NCBI RefSeq assembly: GCF_001953745.1
Contig: NZ_LWLN01000002.1
Coordinates: 186,001-250,000, forward strand
DNA length: 64,000 nt
Origin: Natrinema saccharevitans
GTDB lineage: Archaea; Halobacteriota; Halobacteria; Halobacteriales; Natrialbaceae
Reading direction: 5' to 3'
In this document: positions 1 through 64,000 of the stretch, in pieces
Numbering within the stretch: the first letter of the stretch is position 1
Layout of the letters: every line of letters starts with the position of its first letter
Program-made: the position numbers and the translations under genes
Notes under the pieces: model-generated
What the model saw: only the letters and a program-made list of their open reading frames with translations
Databases searched by the model: none
What the model was told of the DNA's origin: nothing

Positions 1-1059
1 GAACTGCTGGGTCGAGGAGACCAGCGCCTCGTGATTGGCGGCGGTCCCGAAGCTGATGCCGCCGGAGGCAGCGCCGCCGACCGGTCCCGACTCGACGGTC
101 TGGGTGATCTCGTCTGCGATGTCGCCTTCGGCTGCGACCACCGGGACGAGTTCCGGCACGCCCACGCCGAGGTTGATGACCGAATCCGGCTCGAGTTCCA
201 TCGCCGCCCGGCGGGCGATGATCGTCCGCTCGTCGAGTGCAAGCGGCTCGCTGTCGTCGTCGGTCGGCTGCTTGATCTCGCCGCTGTAGGCGGGGTTGTA
301 GTCTTCCGCGTACGTCTGCTGGTGGTGACTCGGCGGCGCTTCGACGACGGAATCGACCAGCACGCCGGGGACGGCCACGTCGCGGGCGGTGAGCGTGCCC
401 GACTCCGTGACGCGCTCGACCTGGGCGATCACGGTGCCGCCGGAGTTGTGGGCGGCCTGGGCCATCGCCAGCACGTTCGAGTCGAGGGCTTCCCGCTCCA
501 TGGTGATGTTTCCGTTCTCGTCGGCCGTCGTCCCCCGGATGATCGCCACGTCGATCGGCACCGACTGATAGAAGAGATACTCCTCGCCGTCGACGGTCAT
601 GACCTCGACGATGTCCTCGTCGGTGACGTCGTTGGCCTTCGCGCCGTCCTGACGCGGATCGACGAACGTTCCCAGCCCGACGTGGCTGAGCGTGCCGGGT
701 TTGCCCGCGGCGGTATCGCGAAGCAGGTGATCCATCACGCCGAAGGGGAGGTTGTAGGCCTCGATCTCGTCGTTGACGACCTTCTCCATCAGGTCGGGCG
801 TAAAGCCCCAGTGGCTCGCGATCGTGCGCTCGAGCATCCCCTCTTGGACCAGATGCGAGAGCCCACGCCCCTGCCGGTCGCCTTCCGCGGCGGGATGATA
901 GAGGGTGAGATCGCGCGGATGGCTCGTTTCGGCGTACCGCTCGCCGAGTGCCTCGAGAACGTATTCGGGAATCCCGACGGCGACGAAGCCGCCGACGCCG
1001 ACCGTATCGCCGTCGTCGATACGTTCGACTGCTGCCTCTCTGGACTGTCGAATCGTCAT
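1..1059 (-). CDS. Acyl-CoA:acetate/propionate CoA-transferase (family I, fused subunits), 3' end outside window
   Basis: About 353 residues are visible, reading off the left edge, so the C-terminus is missing. The N-terminal half has the glycine-rich stretch GVGGFVAVGIP near residue 20, typical of the alpha part of family I CoA-transferases. The later half has VESGPVGG, whose Glu (about residue 323) matches the catalytic glutamate of fused enzymes such as YdiF (about 333). The enzyme should move CoA between acetate or propionate and other carboxylic acids in the cytoplasm. It is divergent from the acyl-CoA dehydrogenase and so fits a fatty acid/propionate cluster. The ATG at 1059 is the only start consistent with the family. 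Substrate is not determinable here. Confidence 0.85.
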   Translation of the reverse strand, partial: MTIRQSREAAVERIDDGDTVGVGGFVAVGIPEYVLEALGERYAETSHPRDLTLYHPAAEGDRQGRGLSHLVQEGMLERTIASHWGFTPDLMEKVVNDEIEAYNLPFGVMDHLLRDTAAGKPGTLSHVGLGTFVDPRQDGAKANDVTDEDIVEVMTVDGEEYLFYQSVPIDVAIIRGTTADENGNITMEREALDSNVLAMAQAAHNSGGTVIAQVERVTESGTLTARDVAVPGVLVDSVVEAPPSHHQQTYAEDYNPAYSGEIKQPTDDDSEPLALDERTIIARRAAMELEPDSVINLGVGVPELVPVVAAEGDIADEITQTVESGPVGGAASGGISFGTAANHEALVSSTQQF

Positions 1060-1197
1060 ACCTCACTCTCGCGGGAGCCGCTACTTTTAGTTACCTATCT
1101 CAGCGCCACGCCGCCGTAACAAGCGCTCGCACCGGTATCGACGACGTTCCCACAGCTGAATCGTACGCTTTACTATCCCGCCCCCGAATCAGTGTGT

Positions 1198-2322
1198 ATG
1201 GAGCTAACAGACAGTCAGCAGCTGATACGGGACACCGTCCGTGAGTTCGTCGAGACGGAAGTCGTCGAGACGGTCGACGAGCACGACGCGGCCCAGACGT
1301 TTCCGGAAGACGTCTGGGACGGGCTCGCGGAACTCGACCTGACCGGGCTCACGGTCCCCGAGGAGTACGGCGGGTTCGACGCCGACGAAGTGACCTACAG
1401 CATCGTCAACGAAGAAGTGGCGCGGGGACATCTGGCGGTTGCGACGGCGCTGTCGGTCCACTGTCTGGCCACCTCGTGTATTCGCCAGTTCGGCACCGAA
1501 GAACACAAAGAAGAGTGGCTGCCGAAGATGGTCGACGGTCGCCCCGTCGGCGCGTTCGCGCTCTCGGAACCCGACGCCGGCTCGAACCCGGCCGAGATGA
1601 GCACCGAAGCCCGCCTCGAGGACGGCGAATACGTCATCAACGGGAAGAAACAGTGGATCACGAACGGCAAACGTGCGGGCGTCGTCATCCTGTTTGCGAA
1701 GACCGACCGCGACGATCCCGACACCGTGACCCAGTTCTTGGTGCCCAAGGACACGCCGGGACTCGAGATCGGCAAGAAAGAGGACAAGCTCGGGCTGCGT
1801 GCCAGCGACACCACGACGCTGCTCTTCGACGACGTGCGGATCCCCGAAGAGAACCGCCTGACTGAGGTCGGCGACGGGCTCAAGGCCGCGTTCTCGATCC
1901 TGACCGGCGGCCGAATCGCGATCGCCAGCCAGGCCGTCGGCGTCGCCCAGGCGGCTCTCGACGCCGCCGTAAGCTACGCCAACGAACGCGAACAGTTCGG
2001 CGAACCGATCAGCAACCATCAGGCGATCGCCCACAAGCTCGCGGACATGCAGACGAACGTTCAGGCCGCACGCCTGCTGACACGTGACGCCGCCCGGAAA
2101 AACGACGGTGGCCTCGATCCGCAGGCAGCGAGCATGGCGAAGTACTTCGCCAGCGAGACGGCGGTCGACGTCGCCAACGAGGCGGTGCAGGTCCACGGCG
2201 GCTACGGCTACACCAAGGACTTCGACGTCGAGCGCTACTACCGCGACGCCAAGATCACCACGATCTACGAGGGGACCTCCGAAATACAGAAGGAGGTTAT
2301 CTCGCGGCACTTAACCGAGTGA
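1198..2322 (+). CDS. Acyl-CoA dehydrogenase
   Basis: 374 residues, the usual length for the family. It starts MELTDSQQL at ATG 1198; a GTG two codons upstream is less likely. Family marks are ALSEPDAGSNP (FAD/substrate site), QWITNG, REQFGEPI, and near the C-terminus GGYGYTKDF and TTIYEGTSEIQ, whose Glu region corresponds to the catalytic base of short/medium-chain enzymes. It catalyses FAD-dependent alpha,beta-desaturation of acyl-CoA, passing electrons to ETF. Genes for the following beta-oxidation steps lie immediately downstream. Chain-length specificity cannot be read from the sequence. Confidence 0.93.
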   Translation: MELTDSQQLIRDTVREFVETEVVETVDEHDAAQTFPEDVWDGLAELDLTGLTVPEEYGGFDADEVTYSIVNEEVARGHLAVATALSVHCLATSCIRQFGTEEHKEEWLPKMVDGRPVGAFALSEPDAGSNPAEMSTEARLEDGEYVINGKKQWITNGKRAGVVILFAKTDRDDPDTVTQFLVPKDTPGLEIGKKEDKLGLRASDTTTLLFDDVRIPEENRLTEVGDGLKAAFSILTGGRIAIASQAVGVAQAALDAAVSYANEREQFGEPISNHQAIAHKLADMQTNVQAARLLTRDAARKNDGGLDPQAASMAKYFASETAVDVANEAVQVHGGYGYTKDFDVERYYRDAKITTIYEGTSEIQKEVISRHLTE

Positions 2323-2331
2323 CGCGACGCG

Positions 2332-2783
2332 TTACTCGTATTCGTAGAAACCGCGGCCGGTCTTCTTGCCGAGTTCTCCCGCTTCGACCTTGCGCTTGAG
2401 GAGATAGGCCGACTTGTACCGATCACCTGACTCCTCGCGGAGCGTCTCGGAGGCGTGGAGACAGACGTCGAGGCCGATGTGGTCGGCCAGCGTCAGCGGT
2501 CCCATCGGGACGTTCGTCTCGGTTCCATTCCCGCGTCGATGTCGTCCTTCGAAGCGACGCCCTCGTCGTAGGCCCGGATCCCCTCGTTGATCCAGGGCAT
2601 CAGGATCCGGTTGGTGACAAAGCCCGGCTTGTCGTCGGACTCCCAGGTCGTCTTCCCGAGGTCCTCGGCGAACTCCAGTTCGACGTCGCGCATGACGACG
2701 TCGTAGCCTGCCGTTGCGGCGACCTGTGCGATACCACTTCCCATCGTGCCAGCGCCGACGACGCCGACACGGTCGATCGTCTC
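2332..2783 (-). pseudogene. 3-hydroxyacyl-CoA dehydrogenase, decayed
   Basis: Reading leftwards from 2783 gives ETIDRVGVVGAGTMGSGIA, the NAD-binding start of the family, but the initiator codon is replaced by the hairpin repeat at 2784-2867. After RDVELEF the protein jumps to AEDLGKTTW, skipping roughly 100 residues that should include the catalytic His region, so there is a large internal deletion. A one-base shift after DIDAGME then changes frame before NVPMGPLTLADHIGLD and the normal C-terminus GKKTGRGFYEY. Start loss, deletion and frameshift together make it non-functional. It probably served the beta-oxidation step between the flanking dehydrogenase and thiolase. Confidence 0.9.
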
Positions 2784-2867
2784 TATAGTAGCTCTTGAAA
2801 ATCAATGCACACCCGATCGCAGGACAGCGTTGTGATCGGTGTGTAACTCGTTTCAAGAGCTACTATA
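2784..2867 (+). repeat. MITE-like hairpin element, copy 1 (subfamily A)
   Basis: 84 bp beginning TATAGTAGCTCTTGAAA and ending with its inverted repeat TTTCAAGAGCTACTATA. The interior also pairs (CGATCGCA with TGTGATCG). It has no coding capacity beyond an artefactual ORF. It sits exactly at the 5' end of the 3-hydroxyacyl-CoA dehydrogenase pseudogene. Seven copies occur in the window. Confidence 0.9.
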
Positions 2868-2911
2868 GGTCTGCACCCATCATTCCGTGGTGGTCGGACT
2901 GTCGTAGTGAA

Positions 2912-2962
2912 CCGCCTCGGGGGCAAGCCTCGAGGCGATCGCCTTGACTGCCTGTAAATGTC
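2912..2962. repeat. Palindromic repeat resembling an IS200/IS605-type end
   Basis: Contains the inverted repeat CCTCGGGG..CCTCGAGG followed by a CTCG/GCCTTG..CTGTA motif. Similar blocks lie at 12083-12150 and 63725-63795, and the core CTTGACCCCGAGGCGGTTCAC is also at 9328. These look like solo ends left by IS605/IS1341-type elements; the assignment is by memory of such ends, not by search. Confidence 0.4.
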
Positions 2963-3044
2963 TCGACTCTCGTCAGTGGCGGAACCGACGGTCGTCGTCC
3001 GACACAGCTATACCGCACGAACTGAGACGTAGTGGTGATAACTA

Positions 3045-4211
3045 ATGTCACAGGTACAACTCGCCGGCACAGGCATGACGACGTTTGGGTCACATCCCGA
3101 TCGGACGGGCAGGGACATGTTCGCAGACGCCGGGCTCGCCGCCCTCGAGGACGCCGGCGTTCCGGCTGCGGACGTCGACGAACTCTTCTACGGCAACTTC
3201 GTCGGCACCCTCTCGGAAGGACAGGGCCACCAGGGGCCGCTCATGGCGGAGGCGTTCGGGACGACCGCTCCCTCGCGCCGAATCGAAAGCGCGTGTGCCT
3301 CGAGCGGGCTCGCGGTCCATGATGCCGTGCGTGCGATCCGCAGCGGCGAGTCGGACGTCGTCGTTGCCGGCGGTATGGAGCGGATGACGAACATGGGGAC
3401 GGCTGGGGCGACGAAGGGGCTGGCCAGCGCGGCCGACGACCTCTATGAAGTCCGGGCGGGTGTCACCTTCCCCGGCGCGTACGCGCTGATGGCACGGGCC
3501 TATTTCGACGAGTGCGGCGGCACTCACGAGGATCTGGCCCATATCGCGGTCAAAAATCACGACAACGCGCTCGTCAACGACCACGCCCATCTCCAGGAGG
3601 AGATTACGGTCGCGGACGCACTCGATGCGCCCGAAATCGCATCCCCGTTTACGCTGTACGACGCCTGTCCGATCAGCGACGGGGCGGCCGCGATCGTCTT
3701 GGCCTCTCCCGAATACGCCGCGGAACACGACCTCGAGGCCGACGTGGCGATTACGGGCGCCGGCCACGGCGGCGATACGATGGCGCTGCACGATCGCCAG
3801 TCGCTGTCGAAGACGCCCGCGACCCGCGACGCTGCAGTGGATGCCTACGACGACGCCGGCATCGAACCCAGCGACATCTCCGTCGCGGAGGTCCACGACT
3901 GCTTTACGATCGCCGAAGTCCTCGCCCTCGAGGCGCTCGGCCTCTACAGTCACGGCGAGGCGATCGGGGCGGCTCGCCGCGGCGAGACGCGCCGTGACGG
4001 CGAGTTGCCGGTGAACCTCTCCGGCGGCCTGAAAGCGAAGGGGCATCCGGTCGGCGCAACCGGCGCCGCTCAAGTGGCTGCCGTCGCGACGCTGCTCGAC
4101 GGCACCCATCCGCGGGCCGACGCCGTCGACGACGCCGCGGTCGGCGTCGCCCAGAACGCTGGTGGAACCGTCGCCAGTGCGACCGTGCACGTTCTGGAGG
4201 TGACGGAGTGA
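3045..4211 (+). CDS. Thiolase-family acetyl-CoA acyltransferase (archaeal/SCP-x type)
   Basis: 388 residues starting MSQVQLAGTGMT. The nucleophilic Cys84 lies in ESACASSGLA; the C-terminal half has EVHDCFT and the active-site GHPVGATG. This is the thiolase subgroup that works with a DUF35 partner, and the next gene encodes exactly that, with stop and start sharing one base (TGATG). It probably cleaves 3-ketoacyl-CoA or condenses acetyl-CoA in the cytoplasm. It could also be a non-decarboxylating lipid-transfer-like thiolase. Confidence 0.9.
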   Translation: MSQVQLAGTGMTTFGSHPDRTGRDMFADAGLAALEDAGVPAADVDELFYGNFVGTLSEGQGHQGPLMAEAFGTTAPSRRIESACASSGLAVHDAVRAIRSGESDVVVAGGMERMTNMGTAGATKGLASAADDLYEVRAGVTFPGAYALMARAYFDECGGTHEDLAHIAVKNHDNALVNDHAHLQEEITVADALDAPEIASPFTLYDACPISDGAAAIVLASPEYAAEHDLEADVAITGAGHGGDTMALHDRQSLSKTPATRDAAVDAYDDAGIEPSDISVAEVHDCFTIAEVLALEALGLYSHGEAIGAARRGETRRDGELPVNLSGGLKAKGHPVGATGAAQVAAVATLLDGTHPRADAVDDAAVGVAQNAGGTVASATVHVLEVTE

Positions 4212-4597
4212 TGACTGACGTGACCAACGGCGAGTACGACGCGTTCCTCGAGGCGCTTGCAGCGGGCGAGGGGTACTACCGCACCTGCGAGAACGACCAC
4301 GGCCTGCTGCCGCCACGGCGTGCCTGCCCGCACTGTGGCGATCGCAATCTCACGGAGCGGGACCTCCCGTCGGCCGGCGACATCGTCACGCACACGACCG
4401 TGTCCGTTCCGACGCCGCAGTTCGAAGACGATGCCCCCTACGTCACCGCCGTCGTCGACTTCGACGGCGTCCGACTCACGGGGATCGTGCGGGGCATCGA
4501 TCCGGAAGCCGTCGAAATCGGCGACCGCGTCACCGCGACGGTCGAATCCACCGAGACTGACGGCGAGCGGACGATCGTCTTCCGCCCGGCAGAATAA
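4211..4597 (+). CDS. DUF35 OB-fold/zinc-ribbon partner of thiolase
   Basis: 128 residues. A rubredoxin-like ribbon is seen near the N-terminus (YRTCEND, then CPHCGD), followed by an OB-fold-like region (GDIVTHTTVSVP, YVTAVVDFDGVRLTGIV). In archaea DUF35 proteins bind thiolase and HMG-CoA synthase and channel acyl-CoA intermediates. ATG 4211 overlaps the thiolase stop, so translation is coupled. The first ribbon half is incomplete (one clear Cys plus the CPHC pair), so zinc binding is uncertain. Confidence 0.88.
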   Translation: MTDVTNGEYDAFLEALAAGEGYYRTCENDHGLLPPRRACPHCGDRNLTERDLPSAGDIVTHTTVSVPTPQFEDDAPYVTAVVDFDGVRLTGIVRGIDPEAVEIGDRVTATVESTETDGERTIVFRPAE

Positions 4598-4645
4598 CGG
4601 AGCCACTTCGCGATACGAACCCCGCTCCAGCGGGCGTCGGCCCGG

Positions 4646-6283
4646 CTACAGGCCGTGTTTGTGCTGTTCTTCTTTGCGGAGTTCGACGCGGCGGATCTTC
4701 CCGCTCGAGGTCTTGGGGAGTTCGTCGGTGAACTCGATCCGGCGGGGGTACTTGTAGGGGGCCGTCTCGTCTTTCATGAACGACTGTAAGTCGTCTTTCA
4801 GTTCGTCGCTGCCCTCGTAGCCCTCGGCGAGGATCACGTAGGCCTTGACGACGCTGCCGCGTTCTTCGTGTGGACTGTCGACGACGGCGGCCTCGGCGAC
4901 GGCGTCGTGGGTGACGAGGGCGTCCTCGACCTCGAAGGGGCCGATGCGGTAGCCCGACGAAATAATGATGTCGTCGGCCCGGCCTTCGAAGAAGAAGTAG
5001 CCGTCCTCGTCTCGGGAGGCGAGATCGCCCGTGCGGTAGTAGTCGCCGGAGAGTTGCCGCTCGTCGAGGTCTGGTTTCTCGTAGTAGCCGTCGAAGATCG
5101 CCGGCGAGTCGACCGGCACGGCGATCTCACCGATCTCGCCGGGTTCGACCGCTTCCTCGTCGTCGACGTCGATGATCGTCGCGCCGACACCGGGCGTCGG
5201 CTTGCCCATGCTGCCGGGCTTGACGTCGATCCCGGAGTAGTTCGTCACCAAGGCGACGGTCTCGGTCTGGCCGTAGCCGTCACGCGGGGTCACGCCCCAG
5301 ACGTCCCGAATGCGCTCGATCGGCTCGCGGTTGAGGGGTTCGCCTGCCGACAGCGCGTCGTTGAGTCGGACGTCGTACGCTGCGAGGTCGGCGTTGGCGA
5401 ACATCCGGTACTGGGTCGGGACGGCACAGAGCTTGGTGACGCCCTCGTCCTCCATGATCTCGAGGAAGGTGTCGGGTTCGAACTCGCCGTCGTAGATGAG
5501 TTGGGTCGCGCCCGTCGTCAGGCCGACGCCGACCGGGCTCCAGAACCACTTCGCCCAGCCGGTCCCCGTGGTGGCCCAGAGCAGTTCGTCCTCGAGGTCG
5601 GTGTCCGCGTCGATGCCCCACCAGTAGGGCGCGTTGATCCGGTTGAAACAGTACTGCCAGCGGTGTTTGTGCAACACCGGTTTGGGCTGGCCGGTCGTTC
5701 CGCTGGTGTAGTTGATCGTCATCGGGTCCTCGGCTGCCAGTTCGGGGCCGTCGTAGTCGGTCGACTCCTCGGCCATGACGTCCGCGACCGTCGTCCAGCC
5801 CTCGCCCTGCAGGTCGTCTTCGGAGCCGTCGAGGACGACGACCCGCTCGAGTGGGGTCTCCTCGAGTACCGGTTCGACCATGTCGGTCAGCGATTCGTGG
5901 ACGACGACGCTCGTCGCGGTACAGTCGTCGGCCCGGAACGCGATGTCTTTCGAGCGCAGCATCGACGAACAGGGGACCAGCAGCGAGCCGGTCGCCAGCG
6001 CCCCGAGTTGAATCGCGAACGCGTCGGGATGGCGCGGGAACAGGTGCATGACCCGATCGCCCTCGGTGACGCCGAGGGACTCGAGGCCGTTGGCAAAGCG
6101 GTTCATGTCGTCCCGGATGTCGGCGTAGGTCCGTTCCTCGCGGGCCCCCTCGTCGTCCAAGAACCGGGCGGCAACGCGATCGCCGACCGAGTCGGCGTGA
6201 TCCGTGACGACCGACGTGATCGCATACGAGTCCGGAATGTCCCACTCGAAGCTGTCTGCTTCTGTAGTGTAATTAACACCCAT
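4646..6283 (-). CDS. AMP-forming acyl-CoA synthetase (acetyl/medium-chain type)
   Basis: 545 residues from ATG 6283 (MGVNYTTEADSFEWDIP); an upstream TTG/GTG extension in the same frame looks non-coding. The AMP-binding P-loop NYTSGTTGQPKP, DGYGQTE, the hinge YYRTGDLASRDEDGY and the C-terminal PKTSSGKIRR lysine motif are all intact. It activates a carboxylic acid to acyl-CoA with ATP. It is convergent with the DUF35 gene (48 bp gap) and divergent from methylmalonyl-CoA mutase, supporting a role in feeding propionate or medium-chain acids into this cluster. Confidence 0.92.
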   Translation of the reverse strand: MGVNYTTEADSFEWDIPDSYAITSVVTDHADSVGDRVAARFLDDEGAREERTYADIRDDMNRFANGLESLGVTEGDRVMHLFPRHPDAFAIQLGALATGSLLVPCSSMLRSKDIAFRADDCTATSVVVHESLTDMVEPVLEETPLERVVVLDGSEDDLQGEGWTTVADVMAEESTDYDGPELAAEDPMTINYTSGTTGQPKPVLHKHRWQYCFNRINAPYWWGIDADTDLEDELLWATTGTGWAKWFWSPVGVGLTTGATQLIYDGEFEPDTFLEIMEDEGVTKLCAVPTQYRMFANADLAAYDVRLNDALSAGEPLNREPIERIRDVWGVTPRDGYGQTETVALVTNYSGIDVKPGSMGKPTPGVGATIIDVDDEEAVEPGEIGEIAVPVDSPAIFDGYYEKPDLDERQLSGDYYRTGDLASRDEDGYFFFEGRADDIIISSGYRIGPFEVEDALVTHDAVAEAAVVDSPHEERGSVVKAYVILAEGYEGSDELKDDLQSFMKDETAPYKYPRRIEFTDELPKTSSGKIRRVELRKEEQHKHGL

Positions 6284-6435
6284 ACGCTGGCAATCAAAAC
6301 GCGCAATCTTGAATCTTTTGTTACAATTGGTAATTTCTCTCACCCACGTGTTCAATAGCTGGCACACTCCCGATGTCGGCCGCCGACTCCACCTGTCGGC
6401 TGTCACTCTCGCCGAAGAGTCGCCTCGAGCGGCAC

Positions 6436-6447
6436 AACATTTTAGAT
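6436..6447 (+). promoter_or_regulatory. Probable TATA box of mcmA1
   Basis: ACATTTTAGATG is centred about 29 bp before the mutase ATG at 6471, the distance expected for a leaderless haloarchaeal transcript. Only position and AT-richness support it. Confidence 0.35.
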
Positions 6448-6470
6448 GAGTTGCATCTATATGCTAGACA

Positions 6471-8168
6471 ATGTTCGACGAGCAAGAACTGGCAGCGATT
6501 TCTCAGCAGCGGGAGTCGTGGGAAGCGGAGACGCTCGATCCGTCGTTAGAACGCGGCGAGCGCAAAGAGCGATTCGCGACGGTCTCGAACCACGAGGTCG
6601 ATCGCCTCTACACGCCCGAAGACATCGCCGACCTCGAGTTCGACGAGGATCTCGGCTTCCCCGGTGAGCCGCCGTACACGCGGGGGCCGTATCCGACGAT
6701 GTACCGCGGGCGCACGTGGACGATGCGCCAGTTCGCCGGGTTCGGGACCGCGGAGGAAACCAACGAACGGTTTCACTACCTGATCGACGAGGGACAGACC
6801 GGGCTCTCGACGGCGTTTGACATGCCGTCGCTGATGGGGATCGACTCGGATCATCCGATGAGCGAAGGCGAGGTTGGTAAGGAAGGCGTCGCCGTCGACA
6901 CGCTCCGGGACATGGAAATCCTGTTCGACGGCATCGACATCGGCGACGTGTCGACCTCGTTTACCATCAACCCGTCGGCAGCGGTCATCTACGCGATGTA
7001 TATCGCGTTGGCCGACCAACAGGGCGTCCCACGTGACGAAGTCCGGGGCACCCTCCAGAACGACATGCTAAAGGAGTTCATCGCGCAGAAAGAGTGGGTC
7101 ATCCCGCCGGAGCCCTCCCTCGAGATCGTCACCGACACGATCGAGTTCGCCGTCGAGGAGACGCCGAAATTCCACCCGGTCTCGATCTCGGGCTATCACA
7201 TCCGGGAGGCCGGCTCGACTGCGGCCCAGGAGGCCGCCTTTACGCTCGCCGACGGCTTCGCCTACGTCGAGGACTGTCTCGAGCGCGGGCTCGACGTCGA
7301 CGAGTTCGGCCCGTTGCTGTCGTTTTTCTTCAACTCGCACAACTCCATCTTCGAGGAGGTTGCGAAGTTCCGGGCCTCACGCCGCGTCTACGCCCGTCTG
7401 ATGGAGGAGTGGTACGGCGCGGACGAGCCCGAATCCAAGCGCATGAAGTTCCACACCCAGACGGCGGGCCAATCGCTGACGGCCCAGCAGCCGTTGAACA
7501 ACATCGTCCGGGTGACGATCCAGGCGCTGGCAGGCGTCTTCGGCGGCACTCAGTCGTTACACACCAACAGCTTCGACGAGGCGCTGGCGCTGCCAAGCGA
7601 GAAGGCTGTCCGCGTCGCCTTGCGGACCCAGCAGATCATCGCCGAAGAGTCCGGTGCAGCCGATATCGTCGACCCAATGGGCGGCTCCTTCGCCGTCGAG
7701 AAACTCACAAACGAGATGGAAGCCGAGATCATGGACTACCTCGAGGAGATCAAAGCGATGGGCGACGGCTCGGTCCGTGACGGCGTCCTCGACGGCATCG
7801 ACCAGGGCTACTATCATCGCGAGATTCAGGGAGCGAGCTACGAGTACCAGCAACGCGTCGAACGCGGTGAGGAAGTCGTCGTCGGCGTCAACGAGTACAC
7901 CATCGAGGAAGACACCTCGCCGGAGCTGTTACACGTCGACGAAACGACGCGGGATCGCCAACTCGAGCGCTTAGCACAGGTCAAAGCCGACCGCGACGAT
8001 GCGGCCGTCGATGCGACGCTCAAGGCGCTGTCGGACGCGATCGAACGCGACGAGAACGTCATGCCGTACATCGTCGACGCCGTGAAGGCCTACGCGACGA
8101 TGGGAGAGATCATGCAGGTCTTCGAAGACCACCACGGCGCGTATCGAGAGGAGATCAGCCCAGTCTGA
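6471..8168 (+). CDS. mcmA1: Methylmalonyl-CoA mutase, large (catalytic) subunit
   Basis: 565 residues, the normal size of the separate archaeal catalytic subunit lacking the B12 domain. The motifs YTRGPYPTMYRGR and TMRQFAGFGTAEETN, the substrate-site STAFDMPSLMGIDSD, and the C-terminal HTNSFDEALALPSEKA are all present. With the small subunit 131 bp downstream it interconverts methylmalonyl- and succinyl-CoA, allowing propionyl-CoA from odd-chain or branched substrates to enter the TCA cycle. Confidence 0.96.
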   Translation: MFDEQELAAISQQRESWEAETLDPSLERGERKERFATVSNHEVDRLYTPEDIADLEFDEDLGFPGEPPYTRGPYPTMYRGRTWTMRQFAGFGTAEETNERFHYLIDEGQTGLSTAFDMPSLMGIDSDHPMSEGEVGKEGVAVDTLRDMEILFDGIDIGDVSTSFTINPSAAVIYAMYIALADQQGVPRDEVRGTLQNDMLKEFIAQKEWVIPPEPSLEIVTDTIEFAVEETPKFHPVSISGYHIREAGSTAAQEAAFTLADGFAYVEDCLERGLDVDEFGPLLSFFFNSHNSIFEEVAKFRASRRVYARLMEEWYGADEPESKRMKFHTQTAGQSLTAQQPLNNIVRVTIQALAGVFGGTQSLHTNSFDEALALPSEKAVRVALRTQQIIAEESGAADIVDPMGGSFAVEKLTNEMEAEIMDYLEEIKAMGDGSVRDGVLDGIDQGYYHREIQGASYEYQQRVERGEEVVVGVNEYTIEEDTSPELLHVDETTRDRQLERLAQVKADRDDAAVDATLKALSDAIERDENVMPYIVDAVKAYATMGEIMQVFEDHHGAYREEISPV

Positions 8169-8298
8169 GCCGGTCTCCCGTCAGATGTCGCTCCCCACCG
8201 ATTCCCGAGCCCGTCTTTCCCCGGTCGGAAGCGCCGTTTCGGCGGTCGAGACTGGGGACTCCGATAGAACCATACGTTTCCTCTTCGAACCGAGATCC

Positions 8299-8721
8299 AT
8301 GAGTATCGAGAACGATGAGCGGACGATTCGGTGTCTGGTTGCAAAGGTCGGTCTCGACGGCCACGACCGTGGCGCACACGTTATTTCTCGAGCGTTCCGT
8401 GACGCCGGCTTCGAGGTCATCTACTCCGGACTGCACAAGGCACCCGACGACATCGTCCAGGCTGCGGTGCAAGAAGACATCGACGTCCTCGGGATCTCGA
8501 TTCTCTCCGGGGCGCACGATACGCTCGTCCCGAAAATTATGGACGGCCTCGAGGAATACGGCGCGAAAGAGGAGACGCTCGTACTCGTCGGTGGCGTGAT
8601 TCCGGAGGAAGACCGCGACGAACTCGAAGCGGCGGGGGCTGCTGCGATCTTCGGCCCCGGAACGTCGATCGAAGAGACGATCGACTTCGTCCGGAAAACT
8701 GTCTCCGACGGTCGTATTTAA
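8299..8721 (+). CDS. mcmA2: Methylmalonyl-CoA mutase, small (B12-binding) subunit
   Basis: 140 residues. DGHDRG (residues about 22-27) supplies the His ligand of cobalamin; GLHKAPDDIVQAAVQED, SGAHDT and GGVIPEEDRDEL are standard in this fold. ATG 8299 (MSIENDERTIRCLVAKVG) is preferred over an unlikely 38-residue upstream extension. The last codons and the TAA stop overlap the inverted-repeat end of an IS6-family relic starting about 8713, so the native C-terminus may have been a few residues different. Confidence 0.95.
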   Translation: MSIENDERTIRCLVAKVGLDGHDRGAHVISRAFRDAGFEVIYSGLHKAPDDIVQAAVQEDIDVLGISILSGAHDTLVPKIMDGLEEYGAKEETLVLVGGVIPEEDRDELEAAGAAAIFGPGTSIEETIDFVRKTVSDGRI

Positions 8722-9308
8722 TTACGGAAAAGTGAGCGGTGAGAGTAGACCCCGCGTCGGTTGATGGAGCTCGGTGTTCGACTCCATCTTACCGAAGTGT
8801 CGCTTTCGAATACTGCTCGGGGATTAGAGAGATTTAGTGACGAACGATCGCGCACGGCTGTAGACGACTGGGTACAGAAAGCCGATCTACAGCCAGCAAC
8901 TGATACGAATCCGAATCACGTTTCGGTTGACGAAACCGTGATTCGAATCGGCGATCACCAGTAGTGGCTGGACGCTGCAGTGGGTCGGGAAACAAACAAA
9001 GTCCTCCATACACGGCTTTTTTCGACGACTACGACCGCATTGACTGAACGGTTTCTGTGGGAACTACTCGAGAACCACGATGTCGAAACTGCGGTGTTTC
9101 CCGTCGAGGGTGCACAGCATCCCCAGGAAGCACTCCACCGGCACGGGCCCAAATTTCGATACGAAAAACAGGAATCGGAAGAGTGCTAGACATATATTTT
9201 GAGGGAGGAAACGACGTACCCATTTATTCTCAAACGGTTTTAACCACGTTAAACTATCAATCGCGGAGTCATGGCTCCAGGTCTTCGCCGTCCGGCAGAA
9301 TTCGACAA
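8713..9308 (+). pseudogene. IS6-family transposase relic (same family as the copy at 62233)
   Basis: Similarity to the transposase at 62251-62871 runs through ELGVRLHLTEVSLSNT, VDDWVQKADLQPATD, VDETVIRIG, then an in-frame TAG at about 8962 before WLDAAVGRETNKVLH, and LFSTTTTALTERFL. The reading is lost near KFRYE and reappears as IAESWLQVFAVR near 9270-9300. The left inverted repeat (TATTTAATTACGGAAAAGTGAG) overlaps the end of mcmA2. Internal stop, frameshift and deletions mean it is inactive. Confidence 0.85.
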
Positions 9309-9367
9309 CCTAACCACGACCACCACTTGACCCCGAGGCGGTTCACGACTACATCGGGACGGAGAGC

Positions 9368-9450
9368 TATAGTAGCCACTGAAAGTCATTGCATACCTGA
9401 TCGCACGATAGCGTCGCGATCAGTGTGTGAATCGTTCAGTAGCTACTATA
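9368..9450 (+). repeat. MITE-like hairpin element, copy 2 (subfamily B)
   Basis: 83 bp, TATAGTAGCCACTGAAAG to TTCAGTAGCTACTATA. The interior GATCGCACGATAGCGTCGCGATC is self-complementary. It belongs with copy 6 to a second subfamily with different but still pairing arm sequences. Confidence 0.87.
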
Positions 9451-9549
9451 CGTAGTGCCGAAAATATCATTATTTCCTGTTTAGTGTGCTTTCGGTAACT
9501 GGACCAGAATGAACAATAGAAAGCGTCCTGAACAGATGAGTTACCAGTT

Positions 9550-10350
9550 ATGCTCGAGTCACTCCTACGCGTGGACGTGGTCCTTTTCGTTACTATCGGG
9601 CTGCTTGGCGGAGCACACTGTATTGGAATGTGTGGGCCGCTAGTGACGATGTATGCCGAGCAGATGTCTTCACGTCCGGATAGGGAAACAGCAACAACAG
9701 GATCCCAAAATCGGCGTGGACATCTGACGCCATATGAGGTTCGTCAGCATGCGCTGTTCAACTTGGGACGGACACTCAGTTACGCACTTATCGGCGGGGC
9801 GTTTGGCGCGTTTGGTGGTTTCGTGTTTGTCACGACGGAGCAGCTGACAGTAATCGCGGATTTTGTGCGTGGGAGTGTTGGAATTATTATCGGTTCATTT
9901 ATAATTATAGCCGGTGTGAAATACCTTTTAGGTGGTGTTTCCGGGGTTAGAATTCCGGGTGTTCAGCGGATAACAAATCGGATTGCTGTTCGTATCGATC
10001 GATACGTAAATAGTCCCGGGATTATCGGTCTCGGTGCGCTTCACGGATTGCTGCCGTGCCCCATTCTATATCCAGCATATTTGTTCGCGTTCGCGACCGG
10101 CTCTGCTGTATCCGGATTTCTCGCGTTAGGGACGCTTGGAATCGGAACAATTCCAGCCGTCTTCGCTTATGGAACACTCATCGAGTCCGTTGACACGATC
10201 CATCGCCAACGACTCCATCGTCTTCTCGGAATCGTCTTCATTATACTCGGATATATCTTGTTGACACATGGATTGATGGCGATCGGTATCCACCTTCCGC
10301 ATCCGATGCTTCCGCATTATCAACCTCTTGGGGGAGCAATGAATCACTGA
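9550..10350 (+). CDS. TauE/SafE-like (UreH_2 type) six-TM membrane protein
   Basis: 266 residues. The hallmark GGAHCIGMCGPLV of this family is near residue 20, after the first membrane segment, and a second motif ALHGLLPCPILYPAY is near residue 160. The repeated small-residue plus CxxxC/PCP motifs are typical of the sulfite exporter/UreH/DsbD-like group, often linked to copper or cytochrome oxidase maturation. A charged hydrophilic loop (residues about 38-70) follows TM1. No metabolic partner lies nearby, so the substrate is unknown. Confidence 0.8.
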   Translation: MLESLLRVDVVLFVTIGLLGGAHCIGMCGPLVTMYAEQMSSRPDRETATTGSQNRRGHLTPYEVRQHALFNLGRTLSYALIGGAFGAFGGFVFVTTEQLTVIADFVRGSVGIIIGSFIIIAGVKYLLGGVSGVRIPGVQRITNRIAVRIDRYVNSPGIIGLGALHGLLPCPILYPAYLFAFATGSAVSGFLALGTLGIGTIPAVFAYGTLIESVDTIHRQRLHRLLGIVFIILGYILLTHGLMAIGIHLPHPMLPHYQPLGGAMNH

Positions 10351-10359
10351 ACAGTAGTC

Positions 10360-10773
10360 ACAGTTCAGAGCAATTCAACGGTGTATCGAAGAAGGCATAG
10401 GGGAGATAGCAGTTGGTGACCTCAGCAACGTCCGCGAAGACGAGAACGGCGACTCGCGGAACTGGGGTCAGTCGGGGAACAAGAAGTTGCACGGCTGGGA
10501 GTTCGACCGATTCGTCCGACTCCTCGAATACAAGGCCGAGGAAGACGGCACTTTCGTTGACCGCGTAGACGAGAAAAACACGTCGAAGACGTGTTCGTGT
10601 TGCGGTCAGATTCGAGATACGAACCGCGCGGAACGTGGGCTGTACGTCTGCGAGTCAATCCTCCGACAGGGGATATGAGTAACAGCTGGTTGGCACAGCC
10701 CGGTGTCTTCCCGTTCGACCGCGGGAACGGGACGTTCAAGACGAGAGCACAGGGAGTCTGCAAACCCTACTAA
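10360..10773 (+). pseudogene. TnpB (IS200/IS605 accessory nuclease) C-terminal relic
   Basis: Only the RuvC/zinc-ribbon end survives: GEIAVGDLSNVRED (around the second catalytic acid), FDRFVRLLEYKAEEDG, EKNTSKTCSCCGQ and TNRAERGLYVCES. The second half of the ribbon and the final catalytic Asp are deleted, and the tail WLAQPGVFPFDRGNGTFK continues in another frame to GVCKPY at 10773. The N-terminal two thirds are absent. It cannot be an active guide-dependent nuclease. Confidence 0.85.
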
Positions 10774-10862
10774 CCCAACGCTGAGCAAATCGGAGATTTG
10801 CGATGTACGCGAATCTTCGATTCGGTTGACTCGGGATTCCTCCGCCTTCAAGCGGAGGTGGA
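10774..10862 (+). mobile_element. Right end (omega-RNA-like region) of the TnpB relic
   Basis: Directly after the tnpB relic lies GATTCCTCCGCCTTCAAG followed by CGGAGGTGGATG, a short hairpin (CCTCCGC/GCGGAGG) of the sort that closes haloarchaeal IS605/IS1341 right ends, followed by TCAA. In intact elements this part gives the guide scaffold and the guide begins just beyond it. Here the following bases are the 3' end of the TrmB gene. Confidence 0.45.
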
Positions 10863-10864
10863 TG

Positions 10865-11653
10865 TCAATCAAGGAGGGGTACAGCATTGGACCACAGCTG
10901 TTGGAAGTGTTTCTCAAACTCGGAGACGACTTGCGAATCTTTAATTCCAATTACACCGATTCGGTCTTCATCAGATACTGGATGCAGAACATCAATCGTC
11001 GTCTCTACATTATCCACGACATCAAACGAAAGCGCAATTTCAGGAATCGTTCTGACAGTTATGTCTGTAGACTGACTTTCAATTAGGTGTGGGAATCGGT
11101 CAGGGAGTACGGTAACTGCTTTTTCACTGAAAAGGAGGTTGACAGACAAATCTGCATTAGCACCTTCGAAGAAGCCTTCCACTTCAGATTGGAGTGTCTC
11201 CCACGTCGCATCCTCGTAGGGAGGCCCAATAGCCGCTTTGACAACGTTCTCCGCAGTTCGCATATGCTGCTGGAGTGCTGTACTCATTTCGTCGCTCCCG
11301 AGCGATCCGAGCCAGAAACTACTCTCTGTTGGTGGTGTCGGCAAAAGGTTCGAACGAACTGTGTCTGCTTTCTCGCGGTAACGATCCCACTCTTGGTTCA
11401 GCTCATATGCTCGTTCAGCCAGAAGCCTGTCGACGACGGTTTCTGGCTGTACGGCCACGTATCGATTTGGGTTGCTTGACTGTCTCCAGATCAGCTTGCG
11501 AGCCTCAAGGCCGTTTAGAACGTCGTAAATACGTCCTTTTGGGACCCCACTAGTATCAGAGAGTTCGGCTGCCGTCACTGCTCCCGTCACGAGAAGCGTT
11601 CGATAGGCCTTCTCCTCGTAACTTGAGAGTCCAAGCTCGCCCAATTCCGTCAT
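10865..11653 (-). CDS. TrmB-family transcriptional regulator
   Basis: 262 residues. The N-terminal winged helix (LGLSSYEEKAYRTLLVTG, GVPKGRIYDVLNGLEARKL) is the TrmB signature; a coiled linker (residues about 85-115) and an alpha/beta effector domain follow. TrmB regulators usually sense sugars or metabolic signals. The gene is divergent from the SMR efflux gene with an 83 bp shared promoter region, so local control of that pump is plausible but inferred. Its 3' end abuts a TnpB-element right end. Confidence 0.88.
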   Translation of the reverse strand: MTELGELGLSSYEEKAYRTLLVTGAVTAAELSDTSGVPKGRIYDVLNGLEARKLIWRQSSNPNRYVAVQPETVVDRLLAERAYELNQEWDRYREKADTVRSNLLPTPPTESSFWLGSLGSDEMSTALQQHMRTAENVVKAAIGPPYEDATWETLQSEVEGFFEGANADLSVNLLFSEKAVTVLPDRFPHLIESQSTDITVRTIPEIALSFDVVDNVETTIDVLHPVSDEDRIGVIGIKDSQVVSEFEKHFQQLWSNAVPLLD

Positions 11654-11736
11654 AGATTGTTATTGTACCTCCAAACAAATTGTAAGTGCTGTTTTGTTTC
11701 AATAGCCGTATAGTAGCGGCTTCGAAATCCAACGGT

Positions 11737-12069
11737 ATGCATCCGTACGTACTGCTCGCTGGTGCAATACTCTCCGAATTATTCGGGACAACTGCCCTCA
11801 AACTCTCTGAGGGGTTTTCACAGCCGGTTCCCAGTATTGGGGTTGTCCTCGGATATGGAGCGGCGTTCTATCTACTATCCCTGACGTTAGAGGAATTACC
11901 GATGGGTGTCGTCTATGGGACATGGGCAGCATTGGGTATCGTCGGTGTGGCAGGTATCGGGACCATTGTTTTTGGTGAATCAGTTGACCTGGCAGGCCTT
12001 CTCGGAATTGGCCTCATTATCGGTGGCGTCTACTGCGTTACCGTGGTGTCACAGATGTCTGCCCACTAA
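11737..12069 (+). CDS. Small multidrug resistance (SMR/EmrE-like) transporter
   Basis: 110 residues and four membrane segments, exactly the EmrE size. The essential membrane glutamate is at position 14 (AGAILSELFGTTALKLSEGF), and GVVYGTWAALG matches the conserved TM3 motif. It should export cationic compounds in exchange for protons as a dimer. ATG 11737 is chosen because it places Glu14 correctly; an upstream in-frame TTG would add 17 unlikely residues. Probable regulator: the divergent TrmB protein. Confidence 0.92.
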   Translation: MHPYVLLAGAILSELFGTTALKLSEGFSQPVPSIGVVLGYGAAFYLLSLTLEELPMGVVYGTWAALGIVGVAGIGTIVFGESVDLAGLLGIGLIIGGVYCVTVVSQMSAH

Positions 12070-12082
12070 GATGGTGGGCACC

Positions 12083-12150
12083 GGGTCTGTGTGACCCACC
12101 TCGGGGTTACGTCCCGAGGCACTCGCCTTGCTGATCTGTAGAAACAACCG
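12083..12150. repeat. Palindromic IS605-end-like repeat
   Basis: CACCTCGGGG..TCCCGAGGCACTCGCCTTGCTG..CTGTAG, the same arrangement as the blocks at 2912 and 63725. It lies between the SMR gene and the flavoprotein gene. Confidence 0.4.
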
Positions 12151-12210
12151 AGAAGTGGCACTGTGTTCCAACATCTTGTTCGTCCTCTTTTGAGTAGTTG
12201 TTCTCCAACG

Positions 12211-13470
12211 ATGGCCAACAGTTATGATGTGATCATCGCTGGGGCAGGTCCAGCGGGGGCGCAGTGTGCACGAGATCTGGCTGACCGTGGGTACGATGTT
12301 GTCGTTCTGGAAACCGAAGCAGAAGATAAATTCCCAGCTCAAAGTGACAAATCTACTGGCGGAACGTTTGCATCGATGATGACCTCCTTCGGCATCCCGG
12401 ACGACGTCGTCATGCACGCGACTGAATCAGTCGTTCTCGAATCTCCGAATGAACACTTTATCCAGGACCAGCCGGGCTTTGTCTTGGACTTCGAGGCGTT
12501 CAAGAAGTTCCTTGTCGAGGATGGTCGTCACAAGGGTGCTGAGTATCGGTTTGATGCTCGTGTTCGTGACCCAATCGTCGAAGATGGTGATCTCGTCGGT
12601 GTCCGTTATAATCGTGATCAGGAGGTCTTTGGCGAGATTGTCATCGATGCTACGGGTCCGGCCGCGCCATTGGCCAAGGATCTGGGGATAGCCAATCTTG
12701 AGCGGGAGAACCACGCGATTGGTATTGAATACCTACTCGAGGGCGTCGATCTCAATCATCCTGGTTTTGCTGATCTCACCGACGCGATGATGTTGCGGTT
12801 GGACCACGAGTACGCCCCTGGGGGTTACTCGTGGATCTTCCATACGGGCAACGACACAGCGAAAGTCGGTGTCTGTTACATCCAGAATGAACGCTATCAA
12901 GAAAACGCCATTCACGATCGCACCGTCGACGGGTATCTCGAACATTGGCTCGATACTGATCCGCGGTTCGAGAACGCCAGACAAATTGCAGCGAGTCCGG
13001 TTCGGGGATCAGCACATGTACAGTCACCCGGATCGATGAGTACTGATTCGTTTATGGCGATCGGTGATACTGTCCCGTCGATTGATCCCGTCTGGGGCGA
13101 GGGAATCTACAAGTGTATGAAATCAGCTCGAGCAGCTGCGATGACAGCCGATCGTTGTCTGACGAAGAAGATAGACACCTCTGCTGAGGAGATGAGAGTC
13201 TACGACGACCTCTGGGTGGAGCAAGTTGCCCCCAGACAAGACCGTCGATTGATGATGACGAGGTTGCTATACCTTGCACCAAACGAACGATACGACCGGC
13301 TAATGCGAGATCTGAACAAGCTCTCTCGAGATACCCTCTCAGATATTAACGATGGGAGCAAGCAGGAAATTGTAAAACTGTTGTACCCCAGTGATCTATC
13401 CTACCTCTTGAGATATTGGCAAGAAACACGATTTGGAATGTTCTCATACTTCAACTATAGTAGCTCTTGA
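12211..13470 (+). CDS. Geranylgeranyl-reductase-like FAD-dependent oxidoreductase
   Basis: 419 residues from ATG 12211. The Rossmann motif VIIAGAGPAGAQCA opens the protein, ATGPAAPLAKDLG is in the middle, and AIGDTVPSIDPVWGEGIYKCM is the GD motif of the geranylgeranyl reductase family (digeranylgeranylglycerophospholipid reductase and relatives). In haloarchaea such enzymes saturate isoprenoid chains of lipids or quinones; the exact substrate is unknown. The last residues (NYSSS) and the TGA come from the hairpin repeat at 13456, so the native C-terminus is lost or altered. Codon use is less GC-rich than the 1-8.7 kb genes. Confidence 0.82.
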   Translation: MANSYDVIIAGAGPAGAQCARDLADRGYDVVVLETEAEDKFPAQSDKSTGGTFASMMTSFGIPDDVVMHATESVVLESPNEHFIQDQPGFVLDFEAFKKFLVEDGRHKGAEYRFDARVRDPIVEDGDLVGVRYNRDQEVFGEIVIDATGPAAPLAKDLGIANLERENHAIGIEYLLEGVDLNHPGFADLTDAMMLRLDHEYAPGGYSWIFHTGNDTAKVGVCYIQNERYQENAIHDRTVDGYLEHWLDTDPRFENARQIAASPVRGSAHVQSPGSMSTDSFMAIGDTVPSIDPVWGEGIYKCMKSARAAAMTADRCLTKKIDTSAEEMRVYDDLWVEQVAPRQDRRLMMTRLLYLAPNERYDRLMRDLNKLSRDTLSDINDGSKQEIVKLLYPSDLSYLLRYWQETRFGMFSYFNYSSS

Positions 13471-13539
13471 AACGAGTTACACACCGATCACAACGCTGTC
13501 CTGCGATCGGGTGTGCATTGACTTTCAAGAGCTACTATA
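13456..13539 (-). repeat. MITE-like hairpin element, copy 3 (subfamily A, inverted)
   Basis: 84 bp with 17-bp terminal inverted repeats, in the opposite orientation to copies 1, 4 and 7. It overlaps the end of the flavoprotein gene and supplies its stop codon. Confidence 0.9.
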
Positions 13540-13918
13540 ATTACAACACTTCTACTGATGGGGGTGCCCACTGTCGAATATTGATTGGCTGGACGTTTTA
13601 TCGTGGACGGCGGCGTGAAGACGATGGACGCCGACGCCGTGCGCGACCGCGTCGAGGCCGCGGTGGACCGCTTCGACCCCGAAACAGACTGGCACCTCGG
13701 GATCGGGGGGGGAGCGAACCGCCGAGTAACCTCGCGCTGGATCGTGTCGTAGTTCGTCCGACGATCGACTTGACGAACGTACAGTACAGCGGTTCCGGTG
13801 GACAGGTCTTGACTCGAGTCGACGACGGAAAACTATCTCACCTATCTCCGCCACAAGAGCGTTCGACGGGAGCATACCGGTCGAGGGGTGTAGACTGGCA
13901 GTGCCAGGAGAGATACCC
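13540..13918. other. Non-coding stretch with decayed fragments
   Basis: No intact gene. A 75-bp block at about 13788-13862 also occurs, inverted and diverged, at about 39942-40012. A short coding-like run (MDADAVRDRVEAAVDRFD, then HLGIGGGANRR) at 13624-13720 ends without a recognisable gene. Confidence 0.5.
13788..13862 (+). repeat. Dispersed 75-bp repeat, copy A
   Basis: Shares GGACARGTCTTGACTCGAG, then CGACGAC..AAACT, then CCACAAGAGCG with the reverse complement of 39942-40012. No ORF is conserved, so it is more likely an element end than a gene. Confidence 0.55.
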
Positions 13919-13930
13919 ATATATTTATAC
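13919..13930 (+). promoter_or_regulatory. TATA box of the MBL-fold gene
   Basis: ATATATTTATAC is centred about 32 bp before ATG 13959, fitting a nearly leaderless transcript. It argues for 13959 rather than the ATG at 13944 as the start. Confidence 0.5.
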
Positions 13931-13958
13931 GTCGTAAAGAGTAATGCATATAAAACGC

Positions 13959-15602
13959 ATGCGTGTCACATATCAACATGCCAACATAGCTGCTGGGAAT
14001 GAGTCGACGCTGTTGCGGTGTACCGCTGCGGACGGCACGCATGCCTGCGTTCTCATCGATTCCGGGGAGGGCGTCGATCTCGACAGTTTGCTTGCGGATG
14101 ACGAGTACCTGAACGCGATTCTACTGACCCACCCGCATATCGATCACTATCGAACGCTCGCGAAAAACGTCCGACACAACGCACCGATCTACACTGCTGA
14201 CGCAACCGCAACCGTCCTCGAACAGACGCTCCCGGAAGCCACGAAGGACAACGACCTCGGGGACATCTCCGACGCAGTAGCCGCACTCGAGCCGATCGAC
14301 GACTGGACAGCGATACTCAACGGGCTCGAGATCCGACCGGTTGCTGCCGGGCACACACCCGGCGGGGCAGGGTTCCTCATCAGATTTCGCGACGAGACCG
14401 CGACTGGTCCCTTACACGGGCGGCAACATATCCTCGTTTCGGGAGATTTCACGACGCGACCGTGTGCTGGGTTTCCGGGCCTCGCCACGTCGTATCCGTT
14501 CGACATCGACTGTCTTCTGCTGAACGTTGCGACCAACAACTCCTACGTAACCGCCCTCAACGAGTCGCTCGAGACGACCCTCGAACACGCGTACGCCGGC
14601 TCCCGCGTCGTCGTCGCGGCGAGTTCGCTGACTGGCGTCCACTACGCGGCGCTGCTGGGCCACTGTACGACGACACTCGAGCGCGAGGTGCCGATCACGC
14701 TCGTCGGTCAGGCGGCGAAGCTCTACGACGCGCTCGAGTATGCTGTTCCGGGCGTCGAATCGACGACGGTCTTCGACCGAACAGACGAGGTGCTAACAGA
14801 TGGTGGGATCACGATTGCGGGACCGGACGCACCGACGACCGGTAGTACACGGCGACTGCTTCGTGCGATCGCCGATAACCCTGCGGCTGCGTTCGTCCAG
14901 CTGGCGACGGACGACGGCGGCAGCCTGTCGGACACCCGCTGTACCACGCGGTCATTTCCGCTGTCGAATCATCCTCACAGCGAGACACTCACCGACGTTG
15001 TTCGCGAGATCGCCCCGAAAGAGGTCGTCGTCAAACACACGTCGGGGAGCGGACTCAAGCAGTTTCAGCGGCGCTTCGATCGCTGTTTCACCTGGGGAAC
15101 GAACGATACCGACATCCACTGTCTCTACGAGGACGGCGAGTGGCTGGTCCCCGACTGGATTCCCGAGTCGACTGCGAGTCGGATCCGAAGTCGACAGTGG
15201 GAAGCCACCCAAGACCGCTCGCTCGAGTTCGACGCCTCGCTGACTCACTGCCGACGTGTGCCGGTCGATCTCGAAGGGGAAGGTGTCGACCTCGAGAGCC
15301 TCGACGAGACGTTTTCACGCGAGATGGAAGATCCGTACGCTTCGCCTCCGGAAACCGACGATTCTGGCGGGACAGAGACTGAGAGGAATGCTGTCTCTCA
15401 GGAGGAGCGATCGTTCGAGACGGAGGTTCTCGATCGTCTCGCAGCACTCGAGACGACACTCGAGCAGTCCGAGGAGACGGTTCCCGCTCGCGTACTAAGT
15501 GACGGTGCGAACGACCAGTTCTTGCACCTGCTCGAGTCCGTTGATGTCGATGCCGGCGACGTCGTCGAAGTGACAATCAAGATAGAGACAGACGACGACT
15601 AG
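13959..15602 (+). CDS. MBL-fold metallo-hydrolase, large, with C-terminal extension
   Basis: 547 residues from ATG 13959 (MRVTYQHANIAAG). LIDSGEG and LLTHPHIDHYRTL form the metallo-beta-lactamase HxHxDH zinc site near residue 70; AGHTPGG and VSGDFTTRP supply the later ligands. The layout resembles beta-CASP/RNase J-like nucleases only loosely. The last 150 residues are acidic and low-complexity and end with a short predicted coiled coil (VLDRLAALETTLEQSEE). The substrate is unknown; it could be a nuclease or another hydrolase. The nearby SWIM and PIN-type relics suggest a plasmid-like context. Confidence 0.75.
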   Translation: MRVTYQHANIAAGNESTLLRCTAADGTHACVLIDSGEGVDLDSLLADDEYLNAILLTHPHIDHYRTLAKNVRHNAPIYTADATATVLEQTLPEATKDNDLGDISDAVAALEPIDDWTAILNGLEIRPVAAGHTPGGAGFLIRFRDETATGPLHGRQHILVSGDFTTRPCAGFPGLATSYPFDIDCLLLNVATNNSYVTALNESLETTLEHAYAGSRVVVAASSLTGVHYAALLGHCTTTLEREVPITLVGQAAKLYDALEYAVPGVESTTVFDRTDEVLTDGGITIAGPDAPTTGSTRRLLRAIADNPAAAFVQLATDDGGSLSDTRCTTRSFPLSNHPHSETLTDVVREIAPKEVVVKHTSGSGLKQFQRRFDRCFTWGTNDTDIHCLYEDGEWLVPDWIPESTASRIRSRQWEATQDRSLEFDASLTHCRRVPVDLEGEGVDLESLDETFSREMEDPYASPPETDDSGGTETERNAVSQEERSFETEVLDRLAALETTLEQSEETVPARVLSDGANDQFLHLLESVDVDAGDVVEVTIKIETDDD

Positions 15603-15712
15603 TCCGGCACGGAGGGCGTAGTCAAATATTGGGGCGGCCCGGAATGCCGCTCTCTCCGTGGGAAACCACACGCGAGACAGCGCTCGGGCGGCTCCGTTAC
15701 AATCGTCCCGTC

Positions 15713-15796
15713 TATAGTAGCTCTTGAAAGTCAATGCATACCCGATCGCAGGACAGCGTTGTGATCGGTGTGTAAATCGTTTCAAGAGCTACTATA
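15713..15796 (+). repeat. MITE-like hairpin element, copy 4 (subfamily A)
   Basis: 84 bp with intact terminal inverted repeats. It truncates the 3' end of the toxin-antitoxin relic at 15797-16084. Confidence 0.9.
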
Positions 15797-16084
15797 GGTT
15801 TCTCGAGGCGGGCTCGCAGCTGGGCAACGTAGTGGCTGTTGTCCCAGCTTCGGTGCGGACTAATCGTTGCGAAGAGCGCTCGCGCGTCGTCGTCGCCGTA
15901 TATATCGATGTCCGCAAGCGCGTCAAGAGCCAGTGGTGCGTCCTCGAGGTCCGCCTCGAGCAGGCGAAGACGCTGGGCGGTTTCGGTGCCGACCAACTGC
16001 TTGACGGTCTCGAACTCGAGCTGGTCGTCGTAGTAGTTCGTTGCGACCAGTTCCTGGAACGTCTCGCTGTCGGCGGTCTCTTCG
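15797..16084 (-). pseudogene. Fused remnant of an antitoxin and a PIN-like toxin
   Basis: After the SWIM gene stop, the frame continues with SETFQELVATNYYDDQLEFE, VKQLVGTETAQRLRLLEADL and ALADIDIYG, close to the relic at 30611-30837. It then switches without a stop to ARALFATISPHRSWDNSHYV, which matches the C-terminus of the PIN-like gene at 29967. A deletion has joined the two genes. No start codon remains, and the 3' end is cut by the hairpin repeat. Confidence 0.7.
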
Positions 16085-16086
16085 AG

Positions 16087-16905
16087 CTACTCGCAGGCCT
16101 GTTCGCCTACCTTTTCTCGGAGTTCGGCCGCTGCTCGCTCGAAGTGTTCCGCGAGGAATGGCGTTCCCGACGTCGCCCGCTCATCGAGAAATGCGACGGC
16201 GTCTGTGGCTGTGTCGGCGTCGATTCTGGCCCCGACACAGTCGACGTATCCGTCGAGTGCCCGTCTGAACGCACTCGAGAAGTGGTCGTATGCGCCGTCG
16301 ACGCGATCCATGTTGTCGTCAAGCGACTCGATAAGTGCCCGGTAGACGATCGTCGCCGATCTGTACTGCTCCTGCTTGCGGTACTCGTTCGCGAGATTGA
16401 ACCACTGCGTGAAGTCGATCGGCTCGAAGACGACGTCGTACTCAGGGTTCGTCTCCTCAAACCGCCGATCGATCGAGGTACGAAGTTCGTTGGCCGACCG
16501 CCTCGTTGACTCTCCGGCTTGAGCGAGAAACCGATCGCGGAGGTCCGCATCGGCCGCGAGTTCTTCACGCAGGAACGCGCGGAGTTCGTCGGCGTCGGCG
16601 CCGTCGAGTGCGGCGTCGAGTTGATCACCTTCGTCTGACGGTGGGTCGTCGACACACCGAAGCAACACGGCGACGACGTGCTTGCACGCTCTTGGCCCGT
16701 CGTACGGACAGTCGCACCACGGGGCAAACCCGTCGGTGACAAGGTCAACACGAACATCGTACTGACGGCTGCCGCTCACGACGGCGGTGACGGTGCTGTC
16801 GACGCGGTGAATCTCGTGGATACGACCCTCAGCAAGATATCGTTCGCCGCGTTCGAAGACCGCGTCCGTGCAGACATCTCGAACTGTGTCCTCAGTTACG
16901 TCCAT
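16087..16905 (-). CDS. SWIM zinc-finger protein
   Basis: 272 residues. The SWIM motif CDCPYDGPRACKHVVA (CxCxnCxH) sits around residues 64-80, after a beta-rich N-terminal part (FERGERYLAEGRI). The rest is helical and charged (ELRAFLREELAADADLRDRF, ANEYRKQEQYRSA). SWIM domains bind DNA or protein partners; no enzymatic part is seen. The gene stops by TAG directly before the toxin-antitoxin relic. Other SWIM relics lie at about 27.4 and 34.6 kb. Confidence 0.82.
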   Translation of the reverse strand: MDVTEDTVRDVCTDAVFERGERYLAEGRIHEIHRVDSTVTAVVSGSRQYDVRVDLVTDGFAPWCDCPYDGPRACKHVVAVLLRCVDDPPSDEGDQLDAALDGADADELRAFLREELAADADLRDRFLAQAGESTRRSANELRTSIDRRFEETNPEYDVVFEPIDFTQWFNLANEYRKQEQYRSATIVYRALIESLDDNMDRVDGAYDHFSSAFRRALDGYVDCVGARIDADTATDAVAFLDERATSGTPFLAEHFERAAAELREKVGEQACE

Positions 16906-16942
16906 GTGTGTGGACGGTGTTCCAGCGTGAGCGGAAAAAACG

Positions 16943-17587
16943 GCACCGTCTAGTTAGCGCAGTTTGAGGAACGAGCAGGTCGTAGAGTTAGTTTGGATCA
17001 ATGCTCGCAGGCCTGCTCAGCGGGAGGTACGCGGCGGAATTTGATGAATGTTGGGAGCGTGAGCGGACGGCGACGCCCGTCAGGGTGTTGGCCGTCCAAC
17101 TCCACGCGACTGGTTGTCGCTTCGAGAGACACAAGCGATTCTTCGCTCACTCGGCGTTGAACGCTCTTATCAAGCAATCTTGCACTAGGTACTTGATGTA
17201 TGCTGCAATAGACCTCGACACGAAACTCATTCTCGACGTCGCTCTCTTTGGACGGCGAGGCACCGATCCAGCTGTTGCGTTTCTGCATGGACTCGCCGAG
17301 AAACACGATCTCTCCGACGCTGAGTTTCTCGTCAATGATGCTGGCTATCTGACTGCCCTCTCCCGATTGGGATTGAGCGGCTACCTCGATTACGTTGATC
17401 GAAACCACATCGAACAGTGGTTTCACACGCTCAAAATGCGGATCGACCGCTTCCATAATTCGTGGGTCGGCAGTCGGGCGAGCGTCAGAGACTAGCTTGA
17501 ACAGTTTGTACACTACTACAACACACAGCGACCACACCAGTCACTCAACGGACAGACGCCAGCGGAGGTGCTAAACTAGACAGTGCC
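16943..17587 (+). mobile_element. IS6-family insertion sequence, degraded
   Basis: Bounded by inverted repeats GGCACCGTCTAGTTAGC (left) and the complement of GGCACTGTCTAGTTTAGC (right), the classic IS6 GGCACTGT end. Only a decayed transposase lies between. No convincing target duplication was seen. Confidence 0.8.
17001..17578 (+). pseudogene. IS6-family transposase, decayed
   Basis: The N-terminus (MLAGLLSGRYAAEFDECWE, VLAVQLHATGC) is joined directly to YAAIDLDTKLILDVALFG, so the helix-turn-helix-like middle and first catalytic region are partly deleted. The later part (EKHDLSDAEFLVNDAGY, DRNHIEQWFHTLKMRIDRF) keeps the catalytic Glu. A TAG at about 17493 interrupts before LEQFVHYYNTQRPHQSLNG and the natural C-terminus. 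Confidence 0.85.
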
Positions 17588-17650
17588 TGGTTTTCAAATC
17601 CTTGTGGTAGCTGACCTTTGCACCCTGGAATCGCTGAATATAGCGCCCAC

Positions 17651-17667
17651 GCAACTAGACAGCACGA
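17651..17667. repeat. Solo IS6-type inverted-repeat end
   Basis: GCAACTAGACAGCAC resembles the right end of the IS6 element 65 bp away (GCTAAACTAGACAGTGCC). It abuts the stop codon of the sensor kinase. Confidence 0.5.
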
Positions 17668-17669
17668 AA

Positions 17670-20600
17670 TCATACGCTCGTCACATCCCGCATCGCACCA
17701 ACCAATCTGTCAACGTGTCCCTCGCTAATGACGGGTGTGACTTTCGTTTCCCACTGCCGTTGCTCGCCATCAACTGGAATATCTTTCGGATATTTGATCG
17801 TTTCCTGCCGTTGCACGCACTCGCGGTACTGCGACTCGATTTCACTGCCAATCTCTTCACCAATAGCTTCCGTGGGTGTCTTACCGGCGATTTCGGCGTT
17901 CGAGAGTCCCGTCAACTCTTCATAGATCTCATTAACACGCTCGATGCGGAACTCGCGGTTCTCGGTCACATCGATAACGAACAGTGCGTCTTGGGTGTTC
18001 TCGAACACGGTCTCGGCTAACTCCAGTTGTTGCTTGCGTTCGATACGCTCGGTAGCATCTTCTTGGAATCCAACCCAATTGCTTACAGCACCGTCTTCGT
18101 CTCTGATCGGGGCAATCGTCACGTGATTCCAGAATATCTCACCATCGTTGCGATAGTTTCGAAGTACGGTCGATACTGGTTCCTCGTTGTCGATGGCATC
18201 GCGTATCTCGGCAACTGGTTCGGGATCTGTCTCTGGGCCCTGCATGAATCGACAGTTCCGCCCAATTATGTCGGCTTCCTCGTACCCGGTTAATTCACAG
18301 AAGCGTTCATTCACGTATACCAGCGGATTGTCCGACTGATCCGGATCCGAGAGTACTACCCCGACTGGTGCCTTCTCCATCGCCTCTGTTTTCCGGGTCA
18401 ACTCCGCTTCACGTTCCTTGCGCTCGGTGATGTCAGTGACGATGCCAACCATCCGCTTGGTATCGTCACCGTCGTCATAGACTTCACCCCGCGATTCGAC
18501 CCAGATCTGTATGCCATCCGAACGCTGGATACGATATTCCGTCTGGAATCGAGTCTCGGTTTTGGCGGCCTGCTCAACAGCAGCCGTAGCTTTCTCTCTG
18601 TCGTCAGGATAAATATACTCCGCGAACGCATCGAAGGTGCCCTCGAACGTCCCTGGTTCGATTCCGACCAGTCGTTCCAGCGACTCACTCCAGCGTACCT
18701 CGCCCGTCCCGATAGTCCAGTCCCAGACACCCGTGTCCGTTCCCTCTAGGGCGAGTTGGAGCCGTTGTGTGGTCTCTTCAAGTTCCTGCTCGCGTTCGAT
18801 CTGTTCGGAGACATCCCGGAAGGTACCGTAGATCACCGGGTCATCGGGGAGCGAGACCGTTGTCGCGCTGATCTCAACAGGGACGCGATCCCCGTTGGCG
18901 GTGACAATCGTTGTGTGTGATCCATCGGGAAGTCGCCGCTTCGATCCGCCCGATTCGACGTGTTCTTCGAAGAATTGTTGATAGAGTTCGGCCTGTTCCG
19001 AAGGGTGGAGCTCGGATTGATGCATCCCGATAATTTCGTCAGATGACATCCCGAGCAACTTTTCGGCAGCTTCATTCACCTCGATGAGTTCTCCTGTCTC
19101 AGCATCCGCAACGAACACGGGATCGGGGGCCGCCTCAAGCAGGGTTTCGTACCGCACTTTCACCATCGAGAGTTCCCGTTCACGCTCTTTGCGCTCGGTG
19201 ATATTTCGCATCGCGCCCACCAATTGTGTGACTTCGCCGTCCTGAATGAGTGGCGTCAGTCGTACCTGCCAAATTCTCGATCCGCCCTCTACCGGGATCA
19301 CTTGTTCGAATTCAACCATTTCCTGCCTCGCCACACACTCGTTGAACCGTGACTGTACCTCGGTCCCCGCCTCGTCACCCAGCAGTTCCCAGGGATCCAT
19401 TCCCGTAATATTGTCGCTGGAACGATGAGTGAGGTCTACGAACGCGTCGTTGACGCGATTGAGGCGATACTCCTGCTCACCGACAACGTCTGCCAGAAAC
19501 AGTGCATCTTGGGTAGTCTGGAACACGGTCTCCGCTACTTCCAACTCCTTTTCGCGCTCCCTGCGTTCGGTAATATCCCGGCTAATGAACAGGTGTTGGC
19601 CAGGGATAATATCTGACGTTCCTGCATACTCAATACTTTTCTCTACGTCATCGGCACCGATTATCGTCGTTGTATCTCTCTGATCGCCAGTCTCTTGGAA
19701 AACCTGCCACTCGGTATCGAACGCAAATTCATCAGGGAAAAACTCTATTAACGACCGCCCGAGTAGCTCGTTGTCTTCTACGCCGAATATCGTACTTGCT
19801 GCTTCGTTCGCGTCTACAATTCTACCGTCATTATTAACAATAGTGATCGCATCAGTCGCTTCTTCGAAGCTGGTCTTGTACTTGTCACGCGACCGCGTGA
19901 GTTCTGTCACCTGTTGTTGAACAGTAACATCGGGCTTTCGAGGGATAGTAACCGTCATCGTCGTCCCGTGTTCCGTAATCTCCGGGTCGATAGAGCCGTC
20001 GTGGCTGGACACAATCCAGTAGGCCAACCAAAGGCCCAAGCCGGATCCGTGGGCGAGTGGCGTCTCTACCCCTGAGTTGAGGACTTCAGCTTCGTGATCA
20101 GGAAGCCCGGGTCCATTATCTTTAATCTGAATCTCGATACCGTTCGGGACCGTCTCAATATCAACCGTAACACTGGTATTGTCGCCACTGTGTTTGACAG
20201 CGTTCTCGATGAGTTCCTCGATGGCCCGATCGAAGTTCTGCAGTACTTTCCCCTGAATTTCGTTGTCGTATTCAACGGTGATCGATGCTGCCGGGTATTC
20301 CTGTGTGATCTCCGCAGCAATATCCTCGATAAGAGTTCCAATCTCTGTCGCCTGTCGTTCGGAACTGCTAGTGACGACTCCTTCCAGTTCGCGGGCTTTC
20401 TGACTCAAATCGATCAAGCCGTCGATGTGGGTAAGAACAGTTTCACCGACGGACTCGTCATCCACTTGATCGGCCATAAGTTCCGTGTAGCCTCGAATGA
20501 CGGAGATGTCGTTGCGAAGATTGTGCCGCAGGACGCGGTGAAGAACCGTGGCAAGGTTGGTTTGATTCGTGAGTTCGCCTTGGATGAGCTCTTTTTCGAG

Positions 20601-21086
20601 TTCGCGTTCGAGCAATCGTGTGAGGTGGTCAGAAAACTGCGTTTCAGCCTCGCTAAACGAGTCAGAACGGGGGTCTTGGGCGGCAAAACAGACGGTTCCG
20701 TAGGGTTCTTCTTCAGTAATAAGTGGGATACCGAGATACGTATGGTTCCCGCTTCTTTCGAAGGCCGGATCATCTCCCCAGTCCTGGTCAGGTGCATCGT
20801 GGAGTGTGAGCGGGGTGTCGTCTTCGATGGTCTCACGACAGTATGTGTCTTGAAGCTCTAGTTCAAGGCCGGGCGAGGCCTGCCCGTCTTCCATATCGGT
20901 CGTGACGACAATCTCCCAGTGATCGGTTTCTTGATCGATCCGGGTGAGATAGCCGTTGTCCACGCCGAGATATTGTTTGCCAAGCTCTAACGCCTCACGA
21001 GCTTTTTCATTAAATGGCACATCCTTTCGAACGATTTCATGGAGTCGTTGACGGGCCTCATGATCGGTTACTGTGGAATCTACCAT
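17670..21086 (-). CDS. Large sensor histidine kinase: GAF, kinase core, then six PAS domains including a LOV-type PAS
   Basis: 1138 residues. An N-terminal GAF domain (about 20-165) leads to a HisKA-like helix with His188 (VLHRVLRHNLRNDISVIRG). The ATPase core follows (ELIENAVKHSGDN, DNGPGLPDHE, HGSGLGLWLAYWIV) and ends near residue 385. Six PAS repeats follow, several closing with DITER(K/R)ERE. The fifth (about 895-1000) has GRNCRFMQGPETDPE, the flavin-adduct Cys motif of LOV blue-light domains, and NYRNDGEIFWN. No membrane segment is seen, so it is cytoplasmic. The kinase core before the PAS array is the reverse of the common order. The protein ends abruptly after the sixth PAS (GAMRDVTSV) at an IS6-like end, so it is probably 3' truncated. 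No receiver gene is adjacent. Confidence 0.85.
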   Translation of the reverse strand: MVDSTVTDHEARQRLHEIVRKDVPFNEKAREALELGKQYLGVDNGYLTRIDQETDHWEIVVTTDMEDGQASPGLELELQDTYCRETIEDDTPLTLHDAPDQDWGDDPAFERSGNHTYLGIPLITEEEPYGTVCFAAQDPRSDSFSEAETQFSDHLTRLLERELEKELIQGELTNQTNLATVLHRVLRHNLRNDISVIRGYTELMADQVDDESVGETVLTHIDGLIDLSQKARELEGVVTSSSERQATEIGTLIEDIAAEITQEYPAASITVEYDNEIQGKVLQNFDRAIEELIENAVKHSGDNTSVTVDIETVPNGIEIQIKDNGPGLPDHEAEVLNSGVETPLAHGSGLGLWLAYWIVSSHDGSIDPEITEHGTTMTVTIPRKPDVTVQQQVTELTRSRDKYKTSFEEATDAITIVNNDGRIVDANEAASTIFGVEDNELLGRSLIEFFPDEFAFDTEWQVFQETGDQRDTTTIIGADDVEKSIEYAGTSDIIPGQHLFISRDITERREREKELEVAETVFQTTQDALFLADVVGEQEYRLNRVNDAFVDLTHRSSDNITGMDPWELLGDEAGTEVQSRFNECVARQEMVEFEQVIPVEGGSRIWQVRLTPLIQDGEVTQLVGAMRNITERKERERELSMVKVRYETLLEAAPDPVFVADAETGELIEVNEAAEKLLGMSSDEIIGMHQSELHPSEQAELYQQFFEEHVESGGSKRRLPDGSHTTIVTANGDRVPVEISATTVSLPDDPVIYGTFRDVSEQIEREQELEETTQRLQLALEGTDTGVWDWTIGTGEVRWSESLERLVGIEPGTFEGTFDAFAEYIYPDDREKATAAVEQAAKTETRFQTEYRIQRSDGIQIWVESRGEVYDDGDDTKRMVGIVTDITERKEREAELTRKTEAMEKAPVGVVLSDPDQSDNPLVYVNERFCELTGYEEADIIGRNCRFMQGPETDPEPVAEIRDAIDNEEPVSTVLRNYRNDGEIFWNHVTIAPIRDEDGAVSNWVGFQEDATERIERKQQLELAETVFENTQDALFVIDVTENREFRIERVNEIYEELTGLSNAEIAGKTPTEAIGEEIGSEIESQYRECVQRQETIKYPKDIPVDGEQRQWETKVTPVISEGHVDRLVGAMRDVTSV

Positions 21087-21153
21087 CGTTAGAAATTTCG
21101 CACTACCCCCCTGTCACGGATCTCCTCACGTCCATTATTCATTTCCTATAATA

Positions 21154-21336
21154 CTAGGTAGTGCCAGTACTTACCAGTGTGGGATATTCCGTCGTTTTCC
21201 AATCTTCGATAAGGTACGTTGCAACCCGCTCGTCAGCCGTCATCGTCACGGTCTCATCAGTCGATGGCCGACTGGCCGACCGCAAGCCAGTTGACTCGCT
21301 CGTGGTGAACTCTGCTAACGTCGGATGTTCTGTCAT
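21154..21336 (-). CDS. Small hypothetical protein (doubtful)
   Basis: 60 residues, MTEHPTLAEFTTSESTGLRS.., Thr/Ser-rich with ADERVATYLIEDWKTTEYP towards the end. No family recognised. It lies alone between the kinase and the peroxiredoxin genes and could be a fragment. Confidence 0.3.
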   Translation of the reverse strand: MTEHPTLAEFTTSESTGLRSASRPSTDETVTMTADERVATYLIEDWKTTEYPTLVSTGTT

Positions 21337-21538
21337 GGTGTCGCCCATCTGTCACCACAGAAACTGTATTGGGCGGTCACGTTGGAATCGAGTCGACTCA
21401 ATTTTGACCCGTTGAGATGGCCGTTCGAGTAAACAGCCAGCAATTATGTGTTGTACTCGAGAGGGGAGGTTGTCGAAGCCAAAAATATAGTTTGTATGTG
21501 AGTGCTTTAATAGGCAGCTACCCAAAGAAAAGGTGTAG

Positions 21539-22228
21539 ATGGCGAAACAAACAGAGCAAATTGACGAAGCGACGACTGACGTACCTGGCATTGGCGATAC
21601 GTTCCCCGACCTGACCGTCGAGACAAGCATGGGTGAGCGTTCGCTGCCCGACGACTACGAGGGCAAGTGGCTCGTCCTGTTCAGTCACCCCGGTGACTTT
21701 ACGCCTGTCTGTACGTCTGAGTTCGTCGCCTTTGAGCAGCGCCGCGAGGAGTTCGAGGACCTGAACGCCGAACTGCTCGGGCTGTCGGTCGACCGTGTCC
21801 ACTCGCATATCAAGTGGACCGAATGGATTGCCGAGAACCTCGACGTCGACATCCAGTTCCCGATCATCGCTGACGATCAGGGAACGGTCGCCCAGCAACT
21901 CGGCATGCTCCACCCCGGTGCAGGAACGGCAACCGTCCGTACCGTCTTCGTCATCGATCCAGAGGGGGCAGTTCGGCTGCGTCTGACCTATCCGATGGAG
22001 ATCGGTCGCAACATCGACGAAGTCCTCCGCTCGCTACGTGCACTCCAGAAGAGCGACGACGACGGTGTCGCCGCTCCCGCCGACTGGCCAAACAACGAGA
22101 AGTTCGGTGACCAAGTTCTCCTGTCACCGCCGGGCACCGAAGCGGACGCACAGAGCCGAAAAGCCGAGGCTGCTGACGACGACGAACTCAACTACTACGA
22201 CTGGTGGTTCGTTACCCGCGACCAGTAA
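21539..22228 (+). CDS. Peroxiredoxin, 1-Cys/Prx6-like
   Basis: 229 residues. The peroxidatic Cys is in HPGDFTPVCTSEF (about residue 58), with the conserved Thr and downstream SVDRVHSHIKW. VRLRLTYPMEIGRNIDEVLR and a long C-terminal arm (WPNNEKFGDQVLLSPPGTE) match the archaeal Prx6-type enzymes that reduce peroxides in the cytoplasm. No second conserved Cys is seen, which supports the 1-Cys assignment. Its last 17 bases overlap the 3' end of the opposing 46-residue ORF. Confidence 0.93.
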   Translation: MAKQTEQIDEATTDVPGIGDTFPDLTVETSMGERSLPDDYEGKWLVLFSHPGDFTPVCTSEFVAFEQRREEFEDLNAELLGLSVDRVHSHIKWTEWIAENLDVDIQFPIIADDQGTVAQQLGMLHPGAGTATVRTVFVIDPEGAVRLRLTYPMEIGRNIDEVLRSLRALQKSDDDGVAAPADWPNNEKFGDQVLLSPPGTEADAQSRKAEAADDDELNYYDWWFVTRDQ

Positions 22229-22352
22229 CTGACTCACGGACCAACTGAACGGCAGTCTGCTGGTGATACCCGAACCCTGGTGTCGTCACCGATTCGTACC
22301 ACTCTTTGTCGAGTTCGTCGCTGATATCGAGCAGAAGCGGTCGATCACTCAT
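22212..22352 (-). CDS. 46-residue protein coupled to the ArdC-like gene
   Basis: MSDRPLLLDISDELDKEWYE, ending with a VTTPGFGYHQQT-rich half. Its ATG (22352) overlaps the end of the upstream gene by 8 bases, so translation is probably coupled. No domain recognised. The reading is haloarchaeal in composition and is missed by length-filtered gene calling. It runs into the 3' end of the convergent peroxiredoxin gene. Confidence 0.55.
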   Translation of the reverse strand: MSDRPLLLDISDELDKEWYESVTTPGFGYHQQTAVQLVRESVTGRG

Positions 22353-23280
22353 CGTTGATCAGTTCGCTGACAACGTCGATGATCTCCTGGGCGGTCGAAC
22401 TGATTCGCTCAAGCCGATCGATGATCGTCTCTGGCTCGTCTCCGTGCCACCCGGCAAGGTAGAACGCCGATCCACTGGTATCCAACTCGAAGTACCGCCC
22501 AACGATGTAGCCGACCGCTTCGGCCTCGAGTTCACGTTTCGATCGCTCAGCCTCGTCGTCGACGCCACCGTGTAACAGCACGTGGGCGTATTCATGAACG
22601 AGCGTGACGGCGAGATCAGCGTCGTTCTCACGATCTCGGACGGCGACGCGTGGTTGCCCTTGCGGGCGATACTCACAGACGCCCTTGGCATTCTCATACG
22701 ACCAATCCCGGGGTGGCACGACTTCTACGTCCACCTCGAGTGAGTTTGCTGCGTCGAGGAGTGCGGAAACCAACTCGTCAGCCTGTCCCTTTGCTTCGGT
22801 TTCGAGGTCGGGCAGTGGCTCGCCGTCAGTCTGTGAGATATCGAAGACGGGTGCTGGCCGAAAACCCACGGGTCCTTTCTCCCAGCTGTCCGGAGGGGTT
22901 TCATCGTATTCACAGCCACTGCGCTCGTGGTACGACGGGGAGTTCCCACAGTCAGGGCACTGCTTTGCAATGATGGGTTCCCAGATCCAGATCGCTGTCT
23001 CCCCTTCCTTCACGTGTCGGCCGAACTCGTTTTGCCACGTTCGGTAGCCGGCAACGCGCGTTGTCACTGGACATTGGAGTTTGATCAACAGCGTGTTTCG
23101 ATGGGAGTAGTCGTGGAATCGACTCTGGACGTCCAACCACGCTGTGAACTGCTCGCGCGAGACGGCGTCATCGACCTCGTCGACGAGGTCCTGAACCCAC
23201 GCCTCGATCGTACTGTGCATCTCATCGTGCCAGGTGTCCGAATCGTCGAACGTTTCCCGGGAGCGGCTGCTCGTAGCCAT
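22345..23280 (-). CDS. ArdC-like ssDNA-binding domain plus ImmA/IrrE-type metallopeptidase
   Basis: 311 residues. The N-terminal half (FTAWLDVQSRFHDYSHRNTL, VAGYRTWQNEFGRHVKEGE) is the ArdC N-terminal fold; an inserted zinc knuckle follows (CPDCGNSPSYHERSGC). The C-terminal half carries the metallopeptidase motif VTLVHEYAHVLLHGG (HExxH) and EAEAVGYIVGRYF as third-ligand region. Such proteins are typical of haloarchaeal plasmids and are linked to antirestriction or plasmid establishment. A 46-residue ORF overlaps its 3' end. Confidence 0.85.
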   Translation of the reverse strand: MATSSRSRETFDDSDTWHDEMHSTIEAWVQDLVDEVDDAVSREQFTAWLDVQSRFHDYSHRNTLLIKLQCPVTTRVAGYRTWQNEFGRHVKEGETAIWIWEPIIAKQCPDCGNSPSYHERSGCEYDETPPDSWEKGPVGFRPAPVFDISQTDGEPLPDLETEAKGQADELVSALLDAANSLEVDVEVVPPRDWSYENAKGVCEYRPQGQPRVAVRDRENDADLAVTLVHEYAHVLLHGGVDDEAERSKRELEAEAVGYIVGRYFELDTSGSAFYLAGWHGDEPETIIDRLERISSTAQEIIDVVSELINDE

Positions 23281-23668
23281 GTTCGATCACTGCTTCTCGA
23301 GTCGGATCGAATCGAACTGACCTCGAGAAGACCGCCACCCCTCAGTAGTCTCACAAAAAACGCCGGACTCGAGCAGCCGAAGAGTCAGTAGTCAGCGGAC
23401 GCCGGAGTCTCCATTTTGATCGGCGCGTCATCTGGTGTTTCGCTCTTGTTCAGGAGCGACGCTGGGGACGATCGTACGCCGTTCCGATTCGGAGCGGCTC
23501 GACCTCTCCAGATAAGCAAGGAGAATTCGAGGCTTGACTCCGAGGTGGTTCGCAGAGCTATTCTACTGTCACTGTGACTAGTTCACTTTGTTCACCCAAA
23601 ACGTCAACCACACCGGATAGAGCCGTAGATTCCCATGTCACACGCTCCATGGTGCCACCACGTTTCCT
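23281..23668. other. Gene-free stretch with a decayed tail fragment
   Basis: Holds the upstream region of the ArdC-like gene, a coding-like minus-strand tail (SLLNKSETPDDAPIK, ending near 23391), and at about 23529 a GGCTTGACTCCGAGGTGGTTC block related to the IS605-end-like repeats. No intact gene seen. Confidence 0.4.
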
Positions 23669-23827
23669 ATGAGTGCCGAAAACAAGATGCTCGGTAACTG
23701 CCCGTTCTGCAACGCTACAGTCCCGAAACATCAATCTAGCATCGAGTTCGAGACGAACGGCGAGCAACGCGTATTCGCAGACTGCCCAGAATGCGGTGAT
23801 ATCGTTGAACCCGAAAACACCGGCTGA
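23669..23827 (+). CDS. Small CPxC zinc-finger protein (52 aa)
   Basis: MSAENKMLGNCPFCNATVPK opens the protein; a second knuckle CPECGDIVEPENTG closes it. Two CxxC pairs 25 residues apart make a zinc ribbon. Haloarchaea carry many such microproteins, some affecting stress or motility, but the function of this one is unknown. It lies 242 bp upstream of the second EF-1alpha gene on the same strand. Confidence 0.75.
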   Translation: MSAENKMLGNCPFCNATVPKHQSSIEFETNGEQRVFADCPECGDIVEPENTG

Positions 23828-24069
23828 CCGCCGGATACTGCTGAGATACACTCCGATTAGATACGTCAATTTTTCTATTGATCGATAGCAGTCATTAGAC
23901 GAGTAGATCCGACTGGTGCCGGTTACTCGAGTCAATGACCGTCGGTTCGCAGGAGGAATACGCGAAACTGGGGTGTCGTTCCTATCCGTCGAACGTTCCA
24001 GTATATCCTGACAAGAGTTTACGAGTGTCTAGCGCGTATGTCGGATGGCAGGTACCGAGACGATTCATC

Positions 24070-25341
24070 ATGAGCGCAGACAAACCCCACCAAAATCTGG
24101 CCATCATCGGCCACGTCGACCACGGAAAGAGTACGCTTGTAGGACGCCTCCTCTACGAGACGGGGAGCGTACCCGAGCACGTCATCGAACAGCACCGTGA
24201 GGAAGCCGAGGAGAAGGGCAAGGGTGGCTTCGAGTTCGCCTACGTCATGGACAACCTCGCCGAGGAACGCGAACGCGGCGTCACCATCGACATCGCTCAC
24301 CAGGAGTTCTCGACGGACACGTACGACTTCACCATCGTCGACACGCCCGGACATCGAGACTTCGTGAAGAACATGATCACTGGGGCCTCGCAGGCCGATC
24401 ACGCCGTCCTCGTCGTCGCCGCCGACGACGGCGTCGCGCCCCAGACCCAGGAGCACGTCTTCCTGGCTCGTACCCTCGGTATCGACGAACTCATCGTCGG
24501 CATCAACAAGATGGACATCGTCGATTACGAGGAGTCAACCTACAACGAGGTCGTCGAAGAAGTCACGCAGCTACTCAAACAGGTCCAGTTCAATACCGAC
24601 GACGCATCGTTCATTCCCGTCTCGGCCTTCGAGGGAGACAACGTTTCCGAACACTCCGACAACACGCCGTGGTACGACGGCGAGACCCTGCTCGAGGCGC
24701 TGAACGACCTGCCGGAGCCGGAGCCGCCGACGGACGCGCCGCTCCGACTGCCGATCCAGGACGTCTACACGATTTCGGGTATCGGTACCGTCCCCGTCGG
24801 CCGTATCGAGACCGGCGTCATGAACACCGGGGACAACGTCTCCTTCCAGCCCTCTGACGTGGGCGGGGAGGTCAAGACGATCGAGATGCACCACGAAGAG
24901 GTGCCCAAGGCCGAACCCGGGGACAACGTCGGATTCAACGTCCGCGGCATCGGCAAGGACGACATCCGCCGCGGTGACGTCTGTGGTCCCGCGGACGACC
25001 CGCCGAGCGTCGCAGAGACGTTCCAGGCCCAGATCGTCGTCATGCAACACCCCAGCGTGATCACGGCCGGCTACACCCCGGTCTTCCACGCACACACGGC
25101 GCAGGTCGCCTGTACGATCGAGTCGATCGACAAGAAGATGGACGGCAGCACTGGCGAAGTCGCCGAGGAAGACCCCGACTTCATCCAGTCGGGCGACAAC
25201 GCGGTCGTCACCATCCGACCGCAGAAGCCCCTCAGCATCGAGCCTGCCAGCGAGATCCCCGAACTCGGGAGCTTCGCCATCCGCGACATGGGTCAGACCA
25301 TCGCCGCCGGCAAGGTCCTCGAAATCCACGAACGAACCTGA
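24070..25341 (+). CDS. Translation elongation factor EF-1alpha paralogue
   Basis: 423 residues, the normal archaeal size. G1 GHVDHGKST, the switch regions, NKMD and SAFEGDNV are intact, and the C-terminal beta domains continue to [16 protein letters not shown]. It should be a GTPase delivering aminoacyl-tRNA. The G3 motif reads DTPGHRDF, where archaeal EF-1alpha usually has DCPGH or DAPGH. It is not next to rpsJ or other ribosomal genes, so it is likely a second copy. ATG 24070 is chosen; the in-frame 45-residue extension upstream has no family counterpart. Confidence 0.9.
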
Positions 25342-25554
25342 CACCAGCGTCGAAAAACACGCTTGCCGTCCCCGCTGCCGCGCTCGGGACGCCGTGCTTT
25401 GTTGGCTGGGTCCTCGCCCTCGAAGCCCGAGAAGTTCGTTCCCTGAGTTCACGCAGCGCGACTGAGCCACTTGAGAACTCGGTACTACGAGTACCAAGCG
25501 TGAGAAGACTTCTGTAACACACTCTAACGGAGTAACAGCATCTCCCAGAGATCT
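25342..25554. other. Intergenic, nothing recognised
   Basis: Convergent gap between the EF-1alpha paralogue and the DUF3592-like gene. No small gene or clear terminator hairpin was identified. Confidence 0.4.
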
Positions 25555-26541
25555 TCAGAACACGAGCAACTGCAGGATCACCGCGGTGAAAAAGAGCGCG
25601 ACTAGAAAAGCGAATCCGGTTCTCTGGACGCGTTTCCCGTAGCTATCGAGGTCGTAGTTCCCCAAGAGAATCGTAACAAGCCGAGTCGGATGCTTGAACG
25701 GGCTTGGCGGCCGCGGCTCCGAGATCCGGTCGCGGAGACGTCGATACTCGGTAAACGACCAGACACCGTAGAGGAGCACCGACACAAGCAACACGAGTCC
25801 CGCGAGAAACGCCGTTCCTAACAGGAGACCGACCGGATCCAAGAGTGAGACCTGCACCTCCGAACCGGTTCCCGATCCCGACTCCGTGCTGAGGAGAACG
25901 AGTACTAACCCGCCTAGCGAGAGAAATAACACGGCCACCGAGCCCTTCATCAACTGCTTGCTAACGCGGTTGACCGTCTCACGGTCAACACCGAACAGTG
26001 TGGGATACCGCTGTGGATCGTGTTCATCTACCGGCTGAAGATCCGTCCCGTGACCTGGTTTCCGTGCGCCGACAGCGTCAAGCGTGAGTACAAGCAGCAG
26101 TAGGCCGCCGATGGCCATGAACTGTAATGGTCCCTGTGACGTTCGCTGCTCCAAGAACCCGTTTGCCGGGGCGTCAGGATCGACGTATGCCGTTACCGTA
26201 TCCCCGTCTTCGTACGGCTCCAGCGCCGATTCCGCCTCCCTCCTCGTGTCGTACGTCGTGTCGAAACTCCCGGGAACTATCTGGTCGCTCCTGTACTCGG
26301 CACCCTGATATCGGTACGTGAACTCGGCGTGGGTGTCGTACTCGATGCCGCTCCGCCCGCTCTCGATCTCCGTGACCGATGTCTCAACAATGGTGGCCTC
26401 AACTTCGACAGCGTCATCCACCGTTTGTGACTGCTGGGCGTAGTCGTATCCGCCATACCCGATGAGGGCGAGTCCGATGACTGCGAAGATGACCGTTCCC
26501 GCTGTAACTGCGACCGGTGTTCCACGTACAGAGACCTTCAT
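25555..26541 (-). CDS. DUF3592-like membrane protein
   Basis: 328 residues. TM1 at about 11-33 (VTAGTVIFAVIGLALIGYGG) leads to an extracellular beta-rich domain of the DUF3592 type (EVEATIVETSVTEIESG, AEFTYRYQGAEYRSD, VTAYVDPDAPANGFLE). Further membrane segments lie near 140, 200, 240 and the C-terminus. Function unknown. Its start overlaps the end of the XRE gene by four bases (ATGA), placing it third in a three-gene operon. Confidence 0.7.
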   Translation of the reverse strand: MKVSVRGTPVAVTAGTVIFAVIGLALIGYGGYDYAQQSQTVDDAVEVEATIVETSVTEIESGRSGIEYDTHAEFTYRYQGAEYRSDQIVPGSFDTTYDTRREAESALEPYEDGDTVTAYVDPDAPANGFLEQRTSQGPLQFMAIGGLLLLVLTLDAVGARKPGHGTDLQPVDEHDPQRYPTLFGVDRETVNRVSKQLMKGSVAVLFLSLGGLVLVLLSTESGSGTGSEVQVSLLDPVGLLLGTAFLAGLVLLVSVLLYGVWSFTEYRRLRDRISEPRPPSPFKHPTRLVTILLGNYDLDSYGKRVQRTGFAFLVALFFTAVILQLLVF

Positions 26542-26735
26542 TGTTCTTCCGGATCAAATATATCCTCAATACTACACTTAAAATGTGCTGCGAGTTTGAA
26601 CGCGAGCTCTAATGACGGGTCGTACCGGTTGCGTTCGACCGCATTGATTGTCTGGCGGGTCACACCGACTGCTTCGGCGAGTTCACCCTGACTCAGCCCT
26701 TCATCTTCGCGTCTCTTGGAAAGATCGTTCTCCAT
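26538..26735 (-). CDS. XRE-family small HTH regulator (YozG-like)
   Basis: 65 residues. GLSQGELAEAVGVTRQTINA with VERNRYDPSLELAFKLA is a complete XRE helix-turn-helix; the tail CSIEDIFDPEE is typical of this small subgroup. It lies three bases after the DUF2178 gene and overlaps the next, a common arrangement in which the regulator controls its own membrane-protein operon. Confidence 0.88.
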   Translation of the reverse strand: MENDLSKRREDEGLSQGELAEAVGVTRQTINAVERNRYDPSLELAFKLAAHFKCSIEDIFDPEEQ

Positions 26736-26738
26736 AGC

Positions 26739-27161
26739 TTAGATGCGGCGTTTCGCGATTCCAAGACAAACACCGTACAGCAGGAAGAGTGCCGAGAGGG
26801 TGACGACTATTCCCGAGACTGGTCCCGTGATTTCGATGTAGCTACCGGCATCAAGGACGTACAGTGCCGGAAACATACTCAGACCGATCACCATCGTGAT
26901 CCCGACCAGGATTCCGCTGGCACGGTTGTGTAACTCCCAGTCTCGCTCGTCTTGAAGTGTCGCCTTACTCCACACCGGCGCAAGGACGGCGATCCCGCCG
27001 GCGGTCCATGCACCAAGCAGGTAAATGATCGTCCCGGCAAAGTGTTGATCGAGTACGAACCCGGCAAGCAAGCCGAGTATCGCTAGTCCACCGACTCCGT
27101 ATACGAGCCCTCGATATTTCTGCCGGGTGAGTCCGTCGGCAGTAAGTGCGTGCTCAACCAT
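26739..27161 (-). CDS. DUF2178-like four-TM membrane protein
   Basis: 140 residues. Membrane segments at about 20-38, 45-62, 88-105 and 112-132. The conserved cytoplasmic block LQDERDWELHNRASGILV between TM2 and TM3 is the family mark. It is first gene of the operon with the XRE regulator and DUF3592-like protein; function unknown. Confidence 0.75.
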   Translation of the reverse strand: MVEHALTADGLTRQKYRGLVYGVGGLAILGLLAGFVLDQHFAGTIIYLLGAWTAGGIAVLAPVWSKATLQDERDWELHNRASGILVGITMVIGLSMFPALYVLDAGSYIEITGPVSGIVVTLSALFLLYGVCLGIAKRRI

Positions 27162-27224
27162 ACTGGTGTAAAACCTCTTTTACAGTCAAACATACTTTAC
27201 ATGCAGTGTTAAAGCTGTTGGTCG

Positions 27225-27300
27225 TCCCACTTGACCCACTCCCGCGCCTGAAGAGACGGGAACCCCGGCACGGGATTTCAGGTCGAGTGCAACTGATCCC
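27225..27300 (-). repeat. Right-end-like relic of an IS605/IS1341 element
   Basis: On the minus strand it reads GGGTTCCCGTCTCTTCAGGC then GCGGGAGTGGGTCAAG, the hairpin-plus-TCAAG ending seen on haloarchaeal TnpB elements. No transposase gene is attached. Confidence 0.4.
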
Positions 27301-27369
27301 GGTGATTTCAAGACGCATACATTCCAAGCGTCAACTGCTGGGTTTCAGCATCGGCTTGGCTGTCTTGTG

Positions 27370-27700
27370 GCGCGGTCAAACGCGCCTCATCCTCGGCCGA
27401 GTCATCGTCGTTCGTACATGTGATCGACGCGACGAAGATGCTTGCAGCCGCCTTCGGGTGAGCGCTGCTGCCAGTCGGGATAGGTACACGAGTAGTTTCG
27501 GTTGGAGACGCGGACTGTGGTTGACGAGGCCCAGACTGCGCTCGAGGGAGAGCCGCTGATACTTCGAGAGGTTCAGGACGACGGCTTGGCCGTCGACACG
27601 GAAGCCGACGGACTCGACTATGTCTCGGTGGGACTGTCCGGGCGATGCGACTGGAACCGATTCCGAACTGGCCAGGGGAACATTCCCGTTCATCGTTGCT
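27370..27700 (-). pseudogene. SWIM zinc-finger protein relic
   Basis: Minus-strand reading gives YSCTYPDWQQRSPEGGCKHL and RRVDHMYERR, matching the SWIM end of the gene at 34576 (CNCPDFEQRQPESGCKHLRR). One motif Cys is replaced by Tyr, the upstream part is in other frames (VLNLSKYQRLSLERSLG), and no start is visible. Confidence 0.6.
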
Positions 27701-27808
27701 CGCGGGCGGCTCGGTGACTCCCACCCCTCTCAGGGGTTCAATAAACAGGACGGCGTAGCGTTCGGCAACGTATTTGGCAGTTGCAACGTACTGTCCACAT
27801 AATTGAGG

Positions 27809-29173
27809 ATGGCTGTACTGGACGATCTCTCGGGGTTCGAGTTCGAGGACGTGATGGAGGACGTGTTCCGGAACCTCGGCTACGAGAACGTCCGCCAGGC
27901 CGACCGCACGGCTGACGAGGGTCGCGACGTCATCATGGAGGAGGTCGTCGACGGCACGCGGCGCGCGATCATCGTCGAGTGCAAGCACACGGGGACGGTC
28001 GGACGGCCGGTCGTCCAGAAGCTCCATTCCGCCATCGCGACCTTCGACTTCGACGGCCCCAAACGCGGCATGGTCGTCACGACCGGCCGGTTCACGAACC
28101 CGGCTCAGGAGTATGCCGACCGCCTCCAGCAGAACGACGACCCACATCCAATCGAGTTACTCGATGGCGAGGACCTCCGGGAGATCGCCGACGAGATCGG
28201 ACTGGACCTCTACAACGGCCGCATCGAGATCCTCTGCGACGAGACCTTACGCCCGTACGACCCGGCCGCCGACGTCGACGCGGCCGTCGCGGAGGCGTTC
28301 CGCGACATCGAGAATATCGAGGCTTCCGACCTCCCAGAATCACATTCGTCGGTGACGTTCCGCCCAGTGGTCGCGGTCACCGCGGACACGAACGCCGTCT
28401 TCGAGACGTCGGTAGGCGTCATCCACCGGATCAACGACCGGACGCGATTCGTCGCCCACGCCGAACGCGGGCAGCCACAGGTCGTCGATGAGGACGTCGG
28501 GACGCTGGTCACTGAGAACCTCCACGCGACGGTCGACCTCAACGCAGAGCAGTTCGGAGAGGTGTTCGACGACCTCGAGGAGCGCCGGTTTGGACAAACC
28601 CAAACGGAGTACAAGGAGTGGGCCGTCGAGCGCCTCCAGCAGCACCACACGACGACGGTGACCTACACCGGCGACAACAACGTCACGTACAACAAGACCT
28701 GCGAGCCGAACCGCTCGGATATCTCCGTCCAGTCGATCGAACCAGTGTACCTCCCCGAGGTTCGGCACACGATCGACCTCCAGGAGTACACCTACCCCTA
28801 CGAGTACTACGCGGCAGGCCCGTCACGAGTGACAGCCGAGGACGGCATCCACCGCTGCGTCCACTGTGACACGAGCGGCGGCGACGAGACGTACACCTAC
28901 TGTCCGAACTGCGGGGCAATCGCCTGCACCAGCCACACCAAAACGGAGCGGCTGGAAGGCGAGCCGATCTGTACGGGCTGTGCGGTGACGGAACGGTTCG
29001 CGCTGAAGACGAAGTACTTCTACGACGAGGAGAATCTCGAGGCCTTCCGCGAGGAGTACGCCGAGATGCCGCTTCACGAGAAGGCGATGGAGAACAAGTG
29101 GCTGGCCGGGGGAAGCGTTGCCGCGACGCTGCTGGTCGTCGTCGGACTACTCGTCATCGGCGGCACCATCTGA
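27809..29173 (+). CDS. Mrr-like restriction endonuclease with zinc ribbons and a C-terminal membrane anchor
   Basis: 454 residues from ATG 27809. The N-terminal Mrr_cat fold shows GFEFEDVMEDVFRNLGYENV, catalytic Asp40 (DEGRDV) and Glu57-x-Lys59 (VECKHTG), with Q70 and GMVVTTGRFTNPAQ as further family marks. A middle region without recognised domain is followed by two zinc pairs (CVHC, CPNCGAIACTSH) and CTGC near 360-400. A single hydrophobic segment (GGSVAATLLVVVGLLVIGG) ends the protein. It probably cleaves DNA near the membrane, perhaps as defence, but no methylase is adjacent. Confidence 0.8.
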   Translation: MAVLDDLSGFEFEDVMEDVFRNLGYENVRQADRTADEGRDVIMEEVVDGTRRAIIVECKHTGTVGRPVVQKLHSAIATFDFDGPKRGMVVTTGRFTNPAQEYADRLQQNDDPHPIELLDGEDLREIADEIGLDLYNGRIEILCDETLRPYDPAADVDAAVAEAFRDIENIEASDLPESHSSVTFRPVVAVTADTNAVFETSVGVIHRINDRTRFVAHAERGQPQVVDEDVGTLVTENLHATVDLNAEQFGEVFDDLEERRFGQTQTEYKEWAVERLQQHHTTTVTYTGDNNVTYNKTCEPNRSDISVQSIEPVYLPEVRHTIDLQEYTYPYEYYAAGPSRVTAEDGIHRCVHCDTSGGDETYTYCPNCGAIACTSHTKTERLEGEPICTGCAVTERFALKTKYFYDEENLEAFREEYAEMPLHEKAMENKWLAGGSVAATLLVVVGLLVIGGTI

Positions 29174-29186
29174 GCGGGCTAAGCGT

Positions 29187-29785
29187 TCACGCCGGCTCAG
29201 CGACCAGCTCTTCGAGCGCGTGCTCAAGCGGGCCGTGGAACTGCCAGCTGGCCCGCTCGAAGGCTTCCTCGGTCGGGCCATCCCAGCGCGGGAAGACGGA
29301 GTGACCACTCACCTTGACGGGCCATTCGGAGGGGTCCTCGAACGGATTCCGGGTCGGGAGTTCGACGACGTAGAGGTACTCTTCGTCGCCGTGGATGCCG
29401 TTAGACGGATTTTCGACACCGTGTCCCAGCAGGAACAGCGGCTGGTCGAGGTGCTCCATATTGTCCGGGTAGAGGAGATCCGAGGGTGGTCAGCGTGGAT
29501 GCTCCGGTCACGCCCTTCGTCCACGTAGAGGGTCATCGTCGAGAGCGTGTCGAGGAACAGGAACTGGGCAGCGGCGTACGCAGGCCCGCGCTCTGTTCGT
29601 GTCTCGTCGAGCAGCTGCTTCAGCTGGTCCAGGTCACGGAGGACGCTATCGGGATACCCGTCCGAGTGGCGGTAGATTTGTGCGATGCGGTCGGGTTCGG
29701 ACTGTTCGCCTGCGGTCTCGCTCCGTTGGATGAATCGGAGTTTACTTCGTGTCGACGTACACTCCTGTCCAGCCGGCCGCGACAC
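29187..29785 (-). pseudogene. Haloarchaeal conserved hypothetical, frameshifted
   Basis: The upstream part (STRSKLRFIQRSETAGEQ, DSVLRDLDQLKQLLDETRTE, TLSTMTLYVDEG) and the downstream part (MEHLDQPLFLLGHGVENPS, DGPTEEAFERASWQFHG) are in different frames, joined by a shift near 29480. The expected start codon before STRSK reads ACG. The protein resembles common plasmid-borne hypotheticals; function unknown. Confidence 0.65.
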
Positions 29786-29966
29786 TCGGCGACCCAGCTA
29801 CCGTCCTGGTGGACTCAGAAAGAGCGAGGCCGCCTCGGTCGTCCCCCGACCCCGCAAGCACCGCAGGGACGAGGAGCGCAGCGGCGGTCGCGGGATGCCG
29901 AGCGGCCGAGTGCTTTCGAGTGCCGTCGCCGGCGCTGGCTGTTCGGCGTCGCCACTCGGAGGCCAG
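29786..29966. other. Non-coding, decayed
   Basis: High-GC sequence between two pseudogenes; no gene or repeat recognised. Confidence 0.3.
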
Positions 29967-30443
29967 TCACTCTTCGAGACGGTGGAGCAATTGCGTGACG
30001 TAGAGGCTGTTCTCCCAGCTCCGATGCGGGCTGATCGTCGTGATCAGCGTTCGAGCTTCCTCGTGACTCAGAAGCCCGTTTCGGGCGTAGTCGACGATGA
30101 GCCGCGGCGTCGGGACGATCCGCGGGCCTTGCAGCACGGCGTGAATCAGTGGGAAGTTCGTCCCGCCGAACTCGTCGATGAGAAACTCGTCGACATCGAG
30201 TGCGTTCGCGAGAACGATACCGTCGGTTTCGCCGTCGTCGAGCCCGAACGTTGGCCGGGAGTCCGGCGTCTCGTCGCGCTCGTAGGGGTCGTCAACCGTG
30301 TAGTAGTCGCGGGCCGCGAGGACGTTGTTCGCAGCCGCGGCGTGGATGTCCTGGTACTGTGTGATATCACGAGTTCTACGATCACTTCCGAGGGACGACC
30401 GCATCACAGAAGAGAAGCAGGTACTGGAACAGGTATAGAACGT
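29967..30443 (-). pseudogene. PIN-domain-like toxin, 5' truncated
   Basis: The remaining part has QDIHAAAANNVLAARDYYT, GLDDGETDGIVLANALDVD, FLIDEFGGTNFP and the tail TISPHRSWENSLYVTQLLHR. The acidic DGETDGIVLA and DEF motifs look like the second half of a PIN nuclease. The N-terminal third with the first catalytic Asp is missing, replaced by unrelated codons and then the hairpin repeat at 30445. A related tail is found in the relic at 15797. Confidence 0.6.
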
Positions 30444-30444
30444 C

Positions 30445-30527
30445 TATAGTAGCTCTTGAAACGATTTAATACCGATCACAACGCTGTCCTGCGATCGGGT
30501 GTGCATTGACTTTCAAGAGCTACTATA
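30445..30527 (-). repeat. MITE-like hairpin element, copy 5 (subfamily A, inverted)
   Basis: 83 bp with both terminal inverted repeats intact; oriented like copy 3. It separates the PIN-like relic from its likely antitoxin relic. Confidence 0.9.
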
Positions 30528-30610
30528 GCTCGACGGCAACATCCACACGGGCACTGCGCGGCTGGCGAGGGCGCTGGCGTCAGCGGCGACCGTTCGCAGT
30601 CGTGGACCGT

Positions 30611-30837
30611 TCAGTCATCGTCGTCAGCCTTGGTGTCGACTGTCGTCACGTCCCCCTCGTAGATATCGATGTCGTCGGAGGCAGCGAGATCGAGTGGGTC
30701 ATCCTCGAGGTCCGCTTTGAGGGGCGAAGTCGCTGGGCGGATGTGGCACCAACGAAGACTGTGAGCTGATCAACGACGAACTCGGCATTGTAGTACGTAG
30801 TTGCGATCGCCGTCGGAAGCCGGTCTCCCCCGCTCAT
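30611..30837 (-). pseudogene. Antitoxin-like small gene, frameshifted
   Basis: MSGGDRLPTAIATTYYNAEF and VDQLTVFVGATSAQRLRP open it; after a one-base shift the other frame gives KADLEDDPLDLAASDDIDIY and a poly-Asp end. The same protein is seen at 15900-16084. Its start overlaps the stop of the upstream ORF (ATGA), and the PIN-like relic lies downstream, so it is probably the antitoxin of that pair. Confidence 0.6.
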
Positions 30838-31064
30838 CGGTCGCACAGCCGATCTCGAGCGGCTGCAAACCGAACTGGATCCGTATCGCCAGCAGCGGCC
30901 ATGTCGTTTGGCGACTGGAGCTGCGAGTCAATAAGCCGATTCTGTTGGCGTGACCACTCTCTGTCGTCGTGCGTCCGAACGTACTCAGCCCATCGCTTGA
31001 TCATCGCACGCCGTTGCTCCGTGTTCCGGCGGTGGTCGTCCTCAAACTCCTGTGAGTTCAGCAT
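30834..31064 (-). CDS. Small charged protein of a toxin-antitoxin-like operon
   Basis: 76 residues from ATG 31064 (MLNSQEFEDDHRRNTEQRRA). It is mostly helical and charged, with WSRQQNRLIDSQLQ in the middle. The start lies inside the 3' end of the nucleotidyltransferase relic and the stop overlaps the next start, so it is the middle gene of a coupled set. Function unknown; a nucleotidyltransferase partner or antitoxin is possible. Confidence 0.5.
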   Translation of the reverse strand: MLNSQEFEDDHRRNTEQRRAMIKRWAEYVRTHDDREWSRQQNRLIDSQLQSPNDMAAAGDTDPVRFAAARDRLCDR

Positions 31065-31653
31065 CGTACTCTTCAACTCCAAGCTCGTTGACGTACGTTT
31101 CGAGCTGCTCCGTGTTAAATCGTTCCTCGAAGATTAAGTACAGGTGGAGTGCATCTTCGAAATCCATCCCGTTGAGACTCTCTGCAGCTTGCGCAAGTCG
31201 GAGGTTGTATGCAACTTAGAGTTCAATCGGACTGATCTCGACCTGTCCCTCATCAAATGTCACCGTGAAGGGATTCGAGAGGGCCTCACGCTCAACGTCG
31301 TTTGAAACAAACCATGTTTCGAAGTTCGGGAACATCTCCCCGTCCTCAGCAATTCGGATTCGGCTGCCCTCGCTCAACATCGAATACATCTCATCAAGTG
31401 GCATTGCCATCCCCCAGTACTCTCGATCTTTGAGTTCCGTAACCAATTGCTCAGTCTCCGCTTCGGATAGTGACTCCAGAATGACGTCGGTATCTTCTGT
31501 TGATCGAGATCGCCCAGTGAGGATCGCGACGTACCCACTAACGATGACGTAGTTAACATCGCAGGCATCGAGGATCTGTGTGAACTCAAGTACATCTTTG
31601 TCAAGCTCTGAAAGCTCTCGTGACACCGTGAGTGTGTCGTCACTGAGTTCCAT
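31042..31653 (-). pseudogene. Nucleotidyltransferase-like (MNT/DUF6036-type) gene with in-frame stop
   Basis: From ATG 31653: VLEFTQILDACDVNYVIVSG, then GRSRSTEDTDVILESLSEAE, the G[SR]-x-D-x-D type nucleotidyltransferase core. A TAA at about 31216-31218 interrupts after ISPIEL, and the same frame continues with VAYNLRLAQAAESLNGMDFE to TGV and TGA at 31042. The stop lies where the family normally has a conserved Lys/Ala-rich helix, so the 145-residue product is truncated. Confidence 0.65.
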
Positions 31654-31722
31654 CAGTTCTTTCCATGGAACGCCGACAAACTAAGCGCTGTGTCATGTGT
31701 GTCCGATCGCTCGGTTTGATGC

Positions 31723-32301
31723 TCATACGTTGACCCCTTCTTCGGCATCATGATGTACGTCCTCCTTGATGTCGTAGTGCTCGTGGACGACGGGCCGGAG
31801 TGCCTGGAGGATCATCTCCGCAGCCAGCGGCGAGATGTCCAGATCCTCCGCCATCAGCCGGTGGGTCACCTCGCCGCGTTCGCGGGCGACCGCGTAGGTG
31901 AGCGCGGTCGCGAGGCCGGCGACGCCGTGGCGGTCGATGTAGGTGTCGATGTCGGCGTCCGTCTCGCGGCGGCCGACGGCGTCGATGAGCGCCGGCGTGA
32001 TCGTGTACTCGCGGTCGCCGGCGGCCGTCGTCACGGTCAGGTCGATCTCCCGGGCGGCGTACCGGCGTGGCTGCTCGTCGTCGGTGACGTCGATGACGCC
32101 GGCGTCGACGAGCCGATTGACGTAGCTGTAGGCGGTCCCCTGGGCGAGCTCGAGGTCGTCTATTACGTCCTGAACGGTCGCGTCCCGCTCCCGAGCGAGG
32201 TACGCGAACAGCTGGGCCAGCTGTGGCTCCTCGAGGAGGTCAGCGACCGAGAGGAAGTCCTGGACGATGTCGCCGTCGGCGCGGTTTGAGGTGCGTGACA
32301 C
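31723..32301 (-). CDS. Winged-helix transcriptional regulator (haloarchaeal, DUF7437-like)
   Basis: 192 residues, GTG start. A winged helix spans residues about 15-85 (EPQLAQLFAYLARERDATVQ, LELAQGTAYSYVNRLVDAGV). The second domain (GVAGLATALTYAVARERGEV, LMAEDLDISPLAAEMILQAL) is characteristic of regulators found beside PIN-type genes in haloarchaea. It lies 69 bp upstream of the nucleotidyltransferase relic on the same strand, so it likely controlled that operon. Confidence 0.75.
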   Translation of the reverse strand: MSRTSNRADGDIVQDFLSVADLLEEPQLAQLFAYLARERDATVQDVIDDLELAQGTAYSYVNRLVDAGVIDVTDDEQPRRYAAREIDLTVTTAAGDREYTITPALIDAVGRRETDADIDTYIDRHGVAGLATALTYAVARERGEVTHRLMAEDLDISPLAAEMILQALRPVVHEHYDIKEDVHHDAEEGVNV

Positions 32302-32350
32302 GGGTCGTTCTTTATTACAGTTTACAGCGAAACAGTAAAGAGTGTTTGGG

Positions 32351-32686
32351 TCACTCTGCCGGCGTCGCGACGAGATGCTCCTCGAGGTCGCGCGTCCAGT
32401 ACGTCGCGAGCCCGCCCGGACTACAACGGGCGCACAGCTGTAACGGGCCTTCCAGATGCCCGAGTTCGACCCGGAACCGCGTCAGTGCTGCAAGCGTGTC
32501 GACGGCCAGCCCACAGCCGTCACAGGCGACGTGATCGCACTCATCGGGATCCGGCTCCGTCTGAATCGCATAGTCCACACAGATAGGGTGGGTGACCCGT
32601 TCGTCTTGGCCCCAGGTGTGGGCCTCGCCAGTCTCGGTACCGGGCAGCGCGTCGCAAAACGCACAGCCGATGAGCGTCTGCTGCAT
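32351..32686 (-). CDS. CxxC zinc-ribbon hypothetical protein
   Basis: 111 residues from ATG 32686. Cysteines come in pairs: CAFC near 9, C near 37, CDHVACDGCG near 50-58 and CARC near 88, suggesting two zinc sites. No known enzyme domain. The start shares one base with the previous stop (TGATG), so the two genes are co-translated. Confidence 0.6.
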   Translation of the reverse strand: MQQTLIGCAFCDALPGTETGEAHTWGQDERVTHPICVDYAIQTEPDPDECDHVACDGCGLAVDTLAALTRFRVELGHLEGPLQLCARCSPGGLATYWTRDLEEHLVATPAE

Positions 32687-32976
32687 CACTCGCCCTCCGC
32701 GTCGGCGTCGCGGCCAGCTGTCCAGCCACGGTGGAAGACGGCCAGCTGCGTCGATGAGTCGAACGCGGTGCCGCTCGGCTCGTGAATCAGAACTTGGTCC
32801 TCGGGAACCGGAGTGACGACGTCCGCGTCGACGAGGTCGCTGACCAGGCGTTGGGCCGTCGTGTCGTCGACGTCCGCCGTGTCAACGCTGGCGGCGTCGC
32901 GGTCCTGGGCGAACTGTTCTTTCTCGAGCCGTTCGTAGTCGGCACTGGTGTCGTCGTGAGGTTCGGGACCAGGCAT
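32686..32976 (-). CDS. Acidic hypothetical protein
   Basis: 96 residues, MPGPEPHDDTSADYERLEKE.., with DTTAQRLVSDLVDADVVTP and a later beta-rich part (QVLIHEPSGTAFDSSTQLAV). No family recognised. First gene of a two-gene unit with the zinc protein at 32351. Confidence 0.55.
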   Translation of the reverse strand: MPGPEPHDDTSADYERLEKEQFAQDRDAASVDTADVDDTTAQRLVSDLVDADVVTPVPEDQVLIHEPSGTAFDSSTQLAVFHRGWTAGRDADAEGE

Positions 32977-33049
32977 GGTGAGTCACGCAGCGCACACCGT
33001 CGCGCGCCGCACGCCTCCCGGCGCCGACAAACAGTCAGGGCGGACAGTA

Positions 33050-33595
33050 TCAGTCCGGTCGCGGGTCTCGATAGCCGATGACGGCGACGGCGTCGATGAA
33101 CAGGACGCCCTTCATGAAGTCGAGTTTTGTCAGGCTGTGCTGGTAGAGGTTATGCCGGCCGAGATAGTTCACCGGTACCACCAGACAGCCGAACTCGATC
33201 TTCGGCTGGCCGTCATTCTGGGTGCGGTACCCCTTCTGGAACTTGAGGAGGTCGTCGCTGACGTTCTTCCGCTCGCTCTTCTCGACCCCGATGGCGATGC
33301 GGGCGTCGGCGTCGTAGAGGTCAACGCTGTAGTTAAACCCCTGATGTGACCAGAGCTTACAGTTCGGGTTGTAGCCGCCGTCGGTGTCTCCCTCATATTC
33401 GTACTGCGAGAGGCCGTCGGCGATCGCGGCATCGAACCCACCGACCTCTGTGTGATTCGTCGAGTCGTCGAAGACACTTGCCGGGACAGCTTCGACGGCT
33501 ACACGAATCGACGCCAGTGCATCGTCCGGAAATGCCTCGGACGAGGTTTAGGTGCGGCGCTCGCTCAGTTTGGTGACCTCCTCGACGACGACCAT
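33050..33595 (-). pseudogene. Possible PD-(D/E)XK nuclease-like gene with in-frame stop
   Basis: ATG 33595 gives MVVVEEVTKLSERRT then TAA (33548-33550); the same frame stays open for 165 residues to TGA at 33050 but has no start codon. The open part has YSVDLYDADARIAIGVEKSE and KNVSDDLLKFQKGYRTQNDG, with Asp then VExSE in the arrangement of some restriction-type nucleases, plus GCLVVPVNYLGRHN. Codon use is normal, so inactivation is recent, or there is an unusual start. Confidence 0.5.
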
Positions 33596-33918
33596 ACTCG
33601 CTCCCGACGAACAGTGCCCCGATAAAACCCGTCGCGACAGCCATTCGAGACGACCGGAGCCAGGATTCACTCATTCGAGGAGTAGGGCGATGGGTGGGGG
33701 CGAGGAAGTGGATCCAGACCCAGCGTTAACCAACACTGTGCCGGTATTGGTTCAGAATGTTGATTAAGCCCGGCCGCTACGGCGTTCGGAGATCTCGAAC
33801 TGCCTTCACGACAAAAGTGTCTGGCTCGCTGGCTGCTTCTTTACCTGACCGCTCCGCTGGTGACGGTTGATACCCATCTACTGGGCGCTTTTATAGTTTT
33901 CTCGAGAAGGATATCAAA

Positions 33919-34104
33919 TCATCTCTCACCTATCTCGAGTGTATCGACGGCCTCGGCAGGCCCGGTGTCATACTCGACGAGACGGTTCGCTGCAAGCTGC
34001 CACGCCTGTTCATCGAGTTCGGGATCAGCGATCTCATAGTGAACACTGAACGCGGTTAGTGCAACTGCGACGAGGAGACCCTCCTGTCGATCGGTGAGAG
34101 ACAT
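33919..34104 (-). CDS. Small haloarchaeal hypothetical protein
   Basis: 61 residues from ATG 34104 (MSLTDRQEGLLVAVALTAFS); a 10-residue extension to 34134 is possible. One helix-rich domain with an acidic tail. No function known. Confidence 0.5.
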   Translation of the reverse strand: MSLTDRQEGLLVAVALTAFSVHYEIADPELDEQAWQLAANRLVEYDTGPAEAVDTLEIGER

Positions 34105-34259
34105 CGCCGATGTTGGGTGGGGCTTCTTCGACAAACCTCAGGACTATCGGTGCTTGACTGGAGCATTTGTAGAAGAGAGGGATGGGACACGCTGACAGGT
34201 GCGACTCATAAATCTCGTTGAGAGGAACCCGCTTGTCATCGCTGACACTCTGTTCTGGC

Positions 34260-34421
34260 CTATCCTCTGATTACATCCTCCTGAGCGGCGTCTCGAGCAT
34301 CCGCTTGGAGGTGCTCATAGCGGATCTCACACCTGTTCGAACAGAAGCGGTCAGCGTACCCTGCCTGATCACGGACAAGTCTTGTACAGGTCGGTACTCG
34401 GCACTCGTCGCGGTCAGTCAT
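34260..34421 (-). CDS. 53-residue FCS-type zinc-finger protein
   Basis: MTDRDECRVPTCTRLVRDQ.. followed by RFCSNRCEIRYEHLQADARD. CxxxxC and FCSxxC form a single zinc knuckle of the MYM/TRASH style, common in haloarchaeal microproteins. The reading is too short for most gene filters. It lies alone, about 150 bp before the SWIM pseudogene on the same strand. Confidence 0.6.
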   Translation of the reverse strand: MTDRDECRVPTCTRLVRDQAGYADRFCSNRCEIRYEHLQADARDAAQEDVIRG

Positions 34422-34575
34422 CTTGTGATACCTCGTTTCAGGAATTGAGGCGTCTCAGCGCTGCCGAATGCTGTTGCTATGAATCTTGATTTCATGCATT
34501 GTACAGTGGACTGTATTCGCGTCCCCTGACCCCTTTGGGGGAGAGAAACACCCTCAAATGAGCGAGTCCCCTCCC

Positions 34576-35135
34576 TTATCGAACGAATGTTCCATCCGGT
34601 GCAGGCACGAGCCCGGTTCGAATTTCGAGATCGACACGGCGAAGATGCTTACAGCCACTCTCTGGCTGGCGCTGTTCGAAGTCTGGGCAGTTACAGGCCT
34701 CTGTTTCGATATCGAGTTTGTATGTGTTTCCACTCTCACTAGCGACTTCGTAGATCGGTCCCGCCGCGGTGAAGCGGACGTTCATTTCCTCGCTCAGTGC
34801 ACGGCGTGTTTGCGCATCGTCGATCGAGTACCCTTCTGCCTCGAGCGGGATCGGTAGTGCTGGCGTCTCGCACTGGTTTCGAAACTCGTTGCGGTGATTT
34901 CGTTCTTGCCCGCAGTTCCGACAGCGCCAGTAGCGCGTTCGGTACTCGTACCCGTCAGTGAGGTCCAAGTCATAGGGTGTTGGCTCCGTGCCTGGGAGCC
35001 ACTCGTCGATCGCGATGAGTTCATGTCTGTTTAGTGAGTAGTGTCCCCGGAATAGTGTTGCTTCCGGTCACTGGTATCGCTGTACTCGTGTTGCTCGTAG
35101 TGCTGTTCTCGGTGGATTGGCTGATCTGTACTCAT
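34576..35135 (-). pseudogene. SWIM zinc-finger protein, single frameshift
   Basis: The start MSTDQPIHREQHYEQHEYSD (ATG 35135) runs to about 35068, where loss of one base moves the frame. The continuation ATLFRGHYSLNRHELIAIDE, then RTRYWRCRNCGQERNHRNEF and the SWIM motif CNCPDFEQRQPESGCKH is in the second frame to 34576. The intact part has a CxxC ribbon before the SWIM domain. DNA-binding is the likely ancestral role. Translation could restart internally at TTG 34968, but no good site is visible. Confidence 0.65.
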
Positions 35136-35367
35136 AGCGAACCTCGAGCACGGTGAGAGCGCCTCACCCGTCAGGCGCGAAAAGTATATTTAGACCATCA
35201 TGTAGTCGAGGAGCCAGTCTGATTCGAATGTCCGAGAGGGAGTCAGAGAGCGGCTCGCAGATCTATTCTGTGACTACCCGACGAACGATAAGTATAGGTG
35301 AACGACTAATCGCTCATTGGAATCCCAGGACAGAATATGTTCAAGGGCCGAGGATGTACGTACCTAT

Positions 35368-35811
35368 ATGACTACTGAGTTATCTCGCGCAGAGAGTGAT
35401 ACCTTACTCCGCGAGTCAGGCGTTGGTGTATTAGCACTTACTGACAGCACAGAAGCGTATTCAATTCCCGAATCATTCGGCTACGACGGTGAAACACTGT
35501 ACTTCCAGTCCGTCTACACACCGGAGAGCAAGAAGATGGCGTTCCTAGAACCAACAGAGACAGCGACGTTCACCGTCTACGACGAACAGCCAGCAAAGAG
35601 CGTCATCGTAAGTGGAACGCTCGAACCGGTCCCAGAAGACGAAGAACCCAAGGCCGCGACAGCGATCACGGAAAACGCTTCCATTCCTACGCTAAACGTC
35701 TATCCTGACACGAAACCTGACGAGTTCGCAGTGGACTACTATCGCTTAATACCAAACTCAATCACTGGTCGACAGTTCAACGCCTTCACCCCCGCACCCA
35801 ACGACCAATAA
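35368..35811 (+). CDS. Pyridoxamine 5'-phosphate oxidase-like flavin protein
   Basis: 147 residues from ATG 35368. GVGVLALTDSTEAYSIPESF and GYDGETLYFQSVYTPESKKM are the split-barrel FMN-binding signature of the haloarchaeal PPOX-like group; KSVIVSGTLEPV follows. It may bind FMN, F420 or heme in the cytoplasm; substrate unknown. Monocistronic by position. Confidence 0.82.
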   Translation: MTTELSRAESDTLLRESGVGVLALTDSTEAYSIPESFGYDGETLYFQSVYTPESKKMAFLEPTETATFTVYDEQPAKSVIVSGTLEPVPEDEEPKAATAITENASIPTLNVYPDTKPDEFAVDYYRLIPNSITGRQFNAFTPAPNDQ

Positions 35812-35898
35812 GCACACTTACTGACCGGCTATTTCACCTCAAATTAGATGGTGAGAAACCGCCTTGATGTAGTGAATAGCTTCGGAAGTGCAGGCGAT

Positions 35899-36114
35899 TC
35901 ACTGACCGCGGGTGTAGACGAATTGTGAGATGAGAAATACAAACGCAGCAGAAAAGAAAATTCCCATCGTTTCAAATGCTAACTCACCAATAGCCCAGTA
36001 CTGGTACGAGAGATCAATAAATCCAGCAAGGAGAGCAGCCGCGAATCCATTTCTGTAACTTCTCGCTTTACTGGCATCCAAGTCCGAGTCTAAAACTACT
36101 TCTAAAATTCCCAT
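35899..36114 (-). CDS. Small two-TM membrane protein
   Basis: 71 residues. Hydrophobic segments at about 25-42 (AAALLAGFIDLSY) and 47-66 (MGIFFSAAFVFLISQFV), with a charged N-terminus. No family recognised; moderate AT content. Confidence 0.5.
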   Translation of the reverse strand: MGILEVVLDSDLDASKARSYRNGFAAALLAGFIDLSYQYWAIGELAFETMGIFFSAAFVFLISQFVYTRGQ

Positions 36115-36340
36115 ACCCGATATGTATCACAGCCAGTGTTAAATATTGTTCTATTGACATCCATGGTATGTCGTCCTCGATATTCAGTAAGCACATGTGC
36201 TTACCGTATATTGTATCGAAGAATTTGGTCTGCGTTGGATACGCTGACTCGAGTCCACTGGAAGCGAAAATACTCAACTGTGGGGTATGGAGATGAGGTG
36301 AACCGGAACGCTTTCATCCAAGCTGTCTATCATTTCGGGT

Positions 36341-37198
36341 ATGCGCCGTCGTCAGTTCCTCGCAAGCGGAACAGCCCTCCTCTCCGTTGCTGTCGCCGGA
36401 TGCGCCCATCCACCTGTCGTCCTCGATCTAGATGAGGCAACGGCAGAGGATATCGCCGCTGAGGTTTCGGTGACCGTTGAACCCGGTTCAGAGGAGTACA
36501 GCCTTGTAGCATCAGTTCTCGAGAACGGATCGACCGGCCGGAGTGAACGGTACGAACTATTCGACCGTGCTGACACGATTCGGTTCGGAGACTCATTCTA
36601 TGACGTTTCGGAGACACGACTCAAGAGCGGTGAGAGAACGGTGTATGAGGTATTTATCGATGTTGATCCGGCTAATTCGACACCGGAGGTTGGGGAGATC
36701 GAATACGGTGATCTACCTGAGACGGATCGTCAACACCTTGACCAGATCGTTTCGAAGGATAGTACTCGTGGTGAGGACGGATCTGATATCGGCGTCGAGT
36801 ACGGAACGGGTGAGAATGTGGGGAATGGATCGGTGTTTGTTCCGGAGCAGCAGTACGATATTCTGGTCCACAATGAGAACCGGTATCGGATCACGATCGA
36901 TTCACGAACGACATCTGAGACAGCGTATCGATATGAGGTGAGTGAAGTCGCATCCGGAGTTGAGCCGTTCGCCGACCAGGTCAGAGACCGGTACCTGTTC
37001 ACACTTACGGGCCTTTCCGACGCTGAACGGGATGTCGTCGAGGAAGCGATCGACGGTGGCTACTTCCAAGATGACGACGCTTTCCGGTCGGTCGTCGACC
37101 GGATCCGAGACCACAAGGGAATCAACGTGGCTGATTTCTACGGAACGTGGCTTTTCGAGTATGAAGGCGCGGAGTATCTCACCTACGCCGAGTGGTAG
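36341..37198 (+). CDS. Tat-exported lipoprotein, function unknown
   Basis: 285 residues. MRRRQFLASGTALLSVAVAG followed by Cys is a twin-arginine signal with a lipobox, so the protein is exported folded and anchored outside. The mature part is beta-rich with no known domain: VTVEPGSEEYSLVASVLENG resembles an Ig-like fold, and the C-terminal 60 residues (GLSDAERDVVEEAIDGGYFQ) look helical. Haloarchaea have many such lipoproteins; no operon partner is visible. Confidence 0.75.
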   Translation: MRRRQFLASGTALLSVAVAGCAHPPVVLDLDEATAEDIAAEVSVTVEPGSEEYSLVASVLENGSTGRSERYELFDRADTIRFGDSFYDVSETRLKSGERTVYEVFIDVDPANSTPEVGEIEYGDLPETDRQHLDQIVSKDSTRGEDGSDIGVEYGTGENVGNGSVFVPEQQYDILVHNENRYRITIDSRTTSETAYRYEVSEVASGVEPFADQVRDRYLFTLTGLSDAERDVVEEAIDGGYFQDDDAFRSVVDRIRDHKGINVADFYGTWLFEYEGAEYLTYAEW

Positions 37199-37214
37199 CC
37201 TATCGTCAAGTGTT

Positions 37215-37660
37215 CTTAGATCCGTATCATCAGTCGATAGTTGTTCGGTGTAGCCACGGATAATGCTGAGAGAGTGACGGAGGTCGTGGGAGAGTATGCT
37301 GACGATGGTTTCCAGTTGTTCGATCCGGGTATTTCGCTGGAGTTCAGCGCGCTTGCGGGCAGTTATATCTATGTGGGTGACGGTAGCGTGCCGTGTGCCG
37401 TCACGAGAGACCGGTGCGGCCTCGAGAAGAGACCACCGCTGATCGTCGGGCGGTGGCACGGATACTCCAGCCGGAACCTGCCTGGTCACCGGCTAACAGG
37501 GCGTCAAGCGCGTCGGCGACATCAGTAGCCATCTCGTCATCGGCTTGGCGGCAGACGGTGAGGTAGTTCTCTCCTACCCAGTAGGAGTCATGTCTTGACG
37601 GCGTTGACGTAGATACGCCGGGAGTAGATGTTGTTGAACAGATTGGCTGGGACAAGCCGG
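37215..37660 (-). pseudogene. PAS-histidine kinase relic
   Basis: HDSYWVGENYLTVCRQADDE then, after a shift near 37480, VPPPDDQRWSLLEAAPVSRD, THIDITARKRAEL and the phosphoacceptor helix IVSILSHDLRHSLSIIRGY. Homology stops at DLRTLDDR, so the ATPase half is missing. It is a truncated, frameshifted kinase. Confidence 0.75.
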
Positions 37661-37755
37661 ACGGTTCTGGTCGCTACATTCACGCCGGCCAGCGAGCGTC
37701 GGCTACCGCTGACGAAAAACTGAACCGAATAGACGACATTGTTGATCCTTCCGAG

Positions 37756-38100
37756 ATGACGGCTTTCTCAGGCCTCAGTCGTGTGCGGATGCTTGGACGG
37801 GTTGCCATAGGCTTCTCCATCGGCGGCTTCGTCACCGTACTCGCGGGGTTTGTCGTACCGTCGCTACAGACGACTGCACTTGCAGGACTCGCGAGCTTCG
37901 GACTGCTGTATCACGGGGTACGGAAACTCATGGACAGTTCCCGAAGCCGGTCCGATTCGTTCGGTACCGTCGGCGGTGTCGCCGTAACCGCGATAGTAGT
38001 TACCGTACTCAACCCGGTGAGTTTGTTCCCCGAGGCTAGTTCATCCGTACTCGGCACGGGTGTGTTCCTGACCGGCTTCCTGTTGTGCATCGCTGTCTGA
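37756..38100 (+). CDS. Small membrane protein
   Basis: 114 residues with probable membrane segments at about 15-33, 37-52, 72-87 and 97-113. No family recognised. It could be the tail of a longer lost gene: an open coding-like frame (GWDKPDGSGRYIHAGQRAS) runs into its ATG from 37600 without an upstream start. Confidence 0.4.
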   Translation: MTAFSGLSRVRMLGRVAIGFSIGGFVTVLAGFVVPSLQTTALAGLASFGLLYHGVRKLMDSSRSRSDSFGTVGGVAVTAIVVTVLNPVSLFPEASSSVLGTGVFLTGFLLCIAV

Positions 38101-38121
38101 GAATATGGACAACCAGAATTA

Positions 38122-38131
38122 ATTTATAAAT
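38122..38131 (+). promoter_or_regulatory. TATA box of the ABC transporter operon
   Basis: ATTTATAAAT is centred about 32 bp before ATG 38159, fitting a near-leaderless transcript. Confidence 0.5.
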
Positions 38132-38158
38132 GGCAACTAAACATAAGGTGCCCTCCAC

Positions 38159-39070
38159 ATGACTGCTATCGAAACCACAAACCTGACGAAGCAGTACGGA
38201 GAACGAACCGCACTTGACGAGTTCAATCTCGAAATCGAGCACGGAGAAATATTCGGGTTTCTCGGCCCAAATGGGGCCGGGAAATCCACAACCATTGATA
38301 TCTTCCTCGACTTTATCCGGCCAACAGACGGTCGCGCTATCGTCGCGGATCACAATCCACAGGACTCGCCTCTCGAAGTACGGCAGAATATCGGCGTCCT
38401 ACCCGACGACTACAGTCTCTACGATTCACTGACTGGATCAGAACACATCGAACTAGCCAAAGATTTGAATGGGAGCGATGAGGACACCAACGCTCTCCTC
38501 TCACGTGTTGGGTTAGCCGACGCTGGTGATCAACCGACCGGGAACTATTCGAAAGGGATGGCTCAACGACTTGCGTTCGGAATGGCACTTGTCGGCGATC
38601 CAGATGTACTTATCCTTGACGAGCCATCAACGGGAATCGACCCGAATGGGGTACAAGACATAAGAGAACTAATCCGAGAGGAAGCCGCATCCGGCACAAC
38701 GATTTTCTTTTCTACCCACATCCTCGAACAAGTCGAAGCCATCTGTGATAGAGTTGCGATCATCAACGAGGGAGAACTCGTTGCCGTCGATACGATCTCC
38801 GGGCTGCGAGAGACCTTCGATACCCAGTCAATTCTGACACTTTCAGTTGACGGAACGCCAACTGATCTTGACCTACATGACCTCAACGGTGTAAGCCAAG
38901 TAGAACATTCGGAAGATACCATCAGGGTTTACCTGCGAGATCCGCAGTTGAAATCCACAGCCATCACCCAAGTCGAAGCTTCTGGAGCCTCGATCTCCGA
39001 CATCGAAATCAAAGAAGCCTCGCTAACGGAGTTGTTTAACCGGCTCACAACCGGAGGTGACGGGGCGTGA
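38159..39070 (+). CDS. ABC transporter ATP-binding protein
   Basis: 303 residues. Walker A GPNGAGKST, Q-loop, signature YSKGMAQRL, Walker B VLILDEPSTG and the H-loop FFSTHILEQ are all intact. The C-terminal extension (about 220-303) is that of ABC-2 type exporters of the NatA/Nos/Ccm group. The stop overlaps the permease start (GTGA), so the two form one exporter. Cargo unknown; multidrug, lipid or antibiotic export is typical. Confidence 0.93.
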   Translation: MTAIETTNLTKQYGERTALDEFNLEIEHGEIFGFLGPNGAGKSTTIDIFLDFIRPTDGRAIVADHNPQDSPLEVRQNIGVLPDDYSLYDSLTGSEHIELAKDLNGSDEDTNALLSRVGLADAGDQPTGNYSKGMAQRLAFGMALVGDPDVLILDEPSTGIDPNGVQDIRELIREEAASGTTIFFSTHILEQVEAICDRVAIINEGELVAVDTISGLRETFDTQSILTLSVDGTPTDLDLHDLNGVSQVEHSEDTIRVYLRDPQLKSTAITQVEASGASISDIEIKEASLTELFNRLTTGGDGA

Positions 39071-39921
39071 GTTCGCTGGCAACCATCGCGCGGAAAGATT
39101 TCAAAGACTCGATCCGAACACGATCCATCTGGATCATCGCAGGGGTGATGACGATACTCAGCCTGTCGCATATCCTCGCCTTCATCTCCTCCCCAGTATC
39201 TGAACAACACAGCCGCCCATTCGTTTTCGCAGTCGCTCAGTTCTCTCTCTGGCTGCCGCTTGCCGCGATTGGAATTGGGTTCAAATCTGTCGTCGGTGAG
39301 CGAACCTCCGGAAGCATTCGTATCCTTCTCGGACAGCCAGGTACCCGTCGGAACGTAGTCTTCGGAACCTACCTCGGGCGGCTGCTGATACTGACTACAA
39401 CGATCATACTTGCCCTCATTATCGTCGGTATCGTCGTCACTATCGAGTTCGGAGATCTCGGCAGTATCACCGACGTGATCGGTGGGATCATAGCGCTTTT
39501 CCTCTTCGCTCTCGCATGGATCGGACTCGTTGTCGGAGCCTCTAGTGTCGTCGCAAGTGAAACGCGTGCCATCGGCCTTGTAATCGGAGTTTATACGCTC
39601 GTTGAGCCGCTCTGGCAGAATCTCGTCCTCCGGTTGTTCGCGTTGATCTTTACTGGAACTATACAGACACCGAGCCAGGCATCCGTGTTCTACTCGCTTG
39701 AGAACCCGACATGGTATCTCTACGTCAATCGCCTCAGCCCTACAGAAGCGTTCAACGCCGCACGCTACTACATTCCCGAACTCCTTGAAGGACTTTGGTA
39801 CGGAACAGCGATCTCTGGCCCCACACTTCCGAACCTATTTGGGATCGCCGTCTTGATCGGGTGGGCAACGGTCCCAGTCTATCTCGGATATCGTCAATTC
39901 GAACGCGTGGACCTGGGCTGA
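39067..39921 (+). CDS. ABC-2 type transporter permease
   Basis: 284 residues, GTG start coupled to the ATPase stop. Six membrane segments, with a cytoplasmic SVVGERTSGSIRILLGQPG motif near residue 78 that is typical of ABC-2 permeases (NosY-like), and a later periplasmic loop between TM5 and TM6. Works with the preceding ATPase. Confidence 0.88.
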   Translation: MSSLATIARKDFKDSIRTRSIWIIAGVMTILSLSHILAFISSPVSEQHSRPFVFAVAQFSLWLPLAAIGIGFKSVVGERTSGSIRILLGQPGTRRNVVFGTYLGRLLILTTTIILALIIVGIVVTIEFGDLGSITDVIGGIIALFLFALAWIGLVVGASSVVASETRAIGLVIGVYTLVEPLWQNLVLRLFALIFTGTIQTPSQASVFYSLENPTWYLYVNRLSPTEAFNAARYYIPELLEGLWYGTAISGPTLPNLFGIAVLIGWATVPVYLGYRQFERVDLG

Positions 39922-39941
39922 CTCAATACTATCCTTCATCA

Positions 39942-40012
39942 CCGCTCTTGTGGCAGAGATTGGTGATCAGTTTCCTGTCGTCGGCTCGAGTCAAGACTTG
40001 TCCGCTAGAGTC
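39942..40012 (-). repeat. Dispersed 75-bp repeat, copy B
   Basis: The inverted counterpart of 13788-13862, at the 3' side of the ABC operon. The two copies have diverged, so the duplication is not recent. Confidence 0.5.
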
Positions 40013-40115
40013 GCTGAGATGCAAGTTCGAGATCGATTGTACTCGCCGCAGAATCGCAGGACTGCTCCGTGTCAAAAATGTGCCACACAAACACGAACGG
40101 GCCTCAAATCTCACC

Positions 40116-40608
40116 CTACTGGTACACAAGGGCATACAACACGAAACCGAGTCCTGCGACGGTCACAAGCCCGCGTGTAAGCAGCACCAGTCCGGTTCCA
40201 GCGTCCAACCGGCTGACGACGGCAACCGTAATGAATACACCGGTAGTCAAGAGAAAGATGCCGATTGCAAGTGAGCGCATTTTTGGTGCGTCGTTGCGCC
40301 AGTACCCGCGGTAGGCGAGGGAAGCGACCAAGAGGCCGACGAGCGCGGTCAGCGCCCGCGATCCCCACGCAATTAATTGTCGTGACGTACCGCTTGAAGT
40401 GGTTGCCGTCCGAATCAACCACCTGTTGGTCGGTTACGAGACCAGCCGCTTCAAGTCGCTCGAGACGACGATATGCTGTCGGACTCGACATGTCACACGA
40501 CGCACAGATTTCGGAAGCGGACATAGGTTCAGTCGTGAGCTCGGCGAGGATGGCCCGCGCGTACTCGTCTTCAAGCAACGCGAGAACTTCGTTCTCATCC
40601 TCGTCCAT
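40116..40608 (-). pseudogene. HTH regulator fused out of frame to a DUF7521-like membrane protein
   Basis: ATG 40608 gives MDEDENEVLALLEDEYARAI then SASEICASCDMSSPTAYRRL, an HTH_20/ArsR-like winged helix, ending near NHFKRYVTT. The following sequence in another frame encodes a three-TM protein (ALTALVGLLVASLAYRGYW, SLAIGIFLLTTGVFITVAV), a neighbour that normally follows such regulators. The regulator's C-terminus and the membrane protein's start are lost. The HTH could still be made as a 120-165 residue protein with a foreign tail. Confidence 0.6.
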
Positions 40609-40708
40609 ATGCCGACTCGTGTTTGGGTGATAGTAAAAAAGCAACCGTAGCTTCCGGGTCAGAAGTCGTCCCTCCGGTAATAATATCCTTACTCTTCTCG
40701 GTTGGACT

Positions 40709-41671
40709 ATGTCACCACAATTGCCAGTAGAGCTGACAGCCCCAACTGGACTTCGACAGGCGTGGCAATATGTTACATGGCCAGTCTGGAATCATGATCA
40801 CCACCGCCTACGCGCACCCTTCCGTGCGATTATTCCAGTCATCGCTACATTTCTCGCCCTCGCCATCGTTCAGTCGGTCGTCAGATCCCAGTTTGAGCAT
40901 CCAGTCAGAGAGTCAGCCGAAATGATTGGGATAGCAGGTGTCCTCATCGGTGCGGTTCTCGTCAGTAGTCGACTGATTGATCGTCGCCCAGCCACAGAGT
41001 ACGGTCTGTCGTTTAATCGTCAGTGGTTGCAGATGTTCGCCGTTGGCGGGTTGGCTGCGACACTTATTAACGCCGGTGCGGTTGCAGTGGGACTTGGTGC
41101 CGGCTGGGTAACTGTCGCTGGTATCGTACAGACACCGGGTGTCATTTCGTTTCTCCCAGCGATGGTTGTTGTCTTCGGCTATATCATGGTTGCGGGACTG
41201 TGGGAAGAGTTCATCTTCCGAGGAGTGCTGTTGAAGAACATCGCTGAAGGGGTCAACGGATACGTGCGGAATGAAATCGCGATCGGTATTGCGCTTGCTA
41301 TCAACTGCATCGTTTTCGCGTTCTTGCATGGCGGGAAAGTCACACATCTCAGCCATTACGGATACTACCTATTGGCAGGGCTAGTGCTCGGTGGCGTCTA
41401 TGTGTTGACCGGTGAACTTGCACTGTCTATGGGATTCCATATATTCTACAACTACACCCAGAGCGCAGTGTTTGGACTTGGTGTTTCACAGCAGACGCCG
41501 GAACTACTCGTCTTAAATCTTGTCGGACCGACCCAATATATTGGTGAAGAGGGGCTCGTCCATGTCGGTGCAACAGCTGTTGGTGGCCTCCTTTTGCTGG
41601 GATATGTATACTGGATGGATGGCGAACTTCGCATCCACGATTGTCTAACTCGATGGACAAGTACCGTCTAG
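40709..41671 (+). CDS. CPBP-family intramembrane protease
   Basis: 320 residues with about eight membrane segments. The catalytic motif WEEFIFRGVLLKN (EE at 166-167, Arg171) is followed by FAFLHGG and GELALSMGFHIFYNY, the Abi/CAAX-protease three-motif set. It probably cleaves membrane or prenylated substrates. The gene is divergent from the HTH relic at 40116, perhaps its former regulator. Confidence 0.87.
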   Translation: MSPQLPVELTAPTGLRQAWQYVTWPVWNHDHHRLRAPFRAIIPVIATFLALAIVQSVVRSQFEHPVRESAEMIGIAGVLIGAVLVSSRLIDRRPATEYGLSFNRQWLQMFAVGGLAATLINAGAVAVGLGAGWVTVAGIVQTPGVISFLPAMVVVFGYIMVAGLWEEFIFRGVLLKNIAEGVNGYVRNEIAIGIALAINCIVFAFLHGGKVTHLSHYGYYLLAGLVLGGVYVLTGELALSMGFHIFYNYTQSAVFGLGVSQQTPELLVLNLVGPTQYIGEEGLVHVGATAVGGLLLLGYVYWMDGELRIHDCLTRWTSTV

Positions 41672-41702
41672 TTCGCCGTTTGACAGCGCTACACGTGCTC
41701 AA

Positions 41703-41850
41703 GATGTCGGCTTGAAGTCCGCGATCCAGGCCTCGAGGTCCTCGAGACCGTCGTCGACGCCGGCCTCGCGAAGCCACTGTTCGATGCGGGCCCAGACGTC
41801 GTCTTCCCACTCATCACCCCGCCGTTCGTTCTTACGCAACGAGACTCGTC
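41703..41850 (-). pseudogene. Fragment of the TOPRIM-type gene seen at 49468
   Basis: Minus-strand reading KNERRGDEWEDDVWARIEQW then LREAGVDDGLEDLEAWIADF closely matches KNERQGDRWEDDVQARIQQR of the larger pseudogene. Only about 50 residues remain. Confidence 0.6.
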
Positions 41851-42084
41851 GTGCCCGTACCAGCCGACGGTGTTCGGGTCCCAGATGTGTCTGATTGCTC
41901 TGGAAAAGGCGATCGCGAGCAAATTCCGGTCGTCGTAAGCCCCGTCGGGAGTCTCCAGTCAGTCGGTTGCGGGTTGTCTGTACCCACGGTCAACTGGGAC
42001 TCGAGATCGAAATAGCAGTCGGGAATATCAGAGTCTCGTACTCGTGAGATCACGGGTTAACCAGACTCAGATTCGCATATCGGG

Positions 42085-42177
42085 CGGTGGTGTACACCCG
42101 AAGAGCGAGCTTCGAGTGCTTGGATTGACCGACGAAAAGGGAAACGTGAAAGATCAACTGATCCGGGTGACGTAGAC
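42085..42177 (+). pseudogene. AbrB-like fragment
   Basis: The frame SGGGVHPKSELRVLGLTDEK followed by GNVKDQLIRVT and TAG resembles the C-terminal half of haloarchaeal AbrB/DUF8053 proteins. No start codon. Confidence 0.35.
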
Positions 42178-42483
42178 TAATGCCGAGACGTGGGAGGTGT
42201 CAGTGATCGACCCGAACGATTCCTATTGACCCAGTATAATTGAATCTAACGGGGCTAGATGCAAACAGTGCCCTATTGATATGGTATAGGTGAATTCAGC
42301 AGTATCGAATCCAAACAGCGGTCTTAGAAAGGGAGACTTGTTGTGTATCCGTGGATTGGGCCCGGTTGAAACCCTTAACAATTGATGGTTTTGCACCCAA
42401 TCGCTCAGGACAGAGCGCTCACAGAGCGGCCAGGTTTGTTATCTATGCCTTCCCTATCACTATTACCGTGCAGGATACGGGAA
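42178..42483. other. Gene-free region upstream of the phosphodiesterase
   Basis: AT-richer DNA with no gene recognised. A T-rich box (GTTTATTTC, about 42484-42492) lies 29 bp before ATG 42517 and is the likely promoter of the next gene. Confidence 0.35.
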
Positions 42484-42516
42484 AGTTTATTTCATTGTCG
42501 TATAAATAACTCGGGG

Positions 42517-43791
42517 ATGATTAACACGGATCGCGAGGCTGATCTGCGGGCACAGACGATTCGCCCCGGGTTTGTGCGCCCGGACTACGACGGGCATTGT
42601 ATCACCCGCGTTCCGGGCACGGCAGCGGCTACACTTGGCGCTTCCGTGGGTCCGAGGTTGCCAGAGGATGTCTTCATCGGTGTCGATACGAATGTTTCCA
42701 ATGTCGTCGTCCTGTTTGTCGACGCGTACGGTTTCGAGCAATTCCAAGAGACGCATTCCAGCCAGCCATTCTTCGACCGGATTGCTCGCCGCGGCCGAGT
42801 GACACCCTTGACAAGTGTCTTCCCCTCCGAAACGCCCGCATGTGTCCCAACTCTCCACACCGGCCTCCAACCGATCGAACATGGCCAAGTAGGCTGGAAC
42901 CTCTATCTTCCCGAACGTGATCTGGTTGTCGAATCGCTGCCGTTCCAGACCAAAAGCGGCGACCCGATCGACCCTACCGAGGTTCCTTTGTTCGCCGGTG
43001 AGCCTATTTATCGCCAACTTGAAAAAGCGGGCATCGATACGCACGTCGTTGAACCGTTCGATTCCAGTGACGACCCCAAGACTGCTGGCGCGACGTGCCA
43101 TACCTATAGCACTCCTGCAGATTTTGCACTTAGTTTGCGGCGTGTACTCGAACAAGCCCCCGCCCCGACGTACTGCTATGGCTACACACCACTCGTCGAC
43201 GCCGCCGGACATGCCGAAGGCACACGCTCGGAACTGCACAGCGCCGAATTGAATTGCCTTTCAGCAACGCTCCAGCACGAACTCTGTAATCGTCTCCAGA
43301 AGGATGTCGCCGAGGAAACGTTGCTCCTCCTCGTCGCCGACCACGGACACGTTGACAGTCGCCCCAACGAAAATATCGACATCTTGTCGGACCCGATCGT
43401 CGAACAGCACCTCCGGCGAGACCGTGACGGCTTCCCGGCGATCAGTGGTTCTGGCCGTGCCCTCCATCTCTTCGTTGAGAACGGCAGCGTCGACCGTGTT
43501 CGCGCTCGACTCCAAGAGCAAACCGATGCGCTGATTCTCACTCCGAAAGAGGCACTGGAGATCGAACTTTGGGGAACCGGTGATCCGTGCGCTTCGTTCA
43601 CCGAACGCCTCGGTAACCTCGTCGTGATTCCCGAAACAGCCACGATGTGGCACAGCGAAGAACCGGACGAACTGGACCTAGTCGGAGACCACGGCGGACT
43701 CCATCCACGGGAACAACTCGTTCCGTTTGGGGCTGTTACGCTGGATCGACTTGCGGGGGACGGTAGTTACACACAGCCAAACTTTCGATGA
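42517..43791 (+). CDS. Alkaline-phosphatase superfamily phosphodiesterase/nucleotide pyrophosphatase
   Basis: 424 residues from ATG 42517 (MINTDREADLRAQTIRPGF). VVVLFVDAYGFEQFQ holds the first metal Asp; TSVFPSETPACVPTLHTGL contains the nucleophile Thr/Ser region; DAAGHAEGT, VADHGHVD and GDHGGLHP give the remaining metal ligands. No signal peptide is seen, so it is cytoplasmic. It hydrolyses phosphodiester or pyrophosphate bonds; substrate unknown. The upstream in-frame extension is AT-rich and unlike coding sequence. Confidence 0.85.
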   Translation: MINTDREADLRAQTIRPGFVRPDYDGHCITRVPGTAAATLGASVGPRLPEDVFIGVDTNVSNVVVLFVDAYGFEQFQETHSSQPFFDRIARRGRVTPLTSVFPSETPACVPTLHTGLQPIEHGQVGWNLYLPERDLVVESLPFQTKSGDPIDPTEVPLFAGEPIYRQLEKAGIDTHVVEPFDSSDDPKTAGATCHTYSTPADFALSLRRVLEQAPAPTYCYGYTPLVDAAGHAEGTRSELHSAELNCLSATLQHELCNRLQKDVAEETLLLLVADHGHVDSRPNENIDILSDPIVEQHLRRDRDGFPAISGSGRALHLFVENGSVDRVRARLQEQTDALILTPKEALEIELWGTGDPCASFTERLGNLVVIPETATMWHSEEPDELDLVGDHGGLHPREQLVPFGAVTLDRLAGDGSYTQPNFR

Positions 43792-43986
43792 CCGTGAGAA
43801 CGTTTCGACATCGGTGTGTAATCCGTTCCACTACACTGACTGGTACATAACCAATCTCGCGGTCGATACGCATAATGCCCTTCTCTCGGGGAGCCGTGAA
43901 CACTACTTCACCTGAGATGATAGGACACACAACAGTCAATAAGCAGGATTCAGCAAAGAGTTGTTTTAGACTAGGAGATATACAAA

Positions 43987-44141
43987 TCGCTCTTGCGTAG
44001 CACATTGTTGAGGTAGAGACGTCTTGCGCTTCTGCGGGGAATTGAGCGAGGATAGTATCTGGTCGATAGGCGATCAAACGGCCGGTTTCTGTTCCAACCC
44101 TTCTTTGGAGAGTTGGATCAACAATCTCCGACGGAAGAGCG
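43987..44141 (+). repeat. 155-bp direct repeat, left copy
   Basis: About 97% identical to 46051-46205 in the same orientation, flanking the AtoE-type transporter gene. It carries part of an unidentified reading frame (YLVDRRSNGRFLFQP). Confidence 0.85.
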
Positions 44142-44664
44142 TACAAATAGAGTCCCAACAGAGCCGTGGGTTGTATGCAGCCACGACCTGGTGTGAGTCC
44201 GTGCAGTATGCCGTGTCCGCGAAGTAGAGTCGGATGGAATAACCCTGATCTCCCTCTCGAGAACGACTGGTCTAACCCGCTTGAACCGATGGCGATCTCG
44301 AGGGGAATCGACCGAATCCTCCGGCGGTGCTGACGGACGATATGGCTACAGAACTACTCACGAACTCGCTCGAGTACCGCATTGGCTGTCTCGACACCGA
44401 CTGGGGAGCCGCCTCGATTCCGATCGGTCCACCGGAGGCCCCCGAACGTCACGCACTCGTGACCGATCGCCTCCCTCGTCTTTGGCCCCGGCCGATACTT
44501 TCGTGAACAGAAGCATAATCTCTACTTCAGGTACTTCGATACAATAAAATATATGAGTACACTATGGATGTATCTCCTTTGCCGTTTTTGGCTATCTTTT
44601 CGACATATTTGAAAATCCAATGTACTGAATATAACAATTTTTATTAACAGCTCTGCTGTTCACC
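44142..44664. other. Intergenic with a doubtful short ORF
   Basis: Contains an open frame at 44342-44506 (+, 54 aa, MATELLTNSLEYRIGCLDTD..) of unknown origin, perhaps a gene fragment, then AT-rich DNA that probably holds the promoter of the transporter. Confidence 0.3.
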
Positions 44665-46029
44665 GTGGTTGTGACAAACACACTCAGACGATCGGCGGAA
44701 CGATTGAGCGTCGGTGTGGAAAAGTACATGCCCCACTCGTTTGTCTTTGCAATAACACTCACAATTATTGCATACATTGTCGGGGTCCTGGCGACATCCA
44801 CTGGGCCTTTTGATGTCGTTATGGAGTGGAACAGCGAGTTTTGGGGTTTCCTCGGGTTTGCAATGCAGCTCACGATAATAATTGTCACAGGATACGGAAT
44901 TGCTACTGCACCTGTCGTAAGAAACGGTATAAACAGGCTAGTCCGAATTCCGAACACGGCGTTTCAAGCATATATATCTATTGCCATTTTTGCATTTCTT
45001 GTTAACCTCGTTCATTGGGGGCTTGGGTTAGTCGCCGGGGCACTCTACGCGATCTTCCTCGGAAAGGAACGAGATGACGTTGATTTCGGGTATATCGTTG
45101 CAATCGCTTATTCCGCAGGTGTCGTCGGCGCCGGGGGTTCAATATCTCAGACGGCACCGTTGTTGGTGAATACTCCTGGCCATTTCATGGAGGACCAGAT
45201 CGGACTAATACCGCTCAGCGAGACGATATTCAGTCCGTTCCACTTAGTAATGATCTGGAGTACATTTCTTGTTCTCCTCGTCATTGTCTACTTCACATAT
45301 CCAACCCAAGAAAACACAGAGCCGCTTCCGGATGAGAAAGTAGACGATCTGGTTCCAGAATATCAGAGTGATCTTGGTTCTTCAACACTGGCATCACGCC
45401 TCAATAATTCGAGGATATTTAACATCAGTATTGTATTGCTCGGAGGAACGGTGTCTGCATCGCTAATAATCTCTGAAGGCCCGTTCCAGATGTTGGAACT
45501 CAATACCATGAATATGATCTTTCTCACAATGGGGATCGCCCTTCATGGTAACGTGGTTACCTACGCCAGTGCAGTAACAGATGGTGCAGAACGATGTGGA
45601 CAGGTGATCCTCCAATTTCCCTTCTATGGGGGGATTCAGGGAATTCTGATTGGAACTGGACTTGCGGGAATTCTCATCGATTCTGTCGCATCAATCTCAT
45701 CAGCAGAAACCTTCCCCTTCCTTGTATGGTTAATGACGGGAATTATCAACGTGTTTGTGCCGTCAGGAGGGGGACAATATATCGTCACCGCCGAAATCAT
45801 ACACCCCGCTGCGGAGAGTTTAGGTGTACCACATCCGGCTATTGTGACAGCCTATACCGTCGGCGACGTATGGACGAACTTGCTTAATCCGTTCTGGGCG
45901 CTGCCTGTGCTCGGTATTGCCGGCTTGAAAGTTCGAGACGTATGGGGATACGTCATCATGGTACTGATCGCCTATGGTGTAATTGTCGGTGGTCTTGCCC
46001 TACTATTCCCTGTACTCGGACTCATCTAA
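44665..46029 (+). CDS. Short-chain fatty acid transporter, AtoE/TIGR00366 type
   Basis: 454 residues, GTG start, about twelve membrane segments. Family marks: PHSFVFAITLTIIAYI near the N-terminus, GLGLVAGALYAIF, SAGVVGAGGSISQTAPLLVN, and near the C-terminus VPSGGGQYIVTAEII and VGDVWTNLLNPFWALPVLGI. It should import short-chain fatty acids such as acetoacetate or butyrate, consistent with the acyl-CoA genes at 1-8.7 kb although those are far away. Codon use is AT-richer than the core genes. It is flanked by 155-bp direct repeats. Confidence 0.9.
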   Translation: MVVTNTLRRSAERLSVGVEKYMPHSFVFAITLTIIAYIVGVLATSTGPFDVVMEWNSEFWGFLGFAMQLTIIIVTGYGIATAPVVRNGINRLVRIPNTAFQAYISIAIFAFLVNLVHWGLGLVAGALYAIFLGKERDDVDFGYIVAIAYSAGVVGAGGSISQTAPLLVNTPGHFMEDQIGLIPLSETIFSPFHLVMIWSTFLVLLVIVYFTYPTQENTEPLPDEKVDDLVPEYQSDLGSSTLASRLNNSRIFNISIVLLGGTVSASLIISEGPFQMLELNTMNMIFLTMGIALHGNVVTYASAVTDGAERCGQVILQFPFYGGIQGILIGTGLAGILIDSVASISSAETFPFLVWLMTGIINVFVPSGGGQYIVTAEIIHPAAESLGVPHPAIVTAYTVGDVWTNLLNPFWALPVLGIAGLKVRDVWGYVIMVLIAYGVIVGGLALLFPVLGLI

Positions 46030-46050
46030 GATACAAGACTGTTATTTCAT

Positions 46051-46205
46051 TCGCTCTTGCGTAGCACATTGTTGATGGAGAGCCGTCTTGCGCTTCTGCG
46101 GGGAATTGAGCGAGGATAGTATCTGGTCGATAGGCGATCAAACGGCCGGTTTCTGTTCCAACCCTTCTTTGGAGAGTTGTATCAACAATCTCCGACGGAA
46201 GAGCG
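46051..46205 (+). repeat. 155-bp direct repeat, right copy
   Basis: Matches 43987-44141 with only a few differences near its start. Beyond the repeat the frame continues as a coding-like fragment. Confidence 0.85.
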
Positions 46206-46326
46206 ACTGACGAAAGCGAAAAAACGGTTCACCGACGAGGAGATCGAACGCAAGCGCGAGGAGTTTCGGGCGCTCTTCAACGACTGGAACGTGGAGTATG
46301 GCCCGGACGCGACGCCACGGCCGTGA
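46110..46326 (+). pseudogene. 3' fragment of an unidentified gene
   Basis: The frame runs from the direct repeat as GRFLFQPFFGELYQQSPTEE, KKRFTDEEIERKREEFRAL and FNDWNVEYGPDATPRP, ending in TGA at 46326. An upstream stop shows the 5' part is lost. Codon use is haloarchaeal; family not recognised. Confidence 0.45.
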
Positions 46327-46409
46327 CGGTTCCCTGATCGTCAACCTCCCCTTCGGTCCAGTCCGTGGAGAAATTCGATTTCTGAATAGGCGAATAAGAG
46401 TCTTTCAGT

Positions 46410-46658
46410 TTATACCATCGTAGCCAGGTATGCAAGCCACATGAGTAGGCCGATCGCACCCACACTAGCCATCAGGCCCGAACTGACGACTTTTTCTTCT
46501 TCGTCATATAATTTATACCCACAGAAGACAGCGAGAAGGCCAAATAGCGGAATAAGAACCCACGAGATAATTGCCGAGATCGCACCGCCAACGAGGTAGA
46601 GTTGTCCGTCTTCATTGTACTCACGCAGTGTTGATTTCAGGTTTGAGGTGTCGCTCAT
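46410..46658 (-). CDS. Small two-TM membrane protein
   Basis: 82 residues from ATG 46658 (MSDTSNLKSTLREYNEDGQL). Membrane segments at about 25-46 and 57-78 separated by the charged loop YDEEEKVVS. Function unknown. It is divergent from the TetR gene with a 139 bp gap. Confidence 0.55.
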   Translation of the reverse strand: MSDTSNLKSTLREYNEDGQLYLVGGAISAIISWVLIPLFGLLAVFCGYKLYDEEEKVVSSGLMASVGAIGLLMWLAYLATMV

Positions 46659-46797
46659 AGCTATCCAGGGCAACCGCCCTATATGTACTAACTATTCCGT
46701 CAGTACTTAAATCTAGGCTATACCCAACTGTGCAGAGGCTGATCATATCTTTCTGAACCCGAAAGGAACACGCATCTAGAGCAATTTCTTACTGTTG

Positions 46798-47406
46798 ATG
46801 AGTACCCCCGATGAACTTGATCCCGGAAAGCGGGACATCATGGAAGCCACTTACGACGCCATCAGCGATACCGGATACAGCGATCTCACAATCCAAGATA
46901 TTGCAGATGAATTTGACCGGAGTAAAACATTAATATACTACCACTATGACGGCCGAGAAGAGTTGCTCGTTGACTTCCTTGATTATGTGATGAAACAGTT
47001 TCGGACGATGCTTCCGGACAGTACTGAATCCCCACAAGAAGAACTCGAAACACTCGTTGATACCCTCCTACCGACCACTATTGATGAAGAGCCGTTTCAG
47101 GTGATGCTTGCGATGTTTGAGTTGCGGGTCAATGCACCCTACGACACTAACTGTCGAGAGCAGTACCGGGCCGTTGAGGATGAACTCAACACTCTTCTTG
47201 TCGATATTTTATCCCGTGGTGTTGAGATGGGAGAGTTTGAAAATATTGATCCCGAAATTGAGGCAGAACTATTTGTTTCGCTATTAATTGGGACGCGCGC
47301 ACGGCGTCTGACAGTCTATGATCCAAAAGAGTCTATCACATCACTCAAAGAAGCACTCCAGTATCATATTGATCGGATTACGGCAACTCCCGAAGGAAAT
47401 GCTTGA
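46798..47406 (+). CDS. TetR-family transcriptional regulator
   Basis: 202 residues from ATG 46798. The N-terminal HTH (YSDLTIQDIADEFDRSKTLI, YYHYDGREELLVDFLDYVM) is standard TetR/AcrR. The C-terminal helical ligand domain is about 130 residues. The target may be the small membrane gene upstream or the isoprenoid gene downstream; no operator was identified with confidence. Confidence 0.88.
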   Translation: MSTPDELDPGKRDIMEATYDAISDTGYSDLTIQDIADEFDRSKTLIYYHYDGREELLVDFLDYVMKQFRTMLPDSTESPQEELETLVDTLLPTTIDEEPFQVMLAMFELRVNAPYDTNCREQYRAVEDELNTLLVDILSRGVEMGEFENIDPEIEAELFVSLLIGTRARRLTVYDPKESITSLKEALQYHIDRITATPEGNA

Positions 47407-47449
47407 ACAGGGGTGATTGCAACACGTGTTGGCGGCACAGGAACAAAAA

Positions 47450-48529
47450 CTACACCATATCAAGCGATTCTGTCGTAGTATGCAGCGGTTCACGTTTGAT
47501 CGTGTGTCGGAGTGCTCCCACTCGTTCAGACGAACACTCCTGCGTTGCTGCAAGGATGGCATGAACTTCTTCTCGTGACACCTTCACTTTACCAGTCGTG
47601 AGTGCTGCTGTCGGTTGGTTCTCTAGCGTGCGAAGTGTTGCAACCGCAAGCAAATACGGAACAGTCCAAGCAGCCACTGTATTGCCGCCACCGGTGGGCA
47701 TTACTTGTATATATTCTGCTGCAGGGTCCAAACACGATCTGGCCCGGTCAAGGACACGCTCGAGAACACGACTGACGCTAGCTTGATTCTCGTCGTCAAG
47801 GAGTTGGTCCTGAGAAACGCTCTCTGCTGTGAGCCACTCTGAAGGGAGATAGACGTTCTGTTCTTCAAGGAAGTCTTCACGGACGTCTTTTGCGATATTA
47901 ACGAGTTGGAGGAGTCGGCCAAAATCTTCCGCAGTGCGCTCGAGTGTCTGGATCTGTGCTGTGGGAAGTGATTGCTTGGGGAGAAGATCAGTGATGAGTG
48001 CACCCACCGTTCCAGCAACGTAATGACAATACCGGTCAAGTTCAGGACCGGTTTGGATACGGAGCCCTGGTCGATCGCTATAACGATCGATGAATTGGCT
48101 CATCCCACTCGTCATTTCTTGTACTTGTGGGCGGATCGCCTGCTTTGCTGGGGTAGAAAACGTTTCAAATGTCGCCAAAACGGTTGGGACGGCTTGTATG
48201 ATATCCCAATCAGCTGACTCCCCTCGAGGTGGTACCCAAGGCGAGACCGCATCAACGAATGCGTAGATACTGGTCGACTCACTCGGATCTATCGCTGCTT
48301 GATACGTCTGCAACAATTGGCGCTGTGACTGCGCTGGAATGTGGGCTGCGTCTTCGATCGTATCCGGGATACGGCAGAGGAGGTAGCCAACACAGATGTG
48401 GTCAGAAAGCGGTTCGTTGAGCAGATCGATTGTAAGAGCGAACGTGCGAGAAACATCTTGCACGACGGTATGGCAGTACGGGAGATCTGGACGTCGGTCG
48501 AATTTTGAGTTGGTCTTGTCCTGGGTCAT
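47450..48529 (-). CDS. Squalene/phytoene synthase-type prenyltransferase
   Basis: 359 residues. The first aspartate motif DTIED follows SRTFALTIDLLNEPLSDHI; the second is NIAKDVREDF, both intact, with QNVYLPSEW. The sequence looks more like the squalene synthase (head-to-head farnesyl diphosphate condensation) branch than crtB. Squalene is a major neutral lipid of haloarchaea. AT-richer codons than the core region. The gene is divergent from the SDR gene across a 174 bp AT-rich promoter region. Confidence 0.85.
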   Translation of the reverse strand: MTQDKTNSKFDRRPDLPYCHTVVQDVSRTFALTIDLLNEPLSDHICVGYLLCRIPDTIEDAAHIPAQSQRQLLQTYQAAIDPSESTSIYAFVDAVSPWVPPRGESADWDIIQAVPTVLATFETFSTPAKQAIRPQVQEMTSGMSQFIDRYSDRPGLRIQTGPELDRYCHYVAGTVGALITDLLPKQSLPTAQIQTLERTAEDFGRLLQLVNIAKDVREDFLEEQNVYLPSEWLTAESVSQDQLLDDENQASVSRVLERVLDRARSCLDPAAEYIQVMPTGGGNTVAAWTVPYLLAVATLRTLENQPTAALTTGKVKVSREEVHAILAATQECSSERVGALRHTIKREPLHTTTESLDMV

Positions 48530-48703
48530 AGTACTGGCTCGATATGATGATCGACTATGGAGTCCGTGCGGCTAGCCTTAACAAAAAGTTAGTATATATA
48601 CTTAGTGGTTTATCTAATTCTATTATCTCCTAATTTGACCATGAGACCCCACTAGAGCGCAATACCAGAAAGTACTTTACTATTTGTTCAATATATAAGT
48701 GTG
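48530..48703. promoter_or_regulatory. AT-rich divergent promoter region
   Basis: Between the prenyltransferase and the SDR. GTTAGTATATATACTTAG near 48588-48605 is palindromic and contains a TATA-like core, and TTTACTATTTG near 48673 lies about 26-30 bp before ATG 48704. Both are plausible promoter or operator elements. Confidence 0.4.
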
Positions 48704-49453
48704 ATGTACGACTTCACTGACACCGTAGCGCTCATCACAGGTGCGGGATCTGGAATTGGACAGGCGACTGCCACCAGATTCGCAGCAGAAGGAGCACACG
48801 TCGTTGTGGCGGATATCGATACAACCGCTGGACAAGAAACCGCGGCAGAGATCGAATCGAAAGGCGGCTCTGCATCGTTTATCGAGGTCGACGTCAGTCG
48901 ACCGTGGCCAATTGAGAACGCCATCAACACGATTCTCAATGAACACGGACGCCTAGATTTCGCGATCAACAATGCAGCGACAGGAAATCAGCCAGCACCG
49001 ATTACGGAAATTGACGAAAACGAGTGGGAACGGATACTTGGTGTGAATCAGAAAGGGGTTTGGGCCGGCATGAAATACGAGATTCCTGCACTCATCGACT
49101 CTGGAGGGGGTGCAATTGTGAACGTGGCCTCGAAAGCCGGCATTCGGGGCAGCCCTGGGCGGACACCCTATAGTGCGAGCAAACACGGCGTTGTTGGACT
49201 GACTCGCTCAGCCGGTCTTGAGTTCGCAGGAGATGGGGTTCGAGTGAATGCTGTCTGCCCCACAATTGTTGACACACCTGCACTTCACTCTCTGCCGGAG
49301 GCAGAACAAAAAGAGATTATCGAGAATGTTCCGATGGAGCGTCCAGCAAAGCCAAGCGAAGTTGCAAGCGTAATCACCTGGCTTTGCTCGGACGAGGCTT
49401 CCTTCATTACGGCACAATCAATCCCCATTGATGGGGGTGAAACGCAGCAGTAA
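48704..49453 (+). CDS. SDR-family oxidoreductase
   Basis: 249 residues from ATG 48704. The TGAGSGIG cofactor motif, NNAAT, IVNVASKAG (catalytic Ser) and YSASKHG (catalytic Tyr/Lys) are all present, and the C-terminus has the IPIDGG motif. Asp38 (VVVADIDT) suggests NAD(H) preference. Substrate is unknown; 3-oxoacyl or sugar-like alcohols are typical. Confidence 0.92.
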   Translation: MYDFTDTVALITGAGSGIGQATATRFAAEGAHVVVADIDTTAGQETAAEIESKGGSASFIEVDVSRPWPIENAINTILNEHGRLDFAINNAATGNQPAPITEIDENEWERILGVNQKGVWAGMKYEIPALIDSGGGAIVNVASKAGIRGSPGRTPYSASKHGVVGLTRSAGLEFAGDGVRVNAVCPTIVDTPALHSLPEAEQKEIIENVPMERPAKPSEVASVITWLCSDEASFITAQSIPIDGGETQQ

Positions 49454-49467
49454 GTAGTCGACTATGA

Positions 49468-50703
49468 TCACTTCGAGGCCCGGTACCGGTCGATTCGGGC
49501 CTTGTTCTCCACGTAGGACCGGCTCGAGTCGTAGATCGGGTCCTCAAGTAGGGTGCCGCACCGTCGGGAACAGTCGCGACGGGGTACTCGACCTCGACGA
49601 GTAGTTCCTGGACCATCGACTCCCACGCCCCGGTCGCCGACTCGTCGTCCATCATCCCGCGCAGACGCTCGAACACGTCCGCGACCTCGGCGTAGGCCTC
49701 GTTGAAGTCCGCAACCCACGCCTCGAGATCGTCGGTCACGAGCGCCTCGCGAAGCCGCTGTTGGATCCGCGCCTGGACATCGTCCTCCCACCGGTCGCCC
49801 TGTCGTTCGTTCTTCGCCGCGAGATCCGGATCGGTATACCGCTCGAGGGCCGTCCGAACGATCCGGCGAAACTCATCGGGATGTTGCTCGAGGGCGTTCA
49901 ACTCGGTCGCGCCCGCGCCGTGTTTCTGCTCCCACTCGGTGATCCGCCGGTTGTACGCGACGCCGCCGGTTCCGGTCGCCGAACTCTCCTCGATCGGCTT
50001 GCAAGGCGCAGGTCCAAGGCCCCGATTTGGGCTTTCGTCGCGGCGAGCCGTTCGATCACGATCGTTGCTCGAGGTCGCCGCGCTGGTGGAGCCACGTGAG
50101 TTTGCCCGCCATGTTCGCCGGCGTCGAGTAGCCAACCGGGTCGTAGTCCGAGAGGTAGAGGATCACCGCGGGCTTGCCGGCGGCCTCAACCCGTTGGGCG
50201 AGTTCGTTCGCGACCGTCAGCGACAGATCGCCCTCGCCCTCCACGACAACGTTACAGCCGAGATCCGCGGCCAACCCACCCTCGCCGCGGATGTCATCGG
50301 GCAGCGCTTCTCGCTCCAGAGTTCGATGTGATACGGCGACTGCCGCGCCTCGCTGAACGACAGCTCATCGCGGGCCCGATCGGCGACGCGGTCGGCAACC
50401 CACTCAGAGTAATCGGTTTCGCCGGGATCGAACACGAACTCCGCACGCGCCTCGGGGCTGGGGATCTGGGGCGTCGAAAACCCCGTCGGTGCGGGCAGCC
50501 CCTCGAGGCCGGACTGGACAGTGTGGGTGCCGTACTCGGTGACCGTTCGCGTGTCCACGCTTGTCGGTGATCCCGTCGAGTATGATGTAGCCGAGGATCC
50601 GCGCGAGGACAGCACACTCCTCGAGGTAATCGGAGCATTTCTGCGTGTTGTCGTAGGTATCCCACGAGCAGTCTGTCGGCGGCTCGACCTCGGGGTCGGA
50701 CAT
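49468..50703 (-). pseudogene. TOPRIM-domain plasmid/virus protein, multiply frameshifted
   Basis: Parts in order from ATG 50703: CSWDTYDNTQKCSDYLEECA and ILGYIILDGITDKR; FVFDPGETDYSEWVADRVAD; then NVVVEGEGDLSLTVANELAQ with ILYLSDYDPVGYS, a TOPRIM-like Glu and DxD pattern; then YNRRITEWEQKHGAGATELN, KNERQGDRWEDDVQARIQQR and the tail YVENKARIDRYRASK. At least three frame changes separate them. Such proteins occur in haloarchaeal plasmids and proviruses. A second fragment lies at 41703. Confidence 0.7.
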
Positions 50704-50704
50704 G

Positions 50705-50953
50705 TTAGACCGTGTAGTGGACGCAGCGGACGTGGATGCGGTTGCTCTCACGTTGCTCGACGGCCTTCTGCCAGAGGCGGGCGAACCACTCGGCCTTGGC
50801 GTGATCGGTCTCGGTCCCCTTGTACATCGGGTCGCGGCGACGGCTCTGGATCAACAGGTCGTCGACGTCGACGCCGTACTGTTCGGCGAGAACATCGATT
50901 TGCTCGCGTGGAGAGCTGTGCTGGCGCTCGCGATCGTGGTCGTCTGGAGGCAT
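50705..50953 (-). CDS. Plasmid/provirus hypothetical protein
   Basis: 82 residues, MPPDDHDRERQHSSPREQID.., with LAEQYGVDVDDLLIQSRRRD and AEWFARLWQKAVEQRESNRI. It ends two bases before the start of the TOPRIM pseudogene, so the two were an operon. No known domain. Confidence 0.55.
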   Translation of the reverse strand: MPPDDHDRERQHSSPREQIDVLAEQYGVDVDDLLIQSRRRDPMYKGTETDHAKAEWFARLWQKAVEQRESNRIHVRCVHYTV

Positions 50954-51059
50954 GGCTTGGTCTCGAGAAAGGCGCTCGTCGGTTGCTGTTCGATACTGCT
51001 AGTTGGCACTACGTCTTCTTTACACAGAACTGATCGTGAACTTTGTAGTCAGTCCAGCC

Positions 51060-51770
51060 GAGCCACTCATTTTAGCCGTCCGAATCGATGTCTCCCAGTG
51101 CGGCCAGACCGCCGATGCTGCTGGTCGCAAAGAACACGGCACCGCCCCGAGAACCGGTGGGATAGCCTCCGAGTGAAATCCGTCCAACGCGTAGTTCCAC
51201 CGTACGTCCCCGGCTTCGCGATCGAAGGCGGTTATCGTCTCCCGGAGCTCAGTGGACACGTTTTCGGACCCGTCGACCATGGCAACGACTGTCTCGCTCC
51301 CGACGGAGAACCCCTGAGCGTACACCCCGTCGTCGTGTCGCCACCGCGTCGTTCCAGTCTCGATATCGACCGCGAGAAGTTCCTCGTCGGTCGCCACGAA
51401 CGCCGTCCTCTGGTCCACAGCCATCGTCGTGCTGAGCGTCTCACCGGGCTCGAACAGGCGGGTCTCACTGTTCCGGTCTCCCGTTTGCCGGTCGTGGATG
51501 CCGAGTGTGTTCCCGTCGACGACGAACACGCCACGCTCAGTGACCACCTGATCGGCGCTCGTCGACGGGTTCGCCAGTGTTCTCGTCTAGCGGGTCGTTC
51601 CGTCGTGGAGCTCGAACGCCGCGAGGCTGTCCGTCCCGTCGATCCGCCCGACCGCGTAGACGGTCCCGTCGTGGATCGCGGGCGTGAGTTGCTGCTGTGA
51701 TATCCCGGCTGTCTCCCAATGCGATTCGCCGTGCGCCGCTCGGACGGCCTCGAGCGAATCGGCCTAAGGC
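51060..51770 (-). pseudogene. PQQ-like beta-propeller protein relic
   Basis: Repeated blades are visible: DGTVYAVGRIDGTDSLAAFE, GVFVVDGNTLGIHDRQTGDR, AFVATDEELLAVDIETGTTR and RETITAFDREAGDVRWNYAL. There is an in-frame TAG near 51588, a frameshift near 51130, and no N-terminus or signal peptide. It is a fragment of an exported propeller protein. Confidence 0.7.
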
Positions 51771-52466
51771 TCAATCAGCAGTATACTCGAGTTCAGTCGG
51801 CGGCTTCACAACGACCTCGGTTTTCGGTTCGGCTTCGGCGTCCTGGATCGCGTGCTCGACGGACGCTTTGTTCGACGGGAGATCACGCTCTCGTTCGGCT
51901 ACCATCAGCACGAACGAGCGCCGGAGGTCGGGAACCTTCTTCCGGTACTTGCGGAGCTGGGAGAGCAAGCGTTCGCGGCTGCTGTAGTTGCCCGCGAGCT
52001 TGGCTTCGATGAGGTAGTTGCGGTCCTCGCGATTGTGAGAGACGAGGAGATCGACACTACTGCGGCCGAAGGACGCCTCCTGCTGGATCGCGTAGGGAAA
52101 GTCCGCGAGTTCGTAGTGCAGCGCCTGGTAGAGTTCCGAGCAGATCCAGCGTTCTCTGACGGCTCGGCTGTCTTTGTATCCAGCACACGGAGAGACTGAG
52201 AGGTTCTGCAGTGTCTGTCGGATGCAGGTCGTCGCTCGTTCTGGCCCGTTCGATTCGAACTCGCTCCGAAGAAAGGCAACGAGATCCTCGTACGTGAGGT
52301 CGCCGTCATCGATCGAGCGTTTCAGCGAGTTACGGAGACGATCGACGAACGCGTCTTTATCGCCGTCGTATTCAGTGACCTGTGAGCAGTGGGTGCGGCG
52401 CAGGGAACGGAGTTCGGCGACTGTGAGTCCGCGAAGAAGTTGTTTGAGTGGGCCGGCTCGAGGCAT
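51771..52466 (-). CDS. PD-(D/E)XK-like nuclease domain protein
   Basis: 231 residues from ATG 52466. The C-terminal half has FGRSSVDLLVSHNREDRNYL and IEAKLAG: Asp139 then Glu154-x-Lys156 is the restriction-endonuclease-like catalytic pattern. The N-terminal 100 residues are helical and charged (GDKDAFVDRLRNSLKRSIDD). A role in plasmid biology or defence is likely but unproven. No methyltransferase nearby. Confidence 0.65.
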   Translation of the reverse strand: MPRAGPLKQLLRGLTVAELRSLRRTHCSQVTEYDGDKDAFVDRLRNSLKRSIDDGDLTYEDLVAFLRSEFESNGPERATTCIRQTLQNLSVSPCAGYKDSRAVRERWICSELYQALHYELADFPYAIQQEASFGRSSVDLLVSHNREDRNYLIEAKLAGNYSSRERLLSQLRKYRKKVPDLRRSFVLMVAERERDLPSNKASVEHAIQDAEAEPKTEVVVKPPTELEYTAD

Positions 52467-52547
52467 CTGGTATGTGGCTGGCTGTGGTTGGAAAAAGTAG
52501 GTGTCGGAATGAGTGAAGTGAGATGTGGTTCTAGGGGGTGTCGCCAA

Positions 52548-52689
52548 GGCGACAGCGCCAAAAAATTACAGCGCCCCACCCCCACCATCGTACGCAAATC
52601 TCCAGATGATCCACTCGAAACGGGCCTTTTGACGAATATCCCTGCAGGATGCGTTACATGGATGACTTGCTAATCAGGTGACGAGAGAT
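52548..52689. other. Intergenic, nothing recognised
   Basis: Short gap between two minus-strand genes. It probably includes the promoter of the 51771 gene; no box was identified with confidence. Confidence 0.3.
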
Positions 52690-53616
52690 TCACTCCTCAT
52701 TATCCTCATCGGAGGATTCTGAAGACCAAGCATCATGATCTAACCGCGCTTGTGGGAGTTCCTCCAAAACTTCGTTCACATAGTAGTCTGTCTCACGTTG
52801 TACCGCTTGAATGGTCTTTGATGTTCGGCGCCACTCCCGCCCCTCAGTTCCAGCAATTTTTTCTAAATATTCATTAAGACCTGAATTTAGTAGTTCCAAG
52901 TATATTATCTCAACGCGGTCTCGGAGTTCATCGCGCTTCCCCTGTCCTAGTTTGTCCCAGTATGGATGTGAGTGGTCAAGGATATCATCAATAGATAATT
53001 CGCCTTCTTTCATTGAAAGGGAGATCACAGTACTAAATATATTTGACACCATTGCCTCCTTGTCTGCTTCATATATATCGAATGGATAATGGCCTGTTGG
53101 AAGTGGTTCACTTGGTTTGATATTTATAGGGAACTGTTCCTTAACATCTTTATCTTCGAATTCATGGCCATCTAAATTCCAAATCGCTAAACCACTATAT
53201 GGGTCCTGATCAAAATGAACTATCGCAAACTCATCTAGAACGTCTTCTCCGCTCAATTCTGAGAAGGAGGAAAGAACCGTATCAGCAGTCAAATTATCCG
53301 ACTCTACGTCATTGACAAGGCCTTGGATGACGAGCTGATCTTCATTCTCGTTCAGTCTCAGATATCGACGGAGTTGGTCAGGATCAACCTCTTCAGATTT
53401 GCAGTCCACAACAAGGGAATGGCTATCCTCAGATTCTGTTAGGACCACATCAGGATGAATAATGTCATTCCCATCTCCATCGTGAAGGTACAGCCGCTCC
53501 TCAATGACATCGCATTCATAACCTATCTCACCTAATGTGGTAGAAAATGTCGGTTGGAACTTAGAAAGGGCGATCCACAAGTTGATTTGATGTGTGTGCC
53601 ATGAAAGTTCACGCAT
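52690..53616 (-). CDS. PD-(D/E)XK-like protein, second gene of an uncharacterised pair
   Basis: 308 residues. IIHPDVVLTESEDSHSLVVD followed by CKSEE gives PD at 55-56 and an Asp-Cys-Lys at 71-73, the core of a restriction-type nuclease. The rest shows no known domain; a central ILDHSHPYWDKLGQGKRDEL and an acidic tail are visible. AT-richer than its neighbours, suggesting recent transfer. It starts 8 bases inside the previous gene, so the two are translated together. Defence or plasmid competition is an inference from this layout. Confidence 0.6.
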   Translation of the reverse strand: MRELSWHTHQINLWIALSKFQPTFSTTLGEIGYECDVIEERLYLHDGDGNDIIHPDVVLTESEDSHSLVVDCKSEEVDPDQLRRYLRLNENEDQLVIQGLVNDVESDNLTADTVLSSFSELSGEDVLDEFAIVHFDQDPYSGLAIWNLDGHEFEDKDVKEQFPINIKPSEPLPTGHYPFDIYEADKEAMVSNIFSTVISLSMKEGELSIDDILDHSHPYWDKLGQGKRDELRDRVEIIYLELLNSGLNEYLEKIAGTEGREWRRTSKTIQAVQRETDYYVNEVLEELPQARLDHDAWSSESSDEDNEE

Positions 53617-54709
53617 CAGCTATGACCAACTCGGCTGCAGGGTCATAGTATTGTTGAATGTTTGTGAATATACGCAAGGCAGTATTTCCACAGGCCCCTT
53701 CATAGAGGTAAAGTCGAATCCACTCTGACGACATTTCAATTGCGATTTTGTCTCCATTGTGAGCGTCTACACCATCAACCTTGTACGACTCGTGTCCGAT
53801 TTGTCGAGTATGTCCCCAGAGGCGAAACGGATCTCTCGCATTGACCACGTAAGATAAGAACTCCTCAACATCTGGGACTGGCTTACTGAATCGGATAACG
53901 ATAGGAGATCCCTGTGAACGGCCACCGTGATCCTGCTCTTTGGCACCGATTATATGGTTATCTTCGATGGTTTCGAGCAAATTTGAGTATTGATCTTTGA
54001 TCCGTTCAACTGTCGCAATATGAAGACTAGCGTCGCTGCCGCCCCTTGTTGTAAAGGTCCCTTCATTTGTGACTCTTTCACGAACAAATTCTCCATCTAC
54101 CTCTCGTCGGATTTGTATCCGTGATAGTGCTAGAAAATCATCTATCTCATCTGTTGATTTCAATATCTCAAATAGATGCCGGGAGCTTTGTCCTGAACCA
54201 TCAATATTGAGGTCGGTGAATTCCAAATTGTCTTCGATGAATTCCTCAGGAAAGACATCATCTGCTCCAAAGCTTATTTTAATACCCTCATATTCGCCCA
54301 TCTTTCCTATCTCTTCAACTTGGCCTGCTGGAATCCAGAGTCGATCTAGTCCACCACCCTCACTACGCAGAATTTCATCAATAGCAATGTTGAAGAAATT
54401 CGAGTTCCCCATTGAATAGATTATCCAGAACCGATCATCATGAAAATCAACGAACAACCACCCTTCATCCTCCGTATTTTCGGTTTTCACCATCCACAAA
54501 TCGGAGCTAATTCTGATGGTTTCTTCAACAGCGTCATTCTCAGCAAACTCCTCAGAAGAGATGTTGCTCTCGATGATCGCGGTTTTGAGCATATTCCGAC
54601 CAAATTCGAGCTCCGTATGCTCTAATAGGTCGGATTGGGTGTTCTGGATTCGTGCAGTAAACACGGAGAGCATATCCCTCCTGCTATTGATTGGTTGGGT
54701 GACAGACAT
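53609..54709 (-). CDS. Unknown protein, first gene of the pair
   Basis: 366 residues with no recognised family. The N-terminal part is helical (RRDMLSVFTARIQNTQSDLL). The middle is beta-rich (WLFVDFHDDRFWIIYSMGNS, GLDRLWIPAGQVEEIGKMGE). The C-terminal part has PIVIRFSKPVPDVEEFLSYV and KIAIEMSSEWIRLYLYEGAC. No membrane segment or signal. It overlaps the PD-(D/E)XK-like gene by 8 bases, which suggests a stoichiometric complex or a sensor-effector pair. Low GC for this genome. Confidence 0.6.
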   Translation of the reverse strand: MSVTQPINSRRDMLSVFTARIQNTQSDLLEHTELEFGRNMLKTAIIESNISSEEFAENDAVEETIRISSDLWMVKTENTEDEGWLFVDFHDDRFWIIYSMGNSNFFNIAIDEILRSEGGGLDRLWIPAGQVEEIGKMGEYEGIKISFGADDVFPEEFIEDNLEFTDLNIDGSGQSSRHLFEILKSTDEIDDFLALSRIQIRREVDGEFVRERVTNEGTFTTRGGSDASLHIATVERIKDQYSNLLETIEDNHIIGAKEQDHGGRSQGSPIVIRFSKPVPDVEEFLSYVVNARDPFRLWGHTRQIGHESYKVDGVDAHNGDKIAIEMSSEWIRLYLYEGACGNTALRIFTNIQQYYDPAAELVIADA

Positions 54710-55234
54710 GGGCTTTATTGGTTGTTGTGGGCGGAGCCACCTAGTTAGATTTTTCCCAAGTAATTCAACGTGGGGGTGGGTTGGACTGGTTCTAGAGTTT
54801 AACTCGTATTAGATCATTGTGGCTGTTTCGTTCTCTCCTTCTCATATTTCCTCTAATACTGATTTGGAAGGCTCAATTACACAATAGTATTCCCTAATTA
54901 CCTGTGTGACCTTGCAGCCTATTCTCTCTCTATCTTCTCTCCCCTGGACCAGCGTGTTGCGAAAATTGATTCTCCGAATATGCACACGAACGCCGATCAA
55001 TCGTGTGTATAATCGAGATCAATCATTACAACGTCCAGAGTAGTTCCTTAGCCTATTCTTGCATGAAGACTGGCGTTCAGATCAGCAATAGCCGGTGCAA
55101 AACATGGAATCTGTGTTCACTAGCAGGCAACTGTATGCTATCTCCCTGAACCAAGATGCTCGAGCCAGTACCAGTTCTGAGCGCAGTGGGAAAGAGAAGC
55201 AGTTGTAAATGGAGAGGCGAGACAGTTTCTGAGA
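54710..55234. other. 525-bp gene-free AT-rich region
   Basis: Upstream of the two-gene operon. No ORF, RNA gene or repeat was recognised. It presumably contains the promoter of the 53609 gene. Confidence 0.35.
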
Positions 55235-55504
55235 TCAACTCTCGTCCGTCGACTCGTCTAACTCGCTAGCGTCAAGTTCGCCCTCGAGGTATTGCTCACC
55301 GAGATCAGTGATCCCGTAGTAGCCTTCTTCAGGACGCTCAACGAGTCCATAGTTACAGAGTTCTCTGAGACGGTTGCTTACTGTAACGCGATGCTTGTCG
55401 ATATTTTTCGCGATCGCAGTGGGACCGAGCATTAGCCCGGTGTCAAGAACTTTTAGAACCTGCTCATCAGTCGGAGTCTGCATCCAGTTACCGTGCTGTC
55501 TCAT
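55235..55504 (-). CDS. PhiH-repressor-like winged-helix protein, copy 2
   Basis: 89 residues: NWMQTPTDEQVLKVLDTGLM, IAKNIDKHRVTVSNRLRELC, YYGITDLGEQYLEGEL and an acidic tail. It matches the haloarchaeal virus PhiH1 repressor-type winged helix. Its ATG overlaps the stop of its paralogue (TGATG), so they are co-translated. The C-terminal 30 residues are nearly identical to the paralogue's. Confidence 0.72.
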   Translation of the reverse strand: MRQHGNWMQTPTDEQVLKVLDTGLMLGPTAIAKNIDKHRVTVSNRLRELCNYGLVERPEEGYYGITDLGEQYLEGELDASELDESTDES

Positions 55505-55788
55505 CAGTTCTCGTCTGTCGACTCGTCTAACTCGCTGGCGTCGAGTTCTCCCTCGAGGTATTGCTCACCGAGATCGGTGATTTCGTAATACCCACGTTTC
55601 ACGCGCTGGACTAGCTCATGGTCTACAAGTACCGATAGACGTCTGTTAACCTCATCTCTAGACTTATCGATATTGAGCGCGATCACTGCAGGAGATAGGA
55701 TTAGGCCGGAAGATTCCAACGTTTCCAGTATTCGATCATCGATAGGCAACTGCATCCATGACGCAGGTTTTCGCACTCTCCTTGTCAC
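55504..55788 (-). CDS. PhiH-repressor-like winged-helix protein, copy 1
   Basis: 94 residues: ASWMQLPIDDRILETLESSG, IALNIDKSRDEVNRRLSVLV, and the shared ending YYEITDLGEQYLEGELDASE. First of the tandem pair. Such proteins act as lysogeny or plasmid repressors; differing recognition helices suggest different operators. Divergent from the PadR-like operon, so it may control it. Confidence 0.72.
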   Translation of the reverse strand: MTRRVRKPASWMQLPIDDRILETLESSGLILSPAVIALNIDKSRDEVNRRLSVLVDHELVQRVKRGYYEITDLGEQYLEGELDASELDESTDEN

Positions 55789-55913
55789 CTGGACCGGTAT
55801 CGTTGCTACTGGGATATATCAGATTTGGATAATCAATTGGAGTTTCTAATCTCATTAATTCATGTGAAGATTTATAGTGGTGTAGGAAAGAATGGTTGAG
55901 TAACGGGAGTTTC

Positions 55914-55944
55914 ATTTGAATCGGACTATTGGTCGGGTTCAAAT
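55914..55944. promoter_or_regulatory. Imperfect palindrome in the divergent intergenic region
   Basis: ATTTGAATC, 13 bp, GGTTCAAAT: arms of nine with one mismatch, between the tandem repressors and the PadR-like gene, about 70-95 bp before ATG 56011. It is a plausible operator for one of these regulators. Confidence 0.35.
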
Positions 55945-56010
55945 TGAAAACGCGGATCGGTGGTGGTGACACCGGCCCGCAACGGCTCCCGTATCTGCGG
56001 TACCGAAGCC

Positions 56011-56424
56011 ATGTCGGACAACACTGCACGGGACCTTGAAGGTCCCGAACGACTAGAGGCATCGCTCGAGAACACCACGCCCATCGCCGACGGCGGCACG
56101 ACCTGGACGGACCTCAGCGCGTTCCAGCGCGATCTCCTCGCGACGATCGCCCGACTCGAGGACAGCGACGAACCCTCGTACGGGCTGGCGATCAAAGCCG
56201 CCCTCGAGACGCGCTACGGCGAGGTCAACCACGGACGGCTCTACCCGAACCTCGACGACCTCGTCGAACGAGACTTCGGCGAGAAATCCGAACTCGACCG
56301 ACAGACGAACGAGTACACGCTCACCGAGGCCAGCTACACGCTCCTCGAGACACGAACTCGCCAGCTCGCCGCAACCTGTGGCATCACGACCCAACGGCCG
56401 GTCACCGACGGGGGCGACCGGTAA
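56011..56424 (+). CDS. PadR-like winged-helix regulator
   Basis: 137 residues from ATG 56011. The domain (FQRDLLATIARLEDSDEPSY, GLAIKAALETRYGEVNHGRL, YPNLDDLVERDFGEKSELDR) is the PadR winged helix with its typical YPNL turn. A short acidic N-terminal tail precedes it. Its stop shares one base with the next start, so it is the first gene of a three-gene operon ending in the RuvC/zinc-ribbon gene. Confidence 0.82.
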   Translation: MSDNTARDLEGPERLEASLENTTPIADGGTTWTDLSAFQRDLLATIARLEDSDEPSYGLAIKAALETRYGEVNHGRLYPNLDDLVERDFGEKSELDRQTNEYTLTEASYTLLETRTRQLAATCGITTQRPVTDGGDR

Positions 56425-56744
56425 TGGCGAACGTCACCCCCGAGCGCGACCTCGAGTTCGGTTTCGAGTACACGACGATCGACGGCCGTCGCCGGCGCGT
56501 GACGATCCTCTCCGAGACGGGTGGCGACGCCTGGCGGATCGTCCACGAGTATCGCGACGGCGAGTGGCGCGAGGTCGGCCGGGAGCCGATCTCGAGCCTC
56601 CGCCTGCAGCTGTCGTCGTTCGACCCCACCGACGCCCGGACTGACCCACAAGAGACCCGCGACACGCCGACCGACGGCAACCCGGACGAGATATGCAGTC
56701 CCGCTCGCGAGGCCGAACCCGCACACGGTGATCGAGATGCGTAA
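56424..56744 (+). CDS. Unknown protein in the PadR/RuvC operon
   Basis: 106 residues. The N-terminal 70 residues look like a small beta-rich domain (DLEFGFEYTTIDGRRRRVTI, DAWRIVHEYRDGEWREVGRE); the tail is disordered and acidic. No family recognised. Its last eight bases overlap the next gene's start. Confidence 0.6.
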   Translation: MANVTPERDLEFGFEYTTIDGRRRRVTILSETGGDAWRIVHEYRDGEWREVGREPISSLRLQLSSFDPTDARTDPQETRDTPTDGNPDEICSPAREAEPAHGDRDA

Positions 56745-57507
56745 CGCCGATCGAACGGCGATCGGCGTCGACCTCGGTGAGTACAACCTCTACACCGCCT
56801 GTCCGGCGGAGATGCCCGACTGGAAAGGGGCCTACACGATCTGTGGTGACGATCTCTGTACGCGTCTCGACGACCTTCGCGAACAGGTCACCGCCCTGCT
56901 CGCCAGCGAGGACGACCGTAACGCGATCGTCGAGTACGTCCAGCAACGCCGGGATGCCCTCCTCGAGGAGATCGACGCTGCGGCACGGGAGATCTGCGAG
57001 TACGCGAGCGCGTACGACCACCCCGTTCTGGTGACCGAAGACAGCCACTTCGAGCCCGATCTCTGGGCGTGGCTGACCGATCCCGACGCACACCGCGGGA
57101 CGGCGTGGCTCCTCCCGGCGGCACACCTGCGACTCCGCACGATCGCCGCCGAATACGGCATCGAGGTGACGACGGTCCCGGAAGCGTACTCCTCACAGGA
57201 GTGTCACGGCTGCGGCGTCATCGGCGATCGCGCACGGAACAAGGCGTTCCGGTGTAGGAACCCGGAGTGTCACGTCGACAGCGTCTGCCCCGATCGCAAC
57301 GCGGCGAAAGTCCTCGCACAGCGACACTACCCCGGGCAGCGGTGTGCGTACCGACCCCCGCTTGCAGTCACCCCGGGAGAGCGCCCAGCACTCGTCACTG
57401 ACGATGGTTCACCACGAGAGGATGGTAAGCCCTCGCCGACGGGGCAGCATTCGAACCGGTCACCGTGGCACCTCGAGCGGCCACTCTGCAGTTATAGTAG
57501 CCGCTGA
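56737..57507 (+). CDS. Standalone TnpB-type RuvC nuclease/zinc-ribbon protein
   Basis: 256 residues. The three RuvC acids are present: Asp in IGVDLGEYNLYTACP near the start, Glu in PVLVTEDSHFEP near residue 95, and Asp in CPDRNAAKVLAQRHY near 190. A zinc ribbon (CHGCGVIGDRARNKAFRC, then CHVDSVCPD) sits before the last. This is the C-terminal half of TnpB/Cas12-type proteins without the N-terminal RNA/DNA-binding lobe, and with no TnpA gene or element ends. It is encoded as the last gene of a PadR-led operon. The stop and last codons come from the hairpin repeat at 57493, so the native C-terminus is cut. Confidence 0.78.
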   Translation: MRNADRTAIGVDLGEYNLYTACPAEMPDWKGAYTICGDDLCTRLDDLREQVTALLASEDDRNAIVEYVQQRRDALLEEIDAAAREICEYASAYDHPVLVTEDSHFEPDLWAWLTDPDAHRGTAWLLPAAHLRLRTIAAEYGIEVTTVPEAYSSQECHGCGVIGDRARNKAFRCRNPECHVDSVCPDRNAAKVLAQRHYPGQRCAYRPPLAVTPGERPALVTDDGSPREDGKPSPTGQHSNRSPWHLERPLCSYSSR

Positions 57508-57576
57508 ACGTCATTGCACACCTGATCGCACGACGGCGCTGCGATCAGTGTATGAATCGTTTCAGCGGCTACTATA
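57493..57576 (+). repeat. MITE-like hairpin element, copy 6 (subfamily B)
   Basis: 84 bp, TATAGTAGCCGCTGAACG to GTTTCAGCGGCTACTATA, with the interior CTGATCGCA/TGCGATCAG fully paired. It overlaps the end of the RuvC/zinc-ribbon gene. Confidence 0.9.
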
Positions 57577-57666
57577 GTGTGGTCGTCGATCGCCCGCTGC
57601 CCTCCTAGCCCCTCTCGTATGGCCACCGAGCGGCAGCTGAATCGATTCCCACCCACCCAAGAGACT

Positions 57667-58563
57667 ATGAACGCAACTACCGAGCAATCCGAACCGGCCG
57701 GATCGACGATCGAAACACTAATCGACGAACTCGAGGCCCTTCGCAAGCAACTCGAGAGACTCGAGTCCGGCCTCGAGCGGAAAGACGATCGCCTCGACCA
57801 GCTCGAGACCGAACTCGAACGCACGCGCACAGAAAACGCCCGTCTCGAAGAACGGGTCGAGGAACTCGAGGAGGCCCAGCCGCCGATCGAGGCGCGACTG
57901 GACGCCCACGAAAAGAAGCTCAACGCGAACAAGGACCGCGTCGGCGAACTCCAGGCGCGTGAACTCGAGAAGGGGGCACACCTACTCGAAGAGAACGTCG
58001 ACGAAAGCGAGATCGACGTCGCCGATGGTCGTCTCGAGCGAGTCAGCAAAGACGACGGGCAGCAGTACTTCCGACTGCCCGAGAGTGACGACCCGCTGGA
58101 GCGGGGCGGCGAAATCGCCCTGGCGCATAGCGATCTCTTGCCGATTCAGCAACTCGCCAAGATGGACGACGACATGCTCCATGCAACGACGTCGTCGCTT
58201 CCCTCACGGCTCGCTGCCCAGCTCTGGAAGGCACGGACCGATCCGGGCGTCGGCGATGACCCATGGCAGACCGGCAGCAAGAACGTTCACGAGTTCGTCA
58301 CGGCAAGCGATATGAAACACTGGATCCGCCGGCAAGAGAGGGGGATCAGCGACGACTACGCGAAGAAACTCGTCTCCAGAACGATCGATGCGTTACTCGA
58401 TCTCTCGAAGAATCGGCTCGCGATCACCCGGAAGCGCCAGCGCAAGAACGGCCTCGAGTACACCGAACGCCGCGTCCTCCTGATGGAGGATGCAGATATC
58501 CCTGGCGAAGGAACAGGAGCGACTACACAGGACGATCCGGAGACAGGTGACGTCGACAGGTGA
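57667..58563 (+). CDS. Coiled-coil plasmid/provirus hypothetical protein
   Basis: 298 residues from ATG 57667; ATG 57619 is also possible. A strong coiled coil fills about residues 20-105 (IDELEALRKQLERLESGLER onward). A globular C-terminal domain follows with LPSRLAAQLWKARTDPGVGD, HWIRRQERGISDDYAKKLVS and RRVLLMEDADI. It resembles conserved proteins of haloarchaeal plasmids and viruses without assigned function. The hairpin repeat lies directly upstream and may have displaced the promoter. Confidence 0.6.
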   Translation: MNATTEQSEPAGSTIETLIDELEALRKQLERLESGLERKDDRLDQLETELERTRTENARLEERVEELEEAQPPIEARLDAHEKKLNANKDRVGELQARELEKGAHLLEENVDESEIDVADGRLERVSKDDGQQYFRLPESDDPLERGGEIALAHSDLLPIQQLAKMDDDMLHATTSSLPSRLAAQLWKARTDPGVGDDPWQTGSKNVHEFVTASDMKHWIRRQERGISDDYAKKLVSRTIDALLDLSKNRLAITRKRQRKNGLEYTERRVLLMEDADIPGEGTGATTQDDPETGDVDR

Positions 58564-58961
58564 GGCTGTCGCCGGGTTACTCACACCACCCTGAGAAGGG
58601 GGTCACTCTCTACGCCTAACACAAACCCAGCGCGATTGCGGTTGTTTGCTTGTCTTGTTACTTGCTTGTCTGTCACTCGATCGGTCGTCGTCGGTCCAAG
58701 ACTACGGACGGTCTGAGAGAGGTCACTGAAGACGTCAGGTGTCACCGGAAACAAGACGCGAGACAAGAGTTTACGATCTCGTTCTGGCTTTGCTAACCAT
58801 AGAGATCTGCGTTCAACCAAACATTCCAGGCATTCTGAAGCGGCAAGAACTCTCGATGTTTGGCAAATTGCTGGCCACCCTCGTCACGGGCCAACACCTG
58901 ATCTCCTGGTTATTGTATCCCTTGCTAATGAAGAGAATCACCACCTCACCGGACTACTGCT
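58564..58961. other. Gene-free stretch
   Basis: Two opposing open frames (58581-58820 minus, 58739-58969 plus) show no domain and poor haloarchaeal composition; neither is supported as a gene. Confidence 0.35.
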
Positions 58962-59927
58962 CTATGTGAGTGTCTCAGTGAATTGGTGTTGAAGTTGCTT
59001 CAGGAACGCATCCTGATCCTTAATCAGGAATGGGACTTCCTTTCGTGCGTATTTCGAGGTCACACCCCTCTTGTGCATAGCATTTATAATTTCTTCGAGA
59101 TCTTCTTCCGACGCATGTTCAAGCTGATTCAGAAATTCAGTTCTATTTTCGATATTATCGTTCGCATATTCGGTGACGGATTTATATATCTCAACCTTCT
59201 GATGAACATCGCGGAACTCATCATCCAATCCAGAAATAAAATTAGCGAATTCAGGCGGTAGGATGGTGAAAGATCCATCGGAATGCTGTTCAGCGATCCC
59301 CAGTTGCGCCAAGTCGTCTTTCAAGTTTTCGTAATGAGATTGAACGTCCTCATCGGAGAAGATGTCATTGCCAGGATATTTGAGCGAACCACCACGGGTA
59401 CTATAATGCCCTGTATCGGTGCGTGAGAAGCCGAACTGGATTAGAAAGGCCAAGAGATGGTCATCGTAGGTTGACAGTGTGTCTCTGATAGAGTCACGAT
59501 TCTCATTGAAAAATGCAGTGACGGCCTCTGATCCGATCGTATCACCCATTGATGTTGTATTATATCCGAAATTGTACTTTCCAGTGTAATGATTCTCTTT
59601 CACGAGTCCAAGCCGTTTTAGAATGTTAATATTGTCTCGTTGGTATTGTTCTTCGGCTTCAGCATGGGGGTATCCAATTGTATTCGACTTTTCCTGACCA
59701 GTATAGATAGCCATTAGTGCGGTGGTTACCTTATCGATCTCAGAGTCGTCGAATCCATAGACGTGCTTGAGCTTAGTTTTGAGCGTAGAGAGTGACTGTA
59801 CGCCTTCAGGAAGAAGACCATACTCTAGAGCCATGTCTTCGATGAAATCTTCGAAGGTCTGGTCGGTGGCACGAGCTTCATCTATTGCCTCATATAGCTT
59901 GTCGGATATTCTGACGGTTTTTGACAT
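58962..59927 (-). CDS. Ribbon-helix-helix protein with a large unknown C-terminal domain
   Basis: 321 residues from ATG 59927. The N-terminal 45 residues (TVRISDKLYEAIDEARATDQ, FEDFIEDMALEYGLLPEG) are a VapB/CopG-like ribbon-helix-helix. The rest has repeated helical blocks (DNINILKRLGLVKENHYTG, HLLAFLIQFGFSRTDTGHYS, FLNQLEHASEEDLEEIINAM) with winged-helix character but no known family. It may be a self-regulating DNA-binding protein of plasmid origin. AT-richer than the core genes. Confidence 0.6.
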   Translation of the reverse strand: MSKTVRISDKLYEAIDEARATDQTFEDFIEDMALEYGLLPEGVQSLSTLKTKLKHVYGFDDSEIDKVTTALMAIYTGQEKSNTIGYPHAEAEEQYQRDNINILKRLGLVKENHYTGKYNFGYNTTSMGDTIGSEAVTAFFNENRDSIRDTLSTYDDHLLAFLIQFGFSRTDTGHYSTRGGSLKYPGNDIFSDEDVQSHYENLKDDLAQLGIAEQHSDGSFTILPPEFANFISGLDDEFRDVHQKVEIYKSVTEYANDNIENRTEFLNQLEHASEEDLEEIINAMHKRGVTSKYARKEVPFLIKDQDAFLKQLQHQFTETLT

Positions 59928-59989
59928 GGTGATCACAGTGAGTTACGGATCTTGTGATTAAACGTGATGAGACATATACTTTGGGAAAA

Positions 59990-60212
59990 GCTCTATTTAG
60001 AAGGCAACCAAGACTCTGTAGAGGGAAGGCGCCAGTAGAACCGGTTTGACTAACTTGGAAGGACGGGTCGCTGATGATTGGCCACTTCGGGTTGCTCGAG
60101 CAACAGTGCCGGCAGCGTCGGGAGACGATCTCGGCCTCAAGTCTGTTCCGGACGGCCAGCACCTCACACCGATCGTTCGGTCCCAGATCAAGGCCACACT
60201 GATCGCACCGAA
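59990..60212 (-). pseudogene. Zinc-ribbon protein relic cut by the hairpin repeat
   Basis: Minus-strand frame reading CDQCGLDLGPNDRCEVLAVR and VSRRCRHCCSSNPKWP: two CxxC-like pairs. It runs into the repeat at 60215 on its 5' side, so no start remains. Confidence 0.45.
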
Positions 60213-60214
60213 GC

Positions 60215-60298
60215 TATAGTAGCTCTTGAAAGTCAATGCACACCCGATCGCAGGACAGCGTTGTGATCGGTGTGTAACTCGTTTCAAGAGCTACTATA
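60215..60298 (+). repeat. MITE-like hairpin element, copy 7 (subfamily A)
   Basis: 84 bp, nearly identical to copies 1 and 4. It separates the zinc-ribbon relic from the orc1/cdc6 relic, whose 5' end it likely destroyed. Confidence 0.9.
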
Positions 60299-60354
60299 TT
60301 GGTCAGCGGAGATCGGCACCCACTCAAGTAAGTCGGCAGAGTCGACGACGGTTA

Positions 60355-61136
60355 TGACCAGGCCTCCGCGAGGACATTGTCGAGTCGCTGGTCGGCGATA
60401 CGGCATACGATCGCGAGCAGACCCCCGAGAGCGTGTTACTCGACGCGGTCGAAGACGCGATCACCGAGCCGACGATTCTCTTTCTCGACGAGGCCGACAA
60501 ACTCGTCGAGGACGATATCCTGCGGGATCTCTACGAGATCAACGACGTCCGCCTGCTGTTCGCGGCGAACGATCGCCACCAGGTCGTCGGCGACCTCGAG
60601 CATCGCGTCTACTCCCGCATCGGGACTGCACAGGACATCGAGTTCGAGAAGTACCACGACTACCAACTCGTAGAGATCCCGGAGACCGCATGGTCGCGGC
60701 GAAGGTCAATCCCGAAATCGTCCCCGACGAGGCGCTCGCGGGAATCGCCGACGCCGCTGGTCGGGACGCTCGGAAGGCAATCGCGACGCTGCGGAACGCC
60801 CTCGATATCGTCCTGATTGACGACACCGAGTGTGTGACCGATCCGATCGTCGAGCGGGCCAGACAAAAGGCAGAGGTGGATATCGCTCGGTTGCGTATTT
60901 CGTCGCTCGCCGATCAGCAGACAGCCGTCCTGAAAGTGCTGGCCGACATCGAGCCGGCGACCAGCGGGACGATCTATGACGAGTACGAGCGCCGGATCGA
61001 CGATCCGTCCGTCAGTCGGACCGTCCGCGGGTGGCTCAGTACGAAGTTCCACCAGTACAATCTCGTGACGATCCTCGAGGACGAACACCCACAGGAGTAC
61101 GAACTGACGGAGACTGCACGGGAAATAGTGGAGTGA
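60355..61136 (+). pseudogene. Orc1/Cdc6 replication initiator, 5' truncated and frameshifted
   Basis: The AAA+ Walker B ILFLDEADKLVEDDILRDLY and sensor LLFAANDRHQVVGDLEHRVY are in one frame; after a shift near 60690 the other frame gives VNPEIVPDEALAGIADAAGR, RKAIATLRNALDIV and the winged helix LADQQTAVLKVLADIEPATS. Walker A is missing. It is likely the initiator of a former plasmid or integrated element. Confidence 0.8.
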
Positions 61137-61295
61137 GTAATCTTCGTCGTCCGAGTCATCTTCTTGCTCGCTGCTCGAGACGAGTAACAGGCCGGAACTG
61201 AACTACACTACCAGACGCACGAGGAACTGGCTAAAAAGCAGACGGCAGTGTAATCGACAGATGAAACGAATGCTGGAATAGAAGTGGGAGGTCCG
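61137..61295. other. Short gene-free gap
   Basis: Between the orc1/cdc6 relic and the 37-residue ORF; nothing recognised. Confidence 0.3.
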
Positions 61296-61409
61296 CTATT
61301 TGTCGCCACGTCGACCCGACAGCAACTCAGCAAGGAATTTCGGAGCCTTGTATCCGCGCTGGCTCATCCTTGCACGGCGAGTCTGTTTTGGAGGCTCTTT
61401 CTCTCTCAT
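61296..61409 (-). CDS. 37-residue basic microprotein coupled to the membrane protein
   Basis: MREKEPPKQTRRARMSQRGY.. ending LLSGRRGDK, strongly basic, unusual in this acidic proteome. Its ATG overlaps the stop of the upstream membrane-protein gene (ATATGA), a classic coupling arrangement. It is too short for automatic calling. Function unknown; a regulator or partner of the membrane protein is an inference. Confidence 0.5.
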   Translation of the reverse strand: MREKEPPKQTRRARMSQRGYKAPKFLAELLSGRRGDK

Positions 61410-62023
61410 ATGACCATCATTCCAACCATGAATTCATAAAGGTTGTCATCGGTTACACCTCTCCATGCGCCGTAGGCTAACAGCAGCAGGCCAACAACCA
61501 ATAGAAGTTGCGTGATAACGAGATACCAACCGTTTCGTCGAACGACTCCTTCGTTCTTATACATCCAGTAGGCGTAGCTTTGCGTCGCTTCGATCCGTTC
61601 TTTCTTTTCTGAATTTGCCTTTTGGATAACATCTGATAGATAGTTAGGCCCAGGGCCGAGGTCAAGATTTGAAGCGGAGTATGTGATTACGCCGGATATT
61701 ATTGAGAGAATGAGGAACGTGCTACCGAGCGTTGTGATCGGATTGAATATTGGATCAGCATTTTCTACCTGAGCTGCAGCGACTACAAACCCAATAACGA
61801 CCATCGTAATTCGGACCGTTCGGAGGGCTTTATCGTCGATATCGTTCAGATCATTAATCTGATGGTCGATGACGTTTCGTGATTCCTCGCAGATGAACCG
61901 GAGCGCCTCGAGATCGTACTCATCTGGATTCGGGCGGAACGAGTGGTCTGTTTCATCAACGCCGTCGTATGTTAAGTCCCGTGACGGGGACTCCCCAGTC
62001 GATTCTGTTTCGCCCTCACTCAT
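61406..62023 (-). CDS. Three-TM membrane protein with cytoplasmic N-terminal domain
   Basis: 205 residues from ATG 62023. An acidic N-terminal region (LRFICEESRNVIDHQINDLN) precedes TM1 (about 70-90) and TM2 (about 100-120), then a charged segment (EKKERIEATQSYAYWMYKNE) and TM3 (about 165-190). The layout is loosely like SLATT-type effectors but the assignment is not firm. It forms a coupled unit with the 37-residue ORF. Confidence 0.55.
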   Translation of the reverse strand: MSEGETESTGESPSRDLTYDGVDETDHSFRPNPDEYDLEALRFICEESRNVIDHQINDLNDIDDKALRTVRITMVVIGFVVAAAQVENADPIFNPITTLGSTFLILSIISGVITYSASNLDLGPGPNYLSDVIQKANSEKKERIEATQSYAYWMYKNEGVVRRNGWYLVITQLLLVVGLLLLAYGAWRGVTDDNLYEFMVGMMVI

Positions 62024-62103
62024 CGTCGTCAATCAACTAACTGAATTGTCCTATTTCAGCCAGTGTTTATTATTCTTACGAGAAGTAGAATCGCCTATAT
62101 CAG

Positions 62104-62229
62104 ATTGGACTAACCATCTGATTAAACGCAGCTGTGAGAGCTACGAGTCTGCCGAAGAAGCGGGAGAATCGATCAAAGAACTTCGCGACGAGACCGACTG
62201 GGACTCCGGTGTCATGCGGCGTGAGTAGA
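62104..62229 (+). pseudogene. VapB-like antitoxin tail
   Basis: The reading KRSCESYESAEEAGESIKEL then RDETDWDSGVMRRE ends in TAG; the family's N-terminal DNA-binding part is absent. Its 3' end meets the IS6 element. Confidence 0.35.
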
Positions 62230-62232
62230 GAA

Positions 62233-62919
62233 TGTTTAGTTACGCGAGTTTCACCAGACGGCGAAAGCTTGAAGCCACGATTCAGCGGTTGCTGGTTCAA
62301 CGTGACTAAAACTATAGCTAAACGAAGACGTTCGTCGTTTTACTTCTCGAAAGACACGTTCGACAGCATTCCGATTTCCATGACGAACGGATTGAAATCG
62401 GAGTCCTGCTCGTTGCAGTGCTGCCGCTAGATGCTGGGCGTGATCGACGAGAAACACAGTGTCGTCGAGGTCGTGTTTCTCACGAAGCTCTTGCAAGAAC
62501 TGTTTCGTCAATGCCGTTGTAGTCGTGGTAAACAGCCGAATGTGCAGAAATTTGTTCGTCTCTGGATCGACAGCAGCGTACAGCCAGAACTGCTGGCCGT
62601 TGATTCGGATCACCGTTTCATCGAGCGCAATGTGATCCGGACTCACGTCAGTGGCGGGCTGTAGATCGGCTTTGTGTACCCAGTCGTGAACGGCTTTCCG
62701 CGACCGTTCGACACCGAGCTTCTCTAATTCTGAAACGGTAGTCGAAAGTGATAGTCCAGCCAAATAGAGCCGAATACCGGTCTCCATCAGTTCGCTCGGT
62801 GTCCGCTCTCGCTCCACAAACTCCAAGCCTATCCAGTCGCTACGACCGCTGAGGCGAGGGATTTCAGCCATCAACCAGCCGAAATTCGGCTCGCCTCACT
62901 TTTCAGCCTTAACTAAACA
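62233..62919 (-). mobile_element. IS6-family insertion sequence (ISH14/15-like size)
   Basis: 687 bp with ends TGTTTAGTTA and TAACTAAACA in inverted orientation. It encodes one transposase with no internal stop. It is the better copy of the relic at 8713. No target duplication was seen with certainty. Confidence 0.75.
62251..62871 (-). CDS. IS6-family transposase
   Basis: 206 residues from ATG 62871. The HTH-like region (YLAGLSLSTTVSELEKLGVE) is followed by the DDE core: VDETVIRINGQQFWLYAAVD, TVFLVDHAQHLAAALQRAG (second Asp), and NAVERVFREVKRRTSSFSYS with the Glu. The short C-terminus (SWLQAFAVW) is normal for the family. Probably active or recently so. Confidence 0.85.
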   Translation of the reverse strand: MAEIPRLSGRSDWIGLEFVERERTPSELMETGIRLYLAGLSLSTTVSELEKLGVERSRKAVHDWVHKADLQPATDVSPDHIALDETVIRINGQQFWLYAAVDPETNKFLHIRLFTTTTTALTKQFLQELREKHDLDDTVFLVDHAQHLAAALQRAGLRFQSVRHGNRNAVERVFREVKRRTSSFSYSFSHVEPATAESWLQAFAVW

Positions 62920-62984
62920 CGACCAAAATTAGGGCCAATCGATATTTATGCCTCTGTTGATTACAGGCTCAATCGGTAGTTTGC

Positions 62985-63171
62985 GTAGATGCAAACCCTC
63001 CCAAAGTCTCGGTTGCTCGGTTTACCGAGGAAGCATTTCGATCAGCGCAACGTGCCGTAGCTCGATACTCCTCGAAGTCCTCGAAACAACGCTACACGCT
63101 CCATCAGCACATCGTTTTCCTGTGTCTCAAAGTTCGAAAGGATACGACTCACGGATCGCTCAGTACAAATA
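62985..63171 (+). pseudogene. N-terminal fragment of an ISH-type (IS4/IS5-like) transposase
   Basis: The frame SVARFTEEAFRSAQRAVARY then SSKSSKQRYTLHQHIVFLCL and KVRKDTTHGSL matches the start of a common haloarchaeal transposase; the catalytic part is missing. Confidence 0.55.
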
Positions 63172-63257
63172 AAAGATAGTTGATATCTCGTCCGCGAAAA
63201 ACCGCGGTCGTCAAGAACTAAAGAAAGTTTATAATTCGTCGACAGCAACACAAAGAT

Positions 63258-63686
63258 ATGCCTGAGTACAGCATTCAGAATAAGATAGCTGCAGTAACGG
63301 ACAATCCATTTCTCATCGCCGTACTTCTCGGTCTCGTTTCAATTCCGTTCACACTACTCGTCTCACGGGAAACAACGGCCTTGGTAAATAGCGCCCCAAT
63401 GATAGCGACCGGACTTCTCGTTGGATATCTGTTCAATGCAAGACCAGCGGATAGTCATCGGGCTGGATTAATTGCTGGTTTCGTAGCGTCCCTTGGGGGA
63501 GTTACAGTGTTTGCTATGGAGGTTGCAGCAAGAATTTCTCCGGATGGAAGTACGAGACTAGAAGTTGTTACAATTCTACTTGTACTCGTTCTACTGGTAA
63601 TCTGTCTTGCTATACTGGTGATGGGCTGTGCTATAGTCGGAAACTGGGTAGCAGAGATGACAACTCGTTCTCAGTCCGTTCAGTAA
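63258..63686 (+). CDS. DUF5518-like membrane protein
   Basis: 142 residues with four membrane segments (about 18-36, 46-62, 68-88, 102-128). The pattern NPFLIAVLLGLVSIPFT, GLLVGYLFNARPADSHRAGL and IAGFVASLGG is that of haloarchaeal DUF5518 proteins. Function unknown. Confidence 0.7.
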   Translation: MPEYSIQNKIAAVTDNPFLIAVLLGLVSIPFTLLVSRETTALVNSAPMIATGLLVGYLFNARPADSHRAGLIAGFVASLGGVTVFAMEVAARISPDGSTRLEVVTILLVLVLLVICLAILVMGCAIVGNWVAEMTTRSQSVQ

Positions 63687-63724
63687 CTCAAATAGGGTGG
63701 TACAGCCCCTGCACAGGTCTATGA

Positions 63725-63795
63725 TCCGATGTCCTGTTAACTCCCTCGAGGTCAAGCCCCGAGGGCACTCGGCCTGCTCCGCCTGTAGATTCTAC
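63725..63795. repeat. Palindromic IS605-end-like repeat
   Basis: CCTCGAGG..CCCCGAGGGCACTCGGCCTGCTCCGCCTGTAGATTC: the same arrangement as at 2912 and 12083, about 40 bp downstream of the DUF5518 gene. Confidence 0.4.
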
Positions 63796-63900
63796 TTGGT
63801 ATAGGGACGTCCTCTCTCCCACACGCTGTCTCCCAACAGTACGGAGACCTACTGAAACAGAAAGCAGCCAGTCCGCTCGTGTGGTATATCGTTGATTCGC

Positions 63901-64000
63901 GTGAAAATCGCTAAACAAGAGGATTTCAACAGAGCCGTTTATCCGTTGACTCTCGTTGTGGAGAAACGGTCCGACCCGATTGATGAACTGGTCAACCTCG
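63901..64000 (+). CDS. Partial ORF at the right edge
   Basis: From GTG 63901 the frame reads VKIAKQEDFNRAVYPLTLVV.. and continues past the window. Coding-like composition; family not recognisable from 33 residues. Confidence 0.3.
   Translation, partial: MKIAKQEDFNRAVYPLTLVVEKRSDPIDELVNL

What the first reader, a model, noticed from the sequence alone, without database searches (positions are those of the whole stretch)
56011..57507. Three-gene operon ending in a standalone TnpB-type RuvC/zinc-ribbon protein
The 256-residue protein has all three RuvC acids and the zinc ribbon of TnpB but lacks the N-terminal lobe, has no TnpA and no IS ends, and is translationally coupled behind a PadR-like regulator and an unknown beta-rich protein. 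That is not the layout of a transposon gene. It suggests a domesticated nuclease with its own regulator, in which the 106-residue protein might replace the missing nucleic-acid-binding lobe.
Basis: partly seen in the sequence, partly recalled or inferred. Interest (0 to 1): 0.78.

Follow-up and report, generated by a model that had tools for sequence, protein, structure and literature searches.

The report
Exapted TnpB nuclease half in haloarchaea
A salt-loving archaeon carries, in an operon built like the control region of an archaeal virus, only the cutting half of the transposon enzyme TnpB; this half-enzyme belongs to an old, catalytically intact lineage that has lost the guide-binding half, so it is not a broken transposon gene, but what now directs it is unknown.

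Summary
PadR-like (56011-56424), 106-aa (56424-56744) and TnpB-type (56737-57507) genes overlap end to end; the last has an intact RuvC D/E/D triad and zinc ribbon, with no TnpB N-lobe upstream. It is not a decayed tnpB. With about 35 relatives (family A, Natrialbaceae) and a sister family B it forms one clade (support 100/99) inside haloarchaeal TnpBs; the triad is invariant in 52/52 aligned A+B rows, and an N-lobe was found upstream in 0/51 loci against 14/15 true tnpB loci.

The proposed trio is not the conserved unit: PadR plus the 106-aa gene accompany family A at only 3 loci, and the 106-aa domain mostly occurs without it. What recurs is a divergent winged-helix regulator, a structured ~150-nt leader and the nuclease gene, usually followed by a coiled-coil gene or lying beside a gas-vesicle cluster. 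The PadR gene is an SNJ2-virus 'recombination accessory' homologue. The leader (55901-56054) occurs in SNJ2 and in 168/391 haloarchaeal genomes, mostly upstream of integrases or the coiled-coil gene, so it is not a dedicated guide RNA. Family B sits beside RAMP (Cas7/Cas5-like) genes.

Best reading: an exapted, partner-directed RuvC nuclease carried as cargo under virus-type control. Biochemistry untested; AlphaFold2 failed (pLDDT 42).

The parts
55235..55504 (-). winged-helix regulator (89 aa), divergent; family found upstream of nearly all TnpBx loci and leader copies
55504..55788 (-). second tandem winged-helix regulator (94 aa from GTG)
55901..56054 (+). conserved structured leader (stem ACGGGAG/CTCCCGT, alternative stem CTCCCGTA/TACGG-AAGCC next to the ATG, hairpins CGGTG..CACCG and GGGACCTTGAAGGTCCC); contains the PadR start codon
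   Evidence: also in SNJ2 (134 bits); no Rfam match
56011..56424 (+). PadR/MarR-like protein, homologue of SNJ2 gp3 'recombination accessory protein' (55.6% over residues 1-123)
56424..56744 (+). 106-aa protein with a ~55-aa domain (LEFxFEYTTIxxRRRRVTI...WRETGREPIS), not co-conserved with TnpBx
56737..57507 (+). TnpB-type RuvC plus zinc-ribbon protein without N-terminal lobe (TnpBx, family A)
56770..56772 (+). RuvC-I Asp12 codon
57037..57039 (+). RuvC-II Glu101 codon
57202..57270 (+). zinc ribbon, cysteines 156, 159, 173, 178
57292..57294 (+). RuvC-III Asp186 codon
57493..57578 (.). MITE-like inverted-repeat element overlapping the end of the TnpBx ORF (about 40 copies in the genome)
57667..58563 (+). 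coiled-coil protein ('Down'; C-terminal part possibly a winged helix, low-confidence model), 72-80% identical next to most TnpBx genes and on 46 haloarchaeal plasmids

Best explanation
TnpBx is an exapted half of TnpB: the RuvC/zinc-ribbon nuclease lobe kept as a free-standing gene after the WED/REC guide-binding lobe was lost in a haloarchaeal ancestor. It is carried as the downstream gene of a control module of mobile elements: a divergent winged-helix repressor and a structured leader, the module that in virus SNJ2 precedes two accessory proteins and the integrase. Shown: loss of the lobe, intact catalytic residues, one clade, maintenance as an open gene, position in an SNJ2-type operon. 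Inferred: it is an active DNA nuclease, expressed when the repressor/leader is relieved, and directed by another factor instead of its own omega-RNA lobe (the sister family sits beside Cas7/Cas5-like RAMP genes; the family-A partner is unknown), serving the element in maintenance or competition.
For: RuvC triad invariant in 35/35 family-A rows and in all family-B rows, zinc cysteines likewise but for one row. A+B one clade, 100/99, nested in haloarchaeal full-length TnpBs (A alone 100/100). N-lobe upstream in 0/51 loci versus 14/15 controls. Pairwise dN/dS median 0.33-0.36, all under 0.7. Family A strong hits in 25 of 391 Halobacteria genomes, all of one taxonomic family. Divergent wHTH at nearly all loci; coiled-coil gene downstream in about 25 loci, gas-vesicle cluster in 7. 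SNJ2-type control module: PadR homologue 56%, leader at the same place in SNJ2, integrase in the downstream position in about 22 of the leader copies examined. Window replicon C2 has no tyrosine integrase. Family B beside Csm3/Cmr3-like RAMPs.
Against: No activity data. The AlphaFold2 model failed (pLDDT 42), so the fold of the isolated lobe rests on sequence. dN/dS is only moderate, and TnpBx changes faster than the neighbouring gene (dN higher in 52 of 55 pairs); several gas-vesicle-linked copies are damaged or lost (L100 with a stop, L101 with an internal deletion, L146 without the gene). The HRAMP-type RAMP is absent from all 11 family-A genomes of this genus that were searched, so the family-B partner cannot be transferred to A. 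The A+B join involves long branches (warn of this).
Confidence: 0.6

Rival explanations
1. Toxic nuclease of an addiction or abortive-infection module: wHTH and leader keep a guide-independent DNase silent, and loss of the element or infection releases it.
For: Tight control region with divergent repressor and structured leader overlapping the first start codon; residence on plasmids; nuclease lobe without a guide lobe.
Against: No dedicated antitoxin partner is conserved next to TnpBx other than the wHTH, which also stands before integrases.
Confidence: 0.2
2. RNA-guided regulator or nuclease in which the upstream structured RNA is the guide scaffold (an omega-RNA on the 5' side, as in IscB).
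For: Structured RNA-like element immediately 5' of TnpBx; alternative pairing conserved.
Against: Of 59 copies aligned, about 44 have no intact TnpBx nearby and many precede integrases; it is also in SNJ2 ahead of the integrase operon; many TnpBx loci have a different leader type; the WED/REC part that binds guide RNA is gone; no 3' sotRNA/omega-RNA Rfam match.
Confidence: 0.08
3. Decayed 3' remnant of an ordinary IS200/IS605 tnpB, kept by chance.
For: Homology to TnpB; MITE at the 3' end; moderate dN/dS; other true remnants exist (L120).
Against: Intact triads throughout, one old clade, no N-lobe in any relative. The true remnant L120 behaves differently: it groups at 0.03-0.04 branch length with full-length TnpB, and its N-lobe lies just upstream.
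Confidence: 0.04
4. Split TnpB: the 106-aa or PadR protein supplies the missing lobe in trans.
For: Overlapping start/stop codons in the window.
Against: PadR plus P106 at 3 loci only; the P106 domain is mostly found without TnpBx; PadR is an integrase accessory homologue.
Confidence: 0.04

Closest known systems
IS200/IS605 TnpB RNA-guided endonuclease (haloarchaeal IS1341/ISH12 type)
   Same: RuvC-I/II/III residues, TNB zinc ribbon; tree neighbour
   Different: no WED/REC lobe, no TnpA gene seen beside it, no 3' omega-RNA/sotRNA match, recurrent gene neighbourhoods
SNJ2 betapleolipovirus integrase operon (orf3-orf2-int)
   Same: divergent wHTH, structured leader at the same place, PadR/MarR-like accessory gene (56%)
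   Different: orf2 and integrase are absent; TnpBx and a coiled-coil gene occupy the downstream position
HRAMP (haloarchaeal RAMP system; named in PMC8730458 and PMC12669027)
   Same: sister family B of the same RuvC-only clade is co-operonic with Csm3/Cmr3-like RAMP genes
   Different: family A has no RAMP nearby, and the RAMP tested is absent from 11/11 family-A genomes searched; the literature names HNH and PD-(D/E)xK as the usual HRAMP nucleases
TldR (exapted TnpB-like RNA-guided repressors of phages)
   Same: TnpB exapted into an accessory gene of mobile elements
   Different: TldRs (own knowledge) are RuvC-inactivated with the guide lobe kept; TnpBx shows the opposite

Membership tests
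TnpB RNA-guided endonuclease | RuvC D/E/D triad and zinc ribbon | tested here: met
   invariant 35/35 in family A
TnpB RNA-guided endonuclease | N-terminal WED/REC guide- and TAM-binding lobe | tested here: not met
   none in 51 loci; ORF offsets
TnpB RNA-guided endonuclease | omega-RNA/sotRNA at the 3' end (RF02656/RF02657 in haloarchaea, per PMC12558985) | tested here: not met
   no such Rfam match in window 55500-57700 or six relatives; a divergent RNA is not excluded
IS200/IS605 element | adjacent TnpA and left/right transposon ends | tested here: inconclusive
   no TnpA among the neighbouring ORFs scanned with Pfam; ends were not searched explicitly
TldR | inactivated RuvC site with guide lobe kept | tested here: not met
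HRAMP | Cas7/Cas5-like RAMP genes in the operon | tested here: not met
   met for family B, not for family A
SNJ2-type integrase operon | divergent wHTH, leader and PadR-like accessory gene | tested here: met
SNJ2-type integrase operon | tyrosine integrase gene downstream | tested here: not met
   TnpBx/coiled-coil gene there instead; no integrase on replicon C2
Active nuclease | DNA cleavage by the isolated lobe | not testable with these tools
   needs biochemistry

The most novel reading that the evidence does not exclude
Haloarchaea detached the nuclease lobe of TnpB from its guide-binding lobe once, and this free RuvC lobe has since been plugged into other guidance or control systems: RAMP complexes in family B and virus-type repressor/leader operons in family A. 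It would be a modular, guide-swappable RuvC nuclease, the reverse of the usual accretion path from TnpB to Cas12.
Probability: 0.35. Interest if true: 0.85.

Novelty: new variant of a known kind. Interest (0 to 1): 0.62.

Why it matters
TnpB exaptations described so far, to my knowledge, keep the guide-binding lobe and either stay active or lose the nuclease. A conserved lineage that keeps only the nuclease lobe makes it directly testable whether a TnpB RuvC lobe can cut without a guide or be directed by other proteins such as RAMPs, and links TnpB evolution to archaeal virus and plasmid control operons.

Tried and rejected
Guide-RNA role for the leader: rejected as TnpBx-specific because most copies occur without TnpBx. 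Split TnpB with P106: rejected. RAMP partner in trans for family A: 0/11 A-positive genomes of the genus versus 5/18 A-negative. AlphaFold2 of TnpBx (pLDDT 42) and of the coiled-coil protein (57.7) were too poor for fold searches, so none were run. Viral-contig scan with TnpBx: no match. Phage records: the TnpBx protein matches only ISH12-type TnpBs of phiH/ChaoS9; the coiled-coil protein has no match. phiH1 has a similar wHTH/leader/PadR layout but no confident R1 match. Leader alternative considered: the inverted repeats could be DNA operator sites; G-U exceeds A-C mismatches in three of four helices (43:11, 25:5, 98:6) but not in P1 (5:13), so RNA is favoured, not proven.

Full report
OBSERVATION. 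The three ORFs are at the stated place with overlapping ends. Pfam finds PadR in the first (E 2e-10), nothing in the 106-aa protein, and the TnpB/Cas12f zinc-ribbon domain in the third (E 2e-10). A profile of the family finds Cas12 and TnpB-type structures in the PDB (best E 4e-9). D12, E101 and D186 and four cysteines are present.

NOT A REMNANT. Relatives at 60-78% identity (family A) occur in 25 of 391 Halobacteria genomes, all in one taxonomic family (named relatives are Natrialbaceae). The triad is invariant in all 35 family-A rows. The TnpB N-lobe was sought by tblastn in 2.5 kb upstream: 0 of 51 A/B loci, 14 of 15 full-length controls. One locus first put in group B (L120) was positive because it is a frame-broken ordinary tnpB; it falls among full-length TnpBs in both trees, a useful positive control. 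Against 33 other rows, among them TnpBs from other parts of the phylum, A and B together form one clade (100/99) next to haloarchaeal IS1341-type TnpBs, though long branches call for caution. dN/dS medians of 0.33-0.36 show purifying selection of moderate strength.

NEIGHBOURHOOD. Gene calls on the fetched loci show two main contexts: wHTH / TnpBx / coiled-coil gene, mostly plasmids, about 25 loci; and wHTH / TnpBx beside gas-vesicle genes, 7 loci, including a second, internally deleted copy in this genome. The coiled-coil gene changes more slowly than TnpBx and occurs on 46 plasmids, mostly one per record, which suggests a plasmid-maintenance role (inference). PadR and the 106-aa gene accompany TnpBx in three loci only; the 106-aa domain is found without TnpBx directly ahead of the coiled-coil gene (L058-L060).

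CONTROL MODULE. Upstream of TnpBx lies a conserved ~154-nt element (window 55901-56054). A covariance model finds it in 168 of 391 genomes. In 59 aligned copies 92.8% of cells pair, and 16 pairs have changes on both sides versus 6.9 in shuffles and at most 7 in slid controls (the alignment is fitted to the model, so this leans towards it). RNAalifold proposes a second pairing of the middle segment (CTCCCGT) with the segment beside the start codon; column triples covary together (G-C-G 30, C-G-C 26, A-U-A 2), as expected for two mutually exclusive stems, although a set of DNA operator sites would do the same. The first ORF starts inside the element in most copies. Many family-A loci have a different leader type with a similar plan by eye, which the model does not detect. 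Downstream genes at the model's copies are mostly SNJ2-type integrases, the coiled-coil gene, or TnpBx. SNJ2 itself carries the element (134 bits) between its regulator and gp3, and the window's PadR protein is 56% identical to gp3, the 'recombination accessory protein'; a review reports that the two accessory proteins raise IntSNJ2 activity (PMC8371274). In phage phiH1 the record shows early lytic transcripts starting 151 nt before the PadR-like gene and an antisense transcript over that stretch, a suggestive parallel only.

FAMILY B. Loci L056, L104 and L107-L113 place the sister family ahead of RAMP genes: at L056 the next gene is RAMP-like (PADLOC Csm3, E 9e-5), with a Cmr3-like RAMP (E 7e-8) further on. 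This matches the published haloarchaeal RAMP (HRAMP) description; whether a RuvC-only nuclease was already noted there could not be checked (the original paper is not held).

MECHANISM. Shown: the nuclease lobe is conserved without the guide lobe and sits under SNJ2-type control. Inferred: it is active and directed by something other than its own omega-RNA lobe. The family-A partner is unknown; the RAMP tested is absent from all 11 family-A genomes searched. Replicon C2, which holds the window, has no tyrosine integrase, so TnpBx with the coiled-coil gene occupies the operon place an integrase holds elsewhere; whether it serves integration, maintenance or competition is open.

VERDICT. New variant of a known kind; interest 0.62.

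Noticed in passing
window 55901-56054 (+); L196:2891-3044 (SNJ2); 168 of 391 Halobacteria genomes: A widespread structured leader, absent from Rfam, with apparently mutually exclusive stems and the first start codon inside it, upstream of integrases, coiled-coil genes, TnpBx and others. It may be an RNA switch or an operator array of haloarchaeal mobile elements and deserves its own study.
   Followed up: partly
L056, L104, L107-L113: RuvC/zinc-ribbon-only TnpB derivatives (family B) ahead of Csm3/Cmr3-like RAMP genes, with a conserved 105-aa gene (and often a 157-aa cysteine-rich gene) upstream.
   Followed up: partly
L084, L086, L090, L091, L093, L095, L101 (own genome C1:1358846), L100, L146: TnpBx with wHTH and leader lies beside the gas-vesicle cluster in several species; the TnpBx is broken in L100, internally deleted in L101 and missing in L146.
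   Followed up: partly
window 57493-57578: About 85-bp palindromic MITE-like element, about 40 copies in this genome, supplying the last codons and stop of TnpBx.
   Followed up: yes
L054:5986-8193 (Natrinema sp. DC36 plasmid): TnpBx fused to about 500 further residues with a weak C2H2 zinc-finger match, in a long operon with an integrase gene.
   Followed up: no
window 60270-61136: Apparently frame-broken Orc1/Cdc6-like gene downstream of the operon.
   Followed up: no
L197 (Haloferax phage LSV-48N), L198 (phiH1): PadR homologues in haloviruses; in phiH1 the divergent immunity gene, a 151-nt early-transcript leader and an antisense transcript resemble this layout.
   Followed up: partly
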